Shown here in pieces: positions 1-40,415 of a stretch of DNA of 40,415 bases. Source of the stretch: Planctomycetaceae bacterium (GTDB lineage Bacteria > Planctomycetota > Planctomycetia > Planctomycetales > Planctomycetaceae); assembly GCA_021732415.1 (NCBI GenBank), contig JAKFVC010000150.1, positions 1-40,415 of the forward strand, read 5' to 3'. The translations under genes were made by a program, and so were the position numbers. Every line of letters starts with the position of its first letter. Positions within the stretch are counted from its first letter, which is position 1. The notes beneath the pieces are model-generated. The model searched no databases and was not told the DNA's origin. It was given only the letters and a program-made list of their open reading frames with translations.

Positions 1-27
1 CCCCAGAGTACCAGGGCGAGGGGGGCC
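1..27. repeat. Partial copy of a GAGTACC/GAGGGG palindromic element
   Basis: The first bases, GAGTACC followed by AGGGCGAGGGG, resemble the right arm of the 42-bp perfect palindrome at 14798-14839 (GAGTACC, then GAGGCGAGGGG). The window edge cuts the rest. The last bases of the window (CTCCCCT) could open another copy but are too short to call. It lies downstream of the stop codon of ettA, in the region where a terminator or REP-type element would be expected. Confidence 0.4.
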
Positions 28-83
28 AGATTCAACGTAAGTTTGACTCGAAAATTGTTTCTCAACGATTCGTCAAGCACAAC

Positions 84-1760
84 CTACGAACGATTCAGCG
101 GACGGTATTTAACCCGATGCGGTTGGTCGGCATCGTGGCCCAGGCGCTGTTTTCTCTGGGCTTCGTAGGTCTTATACGTCCCTTCGCACCACACGACCTG
201 GCTTTCTCCTTCGAATGCCAGAATGTGCGTACAAATGCGGTCCAGGAACCACCGATCATGGCTGACGACCACGGCACAACCACCGTAATCCATCAGTCCC
301 TCTTCCAGCGACCTGAGTGTTTCCACGTCCAGATCGTTCGTCGGTTCGTCCAATAGCAGCAAGTTGCCGCCCGACCGCAACAGCTTGGCGAGATGAATAC
401 GGTTTCGCTCTCCACCGGAGCAAACCCCAACCAGCTTCTGTTGATCCGAGCCCTTGAAATTGAAGCGATGGGCGTAGCTGCGGGCATGAATCCGGGCATG
501 CCCCACTTCCATGTAGTCCGCACCGCCCGAGATCTCCTGGTACACCGTCTTGTTGGGATCCAACGAATCACGGCCTTGATCCACGTACGAGATCTGGACG
601 GTCTCACCGACACGCAACGTGCCCGAGTCCGGCTTTTCCAGCCCCATAATCATCTTGAACAGCGTCGTCTTACCCGCACCGTTCGGGCCGATGATCCCGA
701 CAATACCACCCGGCGGTAATCTGAAGGTCAGATTGTCGATCAGCAGGCGGTCCCCGAATCCCTTGCAGAGATTCTCGGTCACGACGACCACATCACCCAG
801 CGGCGAGGCCACCGGGATCTGAATATCGGCCGCTTCGTCGCGAGCATCGTAATCTTGCGAGGCCAATTGCTCGTACTTCGCGAGACGCGTCTTGTTCTTC
901 GTCGCCTGGGCCTGCGGCGACATCCGCACCCATTCGAGTTCTCGCTTGAGATACTTCTGGCGCTTGGATTCCTTCTTCTCTTCGATCGCCAGCCGAGCAT
1001 GCTTTTGTTCGAGCCAGGATGAGTAATTCCCCTCGAACGGCATCCCCTTGCCGCGATCCAATTCCAGGATCCAACCAGCCACGTTGTCCAGGAAATACCG
1101 ATCGTGCGTGACGGCGACGACGGTCCCCTTGAATTCGTGCAGGAAGTGTTCCAGCCAGGCCACCGATTCGGCATCCAGATGGTTCGTCGGTTCGTCGAGC
1201 AATAACATATCCGGGTGCTGCAGCAGCAACTGGCACAGGGCGACTCGGCGTTTTTCACCGCCCGACAGCATCTTGATCTGCGCATCACCCGGCGGAAGGC
1301 GCATCGCATCCATGGCCAGTTCCAACGTGTGGTCGAGCTCCCACAGGTTGTTGGCGTCGATCATGTCCTGATACTTGGCCTGCTGTTCGAGCACATTCTC
1401 CATCTCATCGGGAGACAGGTCCTCGCCGAGCTTCATGTTGAGCTCGTTGTACTTGTCCAGAATGGCCTGGTCCGCAGCGACCGCTTGTTGAATGCACTGG
1501 TCGACGGTCAGCTCACCATCCAGTTGCGGTTCTTGCTGGAAATAGCCAATGGTGATGTTTTTGGCGGGGCGGACGGTGCCCGTGAAATCCTTGTCGACGC
1601 CGGCCATGATGCGCAGCAATGTACTCTTGCCGGCACCGTTACCACCCAGGACGCCGATTTTGGCACCGGGGAAAAACGACAACCAGATGTCGCTCAACAC
1701 CACACGCTCGTCGTGCATGCGGGTGAGGCCTTCAATCTGCAAAATATACTGTGGAGCCAT
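84..1760 (-). CDS. ettA: Energy-dependent translational throttle protein EttA (ABC-F ATPase)
   Basis: A 558-residue cytosolic ABC-F protein with two ATPase cassettes and no membrane domain. Walker A motifs are GGNGAGKS (about residues 39-46) and GPNGAGKT (about 358-365). ABC signatures are LSGGEKRR and CSGGERNR, and both Walker B regions read LLLLDEPTN. The segment between cassettes, including [10 protein letters not shown] and ELEWVRM, matches the EttA linker, and full-length similarity to E. coli EttA (about 555 residues) is obvious. EttA binds the ribosomal E site and couples the first elongation steps to ATP level (known for the family). The ATG at 1760 has no strong Shine-Dalgarno sequence. 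The second signature begins CSGG rather than the usual LSGG, a mild deviation. It diverges from mnmG. Confidence 0.96.
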
Positions 1761-1930
1761 GTCTTAGTTCGTTACCACCTGAATTAAATGGCACTGCGGC
1801 AGAACGGCCCAGACTTTGCTGAGTTCACCCTGCCATTGAATACAAAAACCCCGTAGACAGCCACTTTGGCCTTCTACCGGGAGAGTCGCGCTCGCGGGAC
1901 CAGAATTATAGCAGCCACGGTCCGCATTCT

Positions 1931-2032
1931 GTAGCCTGACTCTCTGAGTCGGGTATCTTCACATTCCAAATACACCCGACTCGGAGAGCCAGGTAAAATC
2001 TCCAATGCACCCGACTCGGAGAGTCGGGCTAC
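1931..2032. repeat. Triple REP-like cluster (family A) between ettA and mnmG
   Basis: The 319-bp divergent gap 1761-2079 holds three family A units. The first, at 1931-1953, is GTAG followed by a near-perfect stem of CCTGACTC and GAGTCGGG around loop TCT. The second (1975-1993) is a degenerate inverse copy, and the third (2010-2032) is an intact inverse copy ending CTAC. Together they form a head-to-head palindromic cluster like a BIME. No protein-coding frame is supported here. Promoters of both flanking genes must lie around the cluster; I could not assign convincing -35/-10 pairs. Confidence 0.85.
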
Positions 2033-2079
2033 GGAACGCGCGAATTGCACTCCCTCCAGGCATGCCTTAAAATCTCCCC

Positions 2080-3909
2080 ATGAACCCATTTACGTACGAT
2101 TTTGACGTTGTTGTGATCGGTGCCGGACATGCCGGCTGCGAAGCCGCGCTGGCAGCGGCGCGCCTCGGGGCCAAGACCGCCCTGTTGACCATGAGCTGCG
2201 ATATGGTCGCGGCGATGAGCTGCAACCCGGCGATCGGTGGCATCGCTAAGGGCCAGATTGTCCGTGAGATTGATGCGCTCGGCGGCGAAATGGGGCGTGT
2301 GATCGATGCGACTGGCATTCAGTTCCGCATGCTCAATCGCACCAAAGGTCCGGCGATGCATGGTCCCCGGGCTCAGGCGGATAAAAAAGCCTATCAGTTC
2401 GAAATGAAGCGGCGGATTGAGGACCAGGAAAACCTCACTCTGCGCCAGGAAATCGTCGAACGAGTGGAAGTCACCGACCGCCAGGTCACCGGTGTCTGGG
2501 TCCGCGGTCCGGCGCTCTACCGCTGTCGCGCGGCGGTACTCACCACGGGCACGTTCCTGCAGGCCATCATGCACACCGGCGAGGCCAAAACGGCTGGCGG
2601 ACGAGCTGGCGAGGGGACCACTAATAGTCTCTCGCAGTGCCTCACCGATTTGGGGATTGAACTCGCCCGGTTCAAGACGGGTACGCCCTGCCGTCTCAAT
2701 GGGCGAACCATCGACTTCAATGCCGTCGAATTGCAACCCGGCGACGAAGAGCCGCAGCCGTTTTCGTTCCTCACCGACAAGATTAAGCAGCCGCAGGTCC
2801 CGTGTCATCTGACGAAAACCAATGACAAAGTCCACGAACTGATCCGCCAGAATTTGCATCGCGCCCCGATGTACAGCGGACAAATTCAATCGCGCGGACC
2901 GCGCTATTGCCCGTCCATCGAAGACAAAGTCGTGCGGTTTGCCGATCAGCCTTCGCACCAGATTTTTCTGGAACCCGAAGGCCGCAACACGCGCGAGTAC
3001 TACTGCAACGGCATCTCCACGAGCCTGCCGCGCGACGTGCAGGAGGCGATGATCCACTCGATCGTCGGGCTGGAACGGGCCGAGATCATGCGCTACGGGT
3101 ACGCGGTGGAGTACGACTTTGCCCCACCGACCCAGCTCACTCCGGCACTGGAAACCAAACTGGTCGCGGGACTCTACTTCGCGGGCCAGATCAACGGCAC
3201 GACCGGCTACGAAGAGGCCGCTGGACAAGGCTTGATGGCCGGTTGCAATGCCGCTCTCAAGATCGCCGGCAAGCCGCCGTTGATCTTGGAACGCAGTCAG
3301 GCCTACCTCGGTGTGATGATTGACGATCTCGTCACGAAGGGAGTCGATGAACCTTATCGTATGTTTACGTCGCGGGCCGAATACCGCATGCTGCTGCGGC
3401 ACGACAATGCTCATCGCCGCCTGACACCGCTCGGACACGCTGCAGGGTTGGTCAGTGCCGAACGTTGGGATCAACTCGTGCGACTGGAGGCCGAAATCGA
3501 GCGGGCCAATGTCCTCTTGGAAACCGCCCGCGCCGGTGGCATCATGCTCGATCAGATCCTGCGACGGCCGGAGGTCGCCTGGGAACAGATCTGCGAAATG
3601 TCTACCGCAGCCGCCGAACTGCAACTTTCTCCGCGAGCGGCCGAGCAAGTCAGCATCGAGACGAAATACTCGGGCTATTTGCGACGTCAGACGGCCCAGA
3701 TTCAGGAGATGGAGCAAGTGCAGGGGGTCTTAATCCCCGAACATTTCGCCTATCACGCCGTCCCCCAACTGCGGGCTGAGGCGAAAGAAAAACTCGCGAG
3801 AATCCGACCACGAAATCTCGGTCAGGCGGCACGGATCAGCGGTATTACTCCGGCGGATCTGGCAATTTTGATGCTTTACATCAAAGAGCCGAGTCGGCTG
3901 GCACTGTAG
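2080..3909 (+). CDS. mnmG: tRNA uridine-5-carboxymethylaminomethyl modification enzyme MnmG (GidA)
   Basis: A 609-residue FAD-dependent enzyme which, with MnmE, installs the carboxymethylaminomethyl group on wobble U34 of several tRNAs (known for the family). The N-terminal Rossmann motif GAGHAGCE lies at about residues 14-21. The family signatures SCNPAIGGIAKG, TGTFL, GEGTTNSLS-like, GPRYCPSIEDK and TSRAEYRMLLR are all present in order, as is the C-terminal KYSGYLRRQ segment of the MnmE/tRNA-binding domain. The length is close to the family norm (about 610-630). The ATG at 2080 is preceded by a pyrimidine-rich stretch with no clear Shine-Dalgarno, but the protein begins just ahead of the FAD fold as expected. 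The stop codon TAG lies 5 bp before a REP-like hairpin. mnmE is not in the window. Confidence 0.97.
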   Translation: MNPFTYDFDVVVIGAGHAGCEAALAAARLGAKTALLTMSCDMVAAMSCNPAIGGIAKGQIVREIDALGGEMGRVIDATGIQFRMLNRTKGPAMHGPRAQADKKAYQFEMKRRIEDQENLTLRQEIVERVEVTDRQVTGVWVRGPALYRCRAAVLTTGTFLQAIMHTGEAKTAGGRAGEGTTNSLSQCLTDLGIELARFKTGTPCRLNGRTIDFNAVELQPGDEEPQPFSFLTDKIKQPQVPCHLTKTNDKVHELIRQNLHRAPMYSGQIQSRGPRYCPSIEDKVVRFADQPSHQIFLEPEGRNTREYYCNGISTSLPRDVQEAMIHSIVGLERAEIMRYGYAVEYDFAPPTQLTPALETKLVAGLYFAGQINGTTGYEEAAGQGLMAGCNAALKIAGKPPLILERSQAYLGVMIDDLVTKGVDEPYRMFTSRAEYRMLLRHDNAHRRLTPLGHAAGLVSAERWDQLVRLEAEIERANVLLETARAGGIMLDQILRRPEVAWEQICEMSTAAAELQLSPRAAEQVSIETKYSGYLRRQTAQIQEMEQVQGVLIPEHFAYHAVPQLRAEAKEKLARIRPRNLGQAARISGITPADLAILMLYIKEPSRLAL

Positions 3910-3914
3910 CCGCC

Positions 3915-3941
3915 GTAGCCTGACTCTCTGAATCAGGCTAC
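3915..3941. repeat. Palindromic REP-like hairpin after mnmG
   Basis: A 27-nt palindrome with 9-bp perfect arms, GTAGCCTGA and TCAGGCTAC, separated by CTCTCTGAA. It starts 6 bases after the mnmG stop. It belongs to family A (GTAG plus stem plus CTCTCTGA core). No T-tract follows directly, so it is not a classical intrinsic terminator, but it would fold at the transcript 3' end. Confidence 0.8.
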
Positions 3942-4045
3942 AGAAAACCATCAATCTTTATTGATGCAATCTAGAGCCAAGCTGTTTGCCGGGGTATACT
4001 GGCCAATCTGACGTGATTAAACACCGACCGCCAGAGACCCACTGC

Positions 4046-7000
4046 ATGTTGCGATTTGCCTTGTTCAGCCTGGTAATCCTCGTCGGATTGCCCGTCTGGG
4101 CTGCTGATGTTCCGGACTATGTCAAAGACATCAAGCCCATTCTGCAACGCCGCTGCTACAACTGCCACGGTGCGTTGAAACAAAAGGGCAATCTGCGTCT
4201 CGATTATCCGGCGGCAATTCTGAAGGGTGGCGACGCTGGTGCGGCGATCGAACCTGGCAAGGCTCCCGACAGTCTGCTGATTGCGGCCATCAATGGCACT
4301 GAAGGTCTGCGGCGGATGCCGCTTGAAGGTGAGCCTTTAACGGCTGACGAAATCGGCAAGGTGACAGCCTGGATCAATGCGGGAGCTCAAGCCCCGGCTG
4401 AACTGCCCCCGGCTGACCCACGGCAGCATTGGTCGTTTCAGAAGCCGACGCGGCCCAATTTGCCGGTCGTTGCGAATCCTGCCTGGCAACAAAATCCGAT
4501 CGATACTTTTGTCGCTGCTGAGCATGAACGAAAAGGACTTGTCGCCGGTCCGGAAGCACCGCGGCACGTTCTCTTGCGACGCGTCTTTCTGGACTTGACC
4601 GGACTCCCGCCAACTCGGCAGGAGGTCATCGATTTTCAAAATGATATGTCCCCGGATGCTTATTCAAAAATCGTGGACCGGCTGCTGGCCAGTCCGCAGT
4701 ATGGTGAGCGGTGGGGTCGGCATTGGATGGATGTCTGGCGCTATAGCGACTGGGATGGGTACGCCACCGAGGTCCGCGAAAGTCAGCCGCATATCTGGCG
4801 CTGGCGCGATTGGGTCGTCGAATCTCTGAACGCCAATAAGGGCTACGATCAGATGATTCAAGAGATGCTCGCGGCCGATGAGATTTCGCCTGCCGACCCC
4901 GACAGTTTGCGAGCTACAGGATATCTGGTCCGCAACTATTTCAAGTTCAATCGCCACATCTGGATGGACAACACCGTCGAGCACACCGGCAAGGCTTTCC
5001 TCGGGATGACCGTGAATTGTGCGCGCTGCCACGACCACATGTACGATCCGATCGCGCAGCGGGAATACTACCAAATGCGGGCGATCTTCGAGCCCTATGA
5101 CGTACGCACCGATCGCGTCGCGAACCAGCCCGATGTGACCAAGGACGGACTCGCTCGAGTCTACGATGCCCACCATGCGACCCAGACCTTCTTGTTCGTG
5201 CGTGGAGACGACAAGCAACCGGTCAAGGAAAAGCCGATCGAACCCGCCGTGCCGACCGCGCTGGGCGGCCAGCCGTTGAAGTGGGATACGGTTCCCTTGC
5301 CCGCTACGGCCTACTACCCCGGCGTTCAGAAAATCATCCATGATGAAGCCGCAGCGGCTGCCGAAGCGGAAGTCAAACGCGTCGAGAAGTCGCTGGCAAC
5401 CTCTCAACAAAACCTCGCAACGGCTCGTCAGAAACTTGCCGATTTTCAGTCGAATGCTGCGACAACACCGGCTCCTGCGGCACCCATCTTGAGCGACAAG
5501 TTTGCCGCCGCGCGACCTGAGTTGTGGAAGATGGTACGTGGCAAATGGGAATACAAAGACGGCCGCCTGTTCCAACACGAGCCGACCGACCTCAACAGCG
5601 AACTTGTCTCATTGACTGCCGTGCCCCGAGATTTCCACGCCAAATTCCGCTTCAAGATCACGGGCGGCAAGATGTGGAAATCGGTTGGCTTGTCATTCGA
5701 CGCTGCGACAGACAAGTCGGCGGTGGGAGTTTATTTGAGTTCCGGCGGCTCCAAAGCTCAGCTCTATACGCTTACCAACGGTCAAATGGCGTACCCCGCC
5801 GAGGCTGCGAAAACTCAGCCGTTCGCCGTCGGGGAAGAACACGAACTGCAGGTGTTCGCCCGTGATCAACTCGTCAACGTGGCAGTGAATGGGCAGTTAG
5901 TTTTCGCGTATAAACTGCCGCAACCGCGCATCGCAAACGGTGAATTTCGCCTGTGGACCTTCGATGCCACTGCGGAGTTCCTCAGCGTTCAGGTCGACGC
6001 TCTGCCCGCGGAAGTTGTGCTCGTCGAAAAAGTCACCGGCAATCAACCTGTCCCTCAGCCCATGCCCCTCAGCGCAGAATCGCTGGCGGCAGCCGTCAAG
6101 CTTGCGGAACAAGTCCTAAGTCTCTCGGAAGCGAACCTCGCCACCAGTGTCGCCAGTCGAGCCGCAGTGCAAGCCCGCATTGCGGCCGACGTGGCCACCT
6201 ATGCTCAGCCTGTTGCTGCGGCCGAGGCACCCGCCATCGCCGAAGCTGCGGTGAAATTGGAACGAGAATTGGCTCTCAAGCAAGCCCAGCAAAATCATCT
6301 GCAACAGGAGCACGCTCTTAGCGCTACCAAAGCTCTGTTGAAGCCTGAGGATGAAAAGACCAAAACCGCAGTGACCGCGGCCGAGGCAAAACTTGCCGAG
6401 ACGAAGAAGGCCCTCGACGCGGCTCAGGCCGCTCTACAGCAGCCCCTGACGGTCGCCTACACACGATTCAGCACCATCTACCCGACTACCAGCACCGGCC
6501 GGCGGACGGCTCTCGCACGTTGGATTGCGTCCACGGACAATCCTCTTACCGCGCGAGTCGCGATCAATCATTTATGGTTGCGACATTTCAATACTCCGCT
6601 AGTTCCGACAGTCTTCGACTTCGGGCTGAATGGCAAGGCTCCCTCGCACCCCGCGTTGCTCGATTGGCTGGCTGTCGAACTGATGCAGAACGGTTGGAAG
6701 ATGAAGGAAATCCATCGATTGATGGTCCTCAGCCGGACCTATCGCACGGTGACCCACAGCCAGGGTCTCAATGACCCCAATGTGAAACTCGATCCCGAAA
6801 ATGTCTACCTGTGGCGAGGCAACTCGCGACGGATGGAAGCGGAGATTATCCGCGACAGCACGCTGGCTGTTTGTGAGCAACTCGACCGGACGCTGGGAGG
6901 GCCGGATCTCGATCCCAATACCGGATTGACCGTTGCACGGCGCAGTTTGTACTTCCGCAGTGCCAAGGAGAAGAAGGTCACGTTCCTTGCGATGTTCGAC

Positions 7001-7399
7001 AGCGCCAACGTTGTGGAATGCTATCGCCGTTCGGAAAGCATCGTGCCGCAACAGGCCCTGGCCATGACGAACAGTCCATTGACGCAGGCGCAGGCCCGCT
7101 TACTCACCAAGCGGCTAACCGCCGAGGTGGGAGCAGAGAATACATCCGAGATCGCCGATCGCTTTGTCGAGACGGCGTTCCAGCAAGTTCTCGCGCGTCC
7201 GGCGACAGCGATTGAAAAGCAGGAGTGTCTGGCATTCCTGACTGCTCAAACGCAACGCTTCAGTGATCCGAAAACTCTCACGACGTTCAACGCGGGAGTC
7301 GATACCCACATCCCGCCGGCAGCCATTCCGCATCTGCGGGCTCGGGAGAATCTGGTGCATGTGTTGTTGAATCACAACGACTTCGTGACGATTCGCTAA
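4046..7399 (+). CDS. Secreted PSD1 / planctomycete cytochrome C domain protein
   Basis: The protein has 1117 residues from the ATG at 4046, chosen because it opens a clean signal peptide ending in VWA near residue 19; an upstream in-frame ATG at 3986 would add 20 residues that spoil it. A planctomycete cytochrome C domain carries the haem motif CYNCH (C37, C40, H41). A PSCyt2 region follows (about 130-340; LLRRVFLDLTGLPPT, GERWGRHWMD) with a second CxxCH, CARCH, at C325-H329. The middle holds an Ala/Glu-rich coiled coil (about 430-470), a beta-rich LamG/DUF1080-like insert (about 480-670) and a second coiled coil (about 680-800). The PSD1 domain fills the C terminus (NPLTARVAINHLW onward). 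Such proteins usually pair with an adjacent DUF1501 gene; here the only DUF1501 gene is 16 kb away. Electron transfer is inferred from the haem motifs; the substrate is unknown. Confidence 0.9.
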   Translation: MLRFALFSLVILVGLPVWAADVPDYVKDIKPILQRRCYNCHGALKQKGNLRLDYPAAILKGGDAGAAIEPGKAPDSLLIAAINGTEGLRRMPLEGEPLTADEIGKVTAWINAGAQAPAELPPADPRQHWSFQKPTRPNLPVVANPAWQQNPIDTFVAAEHERKGLVAGPEAPRHVLLRRVFLDLTGLPPTRQEVIDFQNDMSPDAYSKIVDRLLASPQYGERWGRHWMDVWRYSDWDGYATEVRESQPHIWRWRDWVVESLNANKGYDQMIQEMLAADEISPADPDSLRATGYLVRNYFKFNRHIWMDNTVEHTGKAFLGMTVNCARCHDHMYDPIAQREYYQMRAIFEPYDVRTDRVANQPDVTKDGLARVYDAHHATQTFLFVRGDDKQPVKEKPIEPAVPTALGGQPLKWDTVPLPATAYYPGVQKIIHDEAAAAAEAEVKRVEKSLATSQQNLATARQKLADFQSNAATTPAPAAPILSDKFAAARPELWKMVRGKWEYKDGRLFQHEPTDLNSELVSLTAVPRDFHAKFRFKITGGKMWKSVGLSFDAATDKSAVGVYLSSGGSKAQLYTLTNGQMAYPAEAAKTQPFAVGEEHELQVFARDQLVNVAVNGQLVFAYKLPQPRIANGEFRLWTFDATAEFLSVQVDALPAEVVLVEKVTGNQPVPQPMPLSAESLAAAVKLAEQVLSLSEANLATSVASRAAVQARIAADVATYAQPVAAAEAPAIAEAAVKLERELALKQAQQNHLQQEHALSATKALLKPEDEKTKTAVTAAEAKLAETKKALDAAQAALQQPLTVAYTRFSTIYPTTSTGRRTALARWIASTDNPLTARVAINHLWLRHFNTPLVPTVFDFGLNGKAPSHPALLDWLAVELMQNGWKMKEIHRLMVLSRTYRTVTHSQGLNDPNVKLDPENVYLWRGNSRRMEAEIIRDSTLAVCEQLDRTLGGPDLDPNTGLTVARRSLYFRSAKEKKVTFLAMFDSANVVECYRRSESIVPQQALAMTNSPLTQAQARLLTKRLTAEVGAENTSEIADRFVETAFQQVLARPATAIEKQECLAFLTAQTQRFSDPKTLTTFNAGVDTHIPPAAIPHLRARENLVHVLLNHNDFVTIR

Positions 7400-7417
7400 G
7401 ATTCTTCAACTTCGACC

Positions 7418-7440
7418 GTGGCCGACGCTGCTTGCGTCGG
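7418..7440. repeat. REP-like hairpin (family G) after the PSD1 gene
   Basis: GTGG is followed by a perfect 7-bp stem, CCGACGC and GCGTCGG, around loop TGCTT, starting 18 bp after the PSD1 gene stop. The same unit recurs at 36539-36561 after the DUF1573 gene. It has the anatomy of a REP unit (a short G-rich 5' tag plus hairpin). Confidence 0.75.
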
Positions 7441-7546
7441 TGATACGCCAACTACAGGCGGATTTTGGTACTTCAACTAGGCGACCAAAACAGGAGATCA
7501 TTTGCCACGGAGAAACCGGAGAGATTATTTCATATGAGTTTTTTGA

Positions 7547-7632
7547 GCCACAGAAGGACACAGAAGGAACACAGAAGATAAGAAAAAGAAATCAGCTTTA
7601 AATTCTGTGTTTCTTCTGTGTCCTTCTGTGGC
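7547..7632. repeat. Inverted repeat of the CACAGAAGGA type (family I)
   Basis: Arms of 30 nt at 7547-7576 and 7603-7632 (GCCACAGAAGGACACAGAAG and its inverse) are complementary with one mismatch, around an A-rich 26-nt loop. Each arm itself consists of tandem ACAGAAGGA-like words. The rest of the 398-bp gap 7400-7797 holds the family G hairpin and no supported gene. No transposase is linked. Confidence 0.8.
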
Positions 7633-7797
7633 AAAACTCCCCCTTCTTAAATCCCTGGGCTCTTCTCGGCCCTTACGAGTTTCAGCGTTGGCAGTTAGAC
7701 TTCCACTCTGATCACTCGAAGAGGTCGATCTACCGATGCACATCAATCATCGCGCGCCATCGCCGGCGCGGCGATTTCTCGATAAAGACGTTCCCTC

Positions 7798-8937
7798 ATG
7801 GCAACACCCGTCGCGCAGGTCGTTAAGGTCAACTGGAAACTGGTGTTTCCCTGGCTGGCATTGTTTCGCGCGTTGGGATTAGCCCTCCATGTGCGGCAGA
7901 TTTTCGTAGGAATGATCGCGGTACTGCTGATTGCCGCGGGTGAGAACATCATTGGTGCAATTCCCCTGCCCCGAGGTTTGCCGGGAACGCCCTTCGATTC
8001 GTCGTTGGTTTCCTGGGTCCTGCTGCCGTGGGTCGATTTGATCTATCCGTTGCTCCCGAAATGGATGTTCTCCAATTCTGCCACTTTCAGCAGTCCGGGA
8101 TTAGATTGGTCGGATAAGCTGCGGATCCTGTTCCGCTTTACCTGGGTCTTTGTCATCGGGGGACTAGCGGGGGGAATCCTCGTTCGCCGCGCGGGGATGG
8201 AATTTGCCCGAGAGGAGAGCGTGGGCTTATTGAGCACGGTCCGGTTTGTGCTGAAACGGAGCGTCGATTATTTGAGCGCTCCCGCGTTGCCCCTGGGGGC
8301 TGTCGCTGCACTTTGGGTCCCGCTCTGGCTGTTGGGGTTCGTCGCCGAGGTGATATCCGCACCCGTGGGCCTGGGCTTGGGCGGTTATCTCTTGTTCGCC
8401 GTTTGGGGATTGGTACACGCCGTGGGGATCGTGATGGCCATCCTGTTGATCGCCGTTTTCCTCGGTTGGCCGATGATGATCGCCGCGGTCAGCATTAATG
8501 GCGGTGATGGCTTTGACGGTTTGAGTCGCGGTTTCGGATTCGTCCTCGATCGCTGGCGCTACTATGCCTGGTGCGTCTTACTGATGATTTTTTACGGAGG
8601 CCTGTCGCTGTGCCTGGTGATGATCGTCTTACGCGGTGGTGAATATCTCGCCCTTGCAGCATTGAGCTCGGGAGCCAGCGGTTGGTACACGCAGGGAACC
8701 GAAAGTCCCTGGCACATTCTCAAGAGCATTCTCGTCCGCGGCTTCGCTTACAGTTTCTTCTGGTCTTCCATGGCGATCATCTATCTGGTGCTGCGTCAGA
8801 GCGTCGACAACGCGGAACTGCACGACATCTATGTGGAGGGATCGCCCCAGGATTCCGATGGCCTGCAGAGCCTGATTAATCCATCGCTCCCAGATCCGCC
8901 GCCACCCACTTTGCTGCCGATTATCAATCAGCCGTGA
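7798..8937 (+). CDS. Polytopic membrane protein of unknown function
   Basis: A 379-residue, strongly hydrophobic protein that I do not recognise as a named family. About six membrane segments can be seen, near residues 34-54, 120-138, 160-182, 192-225, 256-276 and 312-332. The segments are broken by short loops with glycine-rich motifs (NGGDGFDGLSRGFGF then RWRYYAWC), a layout like other conserved planctomycete inner-membrane proteins. The C-terminal tail is Pro-rich and probably cytoplasmic. The ATG at 7798 lacks a strong Shine-Dalgarno. The gene ends 11 bp before a perfect 60-bp inverted repeat and converges on the TetR gene. No substrate or role can be assigned from sequence. Confidence 0.75.
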   Translation: MATPVAQVVKVNWKLVFPWLALFRALGLALHVRQIFVGMIAVLLIAAGENIIGAIPLPRGLPGTPFDSSLVSWVLLPWVDLIYPLLPKWMFSNSATFSSPGLDWSDKLRILFRFTWVFVIGGLAGGILVRRAGMEFAREESVGLLSTVRFVLKRSVDYLSAPALPLGAVAALWVPLWLLGFVAEVISAPVGLGLGGYLLFAVWGLVHAVGIVMAILLIAVFLGWPMMIAAVSINGGDGFDGLSRGFGFVLDRWRYYAWCVLLMIFYGGLSLCLVMIVLRGGEYLALAALSSGASGWYTQGTESPWHILKSILVRGFAYSFFWSSMAIIYLVLRQSVDNAELHDIYVEGSPQDSDGLQSLINPSLPDPPPPTLLPIINQP

Positions 8938-8948
8938 GATGGTATAGG

Positions 8949-9080
8949 CTGGGAGGGCGAGGCTCCCGCCGAGCCTAAGGCGAGCTTTAGCTCGGAGTCC
9001 GCCGGAGGCCGATGTGAATGCCTCCGGCGGACTCCGAGCTAAAGCTCGCCTTAGGCTCGGCGGGAGCCTCGCCCTCCCAG
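8949..9080. repeat. Perfect 60-bp inverted repeat (family F, long form)
   Basis: Arms 8949-9008 and 9021-9080 are exact reverse complements over 60 bp, with a 12-nt loop. The outer 26 bp carry the family F sequence (TGGGAGGG-GAGGCTCCCGCCGA), which recurs at 19240, 20651, 23321 and 25014. It fills almost the whole gap between two convergent genes and ends 2 bp before the TetR stop codon. RNA from either strand would fold into a very long hairpin, so it could end or protect both transcripts (inference). Confidence 0.95.
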
Positions 9081-9082
9081 GT

Positions 9083-9769
9083 CTATTCTGACGCGCCGGA
9101 CTCTGGGCAACCGCAATCCGACGGTCGGCAGATCTTCACCACGTGGCGTTCACGCTCGCTCAGAATTCCGCGGAACACGATCTCCAGCATCGACCGATGT
9201 TGCTCGTCCAAACTCACGGCGCGGCCGATGAAGTGGTTCGCGAACATCGTGCCGTAGAGCAAGTAGCCAACCGTGTCTAAGATGAGCTCCGCAGGCAGAT
9301 CTGAGCGGAGATGGCCCGATGCGATGAGGCTGCGATAGAGCTCGCGCCACACTCCGACATTCGCATCGCGGTATTCGAAGTAAGTCGGCCGCTTGCGATC
9401 TTTGAAGATTGCTCGCTCTTGAATGATCAGCTCGACGTATTGGGGGTGCTGATCGAAAAAGTTGAGGTACGCTCGAATTGCCAGGCTGATGCGGTCGAAC
9501 GGCCCATCGGCTGTGTTCGCCGCTTCCAGCACGGCCTGCTGCATCTGGGACATCCCGAGATCGACACAGGCAAAGAATAGATCCTGCTTGCCGGGGAAGT
9601 AAAGATAAACGGTCCCCTTGGCGACCCCAATCTCTGTTGCCACCCGTTCCATTTCACAAGCGTTGTAGCCGAGTTCGGCAAATAGCCTGGCCGCCGCCTC
9701 AATGATCGACAACCGGCGCAGATGGCGTCGCGCCGCTGCGGCATCATTCGGGGTGAATGGAATACTCAT
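9083..9769 (-). CDS. TetR/AcrR-family transcriptional repressor of the efflux locus
   Basis: A 228-residue one-component regulator. The N-terminal helix-turn-helix spans about residues 17-63 (IIEAAARLFAELGYNA, then VATEIGVAKGTVYLYFPGKQDLF), the canonical TetR DNA-binding fold. The C-terminal two thirds is an all-helical ligand/dimer domain, variable as usual. The gene diverges from the adaptor/RND operon, the typical arrangement for a local drug-responsive repressor. A matching palindromic operator is at 9980-9995. It ends in CxCGCPESGASE, where a Cys cluster (ICRPSDCGCPES) gives a small cysteine-rich tail; whether this binds metal is unknown. The inducing ligand is unknown. Confidence 0.92.
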   Translation of the reverse strand: MSIPFTPNDAAAARRHLRRLSIIEAAARLFAELGYNACEMERVATEIGVAKGTVYLYFPGKQDLFFACVDLGMSQMQQAVLEAANTADGPFDRISLAIRAYLNFFDQHPQYVELIIQERAIFKDRKRPTYFEYRDANVGVWRELYRSLIASGHLRSDLPAELILDTVGYLLYGTMFANHFIGRAVSLDEQHRSMLEIVFRGILSERERHVVKICRPSDCGCPESGASE

Positions 9770-9933
9770 CGCTCACGCAATCCGGGTGGCAACTATCGAG
9801 AAAGTCACTTGGAAATAGTCTTCGGCCTGGGGTGCAATAACATGACGACGTGATATCGTCGCGAATCCCCGCACCATCCGACGCAAAGCGTTGGACAGTG
9901 AGGCAATTCAGCCGAACGTATCCTGTTCCCCTA

Positions 9934-9961
9934 TTGATTTTCGCTGATTTGGGAATACAAT
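9934..9961 (+). promoter_or_regulatory. Candidate sigma70-type promoter of the efflux operon
   Basis: TTGATT (9934-9939) and TACAAT (9956-9961) are separated by 16 bp. They lie upstream of the adaptor gene, and the -10 hexamer runs into a 10-bp palindrome TAGCGCGCTA at 9961-9970. The TetR-type operator at 9980 would fall just downstream of the predicted start site, so bound repressor would block transcription. Confidence 0.5.
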
Positions 9962-9979
9962 AGCGCGCTAACGGTAACC

Positions 9980-9995
9980 GACTGACCAGTCAGTC
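9980..9995. promoter_or_regulatory. Probable TetR operator
   Basis: The 16-bp palindrome has 7-bp perfect arms GACTGAC and GTCAGTC around a CA spacer. It sits in the divergent region between the TetR gene and the adaptor gene, directly after the candidate promoter. Size and symmetry fit operators of TetR-family efflux regulators. Assignment to this regulator is inferred from position. Confidence 0.65.
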
Positions 9996-10058
9996 ATATT
10001 ATTAGCAGTTGGTTTCCGAAATGCAACTAAAATCACCCTTGTGGCGATTCACAAAGCT

Positions 10059-11348
10059 ATGTCGCATATACAGTTTAAGCTGAAAGACGACGTGGGTACT
10101 CTCATTCTGAAGCCGACTCTGAATTGGGGCCTGTGCGTGGGAATGATCGCAGTGGGACTCGTGGGATGCCAGCACGAAGCGCCCAAGCCCCCGCCGCCGA
10201 AGCCGGCCGAAGTCATGGTCTCGATTCCTCTTCAGGAAACTGTGACCGAGTTCGAAGAGGTCACCGGTCGGACTTGGGCCGTGAATACGATTGAGATTCG
10301 GTCGCGCGTCAGTGGCTACCTCGATAAGGTCTATTTTCGCGACGGTTCCGAAATCAAAGCGGGGGACCTTCTGTTCGAAATCGACCAGCGGCCATTCAAA
10401 GCCGATTTGGATCGAGCCATCGCTGCCGTCAAGCAGGGCGAAGCTCACTTGGAGCGGCTGGTGCGTCAAGAAGAACGCATGAAGAAACTGCTGCCGAGCA
10501 AGGCCATCACGATGGACGAGTTCGAAGCGATTCAGTTTGAACGTGCCGAAGCGGATGCTGCTCTGGCTGCAGCCAAAGCGGCCGAAGAAACGGCCCAGTT
10601 GAATCTCGGTTTCACGCGGGTCACCTCGAAGATCAGTGGTACCGTTGGGAGACGCCTGATCGATCCCGGAAATCTCGTTAAGGCCGATGAGACTGCACTG
10701 GCCACCGTCGTCTCGCTGAATCCAATCTACGCCTATTTCGATCTGGATGAACGAACTGTTCTCCGGTTGCGGCGGATGATTCAGCAGGGAGCGGTCAAGT
10801 CGCCGCAGGATGTCGAATTGCCGGCACAGGTCGCTGTGGCCGACGATCCGAACTACACGATGACAGGTGTCATCAACTTCATCGACAACCAGTTGGATGG
10901 CAGTACCGGTACCTTGCGGGGCCGGGCGATGATCCACAACCACGAAGGGCTGTTATCCCCCGGATTGTTCGTTCGCTTGCGAGTTCCCATCGGCGCGCCT
11001 CACAAAGCGATCTTGGTTCGCGAAGAGGCCTTGGGTTCCGATCAAGGTCAGCGGTTTGTGTATGTGATCGACAAAGTGATGAACAAGGACACGGGTAAAG
11101 AAGAAGATGTTGTCGCCTATCGCCGCGTGCAAATTGGCATGCTAATTGGCGGCCGCCGGGTGATTGAAAGTGGTCTGGCATTGAATGAACGGGTCGTGGT
11201 CACCGGCCTGCAGCGCGTGCGGCCCGGTGCCAAGGTCCAGGCCAAGATGGTTGACAAAGATGGCAAGCTGATTGCCCAGGCAGAGCCCGTGATGGACAAA
11301 CCAGCGGAGAAGAAAACCGCTGAAGTGGCACATGGAGCGGGGAAATGA
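10059..11348 (+). CDS. RND efflux periplasmic adaptor (membrane fusion lipoprotein)
   Basis: This is the periplasmic adaptor joining an RND pump to an outer-membrane channel. From the ATG at 10059 it has 429 residues; a GTG at 10041 would add six, and neither has a clear Shine-Dalgarno. A hydrophobic leader ends in lipobox LVGC (Cys37), so it is probably a lipid-anchored AcrA/MexA-type protein, followed by a Pro-rich linker. Barrel-sandwich halves are visible at VSGYLDKVYFRDGSEIKAGD and GFTRVTSKISGTVGRRLIDPG, flanking an alpha hairpin (about residues 125-190, Ala/Glu-rich). Beta-barrel and membrane-proximal domains follow. It is the first gene of the operon, with its two pumps downstream, and is probably repressed by the divergent TetR protein. 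Confidence 0.93.
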   Translation: MSHIQFKLKDDVGTLILKPTLNWGLCVGMIAVGLVGCQHEAPKPPPPKPAEVMVSIPLQETVTEFEEVTGRTWAVNTIEIRSRVSGYLDKVYFRDGSEIKAGDLLFEIDQRPFKADLDRAIAAVKQGEAHLERLVRQEERMKKLLPSKAITMDEFEAIQFERAEADAALAAAKAAEETAQLNLGFTRVTSKISGTVGRRLIDPGNLVKADETALATVVSLNPIYAYFDLDERTVLRLRRMIQQGAVKSPQDVELPAQVAVADDPNYTMTGVINFIDNQLDGSTGTLRGRAMIHNHEGLLSPGLFVRLRVPIGAPHKAILVREEALGSDQGQRFVYVIDKVMNKDTGKEEDVVAYRRVQIGMLIGGRRVIESGLALNERVVVTGLQRVRPGAKVQAKMVDKDGKLIAQAEPVMDKPAEKKTAEVAHGAGK

Positions 11349-11349
11349 C

Positions 11350-11415
11350 ATAGCCCGACTCTCTGAGTCGGGTTTCCCCCGTCATAAACACTCCCGACTC
11401 AGAGAGTCGGGCTAC
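11350..11415. repeat. Head-to-head pair of family A REP-like units inside the efflux operon
   Basis: The unit at 11350-11372 (ATAG, stem CCCGACTC and GAGTCGGG, loop TCT) faces an inverse copy at 11393-11415 ending CTAC. The pair begins 1 bp after the adaptor stop codon and ends 32 bp before the pump start. A hairpin pair here could stabilise the upstream message or set unequal adaptor:pump output (inference). Confidence 0.85.
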
Positions 11416-11447
11416 GAACGCTGGGCTCGGCGAGAGAAAACCCGATT

Positions 11448-14400
11448 GTGTTCTCGCGATTTTTCATAGACCGGCCGATCTTCGCTTCGGTGCTGTCGAT
11501 CCTGATTACCCTCGCGGGTGGGATCGCGGTGTTCACGCTACCCATCGCGCAATATCCGCCCGTCGCCCCGCCGACCGTACAGGTCGACTGCAACTATCCC
11601 GGCGCCAGTGCCCAGGTTGTCGCGCAGACGGTGGCCTCGCCCATTGAGCAACAGGTCAATGGCGTGGAAAACATGCTCTACATGTCTTCCCAAAGTACGA
11701 GCGACGGTTCGTACACGCTGACCGTGACCTTCGCGCCGGGCGTCAATTTGAATCTGGCCCAAGTGCTCGTGCAAAACCGCGTCAGCCTGGCCCTGCCGCT
11801 GCTCCCCGAGGTCGTGCGGCAGACGGGGGTGATGACCAAGAAACGTTCGCCCGACATCCTGCTCACGGTGAGTCTGCATTCGCCGAAAGGTCGCTACGAC
11901 CAGCTCTATCTCAGCAATTACGCCTTGATGCACATCAAGGACGAACTGTCGCGATTGCCCGGGATCAGTGAAGTGCTGCTCTTCGGTCAGCGCGACTATT
12001 CGATGCGCATCTGGGTCGATCCGACAAAACTGTCCGTCAGAGGGCTGGCAGTCAACGATGTGGTCAATGCCATTCGCGAACAGAACCTGCCGGTGGCGCT
12101 CGGTCAGATTGGACAATCTCCCAACGTCGAAGGTCAGGCGCTGCAGATTCCATTGAGCATGACCGGCCGACTCATGGAGGTCGCAGATTTTGAAAATATC
12201 ATTCTGCGAGTGACTCCTGACGGACGGAAGGTGGTCGTCAAAGACATCGGCCGTGTCGAAATGGCGGCCCGCAGTTCGGATATCAATAACCGGTTTGACG
12301 GGCATCCGACCATCGGTCTGGCGATCTTCCAGTTACCGGACGCGAATGCGCTCGCCACGGCGGATATGGTTCAGGCCTCCATGAAGGAATTGTCGAAGAC
12401 TTTTCCCGACGATTTAATCTTCGAGATCGGCTATGACACGACACCGTTCATCCGCGAATCGATCGAAGAAGTTTTTAAGTCGTTGCGGGACGCGATCATC
12501 CTCGTGGCGATCGTGGTCCTGATTTTCCTGAAGGGCTGGCGGGCGGCCATCATCCCCTTGATTGCCGTGCCGGTGGCGATCATCGGGACCTTTGCAGCCC
12601 TGGCGTTGGCCGGATTCAGCTTAAATAATTTGACCCTCTTCGGACTGGTCCTGGCAATTGGTATCGTCGTCGACGATGCCATCGTCGTGGTCGAAGCGGT
12701 CGAACATCATATTGAACATGGCCTGACCCCGCGCGCTGCGGCGATCAAGGCCATGGATGAAGTTTCTGCGCCAATCATTGCTGTCGGTCTGGTGCTGTGT
12801 GCGGTGTTTATTCCCTGCGCGTTTATTTCGGGCATTGTCGGTCAGTTCTTCCGGCAGTTCGCCATGACGATTGCCATTTCGACGATCATCTCCACGTTGA
12901 ATTCACTGACACTCAGCCCTGCTCTGGCGGCCTTGTTGCTGCGTCCGAAATCGGCCAAGCGTGACCCGCTGACCTGGCTGCTCGATATGACCTTGGGTTG
13001 GTTGTTCAACCTGTTCGACTTTGGATTCAAACAATCGACGAAGGTCTATACCAAGATCGTCGGCGGGATGTTACGAGTCCCGATCGTCGTGCTGGCGGTA
13101 TACGGCGGTCTGCTGTTTCTGACTTATTGGGGTTATCGGCAACTGCCCACCGGCTTTATTCCCAGCCAGGACAAGGGTTATTTCCTCGCCAGCGTCCAGT
13201 TGCCCGACTCGGCTGCGGCCGGACGGACCCGCGATATCATCGCCCGGATCGAACGCATTGCGATGGAGACGCCGGGCGTGAAGAACGTGAACTCGGTCGC
13301 CGGGAACTCGTTCATGCTGAGTGCCTACGGTTCGAATTTCGGGTCGATGTTCATCATTTTGAAGAATTTTTCCGATCGCAAATCGCACGACATGAGCGGC
13401 GATGCGATCCTCGCGACGTTACGAAAACGCTATTCGACCGAGGTTCCCGAGGCTCTGGTCAACGTCTTCGCGCCCCCCGCGGTGTCGGGTCTAGGTCGCG
13501 CGGGCGGCTTCAAGTTGATGATCGAAGATCGTGGTGACGGCGGGCTGGAAATGCTCCAGCAGCAGACCGACAACATTGTTGAAAAAGGAAACAAGAACCC
13601 GAAGCTGACCGGCTTGTTTACCGTGTTTAAGGCGAACTCGCCGCAACTGTTTGTTGACGTGGACCGACAGGCGTGCCTCAGCAAAGAGGTTCAGCTCGGG
13701 GATGTCTTCAGTACGTTGCAAGCCTATCTCGGTTCGCGCTACGTCAACGACTTCAACCGCTTTGGCCGCACATGGCAAGTCGTCGTGCAGGCCGACAGTC
13801 AGTATCGCAACGAGATCAGCGATGTGAAGCGGCTCGGCGTGCGTAATATTCACGGGCGAATGGTTCCCATGGGAACCTTGGCCAGCGTCCGCGAAATCAG
13901 TAGCCCGCTCGTTCTGACCCGCTACAACATGTATCCGGCCGCCGCCATTCAAGGCAACGTGGCGAATGGGATCAGCACCGGACAGGGAATCGATATCGTC
14001 GAAGGGATCTGCAATGCCGAGCTCCCGCAGTCGATGTCGTTCGAATGGAGCGAACTCGCCTTCCTGGAGCGGTACTCAGGCAACACGGGCTTGATCGTGT
14101 TTTTCTTCTCCGTGGTCTTCGTCTTCCTGCTACTCGCGGCCTTGTACGAAAGCTGGACGCTGCCACTCGCGGTCATTCTGGTGGTTCCTATGTGCGTACT
14201 GAGCTCCATTGCGGGCGTGGCCTACATGAAGCTGGATATCAATATTTTCACGCAGATTGGATTCGTGGTACTGATTGGCCTGGCGTGCAAGAACGCCATT
14301 CTGATCGTGGAATTCGCCAAGGCCCGTCGCGACGCGGGTGTCGATGGTCGCGAAGCCACCCTGCATGCCTGCGAACTGCGATTGCGGCCGATCATGATGA

Positions 14401-14777
14401 CCTCATTCGCGTTTATCCTGGGGGTGCTGCCGCTGGTGGCCGCTCACGGTGCCGGTGCCGAGATGCGGCGAGCGTTGGGGACGGCCGTGTTCAGCGGGAT
14501 GCTGGGAGTCACGTTCTTCGGCATCTTCTTGACACCGGTCTTCTTCTATGTTGTCGATTGGCTCGCCCATCGTCAGGTATTTTCGAGAGGAGTCGCTCCG
14601 TGGATTGGAAGACTGGGGCTGGACCTGATCGGCATCGGTCTTCTGATTCGAGTGCTGGCTGAAGCCGCACAGCGTCAAAAAGAGAATCGTCCGCGCGGTC
14701 CGCAGCCGGGGGGAGCGGTGCAGGCGAACGCATCGACGATTGCCGTCAGTCCGCCGCCTACGCAACCGACGGTGTAG
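11448..14777 (+). CDS. RND multidrug efflux permease, HAE1 family (first pump)
   Basis: A 1109-residue inner-membrane, proton-driven exporter of the AcrB/MexB class. The start is the GTG at 11448, supported by the conserved N terminus FSRFFIDRPIFASVLSI. Typical 12-span layout with two large periplasmic loops. The proton-relay residues are intact: the DD pair in VVDDAIVVVE (Asp409-Asp410), the Lys in GLACKNAIL and the Arg in LRPIMMTS. The porter/docking motifs TGFIPSQDKGY and GRTWQV are present. The C-terminal tail is Pro/Gln-rich. A closely related second pump follows 364 bp downstream. No outer-membrane factor gene is seen. The substrate cannot be told from sequence. Confidence 0.95.
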   Translation: MFSRFFIDRPIFASVLSILITLAGGIAVFTLPIAQYPPVAPPTVQVDCNYPGASAQVVAQTVASPIEQQVNGVENMLYMSSQSTSDGSYTLTVTFAPGVNLNLAQVLVQNRVSLALPLLPEVVRQTGVMTKKRSPDILLTVSLHSPKGRYDQLYLSNYALMHIKDELSRLPGISEVLLFGQRDYSMRIWVDPTKLSVRGLAVNDVVNAIREQNLPVALGQIGQSPNVEGQALQIPLSMTGRLMEVADFENIILRVTPDGRKVVVKDIGRVEMAARSSDINNRFDGHPTIGLAIFQLPDANALATADMVQASMKELSKTFPDDLIFEIGYDTTPFIRESIEEVFKSLRDAIILVAIVVLIFLKGWRAAIIPLIAVPVAIIGTFAALALAGFSLNNLTLFGLVLAIGIVVDDAIVVVEAVEHHIEHGLTPRAAAIKAMDEVSAPIIAVGLVLCAVFIPCAFISGIVGQFFRQFAMTIAISTIISTLNSLTLSPALAALLLRPKSAKRDPLTWLLDMTLGWLFNLFDFGFKQSTKVYTKIVGGMLRVPIVVLAVYGGLLFLTYWGYRQLPTGFIPSQDKGYFLASVQLPDSAAAGRTRDIIARIERIAMETPGVKNVNSVAGNSFMLSAYGSNFGSMFIILKNFSDRKSHDMSGDAILATLRKRYSTEVPEALVNVFAPPAVSGLGRAGGFKLMIEDRGDGGLEMLQQQTDNIVEKGNKNPKLTGLFTVFKANSPQLFVDVDRQACLSKEVQLGDVFSTLQAYLGSRYVNDFNRFGRTWQVVVQADSQYRNEISDVKRLGVRNIHGRMVPMGTLASVREISSPLVLTRYNMYPAAAIQGNVANGISTGQGIDIVEGICNAELPQSMSFEWSELAFLERYSGNTGLIVFFFSVVFVFLLLAALYESWTLPLAVILVVPMCVLSSIAGVAYMKLDINIFTQIGFVVLIGLACKNAILIVEFAKARRDAGVDGREATLHACELRLRPIMMTSFAFILGVLPLVAAHGAGAEMRRALGTAVFSGMLGVTFFGIFLTPVFFYVVDWLAHRQVFSRGVAPWIGRLGLDLIGIGLLIRVLAEAAQRQKENRPRGPQPGGAVQANASTIAVSPPPTQPTV

Positions 14778-14797
14778 TTGAATTACGATGAATTTTG

Positions 14798-14839
14798 CTC
14801 CCCTCGCCTCGGTACTCCGGAGTACCGAGGCGAGGGGAG
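14798..14839. repeat. 42-bp perfect palindrome after the first RND pump
   Basis: Two 21-bp arms meet with no spacer at CTCC|GGAG and are exactly complementary, running from CTCCCCTCGCC to GGCGAGGGGAG. It lies 21 bp after the pump stop codon. A zero-spacer palindrome can extrude as a cruciform; in RNA the closing loop would take a few bases. There is no T-tract, so intrinsic termination is uncertain. Confidence 0.95.
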
Positions 14840-14858
14840 AAGTAGACCACACAAAATG

Positions 14859-15052
14859 CCCCGGGGCTTACGCCCAACGGCACTCGGTCTGAGTGTCAAA
14901 TCGCAGTTAGACCAAATCAGCCGGCACGCGTTAGCGTCCGGTTCTGTTGGAAATTGGAGTCGATTGTTGCTCGAAACGTGGGCTAACGCCCAACGGCTCA
15001 TTTGTCGAATGGCTAAAGCAAGTACCATTTGGCGTAAGCCACCGGGCTCACC
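14859..15052. repeat. Cluster of small hairpins with TTAC/GTAA or TAAC/GTTA loops (family E)
   Basis: Four hairpins lie in this gap: GGGC-TTAC-GCCC (14864-14875), CCGG-ACGC-GTTA-GCGT-CCGG (14921-14941, one bulged C), GGGC-TAAC-GCCC (14980-14991) and GGC-GTAA-GCC (15031-15040). Flanks repeat words such as CCCAACGGC and CACCGGGCTC. Together with the 42-bp palindrome and the family B/C composite they fill the 364-bp gap between the two pump genes. No gene is supported here. Confidence 0.7.
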
Positions 15053-15060
15053 TCACCTAT

Positions 15061-15126
15061 GGCGGAACGTCGTAAGACTTCCGCCGCATGCGGACAGACC
15101 TTAAGAATTCTTACGAATTCTTCTAC
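15061..15126. repeat. Composite REP-like element (families B and C), copy 1
   Basis: Unit B (15061-15085) has stem GCGGAA and TTCCGC with inner GTC-GTAA-GAC. It is followed after 13 bp by unit C in inverse orientation (15099-15126), a perfect AAGAATTC-TTAC-GAATTCTT hairpin ending CTAC. The same pair occurs in reverse order and orientation at 38312-38378. The element ends 15 bp before the second pump gene. Confidence 0.85.
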
Positions 15127-15141
15127 GGATACTTAACCCTT

Positions 15142-18100
15142 ATGTTTTCACGCTTCTTTATCGATCGACCGATCTTCGCCTCGGTGCTGTCGATCATCAT
15201 CACGCTGGCCGGCGGCATCGCTGTGTTCACGCTGCCGGTGACGCAGTATCCTGAAATCACGCCTCCCACAGTCGAGGTCTCTGCCATCTATCCCGGCGCG
15301 AATTCCAAGGTCGTCGCCGATACGATCGCGGCCCCCATTGAGCAACAGGTGAATGGCGTCGAAGGCATGATGTATATGTCTTCGCAATGCACGAATGACG
15401 GCAACTACACGCTGACGGTGACTTTTCGATCCGGGACTGACCTCAATCTGGCCCAGGTGCTGGTGCAGAACCGCGTGGCCTTGGCCCAGCCTATTCTTCC
15501 GCCGCTGGTCACTCGTCGCGGAGTGGCGGTGAAGAAGAAGTCGCCCAGCGTGTTGATGATCATCAATCTGTTTTCTCCCGATCGCAGCCGTGACAACCTC
15601 TATCTCAGTAACTATGCGACGATTCAGCTGCGCGATGAGTTGTCTCGCCTGGCAGGCGTCGGCGACATTTCTTTCATGGGACAGCGCGACTACAGCATGC
15701 GCGTCTGGTTGAATCCCGAGAAAATGTCGGCGCGCAATCTGACGGCGACCGACGTCGTCCAGGCGATCGAACAGCAGAATGCCCAAGTCGCTGCCGGACA
15801 GATTGGTCAACCCCCGGCTCCCAATGGTCAAGTGTTTCAATACACGATGACGACGCTGGGCCGCTTGGCCGAGGATCAGCAGTTTAGCGAAATGATCATC
15901 AAGGCCGATGACAATGGCCGTATCACTCGCCTGCGTGACGTCGCCCGAACTGAATTGGGGGCCTTGGGCTACGATCAAGTCTGTACGCTGGACGGCCAGC
16001 CGTCAGTGGCGTTATCGGTCTATCAACTACCGGGTTCGAATGCCTTACGGACGGCCCAGCAAGTACGAGCCAAAGTCGAAGAGCTCAAGTCGCGGTTTCC
16101 CAAGGGGGTCGACTACTCAATCGTCTATGACACGACTCCCTTCATCGAAGAATCGGTGAACGAGGTTTTCAACGCCTTGCGCGATGCCGTGCTGCTGGTG
16201 GCCATCGTCGTGCTGGTGTTTTTGCAGGGCTGGCGGGCCGCGGTGATTCCGCTGGTGGCCGTGCCGGTCGCTATTGTCGGCACGTTTGCCACGATGGCTG
16301 CGTTCGGTTTCAGTTTGAATACGCTCACTTTGTTCGGCCTGGTGCTGGCGATTGGTATCGTCGTCGATGATGCCATCGTCGTGGTCGAAGCGGTCGAACA
16401 TCATATCGGACACGGGATGACTCCCCGCGACGCGGCGATTCTCGCCATGGAACAAGTGTCCGGGCCGGTCATCGCGGTCGGTCTGGTGCTGACAGCCGTG
16501 TTCGTACCCTGCGCGTTCATCACGGGGATCGTCGGTCAGTTCTTCCGTCAGTTCGCGCTGACAATCGCCATCTCGACGATTATCTCGGCGTTCAATTCGC
16601 TCACCCTGAGTCCGGCACTGGCGGTGCTCTTGCTGCGGCCCAAGACCCAGGGGCATGGTGAAGCGTTGCCGGGCTGGGCCATTAAGGCGATCTTCACCTG
16701 GATCGGATATGCCTTCTTGACCGGCTGGCTGCGGACTCAATTTGAGCCCTACCTCATGCGACAGGGGATTGATATCGGCCCGTGGCTCCCCGGAATTGCC
16801 AGTCTTGTGGGCTTAATCGCCGGATGGGGGTTCGTCCGTCCGATCAATTACGCGCTGAGCTGGTTCTTCCGCATTTTCAACCGTGCATTCAATGCGACGA
16901 CAGATGCCTACGTGGCCTCGGTGGGCTGGTTGCTGCGGGGTAGTTTCCTGGTGTTGTGCATCTATGGCGGCTTGCTGTATCTGACTTACGATTTGTTCGT
17001 GAAGACGCCGACCGGGTTCATTCCGTCGCAAGATAAGGGCTATCTACTGGTAAATGTGCGACTGCCGGATTCCTCATCGCTGGATCGTACGATTCAGATG
17101 ATGCAGCGGATCGAGAAAATCGCGGGAAAGACTCCCGGCGTCAATCACACGGTGGCGATTGCGGGACAGTCGGTCCTGCTGGGCGCCAACGCGCCGAACT
17201 TCGGTTCCATGTATGTGATGCTCAAGGATTTCCATGAACGGGGACACCACCTCACGGGTGATGTGATCGCCGCTCGATTGAAACGGGCCCTGGACGAGGC
17301 TGTTCCGGACGGACTGGTGAACGTCCTGGGAGCCCCGCCGATCGACGGGTTGGGAACCGCGGGTGGTTTCAAAATCGTCATCGAAGACCGTGGTGAGAAC
17401 GGCCTGGATGAACTGCAGAAGGTCAGCCAGAAGGTGGTCGATGAGGCTGCCAGGTCCCACCAGTTGCAGGGAGTGTTTTCCAGTTTCCGGGCCGACACGA
17501 CGTGGCTGTTTCTGGATATTGATCGCTATGCCGTCAAGACCATGGGAGTCTCGCTGGCGGAAGTCTTCAGTACGCTGCAGATTTATTTTGGTTCGCTGTA
17601 TGTCAACGATTTCAACAAGTTCGGCCGTACCTGGCAGGTCAACGTGCAGGCTGACACACAGTTCCGGATGAAGATTGAAGATCTCAAGCGGCTCAAGGTA
17701 CGGAACGATCACGATGCCATGGTCCCGTTGTCGTCCGTGGCCAGCGTACGCGAGGTCAGCGGCCCCGTGATGCTGGTGCGTTACAACCTGTATTCGTCGG
17801 CAATTATCAATGCCAACTCGGCCCCTGGTACGAGTTCGGGACAGGCGATCGAGGAACTGGCCAGGGTCAGCAACGAAAACCTGGTGCAGTCGATGAAGGC
17901 CGAATGGACCGAACTGGCGTTGCTGCAATTGCAGGCGGGTAACACGGCCATGTACGCGTTCATCCTGGCGGTCGTGCTGGTGTTTCTGGTGCTGGCCGCT
18001 CAATACGAAAGCTGGTCGCTGCCGCTGGCGGTGATTCTCGTGGTGCCCATGTGTCTGCTCTGTTCCATCGCGGGCGTTATCTTCGCGAAAATGGACATCA

Positions 18101-18462
18101 ACATTTTCACGCAAATCGGGTTCGTGGTGCTGGTCGGTTTGGCCTGTAAGAATGCGATTCTAATTGTCGAATTCGCCCGGGCTCGGCATCAGGCGGGAGT
18201 CGACCGCTTCGAAGCAACCCTGGAAGCGTGCAAGCTGCGATTGCGGCCGATCATCATGACGTCGCTGGCCTTCATCTTCGGCGTCGTGCCGCTGGTGCTG
18301 GGCGAGGGCGCCGGAGCGGAAATGCGGCGCACCCTGGGGACGGCGGTCTTCGCGGGGATGTTGGGCGTGACGCTGTTCGGAATTTTTCTAACGCCGGTGT
18401 TCTTCTATGTCATTCAAGCGTTCGCGGATTGGCGTGCAGCACGCGCCGAATCGCGAATCTAA
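15142..18462 (+). CDS. RND multidrug efflux permease, HAE1 family (second pump)
   Basis: The protein has 1106 residues from the ATG at 15142, chosen because it gives the same N terminus as the first pump (MFSRFFIDRP); an upstream in-frame ATG at 15088 would run through a repeat. The proton-relay residues are complete: Asp409-Asp410 in VVDDAIVVVE, the Lys in GLACKNAIL and the Arg in LRPIIMTS. It is clearly a paralogue of the upstream pump over its full length, with a longer hydrophobic insert between transmembrane segments 6 and 7 (about residues 510-600, including GYAFLTGWLRTQ and the extra hydrophobic stretch IASLVGLIAGWGF). Two co-oriented pumps behind one adaptor recall MdtB/MdtC heteromers, but here both copies keep the catalytic residues. 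It converges on the redoxin-like gene. Confidence 0.95.
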   Translation: MFSRFFIDRPIFASVLSIIITLAGGIAVFTLPVTQYPEITPPTVEVSAIYPGANSKVVADTIAAPIEQQVNGVEGMMYMSSQCTNDGNYTLTVTFRSGTDLNLAQVLVQNRVALAQPILPPLVTRRGVAVKKKSPSVLMIINLFSPDRSRDNLYLSNYATIQLRDELSRLAGVGDISFMGQRDYSMRVWLNPEKMSARNLTATDVVQAIEQQNAQVAAGQIGQPPAPNGQVFQYTMTTLGRLAEDQQFSEMIIKADDNGRITRLRDVARTELGALGYDQVCTLDGQPSVALSVYQLPGSNALRTAQQVRAKVEELKSRFPKGVDYSIVYDTTPFIEESVNEVFNALRDAVLLVAIVVLVFLQGWRAAVIPLVAVPVAIVGTFATMAAFGFSLNTLTLFGLVLAIGIVVDDAIVVVEAVEHHIGHGMTPRDAAILAMEQVSGPVIAVGLVLTAVFVPCAFITGIVGQFFRQFALTIAISTIISAFNSLTLSPALAVLLLRPKTQGHGEALPGWAIKAIFTWIGYAFLTGWLRTQFEPYLMRQGIDIGPWLPGIASLVGLIAGWGFVRPINYALSWFFRIFNRAFNATTDAYVASVGWLLRGSFLVLCIYGGLLYLTYDLFVKTPTGFIPSQDKGYLLVNVRLPDSSSLDRTIQMMQRIEKIAGKTPGVNHTVAIAGQSVLLGANAPNFGSMYVMLKDFHERGHHLTGDVIAARLKRALDEAVPDGLVNVLGAPPIDGLGTAGGFKIVIEDRGENGLDELQKVSQKVVDEAARSHQLQGVFSSFRADTTWLFLDIDRYAVKTMGVSLAEVFSTLQIYFGSLYVNDFNKFGRTWQVNVQADTQFRMKIEDLKRLKVRNDHDAMVPLSSVASVREVSGPVMLVRYNLYSSAIINANSAPGTSSGQAIEELARVSNENLVQSMKAEWTELALLQLQAGNTAMYAFILAVVLVFLVLAAQYESWSLPLAVILVVPMCLLCSIAGVIFAKMDINIFTQIGFVVLVGLACKNAILIVEFARARHQAGVDRFEATLEACKLRLRPIIMTSLAFIFGVVPLVLGEGAGAEMRRTLGTAVFAGMLGVTLFGIFLTPVFFYVIQAFADWRAARAESRI

Positions 18463-18483
18463 TCGTGCAGGTCTGCAGTGGCG

Positions 18484-18515
18484 ACAGTCCGGTTGGCTGC
18501 ACCCAACCGGGCTGT
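18484..18515. terminator. Strong hairpin downstream of the second RND pump
   Basis: The 32-nt hairpin has an outer stem ACAG/CTGT, a mismatch, then a CCGGTTGG/CCAACCGG inner stem around CTGCAC. It begins 21 bp after the pump stop codon, in a convergent gap. It lacks an adjacent T-tract (TTGTCTGT follows), so it may be a REP-type element rather than an intrinsic terminator. Confidence 0.5.
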
Positions 18516-18533
18516 TGTCTGTAACCACAACCT

Positions 18534-18600
18534 TTATGTCCCTTCAGTCCTTTATGTCCCTTTGAATTCTAAAGGGACGGAAGGGACTGAAAGGACATAA
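18534..18600. repeat. Inverted repeat of the ATGTCCCTT type (family L)
   Basis: Arms 18534-18563 and 18571-18600 (TTATGTCCCTTCAGTCCTTT and its approximate inverse) pair over 30 nt with a few mismatches around a 7-nt loop. Each arm is made of repeated GTCCCTT and AGTCC words. It sits between the convergent second-pump and redoxin genes. Confidence 0.75.
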
Positions 18601-18618
18601 GGGACGGAAGAATGCAGG

Positions 18619-19194
18619 CTATCGTGCTTTGTTCAACTCGCGAGACAACGTCTCCAACGGGATCGGCGTCGGTCCACCGATCTGCGACCAACTGATGACC
18701 CCCGCGCGATCCACGACGAACGCCGATGGAATCACCTGCGGGGGATCGCCTGTGGTCATACAGCCCCACTCCGTTTCGACACTGTAATCGGCGTCCGACA
18801 ACACGAAGAACGGGAAGTCTCCGCCCAGCTTAAACGACTCACGGTTGGCGTACGGTGTGGCACTGCTGATAGCCAGCACCTTTTCTCCATGAGCGGAAAG
18901 TTTTTCGTATCCGGATTTCAGGACCTGCAACTGCGCGTTCCTGGAGGCTCCCTGGCTGGAATCAAAAAACACGATCAGCAGCTTATGTCGTCCGAGATAT
19001 GTTCCCAGGCGAAATAGCTGCGATCGTTGATCGTGCAGTTTGAATACCGGAGCCGGCCGGCGGCGCTGGATGGCTTCGCGTTCGGCATCCGACAATTCGA
19101 TCTGAGGTCGATTGACTCTGTAGTAAATCAGCCCCCAGATCACCAGCGCGGCAAATGGTAGTACGAGGATTCGAGGTTTGAATTGCAGCAGCAC
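18619..19194 (-). CDS. Membrane-anchored thioredoxin-fold (AhpC/TSA-like) protein lacking the usual cysteines
   Basis: A 191-residue protein. A single N-terminal membrane span (about residues 8-26, ILVLPFAALVIWGLIYY) is followed by a redoxin-type domain: APVFKLHDQ, then LIVFFDSSQGASRN where an active-site PxxC or CxxC would sit, VLAISSATPYANRES, FPFFVLSDAD and the cis-Pro-like IPSAFVVDRAGVISW strand. The peroxidatic or CxxC cysteines are absent; the only Cys is in EWGCMTTG. A catalytic redox role is therefore doubtful and a binding or structural role is possible (inference). The only workable start is GTG at 19194, 1 bp from a REP-like unit, and no Shine-Dalgarno is visible. The DUF1080 gene lies upstream on the same strand. 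Confidence 0.75.
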   Translation of the reverse strand: MLLQFKPRILVLPFAALVIWGLIYYRVNRPQIELSDAEREAIQRRRPAPVFKLHDQRSQLFRLGTYLGRHKLLIVFFDSSQGASRNAQLQVLKSGYEKLSAHGEKVLAISSATPYANRESFKLGGDFPFFVLSDADYSVETEWGCMTTGDPPQVIPSAFVVDRAGVISWSQIGGPTPIPLETLSRELNKAR

Positions 19195-19195
19195 T

Positions 19196-19374
19196 GTAGC
19201 CTGACTCTCTGAGTCGGGTGGGATTCACATTGCGGTTGCTGGGAGGGTGAGGCTCCCGCCGAACCGCTTAGTCTGGCGAGGACCGATAGACGCTTGCGGT
19301 TCGGCAGGAGCCTCACCCTCCCATAAGCCTGTTCCGGCATTCGACGAAGAACCCGACTCGGAGAGTCGGGCTAC
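19196..19374. repeat. Nested palindromic element: family F inside a family A pair
   Basis: The outer pair is family A: 19196-19218 (GTAG, stem CCTGACTC and GAGTCGGG) and its inverse at 19352-19374. Inside lies a family F element, arms 19240-19266 and 19297-19323 (TGGGAGGGTGAGGCTCCC... and inverse), around a 30-nt core GTCTGGCGAGG...GATAGACGCTTG. The core is nearly identical to the core of the copy at 25014-25097. The unit fills the space between the redoxin gene start and the DUF1080 gene stop. Confidence 0.9.
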
Positions 19375-19380
19375 GGCAGC

Positions 19381-20550
19381 CTACGGCTGGGAGCCTCCGA
19401 CGCGGACGTTGCGGAATTTGACCAGCGAGCTGTGATTTTGCAGCCCCAGAAAACCCTTCAGCATGCGGAGCTTGCTCTTGGGATGAGTCTCGGCAGTGAC
19501 CTTGGTCACCACTTTGCCATTGTGTGTGGTCGTGATGTTGCCCCCCTGGCAATTGATCTCCAGCGTGTTCCACTGACCGTGCGGCTTGGACACATGTGGC
19601 TGCGCGCCGGCAATGTCATAGACCGATGCCGAGAATTGATAGTCCTTCAAATCCTTGTACTGCGGGGCCGCGTCGTCCAGGATTTGCACTTCAAATCCCG
19701 CGGGAGGCAGCGTGTCGTTGTCGCGATGATGATTGCCATCTGCTGGCACGCGGACATACACGCCGCTGTTGCCTCCCACGTCAACTTGATAGTCCAATCG
19801 CAGATTGAAGTCGCCATACTCGGCAGCCGAACGAATCCACGGACCCTTCTCGCCGGTGCACAGCAACAATCCGTCTGCGACTTTCCAACACTTCTCAGCG
19901 GGATCGCCGACTCCTTCCCAACCAGCCAGATCCTTGCCGTTGAACAAGGCCTTGGTATTGAGCTCGGTCAGCTGGAGGTTGCGAATCAGATACTGCCCAC
20001 CGGCCGGGACTTCAATCTGGAAGCCGATGTAACCCGTCTTCGCCGTTAGGCCGCCGGTCTTGTAGGCGGGCTTTCCGTTGATCTCGAGTGCGACGGCATC
20101 ACCAATGACCGTGATATCGAAGGCGTTCCAATCCCCTTCCTTGACCAGCCCCGTGCTCATCGCACCTGGCAAACTGCCAATGTTGCCTTCTTTCCCCTGC
20201 AACAGATTGATTTGATAACTGGGCTTGGGATACGGATCGCCTTCGCCAGAGGAACGGATGAAAATCCCCGCGTCGTACTTGGCGGCCTGCAGGGCCTTCC
20301 ATTCGACATGCAGTTTGAAATCGGAATACTGATGATCGGAACGCAGCCAGCCATTGCCGGCCTTCAAACGCAGTTGACCATCGACCACGTCGGCTTCGCA
20401 CTTGTTCTCGATGTTCCAACCGTCCAGAGACTTGCCATCGAACAGCGAGTAGGTGAACTCATCCGGCGAGTCGGCATTGGCTGATGTGGTAAATCCAGCA
20501 CAGCCAATTGCGACCGCACACAACCGTAGAACCATCGACCAACGCAACAT
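19381..20550 (-). CDS. Secreted double DUF1080 (3-keto-disaccharide hydrolase) protein
   Basis: The protein has 389 residues from the ATG at 20550, supported by GGAGA 8 nt upstream; an ATG at 20574 would add eight residues and has no ribosome binding site. A signal peptide ends near TSANA (about residue 26). Two tandem jelly-roll domains follow: YSLFDGKSLDGWNIE ... LRLKAGNGWLRSDHQYSDFKLHVEWK ... and ALFNGKDLAGWEGV ... LLCTGEKGPWIRSAAEYGDFNLRLDYQV ... NSGVYVRVP ... GFEVQILDD. The second ends WNTLEINCQGGNITTTHNGKVV. The family binds or cleaves carbohydrates in planctomycetes and Bacteroidetes; the exact substrate is not visible. It acts outside the cytoplasm. The stop TAG is 6 bp from an inverse family A unit. 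Confidence 0.92.
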   Translation of the reverse strand: MLRWSMVLRLCAVAIGCAGFTTSANADSPDEFTYSLFDGKSLDGWNIENKCEADVVDGQLRLKAGNGWLRSDHQYSDFKLHVEWKALQAAKYDAGIFIRSSGEGDPYPKPSYQINLLQGKEGNIGSLPGAMSTGLVKEGDWNAFDITVIGDAVALEINGKPAYKTGGLTAKTGYIGFQIEVPAGGQYLIRNLQLTELNTKALFNGKDLAGWEGVGDPAEKCWKVADGLLLCTGEKGPWIRSAAEYGDFNLRLDYQVDVGGNSGVYVRVPADGNHHRDNDTLPPAGFEVQILDDAAPQYKDLKDYQFSASVYDIAGAQPHVSKPHGQWNTLEINCQGGNITTTHNGKVVTKVTAETHPKSKLRMLKGFLGLQNHSSLVKFRNVRVGGSQP

Positions 20551-20558
20551 GACGCATG

Positions 20559-20563
20559 TCTCC
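20559..20563 (-). promoter_or_regulatory. Ribosome binding site deciding the DUF1080 start
   Basis: GGAGA on the minus strand lies 8 nt before the ATG at 20550. It favours this start over the in-frame ATG at 20574, in whose coding sequence it would lie. Confidence 0.7.
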
Positions 20564-20650
20564 AGGGTGCTCATTCAGGATTCCGTACACAGCGCGGTTT
20601 CATTGTAGTGGTCTCGCAGAGAGTGCCAAGCGAAGCGACATTAAACGTCA

Positions 20651-20834
20651 TGGGAGGGTGAGGCTCCCGCCGAACCGCGAATGTCTAATTGGCTCTCACC
20701 GTGCTTTCCAGGAAATTCATTAGAAAGAATCGCAGTGCATTCCCACATCGGAACGGCGAGGCTCCTTATCAAACCGTTTTCATCTAGGGAGGCCCGAATG
20801 ACGCTCGCGGTTCGGCGGGAGCCTCACCCTCCCA
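20651..20834. repeat. Family F inverted element with a long centre
   Basis: Arms 20651-20680 and 20805-20834 are exact 30-bp reverse complements (TGGGAGGGTGAGGCTCCCGC... and inverse). The 124-bp centre holds a decayed extra arm (GGAACGGCGAGGCTCC near 20750) and no coding frame. It occupies the first half of the 648-bp gap 20551-21198. The second half holds a -10 hexamer and a small hairpin, noted separately. Confidence 0.9.
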
Positions 20835-20997
20835 TCCACCAATCCTGTTAGCAAATGGGACGAATAGGACCCACTGGGGAAAATACCCCAACAAGTACGG
20901 CGATCAATGCTGGCCTCGTGTTCAACGGTTACAGATTTTCTTCAAAAGTTTGCAAAACTGAGCGGATTTGCCGTTCAAAAAATGATCGAAACTGTCC

Positions 20998-21055
20998 TAT
21001 AATTCATCTTGGCACTGTAACCTGCGGTTTGAATTCATCAACCCGCGAGTTTTTT
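20998..21055 (+). promoter_or_regulatory. Candidate promoter -10 box and short leader hairpin upstream of the FHA kinase
   Basis: A perfect TATAAT is at 20998-21003; the -35 region is weak. About 20 bp further on, CGGTTTGA (21025-21032) pairs with TCAACCCG (21038-21045; one mismatch) around ATTCA, and a T6 tract follows at 21050-21055. This could be a promoter with an early terminator or attenuator about 145 bp before the kinase start. It is a weak call: the stem is short and no leader peptide or ligand motif was recognised. Confidence 0.35.
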
Positions 21056-21198
21056 GAGTGATGCTCCATCACGCATGAATTGTCGAAGGCCAGACAGATT
21101 TCGGGCCGAATAGACCATTTTCCATTGAATTGCCAATCCAGCCGATACTAAGCCGATTGTTGCCGAACTCGTTTGGGGTTTTATGCGACAATCAATAA

Positions 21199-23037
21199 AT
21201 GACGGGGACGAGTCAATTCGTCGCCAAGTTTTTCAGTGCAGGTATGCCTCAATCAGGCAAGGGACACGATCTTCCGCGCTCCACTGGAAGGGATGATCAA
21301 TTGTCAGGCGATTTTCTCGAAACTCTGCGGCGCAGCGAATTGCTGTCCCCCGAGGACATCGCGACAATTGTGCGCACGGAGCACTTCACCGCCACGTCCG
21401 ATCCCAAGGACATTGCCAAGGCCTTCATCAACCGGCAGCATCTGACGCTGTTTCAGGCGAATCAACTGTTACACGGTCAGTCGCGCGGCTTCTTCGTCGA
21501 CCACTACAAGCTGCGAGAAATCCTCGGCACGGGCGGTATGGGCTGGGTCTACATCGCCGAACCGCGTGATGGCAATGGCCCCCGAGACCGTGTCGCGATC
21601 AAGGTCCTGTCGGACCGCATCAAGCATGATGTCGGCCTGCGCGCGCGCTTCGAGTTGGAGGCCCGCGCTGGACTGCAATTGCAGCACGAAAACATCGTTC
21701 AGACGCTGCAATATGGTCAGTCAGATGATTTGTACGGCGAAGTTCCCTTCATGGTGATGGAATTCGTCGAAGGGATCAACCTGCAGGACCTCATGCGACT
21801 GCGTCGCGGCCCGCTACCGTGGCGCCAGGCAGCAGATTGCATTCGGCAGGCGGCGGAGGGACTGCGACATGCTCACGACAAGGGCATGATCCATCGAGAT
21901 ATCAAGCCGACCAATCTCTTGATCACCCGTGATGGTCAGTGCAAGATCCTCGATTTCGGTCTGGCACTCCTGCAGAACGACCATCAATCTGAGTTCTCGT
22001 TGGCGATGATTTTCGGACATCAGTGCCTGGGAACCGATGATTACATTGCCCCCGAGCAGACTTTCAACAGCCATACGGTGGATGGTCGAGCCGACGTTTA
22101 TAGCCTGGGCTGCACCTTCTATCACATCTTGACCGGCACGGTACCCTTCCCCCTGCCCAGCACGCCGCAAAAGATTGAGGCTCATCGCTTCAAACCATTC
22201 CCGTCGGTGCGCGATCTGGTACCCGCCGTTCCGGAAGAATTAGCAGCCATTCTCGCCAAGATGGTGACCAAGTTGCCCGAAGAACGCTTCGCGACGGCCG
22301 CGGAAGTGAGTGCCGCTCTGGCCCCCTTCTGCCAGCGGGACGACATCGAGTTCAATTTCGGCGACATCCTCAAACTCCGCGCCGCCGAGGCTCGCAAACG
22401 CCTGCAATTGGCTCGGCCGTCATCCCGCAGCAATCAATCGAGCACGGCGTTAAGACCATCGGGTGTGTCAAAGCCCGTCGTGCCGCAAGGGGTCATCGAA
22501 ACCCGGATTCCCGCTGACACGACACCCCGCAAGTCAGGCGTGGCGTTGCCTCAACCGGCGGAGGTCGGCGAGCCTGCCTTGAAGCATCCGGGTTTTCATA
22601 GCGACGCGATCGCCGCAGACTATCCCCATCTGAAGTTGGTTCAACATGTCAAGCTGATGCTGGTCCCAGTTCCCGAAGGCCCCACAGTCCCGCTGAATCG
22701 CGAACGGATGGTCATCGGTCGCTCGCAGGAAGCCGCGGTCCGCCTGGACTCGCCCCGTGTCTCATCGAAGCACGCCCTGTTGTCGCTGGAAGGCCAGTGG
22801 TGGCGAATCAGCGATCTCAAGAGCCGCAACGGCATTCGGGTCAACGGCGTCGCCACCACCGATCAACTGCTGTGGCCCGGCGATCGGATTTCCATCGCCG
22901 ACCAGTTCCACTTCGTGCTGAAGGAAATCGCCCAACCCAGGAAACGCTGGCCGATTTGGGCGGTTGCCTTGGCGAGTGTTGTCGCGCTGTTGGTCATTGC
23001 CGCGGTCATTTGGTGGATGGTATCGCCCACTCGCTAA
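21199..23037 (+). CDS. Ser/Thr protein kinase with FHA domain and C-terminal membrane anchor
   Basis: A 612-residue Hanks-type kinase. An N-terminal planctomycete module (about residues 38-100, LSPEDIATIVRTEHF ... LTLFQANQLLHGQ) precedes the kinase domain (about 103-375): Gly loop GTGGMG, VAIK Lys135, IHRDIKPTN (Asp234), LDFG (Asp252) and APEQ. A Pro/Ser-rich linker leads to an FHA domain (about 485-575) with VIGRS, SSKH and SRNGIRVNG, which should bind phosphothreonine. The last 25 residues are one membrane span (WAVALASVVALLVIAAVIWWMV) with almost nothing beyond, so it is a tail-anchored protein facing the cytoplasm. The start at 21199 is uncertain; an ATG at 21244 also opens before the first domain. 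Substrates are unknown, and the next gene downstream is the DUF1501 gene. Confidence 0.93.
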   Translation: MTGTSQFVAKFFSAGMPQSGKGHDLPRSTGRDDQLSGDFLETLRRSELLSPEDIATIVRTEHFTATSDPKDIAKAFINRQHLTLFQANQLLHGQSRGFFVDHYKLREILGTGGMGWVYIAEPRDGNGPRDRVAIKVLSDRIKHDVGLRARFELEARAGLQLQHENIVQTLQYGQSDDLYGEVPFMVMEFVEGINLQDLMRLRRGPLPWRQAADCIRQAAEGLRHAHDKGMIHRDIKPTNLLITRDGQCKILDFGLALLQNDHQSEFSLAMIFGHQCLGTDDYIAPEQTFNSHTVDGRADVYSLGCTFYHILTGTVPFPLPSTPQKIEAHRFKPFPSVRDLVPAVPEELAAILAKMVTKLPEERFATAAEVSAALAPFCQRDDIEFNFGDILKLRAAEARKRLQLARPSSRSNQSSTALRPSGVSKPVVPQGVIETRIPADTTPRKSGVALPQPAEVGEPALKHPGFHSDAIAADYPHLKLVQHVKLMLVPVPEGPTVPLNRERMVIGRSQEAAVRLDSPRVSSKHALLSLEGQWWRISDLKSRNGIRVNGVATTDQLLWPGDRISIADQFHFVLKEIAQPRKRWPIWAVALASVVALLVIAAVIWWMVSPTR

Positions 23038-23124
23038 CTTCATCGGCTCATTATTGAGCGCGTTTCTGGCGACTGCCCCCCTCTGCTTGATGGTGTACCC
23101 GCCCATCCTTACGAAGAACGAAGA

Positions 23125-23241
23125 TTTTGGAACACTGATCTTCGCTAATCTACACTAATCAAGAACTTTCCATGTCGCAATTTCGCCATGATCGTATTCC
23201 GAATTGATCAGTGTTAATTAGCGTAGATCAGTGTTCCAAAA
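23125..23241. repeat. Inverted repeat of the GGAACACTGATC type (family J)
   Basis: Arms 23125-23162 and 23204-23241 (TTTTGGAACACTGATC... and inverse) pair over 38 bp with a few mismatches, around a 41-nt loop. The arms contain repeated ACTGATC/ACTAATC words. It lies in the 533-bp gap 23038-23570 between the kinase and DUF1501 genes. Nothing coding is supported in this gap. Confidence 0.8.
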
Positions 23242-23320
23242 ACTCCCTCCTGACTCATCCTTTTCTGCGAAATCTGTGGATTCAAATCCTCAATGACTAC
23301 CGGATTTCGTCCTTGATCCG

Positions 23321-23347
23321 CGGTTCGGCAGGAGCCTCACCCTCCCA
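23321..23347. repeat. Solo half of a family F element
   Basis: A single right arm (CGGTTCGGCAGGAGCC through CACCCTCCCA) identical to the right arms at 19297-19323 and 25071-25097. No left arm is present within several hundred bases upstream, so this is a truncated or decayed copy. Confidence 0.85.
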
Positions 23348-23570
23348 TCGACTCGAATTATTCTCAGAAACCAATAACGACAATCCGTCAACATATTCCA
23401 ATGCGATTCGGAATTCGCGTCAATTTCGAATCAACACTCATTGATTCAAGTCGTGTCATCCGATACGATTAAGTCTGCACAGGTGGTAGAGTGCACCCAT
23501 GACTGAGATCAATGGGGTGATCGGGAAGGAATCCCGTTCGAGGGCAGACAGCGCAAGATAAGGTCCCCGA

Positions 23571-24947
23571 ATGACTGAATTGAATAGGCGGCAACTCGGC
23601 TGCTCAGATTTCCAAGCGACTCTCCGCGGTGATCGCCGCTGGTTCCTGAAGGCCGGTGCGCTCGGCGCGGCGGGACTAAGTCTGCCGCAACTGTTGCAGC
23701 AGGAAGCTCTGGCCGGATCCGAAAAACGACTGAACTCGGTCATCTTGTTGTGGATGCGCGGCGGCCCCAGTCATATCGACATGTGGGATCCCAAGCCAGA
23801 CGCTCCCGTGGAATACCGTGGTGAGTTCGGGACGATCCCCACCAATGTGCCCGGGATCAATCTGACCGACATGCTGCCGAAGACCGCGCAGATCATGGAC
23901 AAGTGGTCGATCGTCCGCAGCCTGCATCACCACGATGCAGGGCATTCCACCGGCGATCAGATTTGCTTTACCGGTTACAATTCCGGCCCCAACGCTGACG
24001 AAAACGTCCAACCCAGTTGCGGCTCGATTGTCGCCGAGCAATTGGGGCATCTGAATCCCACGCTGCCGACCTACGTCATGATTCCGAAGATGGTCCCGGG
24101 GACCAGTTCGGCATACTTGGGCGTTTCCTACAAGCCGTTTGAAACGCTGGCGGATCCCGCCAAAGAAGGCCCCTTCAGCGTGCCGAACTTTGCCCTGGCT
24201 GATGGACTGACGGCGGATCGCCTGGACAATCGTCGTGAGCTGTTGACGGGCTTCGATCGTCTGCAACGCAAGCTAGATGCCCGCGGTCAGATGGTGGCCA
24301 TGGATCGCTTCCAGCAACAGGCTTGGGGCATCCTCAGTTCACCCGCGGCACGTGCGGCATTTGATCTCGATGCTGAGCCCATGGAACTGCGACAGCGATA
24401 TGGCTTCATGCCCGCGTTTGATCCGGGTGCGTCGAATCGTTGCGGTGCGTCGAACTGGGCTCAACGCATGATCCTCGCCCGACGTCTCGTCGAAGCGGGA
24501 GTGCGGTTGGTCACAGTGGATCTGCGCTGGTGGGATACCCACGTGCAAGGCTTCGATTCACTGCGTCGCGGCTTCCTGCCCCGTTGGGATCAAGCCTATA
24601 CGGCGCTCATTCAAGACCTGGAAGAACGCGGGTTGCTCGATTCCACGATGGTGCTGGCCTGGGGCGAATTCGGGCGGACTCCACGCGTCAACAACGATGC
24701 CGGCCGGGATCACTACCCCAATGTGTTCAGCGCCGCATTTGCTGGTGGCGGCGTGAAGGGCGGACGGATCGTCGGATCATCCGATTCGAAGGGTGCGTTC
24801 CCCAAGGACAACCCGAAGACTCCGCAAGACGTCCTGGCCACGGTCTACCGGCATCTGGGGATCGACGTTCACAAGTCGTACCTCAACAACGCGGGTCGTC
24901 CGATTCCGGTATTGCCGTCAGGGAATCCGATTCTCGAATTATCGTAG
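23571..24947 (+). CDS. DUF1501 secreted protein (Tat leader, sulfatase-like fold)
   Basis: A 458-residue DUF1501 family member. A twin-arginine-type leader DRRWFLKAGALGAAGLSLPQLL lies at about residues 21-42, so export as a folded protein is likely. Core family motifs follow: VILLWMRGGPSHIDMWDPKP, RSLHHHDAGHSTGDQICFTGY, GVRLVTVDLRWWDTHVQGF, and the C-terminal MVLAWGEFGRTPRVNNDAGRDHYP typical of the alkaline-phosphatase/sulfatase-like fold. AGG lies 7 nt before the ATG at 23571. The family normally sits next to a PSD1 cytochrome gene and may form an extracytoplasmic complex with it; here it stands alone, with an intrinsic terminator straight after. The biochemical activity of the family is not established. 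Confidence 0.93.
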   Translation: MTELNRRQLGCSDFQATLRGDRRWFLKAGALGAAGLSLPQLLQQEALAGSEKRLNSVILLWMRGGPSHIDMWDPKPDAPVEYRGEFGTIPTNVPGINLTDMLPKTAQIMDKWSIVRSLHHHDAGHSTGDQICFTGYNSGPNADENVQPSCGSIVAEQLGHLNPTLPTYVMIPKMVPGTSSAYLGVSYKPFETLADPAKEGPFSVPNFALADGLTADRLDNRRELLTGFDRLQRKLDARGQMVAMDRFQQQAWGILSSPAARAAFDLDAEPMELRQRYGFMPAFDPGASNRCGASNWAQRMILARRLVEAGVRLVTVDLRWWDTHVQGFDSLRRGFLPRWDQAYTALIQDLEERGLLDSTMVLAWGEFGRTPRVNNDAGRDHYPNVFSAAFAGGGVKGGRIVGSSDSKGAFPKDNPKTPQDVLATVYRHLGIDVHKSYLNNAGRPIPVLPSGNPILELS

Positions 24948-24961
24948 TCTGAGAAACAACC

Positions 24962-25005
24962 AACGACGGGTGCCGCACATTTTGTGCAGCACCCGTCGTT
25001 TTTTT
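24962..25005 (+). terminator. Rho-independent terminator after the DUF1501 gene
   Basis: The stem AACGACGGGTGC pairs perfectly with GCACCCGTCGTT, extended inside by GCACA/TGTGC after single unpaired bases, with loop TTT. It runs into an unbroken run of seven T (24999-25005). It lies 14 bp after the stop codon and is the clearest intrinsic terminator in the window. Confidence 0.92.
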
Positions 25006-25013
25006 ACGGTCGA

Positions 25014-25097
25014 TGGGAGGGTGAGGCTCCCGCCGAACCAGGTAGTCTGGCGAGAGTCGATAGACGCTTGCGGTTCGGCAGGAGCCTCACCCTCCCA
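25014..25097. repeat. Family F inverted element (84 bp)
   Basis: Left arm 25014-25039 (TGGGAGGGTGAGGCTCCCGC...) and right arm 25071-25097 pair with few mismatches. The core GTCTGGCGAGA...CGATAGACGCTTG matches the core of the 19240-19323 copy. It lies between the DUF1501 terminator and the kinase stop codon (convergent genes). Confidence 0.92.
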
Positions 25098-25120
25098 TGA
25101 CGTCGAACTCCGGGGCTAAG

Positions 25121-28100
25121 CTACAACACAACTTTGCCGGGCGCCTTCATGGGGCCGCGCTTGATTCCAGGCGCCCCTTTCGCCGGAGCGGGAGGCGGTT
25201 CCAGTGCCTGCGGACGAACGCCAATGGGGCCGCCCGTTTCGGACCAATTTTCGGCCTTCGCCGTGCTGTGGAACTTCAGGTTTTCGTGCTTCACGGCCAC
25301 TGCATTCGGGCCGAGGTTCTTCTCGAAAATGACACCATCAGTCCCCTGTAATGGCCGCTGCACGCGGTCGGCTCCCCAGCGTTTGGTCCACTCGACAGCA
25401 TAATCCTGGGCTTTGACGGTCGCCGTGGGTAATGTCGCTTCCGAAGCAAAATAGGCCTTCAAGTCGGGTGCGTAGCCGCAACTCTCTTCGTACCAGATAA
25501 GCTGACTCGTCGCCGATACGCCACCGACGTAATTCATCAGCAACGAGGCGGATTTCGCATTCGAATCGTGCGGCAAGGTGCCAAACACTGAGTTGTAGTG
25601 AAACATCCGGCAAGGCACTGGATTGCTGCCCGACTCGGCTTGCGACTTGACCGCGAACAGCGTCCCACCCGCCAGGTAAGTGCAATTCTGGGCATCGAAG
25701 GCCGATGGTTCCTTGCCCTGGTTGAGACCGACATGCAAATCGAACAGATGCTGCCTGCCGACGAACGCGCTGTTGTTCAAGACCAGAGCACGGCGGCTCA
25801 TATCGGCTGAGATCAGCGTGTTATTTCCGATCAACAGGGAATCGGTCACAACTCCATAATCGCTGAACTCGACATCGCTTCCCGCTTTACTGGGCACACT
25901 CGCCGCAGCCCAGCGGATGATTCCGCGGTTGCGTGCGGCGACTGCCGAGGGAATTGCGATGCGACACTTCTGCAGCGTAAATCCGCCTCCTTCGGCGTAC
26001 AGAAACCATGGAGTGACGGAACTGGATTCCTTGGGATCGAAGTTAAAGGTCCCCTGTTCCAGATCAAGCTGCCCGCCTCGAATGGTGATGAAGGCCGCAT
26101 TGTCGCCGCTGCGCGACGCCCCACGGGGTGAAATCACCAGCGTCGTGCCTTCTGTCTGTTGAAATTGGATTCTCCATTTATGTCGATCGACGACAATCGG
26201 CGAACTGTAGCGCTGTCCGCTGCCCGAAGCGACAAAGACCGTGCCGTCCTCCCAATCCTTACTGCCGATCAGCTTACCGAGATCCGTCTTGATGAGATCC
26301 ACCGGGACCTGAGCCTTCGCGGCAAACGGAGCAGGCGGACGCGGACGCTGCGGCTTGGTCGCGACTGTCGTGGAATCGGTGGAATACTCGGGAGCACGCA
26401 GTTCGCTAACCGGACATCCAGGAGTGATGCCCTGCGGGAAGGACAGTGCCAGCGTTTGCAAGGTGATCGGCGACCAGGCCTTAATCGGCGTCGCCAGAAT
26501 GCCTGCCTTCAGGTCACTGGGCCAAGGAAGCGTGGAGAAGATCGTGGGAGACGACGATTCCTCTTTCCATGACTTCTTCCATGCCGGACCATCGTTGAGA
26601 TTCGCTGCCTCGTCCGTATTCAACTTCAGCAGGGGATGAAATCCCAATCCCGCGCTCGCGGCTGCAATCCAACTGAGATTCTTATACGGGCCACTGCCTG
26701 CCTGACTACCGTTGGTCGCGCCTTTGGGCCAATCTTCCAGCGACAAGAGCACAGGCAGATGCGCTTCTGCAGGAGCGGCGAATAGCGTCCCCAAGACAAT
26801 CAGATCAGTCTGAACGGGATTCGCAGTACCCTGGGCAGATAACAGCAGCGTCTGCTGGCTGGAACAGATCGTCGAGCTGACGAATCGCAATTCCCGAGCC
26901 ATCTCAGGCTGGGCCTTTTCCTGTCCGCGGATGGTGACCGCCGTGGCGTCTCCAGCGACCATCAGACTCTTGAGGATCACACTTTCAAATACCGGACTCT
27001 CGAGCTGCACGCACTGTAAACCATCGCCGCGCAGGACGGATCGATCGAGCAAAAATCGCGGTGCGGTCACCGCTTTATCAGACTTGTCGATCAGACCTCC
27101 GCTCTGCTTCAAGGCGATTGTCGGTGCCGATCGCTTGCCGATGAGTGTGAATGAAGTGCGGCGAACATACAGGTGCCCGCCAGTCATCCGAACCCAGGTC
27201 CACGGATCGGAGGCGGGAACAGCCCCCGCGTCACCGGTCACGTCGACTCCATCCAAGACCAGGGTGCCCCCCGTCACATTCAACCAGGGCAATTTGTGAT
27301 GTTCGCCGTCACCGATGAGACGGATTAGGGGACGCGTCCCTTGTGCGGCCTCAACAATGATTAAGCCGCCAGACATCTCAACGGGTTTCAAGTCGAACGG
27401 CCCATCGTGGGAGAGTAAGATCCGCACTCCACCGGCCGGAATGTCCTTTAACGCCTCGGCAAGCGATCCAAACAACCTGTCGGCAGCCGAGGTCGCCCCA
27501 TTGCGTACGGTACGCAGAGGAACGGAATTCATCGGCAAATCGGCAGTGACCCAATCGGGGAGATACTTGCCCTCCGCAATCCCCGCCGAAGTCACGTCCG
27601 CACCGATGTTCTTAACTCCACTCGCCGCACCGGTGATGCCCTTGCCTTCCAGCAGCTCATTGCGTTCGACAAGCAAGTCCTTGACCTTCTTTTCACTGGC
27701 TCCGTCGGCCGAGGCAACAGCTTCACCCGGCTGCACAGGACCCGCCTGGACGGGAGGCGGCGGTAACTGTTGCACGGGCGCTACAAGCGGTGCGGCCGCG
27801 TCACCCATGCGTTGGGCCAGGCTCGCCAGAGAGACGATCGCCAAGATTCCAAGCAGGATGCCCAGGACGGTCAATCCCATCTTAAGTTGGCTCGGCATCG
27901 GGGCTGCCACTTGAGCGTTTTGAGTGGGCTCATCGACCTCGCCCTTGCGTTTGGGGGGCGGTAGCGTGGTGGGCTTTGATCGTACCTCGGGTGCGTCGGG
28001 TTTGGGCTTGCTGCCGAACAGACTGAATGAAAAAAACGACGGCTTACTTTGAGCCGCCGCCGGTTTGCTCGTGGCGTGGGGTTTGCCCCCACTGTAATCC

Positions 28101-29500
28101 GGTGTGGCGGCTGACTTCGACCGGGAGGGAGTCGATGATTCCGAACGAGCCTCTGGGGCCGCAGCCGGCTTGGAGTTTTTATTCTTGGCTGTCGATCCAC
28201 GAGCGGGTGTTGTGCTCGACGTATGCAACGCAGCCGGAGTTGCTCCCGGTGCGGCGTTTTTCGTGGGTGAGGTATCGTTGGAGGTCGAAGTTTCCCACTC
28301 GGGCTCGTCAACTGGGTAGGGTGCCGATGTCGACTTCTGTGGCTTTTGCGACTTCTGTGGCTTGTGGGGCGTATGGACGGGCTTGGAACCATCCGATGAC
28401 GGACGGGCAGCCGTCTGTGGTTCGAAGTCCGTGTCGTCCAACTGATCAATCGCCGTCACCGGCCCCGCTGGCACTGGCAAGCCCCCGTCGCTCCATTGCA
28501 TATTCACGGGGTAAGGATCCGCTTCCGCTCCAGATTCGGGTTCGAAGTCGTCCTCATTGCCGTGTGCCGAGTCATCGTTCAGCGCTTCGAGGATCTTTCG
28601 CGAGACGGCATCTTTGTTGACCAGGGCTCCTTCCAGATCCCGGATCAATTCGAGCGGTGTCTGGTAGCGATCATCGGGATCCTTGGCCATCATCCGCTGC
28701 ATCACCGCGACCACACCCTCCGGAACCGCCGGGTTCTTGTCGCGTGCGTCAGGGCGAGCTCGATTGGCGTGCGCATTGAGCTTGTTGGTCAGACTGCCTT
28801 CCGAAAATGGCGGGGCCCCCGTCAGCATGTGGAACCACGTGCAACCGAGCGAATACATGTCGCTGCGGACATCGGCGGATTTGCTGTTGCGGGCCTGCTC
28901 CGGGGACATGTAGTCCACCGTACCGACAGTCGTCCCGGCGCGAGTGATCCCCGTTTCAGTGGACTCATCAACCGCTCGAGCCAGCCCCATATCGGCCAGC
29001 TTCACCACACCATCGCGTCGCACCAGCAAGTTGGCCGGCTTGATATCACGATGGACGATCCCCTGCTCCAGCGCGTGCTGCAGGGCGCGGCTCACCTGCT
29101 TGATGATATCGATCGAACGTTTCACCGGGAGTATGCCACGACGTTCCACCAAATCGTGAACGTCAATGCCATCTATGAATTCCAAGGCAATGTAGAGATA
29201 TCCGTCGGCCTCACCGGCGCCGTAGACAGAAACGATGTTCTCATGCGTCAGTTGAGACGCATTTTGAGCTTCGGCTTTAAAGCGTTTGACAAGCTGTGGA
29301 TTACTGGCCTTTTCACGCGGCAGAATCTTGAGTGCCACCTGGCGCTTCAACGCCGGATCGACCGCCAGATAGACGGCCCCCATGCCGCCTTGCCCCAGCT
29401 TCCGTTTCAGCTCATACGGCCCCAGTGTCTTGCGCGTGGCCAGATCATCCTGCGGCAGCGTTATTTCCGCCGAATCAGGCTTGTCATGGTCCGTCGACAT
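25121..29500 (-). CDS. Receptor-like Ser/Thr protein kinase with beta-helix-like ectodomain
   Basis: A 1459-residue protein. The kinase domain (about residues 28-295) has Gly loop GQGGMG, VALK Lys58, VHRDIKPAN (Asp152), LADMG (Asp170, Met for Phe in DFG) and MSPEQ. A low-complexity Pro/Ser/Lys linker (about 310-535, including KPQKSQKPQK) leads to one membrane span (about 541-563, GLTVLGILLGILAIVSLASLA). The roughly 890-residue C-terminal part lies outside and shows repeating short beta strands ending in Asn/Gly turns (WLNVTGGTLVLDGVDVTGD, ALVLNNSAFVG), like right-handed parallel beta-helix proteins. It probably senses a surface or carbohydrate ligand (inference). GAGG lies 7 nt before the ATG. 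The co-oriented PAS/GAF gene lies 420 bp upstream. Confidence 0.92.
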   Translation of the reverse strand: MSTDHDKPDSAEITLPQDDLATRKTLGPYELKRKLGQGGMGAVYLAVDPALKRQVALKILPREKASNPQLVKRFKAEAQNASQLTHENIVSVYGAGEADGYLYIALEFIDGIDVHDLVERRGILPVKRSIDIIKQVSRALQHALEQGIVHRDIKPANLLVRRDGVVKLADMGLARAVDESTETGITRAGTTVGTVDYMSPEQARNSKSADVRSDMYSLGCTWFHMLTGAPPFSEGSLTNKLNAHANRARPDARDKNPAVPEGVVAVMQRMMAKDPDDRYQTPLELIRDLEGALVNKDAVSRKILEALNDDSAHGNEDDFEPESGAEADPYPVNMQWSDGGLPVPAGPVTAIDQLDDTDFEPQTAARPSSDGSKPVHTPHKPQKSQKPQKSTSAPYPVDEPEWETSTSNDTSPTKNAAPGATPAALHTSSTTPARGSTAKNKNSKPAAAPEARSESSTPSRSKSAATPDYSGGKPHATSKPAAAQSKPSFFSFSLFGSKPKPDAPEVRSKPTTLPPPKRKGEVDEPTQNAQVAAPMPSQLKMGLTVLGILLGILAIVSLASLAQRMGDAAAPLVAPVQQLPPPPVQAGPVQPGEAVASADGASEKKVKDLLVERNELLEGKGITGAASGVKNIGADVTSAGIAEGKYLPDWVTADLPMNSVPLRTVRNGATSAADRLFGSLAEALKDIPAGGVRILLSHDGPFDLKPVEMSGGLIIVEAAQGTRPLIRLIGDGEHHKLPWLNVTGGTLVLDGVDVTGDAGAVPASDPWTWVRMTGGHLYVRRTSFTLIGKRSAPTIALKQSGGLIDKSDKAVTAPRFLLDRSVLRGDGLQCVQLESPVFESVILKSLMVAGDATAVTIRGQEKAQPEMARELRFVSSTICSSQQTLLLSAQGTANPVQTDLIVLGTLFAAPAEAHLPVLLSLEDWPKGATNGSQAGSGPYKNLSWIAAASAGLGFHPLLKLNTDEAANLNDGPAWKKSWKEESSSPTIFSTLPWPSDLKAGILATPIKAWSPITLQTLALSFPQGITPGCPVSELRAPEYSTDSTTVATKPQRPRPPAPFAAKAQVPVDLIKTDLGKLIGSKDWEDGTVFVASGSGQRYSSPIVVDRHKWRIQFQQTEGTTLVISPRGASRSGDNAAFITIRGGQLDLEQGTFNFDPKESSSVTPWFLYAEGGGFTLQKCRIAIPSAVAARNRGIIRWAAASVPSKAGSDVEFSDYGVVTDSLLIGNNTLISADMSRRALVLNNSAFVGRQHLFDLHVGLNQGKEPSAFDAQNCTYLAGGTLFAVKSQAESGSNPVPCRMFHYNSVFGTLPHDSNAKSASLLMNYVGGVSATSQLIWYEESCGYAPDLKAYFASEATLPTATVKAQDYAVEWTKRWGADRVQRPLQGTDGVIFEKNLGPNAVAVKHENLKFHSTAKAENWSETGGPIGVRPQALEPPPAPAKGAPGIKRGPMKAPGKVVL

Positions 29501-29808
29501 CAGGGAACCTCAAAGGAACTACCACGGCTAAAGCAGCGGAACGCTACGGACAGAATTGCAGACCCGCGTCCGATCAAGTCGCTCAGAAACCGTGAGTCAA
29601 ATCGAAAGCGAGCCAAGATGCCAAGTGAATCCTCCCACGGATCATTGGCCGGCGATGTTACCCCGCGGATGTGCGCAATCCCGAAATCGATTATAGCTCG
29701 TCAAAAATTGATTCGTCAAAACTGAATGAGCCAGAACTGCGACATTTCCGCGGAGTTGTGTCGTCTTGTTTGGCGTGAAGGTCGACCAATTCGTTACGTT
29801 CGGACAAA

Positions 29809-29832
29809 GTGGGATAGGCTTCCAGCCTGTCA
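29809..29832. repeat. Short hairpin repeat (AGGCT-TCC-AGCCT)
   Basis: GTGGGAT leads a 5-bp stem AGGCT/AGCCT around TCC, then GTCAC. It resembles the small planctomycete intergenic hairpins elsewhere in the window, but there is only one copy here. The 420-bp gap 29501-29920 between the two signalling genes otherwise holds no supported gene. Confidence 0.4.
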
Positions 29833-29904
29833 CGCCTTTGCTGACGCAAGTTGATTTGAGCCATTCTGGAGAGAAAAAGACAGGCCAGCACCCTGTTCCA
29901 CGAA

Positions 29905-29936
29905 TTACTTCGCAGTCAGCTTACTTCGCGGTCAGC
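29905..29936. repeat. 16-bp tandem duplication across a stop codon
   Basis: TTACTTCGC(A/G)GTCAGC is repeated twice, head to tail, at 29905-29920 and 29921-29936 with one difference. On the minus strand the second copy encodes the last residues LTAK and TAA stop of the PAS/GAF protein; the first copy repeats the same sequence just past the stop. Confidence 0.85.
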
Positions 29937-31678
29937 TTGGGCTGAGAAAACGCCTTGTCGAGCTCATCCAGCAACCGATTCACTTTGAACGGCTTCCACA
30001 AGACTTCCGTGGTCAGTCCGCGCTGCCGGGCCTTCACCAGCGAGTGGCCGGCGTCATAGCCGAAACCGGTGGTCAGGAAAAAGGGGACCGATTCATCGAT
30101 GTCCCAGATCCCACACAGCAGTTGATGCCCACCCATGTCCGGCAGTTTCATCTCGCCGAGGACAGCGTCGTATTCAAATTGCCGCACCATCCGCAGCGCT
30201 TCTTCACCATTGCGGGCGGTCTCGACCAGGCAACCATGCGGGGCGAGTACTTCCAGCGCCATGCGCCGAATGCATTCCTCGCTGTCCGCGACCAGAATTC
30301 GCTTGCCGTGGAGAATCGGGTGACAGGCCCGGGATGAGGGATTCAATGCGCTCTCAGGAGTCAGTTGATCACGGACATTCTGAATCAACTGCTTGATGTC
30401 ACGGGTATGCCGACAGATCAGTTGCAGGCGGTCCGTCACATCGCTGCCCTGGTCATTCAGTTGCTCGGCCAGCCAAGCCAGTTCGTTCAAAACTTCGTCG
30501 GTCGGTCGCGAGACTTCCCGTAGCACACGCAGCACGCTGGTATCGGCTGTCGTGGCATTTTGAGCGACCAGCAGATTCAGCAGATTGACCGCCAGTGAGA
30601 CTTCGCGTCCGAACAGCTCGAGGAATTCGAGATCCTGCTGTTTGAAAGCGCGAGGCTCGGGACTCTCCACGTTGAAAGTTCCCATCACCTGATCGTGCCA
30701 GACCAGCGGCACGGTCAATGCGCTGCGAGCCCCTTCGGCTCCGGGCAGGTACAGCGGATCGGTTTCCGTATCATCGATCAGATAGCTTTTGCCTGTGAAT
30801 GCCACGTAGCCCGTCACCCCATTCTCCTTGGGTCGGGCATACAGTTCACGCATCGCGGCATCGGGACGCATGCCAACTACCAGCAGCGAATTCAGCCGCC
30901 CAGTGGCGGGATCGACCAGCCGCAATTCGAGGTTCTGGAACTTCAGCACGTCTTTCGTACAGGCAATAATCCGCGCCTTGAGATACTCAATGCGATCAGT
31001 GAAGTTCATCTCAGCGATCTCTTCCGGAGAGAGGTCGCAGAGTTCCAAACCGGCGTGATAGACGTCGCTCAGCTTTTGCTGCTGCTGAATGCTGGCCGAA
31101 ATATCCCGCACCATGACGGCCAGCAACTGCGGCAATTCGGACTTGCGCAGAAAAATGGGCGTCACTCGGAGAGACAGGTGTGTATCGAGCCCCACTTGCA
31201 AGCGGGTATAGGCCATCTGGCGGGTGGCGAGGGCCGTATGGAACGGGGCGAAATCGGGCCCCAGGATCTCCGGCATGCCAAACGCTTCGTAGAACTTCTG
31301 ATCGGCCAGCGAAGTCGTCTCAGGCGTCGTGAGGTTTTCGAACTTCGAGTTCTTCCACAACACTTGCAAATCAGTGTCGAGAATCGCCAGTCCCTCGGGA
31401 AACTGCGTGAGGACTGCCGATGACTGCAGCATCAGCGACGCCATCTCGGGATTGCTGGCTTGTTCTCCCAGGATAAACAAACCCGCCACCGACTGCTGCC
31501 GCAATTTCTCAAGTGCGGCTTCCAGATCGTCAGCGTGCAAAACGTCATAGACGCTGCCGAGAGGTGCGGCGAGCGCATCAAGCTCGTCCGGACTGCCCCC
31601 CAGTACTAGAATCTTTGAGTCCCGCGCCACGGTCCCGGCTCCCCCACAAAAGTTGGTTGCTCCGCTCGCCTGCCTCAT
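29921..31678 (-). CDS. PAS/GAF protein with degenerate receiver domains (no kinase)
   Basis: The protein has 585 residues from the ATG at 31678; a TTG at 31699 would add seven. Order: an N-terminal receiver-like domain (KILVLGGSPDELDAL), a PAS domain (about 84-210, GLAILDTDLQVLWKN), a GAF domain (about 240-385, ENGVTGYVAFTGKSYLIDD and MGTFNVESPEPRAF), a helical stretch, and a C-terminal receiver (about 457-578). In that receiver the phosphoacceptor Asp is Glu (GEMKLPDMGG) and the second acidic residue is Ser (VADSEE), whereas the Thr (FFLTTG) and Lys (LWKPF) are kept. There is no HATPase or output domain. It may act as a phosphorylation-independent scaffold or sensor (inference). It lies upstream of, and co-oriented with, the large kinase. 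Confidence 0.85.
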   Translation of the reverse strand: MRQASGATNFCGGAGTVARDSKILVLGGSPDELDALAAPLGSVYDVLHADDLEAALEKLRQQSVAGLFILGEQASNPEMASLMLQSSAVLTQFPEGLAILDTDLQVLWKNSKFENLTTPETTSLADQKFYEAFGMPEILGPDFAPFHTALATRQMAYTRLQVGLDTHLSLRVTPIFLRKSELPQLLAVMVRDISASIQQQQKLSDVYHAGLELCDLSPEEIAEMNFTDRIEYLKARIIACTKDVLKFQNLELRLVDPATGRLNSLLVVGMRPDAAMRELYARPKENGVTGYVAFTGKSYLIDDTETDPLYLPGAEGARSALTVPLVWHDQVMGTFNVESPEPRAFKQQDLEFLELFGREVSLAVNLLNLLVAQNATTADTSVLRVLREVSRPTDEVLNELAWLAEQLNDQGSDVTDRLQLICRHTRDIKQLIQNVRDQLTPESALNPSSRACHPILHGKRILVADSEECIRRMALEVLAPHGCLVETARNGEEALRMVRQFEYDAVLGEMKLPDMGGHQLLCGIWDIDESVPFFLTTGFGYDAGHSLVKARQRGLTTEVLWKPFKVNRLLDELDKAFSQPKLTAK

Positions 31679-31896
31679 CGCTTTTATCCGACATGGCAAG
31701 TGACGTCAACTTGTCTCGTGAGGTGAAGCGCAAAGCGGGTCAAACTGGTCACGGCGAGTGTCAGGCGTCAGCCCATCGGTTGTTATCGATTCTCGCCGCA
31801 ATTGAAGTATAGGCTATGTCTAACAATCCGGACAGAATTGATCCGGACGTGACGACAAAAACAGTCGCATTTTGTGCAGGGAAACCGGTGGCGCGA

Positions 31897-31968
31897 GTAG
31901 CGGAATCTCGTCAGAGTTCCGCGGCAGTCTCCAGACATCCGGGTCGAACTCTTACGAGATTCCGCTAC
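31897..31968. repeat. REP-like pair, family D
   Basis: GTAG plus CGGAATCTC, loop GTCA, then GAGTTCCG (31897-31922) faces an inverse unit with loop TTAC (31946-31968, ending CTAC). Same anatomy as families B and C, with a different stem. It lies upstream of the PAS/GAF gene. Confidence 0.8.
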
Positions 31969-32020
31969 GAGAGAAATGGAATTCGCCGTGATTGGCGATG
32001 CGTCCTAAGCGAAGTGTCCT

Positions 32021-32219
32021 AAGCCCCAGGAGGGGCGACCGCATAAGCCCGGGGCGGAAGCCCCGGGAATTGACCAAAAGAGAAAGTTTAAGCCCCGGCG
32101 GGGCGACCCAAAACCGTTTAGCACAGTTGTCGGTCGCCCCTCCGGGGCTAGGTTTTTCTCACGCGATCGGACCTGGGGCTTCCGCCCCAGGCTTTATGCG
32201 ATCGCCCCTTCCGGGGCTT
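32021..32219. repeat. Nested AGCCCC/GGGGCGACC palindrome (family H)
   Basis: Outer arms 32021-32067 and 32172-32219 pair over about 47 bp with scattered differences. Inside, a second pair of the same word (AAGCCCCGGCGGGGCGACC, 32090-32108, and its inverse at 32132-32149) makes a palindrome within a palindrome. It ends 11 bp before the stop codon of the NHL gene. With the family D pair it accounts for most of the 552-bp gap 31679-32230; no gene is supported there. Confidence 0.9.
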
Positions 32220-32230
32220 GCTCGACCGCC

Positions 32231-34372
32231 CTACTCCACGTTCAATTTGATCAACTTCTGTTCGGCCTTCTCATCCAACGTGATGGGGATAATCCAAGTG
32301 GCATTCTTGAACTTGCAAACGCCGCTCTTGCCATCGCGGCAGTAGGAATAGCTCACCGTCAATCGGTACTTGCCAGTGCCACTTTTGGCTGCCAGGGGGA
32401 TTTCAAACGCGATTTTTCCAGCGTCCGGCTGCACTTCTTCCTTCTGGTCGAGCAGTTCCTTGGCCACCAGGTCCTGATCGCCTTCGGCCTTCAAGCGGTA
32501 GGTCACGGGGGCCAGCTTGTTGAACTTGAAGCCCTCGGGCAGCTTGACCGCCACTTCGAACTTCAATTTCTCGCCAGCCGCCACCGTTTGAGCAGCCACT
32601 TCGGTCGGCTTGGGTCCAACAGCCGGCGATTCGGCCGCGGCGACTGGCTTGGGAGCCTCTAGGCCGACTAGCTCGAGGACAGACGACTTCTTGGTCTCCA
32701 GATCGTACACCCGAATCTGATGGTTGTTGGTATCGGCGATATACATCTTGTTGGTGCCGGCAAATGCCAATCCAGCGGGTTCAGAAAGCTGCACCGGATC
32801 ATCCTTGGAACCCGCCTTGCCCGTGCCGAGGAATGTCTTCGAGGTGCGCTTGGCGATATCCACAATCTTGATTTTGTGGTTGTAGCTGTCCGCAACGTAC
32901 AACTGCCCATTCTGATAGGCAATGCCCAGCGGATGCTGCAAGCGGGCTTCGTCGCCGACGCCATCGATATCACCGAATTCAAACAGACAACGCCCCTGAG
33001 CCAGATCCGACGTGCCCACGATGGTGGTCACTTCGCCTTCCGGATCCAGGGGGATCTTGCGAACTGCCGAGCCTTCGCTGTCCACGACGTACAGGAATTT
33101 GCCGTCAGTCGCCATCCCCGACGGTTGGGCCAAGGCCGATTCGCTGAGGGTCCCGTTGATGATGTCCTCACGCCCCGATCCGGCAAACACGTGGATGGAT
33201 TCTGGTCCATCCAGAACCCAGATCTGATGCGGCCCCGCCATCGCAATATACAGCTTGCCGTCGATCTTCTTGACGTCCCACGGGCTGGAGAGTGCCGTTT
33301 CCAACGGCTTGCCGCCACGCACACGTTCCTTCGTTTGCTCCCCGGTGCCGGCGATCGTTTCAACCGTCTTCTTGTCGAGATCAACGACGCGAATCGAGTG
33401 ATTCTCGGTATCGGCGACATACAGCAGATTGCCATCGAGATCCATCCCCTGGGGATGATCAAACTGGGCCTTTTCAAAGCTGCCATCTTGCATGCCGATG
33501 GCTCCGGAACCAATCACCGTCTGAACTTTGCCATTGAGATCGCTGACCACGATGCGGTTGTGGTTGCTGTCCGAAATAAACAGCCGCTGTCCCTCGTTAT
33601 CGGCGAGAATCTTGCCCGGAAAGCGCAATGGTGTCGGAGCAGCCTTATCGGCTTCCAGATCAAACTTCACCGGCGTCTCGTCGAGTGTTCCCTTGGCCTT
33701 GTGGTAAGTGATCAGTTTATTGATCACCGTTTCCATGATCTCACGATTGCCTTCGCCCGAGACATACCCGCAGTAGTAGCCTTCGGGATCCAGCAGCACG
33801 AGTGTCGGCCAGGAGTGAACTCCAAACTTGCGCCAGACCGTCATGCTGGAATCATTGATCACCGGATGTTCGATTTCGTATCGCAGAATCGCCCGGCGAA
33901 TATTCTCCGTGTCCTTCTCGTTGTCGAACTTCGCGGAATGGACGCCAATGACAACGATTTCCTTCCCGTACTTCTTCTCGAGATAGGCCAAATCCGGCAA
34001 CACGTGCATGCAGTTAATGCAGCAGTAGGTCCAGAAGTCGAGCAGCACAATCTTGCCGCGCAGGTCCTTCAGGGTGATTTCGCCCCCCGTATTCAACCAT
34101 CCCGCGCCACCTTCCAAAGCCGGAGCCGGGAAGCGCTTGGGGAACGGATTGTCGACCCCTTCAGGCTCCTTGGGTTCCGCTTCCTTTGGTTCTTTGGGAT
34201 CAGCATCCTTGGCATCCGCATCCTTCGCGGGGGGCGTCTTGGGTTTAGCAGGCTGAGCTTTGGCCTTCGGTGCCGGTGCATCCTGCGCGACTGCCAGCGG
34301 TATAGGTCCGAATGCAACGACCATCAACAGAGCGAGGCCAGCCGCAAGAATGACGAGATTCCTCTGAGCCAT
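32231..34372 (-). CDS. Secreted thioredoxin-like / NHL beta-propeller protein (NHLRC2-like)
   Basis: The protein has 713 residues from the ATG at 34372, supported by AGAAGGA 8 nt upstream; a TTG two codons earlier would overlap that spacer. A signal peptide ends near AVAQ (about residue 30). A Lys/Asp/Glu/Pro-rich spacer (about 31-72, with DADAKDADPKEPKE repeats) precedes a thioredoxin fold with active site CCINC (117-121), LLDFWTYCCINCMHVLPDL. Then come about six NHL repeats (LFISDSNHNRIVVSDLNG, LYVADTENHSIRVVDL, LYVADSYNHKIKIVDI, MYIADTNNHQIRVYDL) and a C-terminal beta domain (about 585-713) with a CRDGKSGVCKF loop. The order thioredoxin-NHL-beta and the CCINC motif match NHLRC2. The redox partner is unknown. 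Confidence 0.93.
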   Translation of the reverse strand: MAQRNLVILAAGLALLMVVAFGPIPLAVAQDAPAPKAKAQPAKPKTPPAKDADAKDADPKEPKEAEPKEPEGVDNPFPKRFPAPALEGGAGWLNTGGEITLKDLRGKIVLLDFWTYCCINCMHVLPDLAYLEKKYGKEIVVIGVHSAKFDNEKDTENIRRAILRYEIEHPVINDSSMTVWRKFGVHSWPTLVLLDPEGYYCGYVSGEGNREIMETVINKLITYHKAKGTLDETPVKFDLEADKAAPTPLRFPGKILADNEGQRLFISDSNHNRIVVSDLNGKVQTVIGSGAIGMQDGSFEKAQFDHPQGMDLDGNLLYVADTENHSIRVVDLDKKTVETIAGTGEQTKERVRGGKPLETALSSPWDVKKIDGKLYIAMAGPHQIWVLDGPESIHVFAGSGREDIINGTLSESALAQPSGMATDGKFLYVVDSEGSAVRKIPLDPEGEVTTIVGTSDLAQGRCLFEFGDIDGVGDEARLQHPLGIAYQNGQLYVADSYNHKIKIVDIAKRTSKTFLGTGKAGSKDDPVQLSEPAGLAFAGTNKMYIADTNNHQIRVYDLETKKSSVLELVGLEAPKPVAAAESPAVGPKPTEVAAQTVAAGEKLKFEVAVKLPEGFKFNKLAPVTYRLKAEGDQDLVAKELLDQKEEVQPDAGKIAFEIPLAAKSGTGKYRLTVSYSYCRDGKSGVCKFKNATWIIPITLDEKAEQKLIKLNVE

Positions 34373-34380
34373 CTGCAAGA

Positions 34381-34387
34381 TCCTTCT
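34381..34387 (-). promoter_or_regulatory. Ribosome binding site of the NHL gene
   Basis: AGAAGGA on the minus strand is spaced 8 nt from the ATG at 34372, fixing that start over the TTG at 34378. Confidence 0.75.
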
Positions 34388-34545
34388 GAGGGCAAGGTAA
34401 TAGTCACTGCAGCCAAAGGGCGTTCAACCCCCGCCGCGATTTCACTTAAACCAATGCTGATCTTACAACTCAGACATCTGTTCTGCCAAGGGATTGGGTT
34501 AGTTCGCCAGATTCCCGTGCATCATTCAAGAACCAGAAGGATTGG

Positions 34546-34620
34546 ATCTCACGCAAAGGCGCCAAGGCGCAAAGAATTCATCTCTTCCTAACTTTGCGCC
34601 TTGGCGGCTTTGCGTGAGAT
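34546..34620. repeat. Inverted repeat of the CGCAAAGGCGCCAAGG type (family K)
   Basis: Arms 34546-34574 and 34592-34620 are 29 nt with one mismatch, around a 17-nt loop. They consist of repeated AAAGGCG/CAAGGCG words, a common intergenic repeat style. It lies early in the 1027-bp gap 34373-35399. Confidence 0.85.
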
Positions 34621-34858
34621 AATTCTGTTTGCAAACCGCCGACAAAGCACAACTCAAACTCCATGCGATCTCAAGACGAATGCCACATCCCTCTCGCTGG
34701 ACTTTGCCCATATCCCATAAACCCCAGCTGTCCCATCCGATTTGCCAACCGGATTCTGCAAATTGCCAGAAGCTGCGGTGTATCCCTCTAGGCACCGCCA
34801 AATCCCTCTTAAAACACCCGAATTGCCATGCGGATGCACTGATCACAAGGTGAACAAA

Positions 34859-34955
34859 TTGACGCTGAATCCGGTCGAAAAGATAACCCTAATAATGAGT
34901 TAGGGATGCGATTGGTCGGAATCGCGTTGACAATTTTGAACATTCCGAATAATCT
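34859..34955 (+). promoter_or_regulatory. Two candidate sigma70-type promoters in the 1-kb gap
   Basis: TTGACG (34859-34864), 17 bp, GATAAC (34882-34887); and TTGACA (34927-34932), 17 bp, TAATCT (34950-34955). Both point towards the DUF1573 gene but lie 445-510 bp upstream of it. Between 34956 and 35399 I see no convincing coding frame, REP unit or terminator, so a long leader or an unrecognised RNA is possible. Confidence 0.35.
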
Positions 34956-35399
34956 CGCCCGGAGAGTCGACGTTGTCAGGGATGGCCGTCATGCCCTGTT
35001 CGGCGCTGTCGACTGAACCGATATACTGACCACGACTGGTGTCCTGAGCGCTAATACTGGATTATCCGGTCCAGAAATGAGAGCGAATACATCCTTCGCG
35101 AGCAGTAATGTCACCGTGAGAGGCAGAGCTTACGTGCCTTCGCCAAGCCGAACTTGATCGACCGAATTCTCAAGAATTTTCGGCGATTTAGCTCGGTGCG
35201 CTGGCGATGGCGAGTATGTTTGATTGCTGATCGCGGATGTTAGCCCGAGGGTCAGTTATTGAAGTCCCGTCCGGTTGAATGGTCAGCCTAAAATAGTCTG
35301 TCAGTCACCGGGGGCCAGCGGGATGTTCGGTACAGCAGCGAGCATCACATTCTCCAGCATTGTTCCTCAGAATATTGAGTGATCAGAGTGAGAAAGATC

Positions 35400-36536
35400 A
35401 TGTACAGGTTCGCGTCATCCGTAGCAATCATGGCCTGTGGCTGGGTGTTGACTGCGAACTCAGCACTGGCTCAGGAGGCGAATTACTTCGCCTCAACGCC
35501 CGCTCGGCAACTGAGCTGGGCGGAAGCCATGTTCGACAAGCACAGCCACGACTTTGGAACAGTCGCGCGGGGTGCGGATGTCGTGCTGCGGCTCAAGGTC
35601 ACCAACAAATATGTGGAGACAATCCACTTCAGTGAAGCTCACACGAGCTGCAATTGCATCTCCGCCCGGATCCTCAGCCCCACGTTGAAAACTTGGGAAG
35701 AGGGCATCATCGAGGTGAAGCTCAACACGCTGCAGTACAGCCGCGAACGCAATGCCAACGTGATCATTTCGATCGACCAGCCCACCTTCACCCAGATTAC
35801 GATTCCGATCCACGCCTACATCCGCACGGATGTCGTGATCGAACCCGGTTCTGCACTATTGGGAACCGTTTCTCAGGGTGCCGGGATGGAGCAGAAGTTG
35901 CGGATCAGCTACGCGGGAAGTGCGAGCTGGCAGATTTCCAACGTGAAGTCACGCAATCCGAACGTCGTCTGTTCGGTCCGAGAATTGTCTCGACTGGCAA
36001 ACGGCCCCTCGGCCAATATCAACTACGAACTGACCGTCAAGCTGGCCCCGAACACTCCGGCCGGCGAACTCCGCGAACAGATCGTGTTGCTGACGAATGA
36101 CGTCAACAGCCCGCAAATCCCGATCTTGGTCGAAGGACGCGTCATCGCCGAGTATTCGATAACTCCTCCCTCGATCGCCCTGAAGGGAATGAAGCCCGGC
36201 GATAAGGAAGAAGTCAACATTGTAATTCGTGGCCAGAAGCCGTTTGCCGTCGAGAAAATCGAAAGCAACAGCGGGTCCGAGTCCTATCAAGTGAAGCTGC
36301 CTCAGCGAGATCGCATGTCGATCGTGCAGATGCTGCGAGTCATTGTGAAGGCTCCCGACACCCCGGGGCCGCTCGAAGAAGTCTTCACCGTCACCGTGGC
36401 CGGACAGGGACCGAATGACAAGAAGCTGATCGAGTTCAAGTTGTCAGGCAAAGTGCTGCCCGGCGAAGCCGCCAAGTCGGGTACCGAACCGATCCAATCG
36501 CAAAGCGTGACAACCGCCAAGCCACCGACTCCGTAA
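35400..36536 (+). CDS. Secreted DUF1573 domain protein
   Basis: The protein has 378 residues from the ATG at 35400, which opens a good signal peptide (MYRFASSVAIMACGWVLTANSALA); a GTG at 35379 would add seven charged residues. A DUF1573 segment (about residues 45-140) shows the family pattern HDFGTVARGADVVLRLKVTNKY ... TSCNCISAR ... EGIIEVKLNT, a beta-sandwich (ASH/Ig-like) fold. Two or more further beta-sandwich repeats follow (IEPGSALLGTVSQGAGMEQKLRI; ITPPSIALKGMKPGDKEEVNIVI). The TSCNC cysteines are the usual paired Cys of the family and may form a disulfide. The protein should be periplasmic; its function is not established. It is followed by an extended hairpin element and converges on the PHP gene. 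Confidence 0.88.
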   Translation: MYRFASSVAIMACGWVLTANSALAQEANYFASTPARQLSWAEAMFDKHSHDFGTVARGADVVLRLKVTNKYVETIHFSEAHTSCNCISARILSPTLKTWEEGIIEVKLNTLQYSRERNANVIISIDQPTFTQITIPIHAYIRTDVVIEPGSALLGTVSQGAGMEQKLRISYAGSASWQISNVKSRNPNVVCSVRELSRLANGPSANINYELTVKLAPNTPAGELREQIVLLTNDVNSPQIPILVEGRVIAEYSITPPSIALKGMKPGDKEEVNIVIRGQKPFAVEKIESNSGSESYQVKLPQRDRMSIVQMLRVIVKAPDTPGPLEEVFTVTVAGQGPNDKKLIEFKLSGKVLPGEAAKSGTEPIQSQSVTTAKPPTP

Positions 36537-36538
36537 AC

Positions 36539-36650
36539 GTGGCCGACGCTGCTGGCGTCGACATCAAATGGGTTGAACCGGCGATGAATCACAGTGCTCC
36601 GTGGCTGGACGGACAGTGACTCACCGCCGGTTTTCGCTTTGATGCGACGC
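36539..36650. repeat. REP-like unit (family G) merged with an extended imperfect hairpin
   Basis: GTGG plus CCGACGC-TGCTG-GCGTCG (36539-36560) runs into a longer palindrome. GCGTCG and CATCAAA (36555-36568) pair with TTTGATG and CGACGC (36638-36650), and a 17-bp inner stem (36576-36592 with 36616-36632, AACCGGCG core) carries two mismatches that become G-U pairs in minus-strand RNA. TTTTCGCTTT follows the inner stem on the plus strand, so it may also end the DUF1573 transcript. The remainder of the 410-bp gap 36537-36946 shows no supported gene. Confidence 0.7.
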
Positions 36651-36946
36651 AATCAAACCGTGGGATGGGTCTTCAAGCCTTAGGTTTGTACGACTTTTTA
36701 CAATCCTTCGCGAGTTGAACAACGCGGACTTCCTTGGGAATCGCGTGTTTGTGGTCTCGGCGCGGCAGTTGTGGTGGAGGCGGGGGTCGCGATACAGATC
36801 AGGTAGGTCTCTCTGAACACTCAGGAACAGCGGAGTGGATATCATCGCGCGGTGGGGTGCGCGAACGTGATGGAACGTGCGCATGCAGTTCAAGGATGTT
36901 GTCATGGCCGCTTTCAATTGGGATCCTGGTGACCCGTCCCACGAAT

Positions 36947-38299
36947 TCATCGATCCGTCCCACTTGCGGGTTTCTTAGCGCCAGGTCCCAAAGCCGGTTG
37001 CACCCAGGCTTGTTCGAAGTCGCCGATGGTTGATGGGTTCGGATGGATCTTGGTCGACGTAATTCGAGCCCGCACATAGAGCTCATCGCCGGTGAACTGA
37101 TAGCTGGCTGACGTTCCGGTGGACTTCGCGAACACTTTGCCGATGTCTTCGCTGTAGCGACGGGTGACATTCATCTCATTACCGTCCTTATCGACGACCG
37201 GAGTGCTCGCGGGATCGAAACCAGAACGCGTTCCGATGAACTCCACTGTGTATTCCACATCGGGCTCACCATCGATATCAATCGTGAGCCCCTTCTCATC
37301 GGAGACGACGCGGTTGAGAGTCACTCCAGACGAGGAATAGAACCGGCCCTTTTCCAGGTTTTCAATCAGCGAGGCGGGGGTCAACTCGTTTGCGAGCACC
37401 ATGACCCAGCCGCGTCCCGGTTCGGATTTGCGACTGGGGATCTGGTGATAATTGTGCCCGTCATCGGTGGCAATACCGTACATCAGCGGCAGCTCCAATT
37501 CTGTCAGCCGCTTCGCCAGAATGATGTCCCAAATCCGCTCCGTTGAGGCATGGACATCGTCGCCTCGATTGTTGACCCCGGGATGTCCGTTGTAGACCTC
37601 GAAGAAGTTTTCACCCCGCACTTTCGCCAGATCTTCTGCCGTAATTCCCCAGCCAAAATTCGGATGATTCAGGTGTACGAAGATCGGCTGGCCCGTTCGT
37701 TCGCGTTGGGCGATGACGGAATTGGTATTGTTCTGCATCACTTCGTAGACTGATTCACCCCCCAGCGGAACGACCAGTTCCTGCACGTTGGTCGCATTCA
37801 TGTGAATCGGTTTTTTCTGGAACTTGTCGGTGACTTCCTCACCCTGAATCAGCAGGAACTTACCAGGCTCGCCGATTTTTTGCGTGACTTGGTCAAAGGT
37901 CTTCAGCTTCACTTCCAGACGCCCTTCACGCATCCGGTCTTCCACCCAATTCTCGGGAAAGCGGGTACGCAGTTTGTCGTAAGCCAGCCGCTTCCCAGCG
38001 TTTTTTTCGACATCGATCCAACGTTCTTTGCGTTGCAAGACGTTGTGATCGGTGAAACACAGGAAGTCGTACTCGTGATCTCGATACCAGACGGCAATCA
38101 TCTCGAGGTACTCGTCGCCGTCACTCCAGAGCGAGTGGGTGTGAAGATTGCCGCGATACCAGCGTTCGGCGTTGTTGGCCGCCAGGACCTTCGTTCCATT
38201 GACGAAACTTGTTGGAACCGCAGGCTGATTCCACAAACAGGCCAGACAGATAACGGCAGTCAGAGAAGCCGCACAGCACCAGCGCCAGTGACGAGACAT
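36947..38299 (-). CDS. Secreted PHP-domain metal-dependent phosphoesterase-like protein
   Basis: The protein has 450 residues, with GAGG 8 nt before the ATG at 38299. The N-terminal hydrophobic stretch (about residues 9-24, CAASLTAVICLACLW) is a signal peptide or anchor. The PHP metal-binding motifs are in order: NLHTHSLWSDGD (His53, His55), CFTDHN (Asp84, His85), IQGEEVTD, FVHLNHPNFGW and GIATDDGHNY, which together should bind up to three metal ions. The C-terminal part (about 330-440) is a beta domain without a clear name. PHP enzymes hydrolyse phosphoesters; substrate and export make nucleotide polymerase proofreading roles unlikely. A REP-like composite directly abuts the ribosome binding site. 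cdsA lies upstream on the same strand. Confidence 0.85.
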   Translation of the reverse strand: MSRHWRWCCAASLTAVICLACLWNQPAVPTSFVNGTKVLAANNAERWYRGNLHTHSLWSDGDEYLEMIAVWYRDHEYDFLCFTDHNVLQRKERWIDVEKNAGKRLAYDKLRTRFPENWVEDRMREGRLEVKLKTFDQVTQKIGEPGKFLLIQGEEVTDKFQKKPIHMNATNVQELVVPLGGESVYEVMQNNTNSVIAQRERTGQPIFVHLNHPNFGWGITAEDLAKVRGENFFEVYNGHPGVNNRGDDVHASTERIWDIILAKRLTELELPLMYGIATDDGHNYHQIPSRKSEPGRGWVMVLANELTPASLIENLEKGRFYSSSGVTLNRVVSDEKGLTIDIDGEPDVEYTVEFIGTRSGFDPASTPVVDKDGNEMNVTRRYSEDIGKVFAKSTGTSASYQFTGDELYVRARITSTKIHPNPSTIGDFEQAWVQPALGPGAKKPASGTDR

Positions 38300-38311
38300 A
38301 GGAGTTACCTC

Positions 38312-38378
38312 GTAGAAGAATTCGTAAGAATTCTTAGGCTGATCCGTGTCAGGCGGAAGTCTTACGACGTTCCGCTAC
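38312..38378. repeat. Composite REP-like element (families C and B), copy 2
   Basis: Unit C (38312-38338, GTAG-AAGAATTC-GTAA-GAATTCTT-AGG) is followed by unit B inverse (38352-38378, ending CCGCTAC). Reverse-complemented, it matches the 15061-15126 element except for the 13-bp centre. A further partial C (CCTAAGAATTCGCG) starts at about 38377. It lies immediately upstream of the PHP gene's ribosome binding site (38308-38311). Confidence 0.88.
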
Positions 38379-38474
38379 CTAAGAATTCGCGTCCTATCCA
38401 AACACCACATGATGAATCTCTACCCTGAATTTCACCTCGATCTACCGACGTTTTTTGAAGCATCGGCCACGCGG

Positions 38475-39362
38475 CTACAACGGCAAGATCAACCACAGCA
38501 GATAAGCTACCGGTGCCGCGTAAATGACGCTATCGACAAGATCCAGGATTCCGCCAAATTCCGGCAGTAATTCCGCAGAATCCTTCTGTCCCGTGTCCCG
38601 TTTAATCAAAGATTCGCACAAATCTCCCATGAGTCCCACAATTCCAATGGCGACACCAAATCCGGCGGCAGCAAAGAGGTTGGCCCGCGAACCATGTGGA
38701 TTCAACAAGGGAGCCAGGCACCCAAACCAGAACAGGGATCCCAATGAAGCCCCCAGGACGGCGCCGCAGGCCCCCATCCAGGTCTTACCGGGACTCAGCC
38801 GTTCGATCAGCTTGCGGCGGCCGAAGAATTTTCCCAGAAAGTACGCACCAATATCCCCGCACTTCGCCGCCACGACCAGCGACCCCAATGCGACGTATCC
38901 CGCATCGGCCCCGGCCACCCAGCGCAGTTGCACAGTCAGACTGAGCAGAATTCCGACGTAACTGACGATGAAGATCTCCGCTCCGAGCGACTCCATGCTG
39001 TGCCCGGGCCGCTGGTAGCGATACGCTTCGCTCCACAGCAGCACCATCAGGGTCAGGGCAAACGCCAGCATCGCGGGCCCAAGTGCTGCAGTCTGTCGGA
39101 CGTAGAGATCCGCGGTGGGGGACCCTGCCCGCTCCAGCCAGTTCGCGCTCAGGACCAGCAGGCTGCCCAACTGCACCAGCCACGGCTGTACCGAGAACGA
39201 ACGGATCCGCAGCAATTGGCTGAGTTCCCAGGTGGCCCGTAGCGCGATCAGCACGGCGAGAGCCATCAGACCCCAGGCGGCGCGACCAGTGTAGGCATCG
39301 AGGGTCAGTAGTCCCGCCAGAGCCAGGGCCAGACAAGGACCAAGAATCATCCTCCAACGCAA
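38475..39362 (-). CDS. cdsA: Phosphatidate cytidylyltransferase CdsA
   Basis: A 295-residue polytopic membrane enzyme making CDP-diacylglycerol from phosphatidate and CTP. About seven to eight hydrophobic segments are visible. The CDS signature is clear: GAYFLGKFFGRRKLIERLSPGKTW, then GLMGDLCESLIKRDTGQKDSAELLPEFGGILDLVDSVIYAAPVAYL; the conserved Asp residues and KRD are present. The usual PGHGG(I)LDR reads PEFGGILDL, a small change near the metal site. The start is uncertain: TTG at 39362 has GAGG at 6 nt spacing, while the ATG at 39350 has GGAGG directly touching it, which is too close. uppS is 100 bp upstream on the same strand, the usual pairing for lipid and cell-envelope synthesis; dxr does not follow. 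Confidence 0.93.
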   Translation of the reverse strand: MRWRMILGPCLALALAGLLTLDAYTGRAAWGLMALAVLIALRATWELSQLLRIRSFSVQPWLVQLGSLLVLSANWLERAGSPTADLYVRQTAALGPAMLAFALTLMVLLWSEAYRYQRPGHSMESLGAEIFIVSYVGILLSLTVQLRWVAGADAGYVALGSLVVAAKCGDIGAYFLGKFFGRRKLIERLSPGKTWMGACGAVLGASLGSLFWFGCLAPLLNPHGSRANLFAAAGFGVAIGIVGLMGDLCESLIKRDTGQKDSAELLPEFGGILDLVDSVIYAAPVAYLLWLILPL

Positions 39363-39401
39363 AGCCAGCCTCGCAAATCTGTCTCAGGGACGGGGTCGAC
39401 T

Positions 39402-39466
39402 GTAGCCCGACTCTCTGAGTCGGGTGCATCAAACTTCAGGATACCCGACTCAGAGAGTCGGGCTAC
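39402..39466. repeat. Head-to-head family A REP-like pair between uppS and cdsA
   Basis: The unit at 39402-39424 (GTAG, CCCGACTC, TCT, GAGTCGGG) faces its inverse at 39444-39466. The inverse unit's GTAG (minus strand, 39466-39463) contains the TAG stop codon of uppS, so the repeat overlaps the gene end. Confidence 0.92.
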
Positions 39467-40230
39467 GGGGTTTTCAATCCACCAAACCGGCGATCACGCG
39501 CCGCATAGTCCTTCAACGCCGCAATTAAATCGGGTCGCCGGAACTCGGGCCAGCATTTTTCTGTCACCCATAATTCGGCATAACTGATCTGCCACAATAA
39601 AAAGTTACTGATCCGCATTTCGCCTGCCGTGCGAATGACGAGATCTGGATCAGGCATCCCCGCCGTATAGAGCCGAGAGGTGATCGTCTCTTCGCTGACT
39701 TCTGCGGGGTCCAAAGTCCCGGCGGCAACTTCCCGGGCGATCTGCTGGACGGCGTCCGACAGTTCACTCCGACTTCCGTAATTGACCGCCAGGCAGAGAC
39801 ACATGCCACGATTATTCTGGCTGGCATCAAGCGTTCTCTGAACCTCGCGCAGCACGCCCGGAGTCAAACCCTCCTGTCTGCCAATCATGGCAAAGCGGAG
39901 ATCCTGCCGCATGATCTCCTTACGTTCCTCGACCAGATATTGCTCCAGCAAGCGCAACAGTAGATCGAGCTCACGCTTGGGCCGCTTCCAATTCTCGCTG
40001 CTCAGGCAATACAGGGTAAGTTGTTCGATGCCCAGGCGGGCCGATTCTTCCACAATGGTCCGGACACTGGCGACTCCCCTGCGGTGGCCCTCCACGCGTA
40101 GCAAACCTCGCTGTTGAGCCCAGCGTCCGTTGCCATCCATGATCACAGCGATGTGACGCGGCAATCGATCAGCCTGTAAGCCCTCTGCAGCGAGCAGTTC
40201 CAAAGCCGTGGAAGACACCACGTAGCACAT
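39463..40230 (-). CDS. uppS: Isoprenyl transferase (undecaprenyl diphosphate synthase) UppS
   Basis: The protein has 255 residues from the ATG at 40230. It condenses isopentenyl diphosphate onto farnesyl diphosphate to make the C55 carrier lipid. The catalytic Asp lies in HIAVIMDGNGRWA (about residue 32). Further family motifs: GHRRGVASVRTIVEESARLGIEQLTLYCLSSENWKRP, NYGSRSELSDA, DPDLVIRTAGEMRISNFLLWQISYAELWVTEKCWPEF. Length is normal for the cis-prenyltransferase family. The start is unsure: GAGG touches the ATG, and the GTG at 40221 has better spacing (9 nt); a TTG at 40236 is also possible. The stop codon lies inside a REP-like unit. The stretch from 40231 to the window end shows nothing definite. 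Confidence 0.95.
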   Translation of the reverse strand: MCYVVSSTALELLAAEGLQADRLPRHIAVIMDGNGRWAQQRGLLRVEGHRRGVASVRTIVEESARLGIEQLTLYCLSSENWKRPKRELDLLLRLLEQYLVEERKEIMRQDLRFAMIGRQEGLTPGVLREVQRTLDASQNNRGMCLCLAVNYGSRSELSDAVQQIAREVAAGTLDPAEVSEETITSRLYTAGMPDPDLVIRTAGEMRISNFLLWQISYAELWVTEKCWPEFRRPDLIAALKDYAARDRRFGGLKTP

Positions 40231-40415
40231 CCTCAATCAAGAATTTCCGAACCTCGACGGGCGGCCAACGAGAACGTCAGCGGCCAGTCGCTCCATGTGG
40301 TTCGTATTCTGGCGACTTTCGGCGCTGCAGCCAAGAGTCTGCCCGGGAGGTTGGAACGTGTTTAAGGAATCGCGGGCAGCAGGTAGATAGCCGATTGCCT
40401 TGATCTAGCTCCCCT

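Follow-up and report, generated by a model that had tools for sequence, protein, structure and literature searches.

Among the inverted repeats of the planctomycete DNA analysed here, a stretch of 40,415 nt referred to below as the window, one raises the question of how a long palindrome between two genes has come to be perfect. At 8949-9080, two 61-nt arms that are 100% complementary face each other across 10 nt, forming the longest, and also the longest perfect, of the 22 inverted repeats found in the window with arms of at least 16 nt lying no more than 300 nt apart; the next perfect one measures 24 nt. The first-pass annotation of the sequence had given the repeat this same span with arms of 60 bp and a loop of 12 nt, lengths that are corrected here, and its placement of the hairpin between convergent genes, 2 bp from a TetR stop codon, is borne out. 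The features of the locus are as follows.

7798-8937, plus strand: left neighbour, encoding a 379-aa protein with no Pfam match
8949-9009, plus strand: left arm, 61 nt, A-type by arm typing, one side of the perfect inverted repeat
8950-8975, plus strand: first outer REP-like unit, GGAG followed by a GGC-GA-GGC-TCCC-GCC-GA-GCC mini-hairpin (pattern match and covariation)
8981-8994, plus strand: A-type tip block CGAGCTTTAGCTCG of the left arm, within which a small hairpin is possible
8995-9034: inner stem of 15 bp with the loop
9010-9019: loop, 10 nt, differing from copy to copy in an alignment with 83 other copies
9020-9080, minus strand: right arm, the exact reverse complement of the left arm, A-type
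9035-9048, minus strand: second A-type tip block, where a B-type tip stands in nearly all typed copies
9054-9079, minus strand: second outer REP-like unit, inverted (pattern match)
9083-9769, minus strand: right neighbour, a TetR-family regulator (TetR_N, PF00440, E 1e-16)

The hairpin thus fills the space between the convergent ORFs 7798-8937 (+) and 9083-9769 (-), with its right arm ending 2 bp from the stop codon of the latter. The tetR gene is itself divergent from HlyD- and AcrB-type efflux genes, and the window carries planctomycete cytochrome-type domains. Identity between the arms ends at the element borders, beyond which the left and right flanks are unrelated, and nothing in plasmid and phage collections matched 8940-9090 at E 1e-3. 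The inverted repeat is a genuine sequence feature and an unusual member of a dispersed repeat family, where it had previously been regarded as a single hairpin.

This family is abundant in the window's own assembly (G000; 9.87 Mb in 350 contigs). When 231 bases spanning the site served as the query, 80 matches came from the 40 candidates scored out of 329, and the outer 26 nt of the element, TGGGAGGGYGAGGCTCCYGCCGARCC, has 580 matches at no more than 2 mismatches (289 forward, 291 reverse), against none for the reversed control. Within the window, the terminal 26-mer is matched nine times at no more than 3 mismatches and not once in 100 shuffles. The extracted pairs of outer units are mostly of two sizes, either 84 bp (the short form) or 127-133 bp (the long form, to which 8949-9080 belongs); other members in the window are listed here.

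19240-19323: 84-bp short form of the GGAG family, nested in a GTAG-type repeat pair (19196-19374)
20651-20834: pair of outer units spanning 184 bp, the centre being enlarged (pattern match)
23322-23347, minus strand: single outer unit (pattern match)
25014-25097: 84-bp short form of the GGAG family

The outer unit was assessed for covariation in 259 units from 113 named loci, with up to 6 substitutions allowed. Its mini-hairpin, GGC-GA-GGC-TCCY-GCC-GA-GCC, displays two-sided changes at pair 8-23 (CG 226, TA 22), pair 11-20 (GC 234, AT 16) and pair 12-19 (GC 242, CG 8, AT 3), while the GA mismatch is retained in 248/259 units and the AG mismatch in 251/259; changes in an alternative GGGAG/CTCCC pairing are almost all one-sided. 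With covarying pairs and conserved mismatches together, the unit therefore reads as REP-like, and this imperfect hairpin looks like that of a REP bearing a GGAG tag at its foot. The whole element is a copy of a dispersed, non-coding inverted dimer of REP type, in which two 26-nt GGAG-tagged hairpin units stand face to face with inner arms.

A second family, tagged GTAG and built on a hairpin of the CCCGACTC-GAGTCGGG type, likewise occurs as inverted pairs in the window (1923-2040, 11351-11414, 19196-19374 and 39402-39466) and has the look of a canonical REP. Outside the GGAG family by sequence is a 48-nt inverted repeat at 23115-23251, 83% complementary and with 41 nt between its arms.

The arms of the long form are of two types, marked by a tip block in the middle of the stem that is mostly CGAGCTTTAGCTCGG in type A and mostly CGACCGCAGGTCGG in type B. 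Of 166 long forms recognized by pattern in the window's assembly, 159 are A/B (90 in one orientation and 69 in the other), two are A/A and five are B/B, and three genus mates (G001, G002 and G003) contain 3, 20 and 22 A/B elements by pattern with no A/A or B/B. The copy at 8949-9080 is one of the two A/A copies, and hence perfect. Arm read-out allowed 107 of the 166 to be typed as distinct long copies (100 A/B, 5 B/B, 2 A/A), the homodimers on contigs C230, C75, C142, C204 and C231 each having one or both arms not readable. In DNA folds, each of four A/B examples is a single long stem that opens into a bubble at the A/B block, with energies between -59.8 and -78.7 kcal/mol, whereas the window copy (-91.4 kcal/mol) and a B/B copy on contig C122 (-95.0 kcal/mol) form perfect stems. 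A/B is the normal state of the long form, which as a single-stranded hairpin is then bubbled in mid-stem. That a hairpin of this size persists had been thought notable, but long hairpins, with a bubble, are also formed by the four folded A/B members, and the size is common in the genome. The excess of A/B copies alone is no proof of selection because the spreading of whole A/B elements predicts the same excess, and selection as its sole cause is not claimed.

What sets 8949-9080 apart is thus an A arm in a place normally held by a B arm. Three origins had been proposed for its perfection, namely recent origin, gene conversion between the arms, and selection; arm-to-arm copying is the best supported of these, given the A/B state usual in the family and the tip of a second element, C231:5269. 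Over the 55 nt compared, the window copy has two A arms without a single difference, a condition found in 109 of 4278 A-arm pairs (2.5%) among the 93 A arms extracted, the window's two included, and the arms of the B/B copy on C122 (C122:25834; L218) are identical too. In C231:5269 (L221), the same tip, CGATCACAGGTCGG, is found in both arms, while the outer arms differ (TAAGAC as opposed to TAACAC, with a different outer end). This tip accounts for 2 of the 110 B-tip occurrences in the fetched stretches, a total in which at least one element is counted twice, and both of the two are in C231:5269. A shared tip between unlike outer arms is therefore not explained by a simple foldback read; the element looks like the result of a partial arm copy, and suggests that one arm can be copied onto the other in this genome.

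Ordinary copies may offer a less direct view of the same process. Both arms could be read in 82 A/B copies, of which 79 were used; their inner stem matches from arm to arm in 49/79, compared with a shuffled mean of 31.8 and with none of 5000 shuffles as high, and the outer spacer agrees weakly (16 vs 9.3 shuffled; p 0.016; n=79). The outer 26-mer agrees between arms no more than expected by chance (46/79 vs 47.7 shuffled). In an alignment of 83 A/B copies, made up of those with both outer units 115-145 bp apart and leaving aside L206, in which one tip is unclear, two-sided changes fill 55 cells vs 34.8 in shuffles, with two of the five covariation measures falling below the shuffles (pairs with two-sided changes, 4 vs 5.7; pair types, 14 vs 15.5). 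Pairs of the local hairpin hardly vary within the A/B set, and so carry no covariation signal for or against it. Agreement between the arms of ordinary copies could alternatively reflect subfamilies instead of copying.

Template switching between inverted repeats is known to homogenize their arms in yeast (PMC8604942, as given in the available part of that source), and a comparable event may explain the locus. The hairpin would extrude during replication or repair, and a template switch would copy the A arm over the B arm, presumably through a polymerase or other enzyme step, such that the long imperfect hairpin would become a perfect hairpin of 61 bp. The available portions of PMC8604942 and PMC8794818 describe, as would be the case here, a process that renders the arms of imperfect hairpins alike; there it concerns yeast genes and RNA hairpins, whereas the present proposal applies it to a bacterial repeat that is dispersed and has a fixed pattern of two arms. 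With moderate confidence, the perfection of 8949-9080 is attributed to such arm copying, in which a duplicate of the A arm took the place of the B arm, and the locus would then have arisen by a process like that suggested for C231:5269 and not by misassembly.

Misassembly is nonetheless the main rival to arm copying, and a serious one. On this view the site would be that of an ordinary A/B element, or of two elements that differ, and its perfect right arm would stem from a foldback read or from the assembler linking two contigs through an A arm common to both, an explanation regarded as a distinct but less probable possibility. A likely precedent appears within the same assembly, where contig C75 (L217, B/B) repeats near its start, letter for letter, the final 126 nt of contig C45 (L312, A/B). 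The most plausible reading of the B/B element at the start of C75 is a foldback error at the A/B locus that ends C45, and strain variation could alternatively account for it. The second A/A copy, C230:21, also lies at a contig start, the assembly is in 350 contigs, and the right arm of the window copy matches two fetched copies exactly, one over 62 nt and the other over 60 nt, which suffices for a join by short k-mers. One or more of the seven homodimers among the 166 long forms are probably artefacts, and assemblies of such genomes can yield false perfect palindromes at contig ends. Yet 8949-9080 lies 9 kb inside its contig, and its arms halt at the element borders between unrelated flanks, where a foldback read would continue into the flank. 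Moreover, no second version of the locus is present among the 40 candidates scored, out of 329, in the assembly.

Gene order in related genomes bears on both misassembly and a third explanation. The gene for the 379-aa protein has a homologue that converges with a xylose isomerase-like TIM-barrel gene (PF01261) in G003 and G001 and is followed by a different gene again in G002; tetR, in turn, is convergent with a SpoU-methylase gene (PF00588, TrmL-like) in G002 and, with a DinB_2 gene (PF12867) between them, in G003. No unit, at 5 or fewer mismatches, occurs in the regions retrieved around these genes from G001-G003. A different inverted repeat, CCGTAGGATAGGCATCCTGCCTGTCC, was observed at 1360-1498 of the G003 stretch L267, between the genes for the 379-aa protein and the TIM-barrel protein, and represents another palindrome in the same gap. 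In the window's assembly, the TIM-barrel gene, an ordinary A/B element (between 13468 and 13645) and the SpoU-methylase gene adjoin on contig C114. These two junctions, in the window and on C114, resemble the paired outcomes of a single exchange with an element at each break; the elements may promote rearrangement, or else the assembler may have interchanged the two. That the window's neighbours lie apart in the three genus mates would allow a mis-join at the element, whereas the reciprocal junction on C114, with its ordinary A/B element, fits one real exchange unless both are reciprocal mis-joins.

If the exchange was real, two oppositely oriented A/B elements might have recombined and inverted the chromosome between them, leaving the window copy as the A+A product. 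The presence of an element at both junctions of the apparent reciprocal exchange is in keeping with such an origin, but a cross-over at the centre of two A/B elements predicts a B/B partner and the C114 junction is A/B, so that a simple inversion between two A/B elements is disfavoured as the source of the A/A copy. Given also that only 2.5% of A-arm pairs are identical, and that the matching regions fetched from the three genus mates are without the unit, recombination of this kind is improbable as the cause of the perfect repeat.

A functional explanation would hold that the hairpin is kept perfect by selection as a bidirectional transcript end, at which both convergent mRNAs would terminate or have their 3' ends shielded. 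The RNA of 8945-9085 indeed folds with great stability (-152.8 kcal/mol vs a shuffled mean of -66.6; z -18; 0/200 shuffles as low), its placement between convergent genes and 2 bp from one stop codon would suit such a role, and REPs are reported to lie mostly downstream of genes (PMC3733652, in its available part). However, no promoter or terminator consensus was found in 8700-9300, including an intrinsic terminator with a T-tract after the stem on either strand, the genus-mate stretches fetched hold no unit near these genes, and ordinary A/B copies would serve equally well. Selection for a transcript end is accordingly considered a very improbable reason for the perfection of this copy.

Arm copying, the preferred reading, leaves the means by which the family spreads as a separate matter. 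Direct repeats in the flanks of 88 copies, sought at lengths of 2-9 nt, are near the shuffled expectation (7 vs 5.0 at 2 nt, 3 vs 2.3 at 3 nt, 1 vs 0.2 at 4 nt, and none longer), and the target-site duplication expected of a MITE of a DDE transposon is not above chance in these copies. Flanks that prolong the palindrome by 4-9 nt are slightly more frequent than chance (e.g. 3 vs 0.5 at 6 nt). Over 88 ends, the bases before the unit include G at -2 in 48 and A at -1 in 51, with T in 59 and C in 49 on the other side; C stands at -4 in 31/88 ends, and GA is favoured before the T of the unit.

A RAYT gene beside the repeat was rejected, as none lies within about 1 kb of it in the window's assembly, in 29 Y1 loci of relatives (best matches) or in the 113 named loci. 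The unit occurs in 2 of the 13 Y1 loci of the window's assembly (about 1.5 kb searched on each side), more than 1 kb from the gene, and in 0/29 Y1 loci fetched from relatives as best matches. With 11 proteins of the window's assembly as queries, a Y1 match was found in 2 of the 113 named loci, 1.9 and 2.1 kb from the nearest unit. A parent element with the same ends was sought in the 113 named loci as well, where no neighbouring pair of units in plus-minus orientation lies 400-5000 bp apart.

As a separate observation, one long element in the window's assembly (L193, contig C202, element at 401-533) splits a GTAG-type palindrome precisely at its midpoint (GTAGCCTGACTCT / AGAGTCAGGCTAC), and no bases are duplicated there; this single case suggests that hairpin tips may be targets.

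These features invite comparison with known repeat systems. As with the RAYT-associated, GTAG-tagged REPs and REPINs, the GGAG family consists of hundreds of short hairpin units with stem mismatches, in inverted pairs with the tags outside, and is without target duplication; unlike them, it bears a GGAG tag, and not GT[AG]G, before its covarying stem, and has no Y1 or RAYT gene within about 1 kb of a unit in the loci examined. The family appears to work like a REP-dimer or REPIN, but lacks two of the tested features that define RAYT-mobilised REPs, namely a GT[AG]G tag and a RAYT gene next to the repeat. By analogy, it may spread through single-stranded DNA intermediates, as thought for REPINs. 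According to the available part of PMC3733652, the CGTC-tagged REPs are also palindromic and dimer-forming with no dedicated transposase found; the GGAG family differs in having no CGTC tag and in arms that differ at one defined mid-stem block, by which homodimers are countable (7/166 by pattern). Class 3 TnpA-Y1 structures of Planctomycetes and Acidobacteria, described in the available part of PMC6006769 as high-copy hairpins with a CnGA foot, resemble the GGAG family in their copy number and in belonging to phyla that also carry the GGAG unit, but the class 3 motifs (NHVH and Y..EQ) were recognized by eye in 0/13 Y1 matches of the window's assembly, and none of the latter lies beside a unit.

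The distribution of the unit is broad and uneven. It is present in 32 of 99 relatives at no more than 2 mismatches, in a patchy manner, with 0 matches in the other 67, and reaches 291 matches in the genus mate G002 and 646 in a genome of the same family (G049). A pattern scan of public genomes produced at least 113 stretches, and the titles among the matches listed name 90 planctomycetes, 6 Armatimonadetes or Chthonomonas, 3 Acidobacteria, 3 Verrucomicrobia, 2 Zixibacteria, 2 Hydrogenedentota and 7 labelled plainly 'bacterium'. The window's own 26 letters, TGGGAGGGCGAGGCTCCCGCCGAGCC, recur in planctomycete, Armatimonadetes, Acidobacteria and Hydrogenedentota contigs among the matches listed, the taxa being given by label and nearly all of the contigs being metagenome-assembled, and, among these matches, the loci of Zixibacteria and Verrucomicrobia carry variants of TGGGAGGGCGAGGCTCCCGCCGAGCC. 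Of the 111 neighbouring unit pairs less than 300 bp apart in the 113 named loci, 80 are inverted with the tag outside, and at least 60 of these 80 measure 60-82 bp across. No earlier description of this GGAG-tagged unit was found in the REP literature searched, which comprised main texts, as distinct from supplements, and included the available part of PMC2817692, and a literature search with the string GCTCCCGCCGAGCC returned 0 papers.

A broader account of the family, doubtful as a whole and put forward tentatively, would join these strands. The family would be one of transposase-orphan REP dimers with a 26-nt core identical across several phyla, in which the A/B state is held since the mid-stem mismatch guards against hairpin nucleases, and in which arm copying keeps making perfect homodimers that are then removed. 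If true, 8949-9080 would be an intermediate caught in passing, and the family a natural assay of the degree of palindrome perfection that is tolerable. Heterodimers prevail in many CGTC REP families with no obvious explanation, and protection from SbcCD has been suggested (Di Nocera 2013; PMC3733652, in its available part). This idea gains a countable case in the 159 heterodimers and 7 homodimers of the window's assembly, with one block separating the arm types. A further question is posed by a core unit that is alike in contigs labelled as several phyla, with no transposase seen beside it.

Two minor observations concern the wider set of elements and the window itself. A variant of the outer end with inserted bases, ACCCTCTGGGTCCCTCGCCCTCCC, is common to three long elements of the assembly (C142:1329, C231:5269 and the one at the end of C45). 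No Rfam match at gathering score falls at 8949-9080, the sole such match in the window being the Acido-Lenti-1 RNA (RF01687) at 32172-32218, which scores 37.3 against a gathering score of 37 and beside which several inverted repeats are located at 32025-32194.
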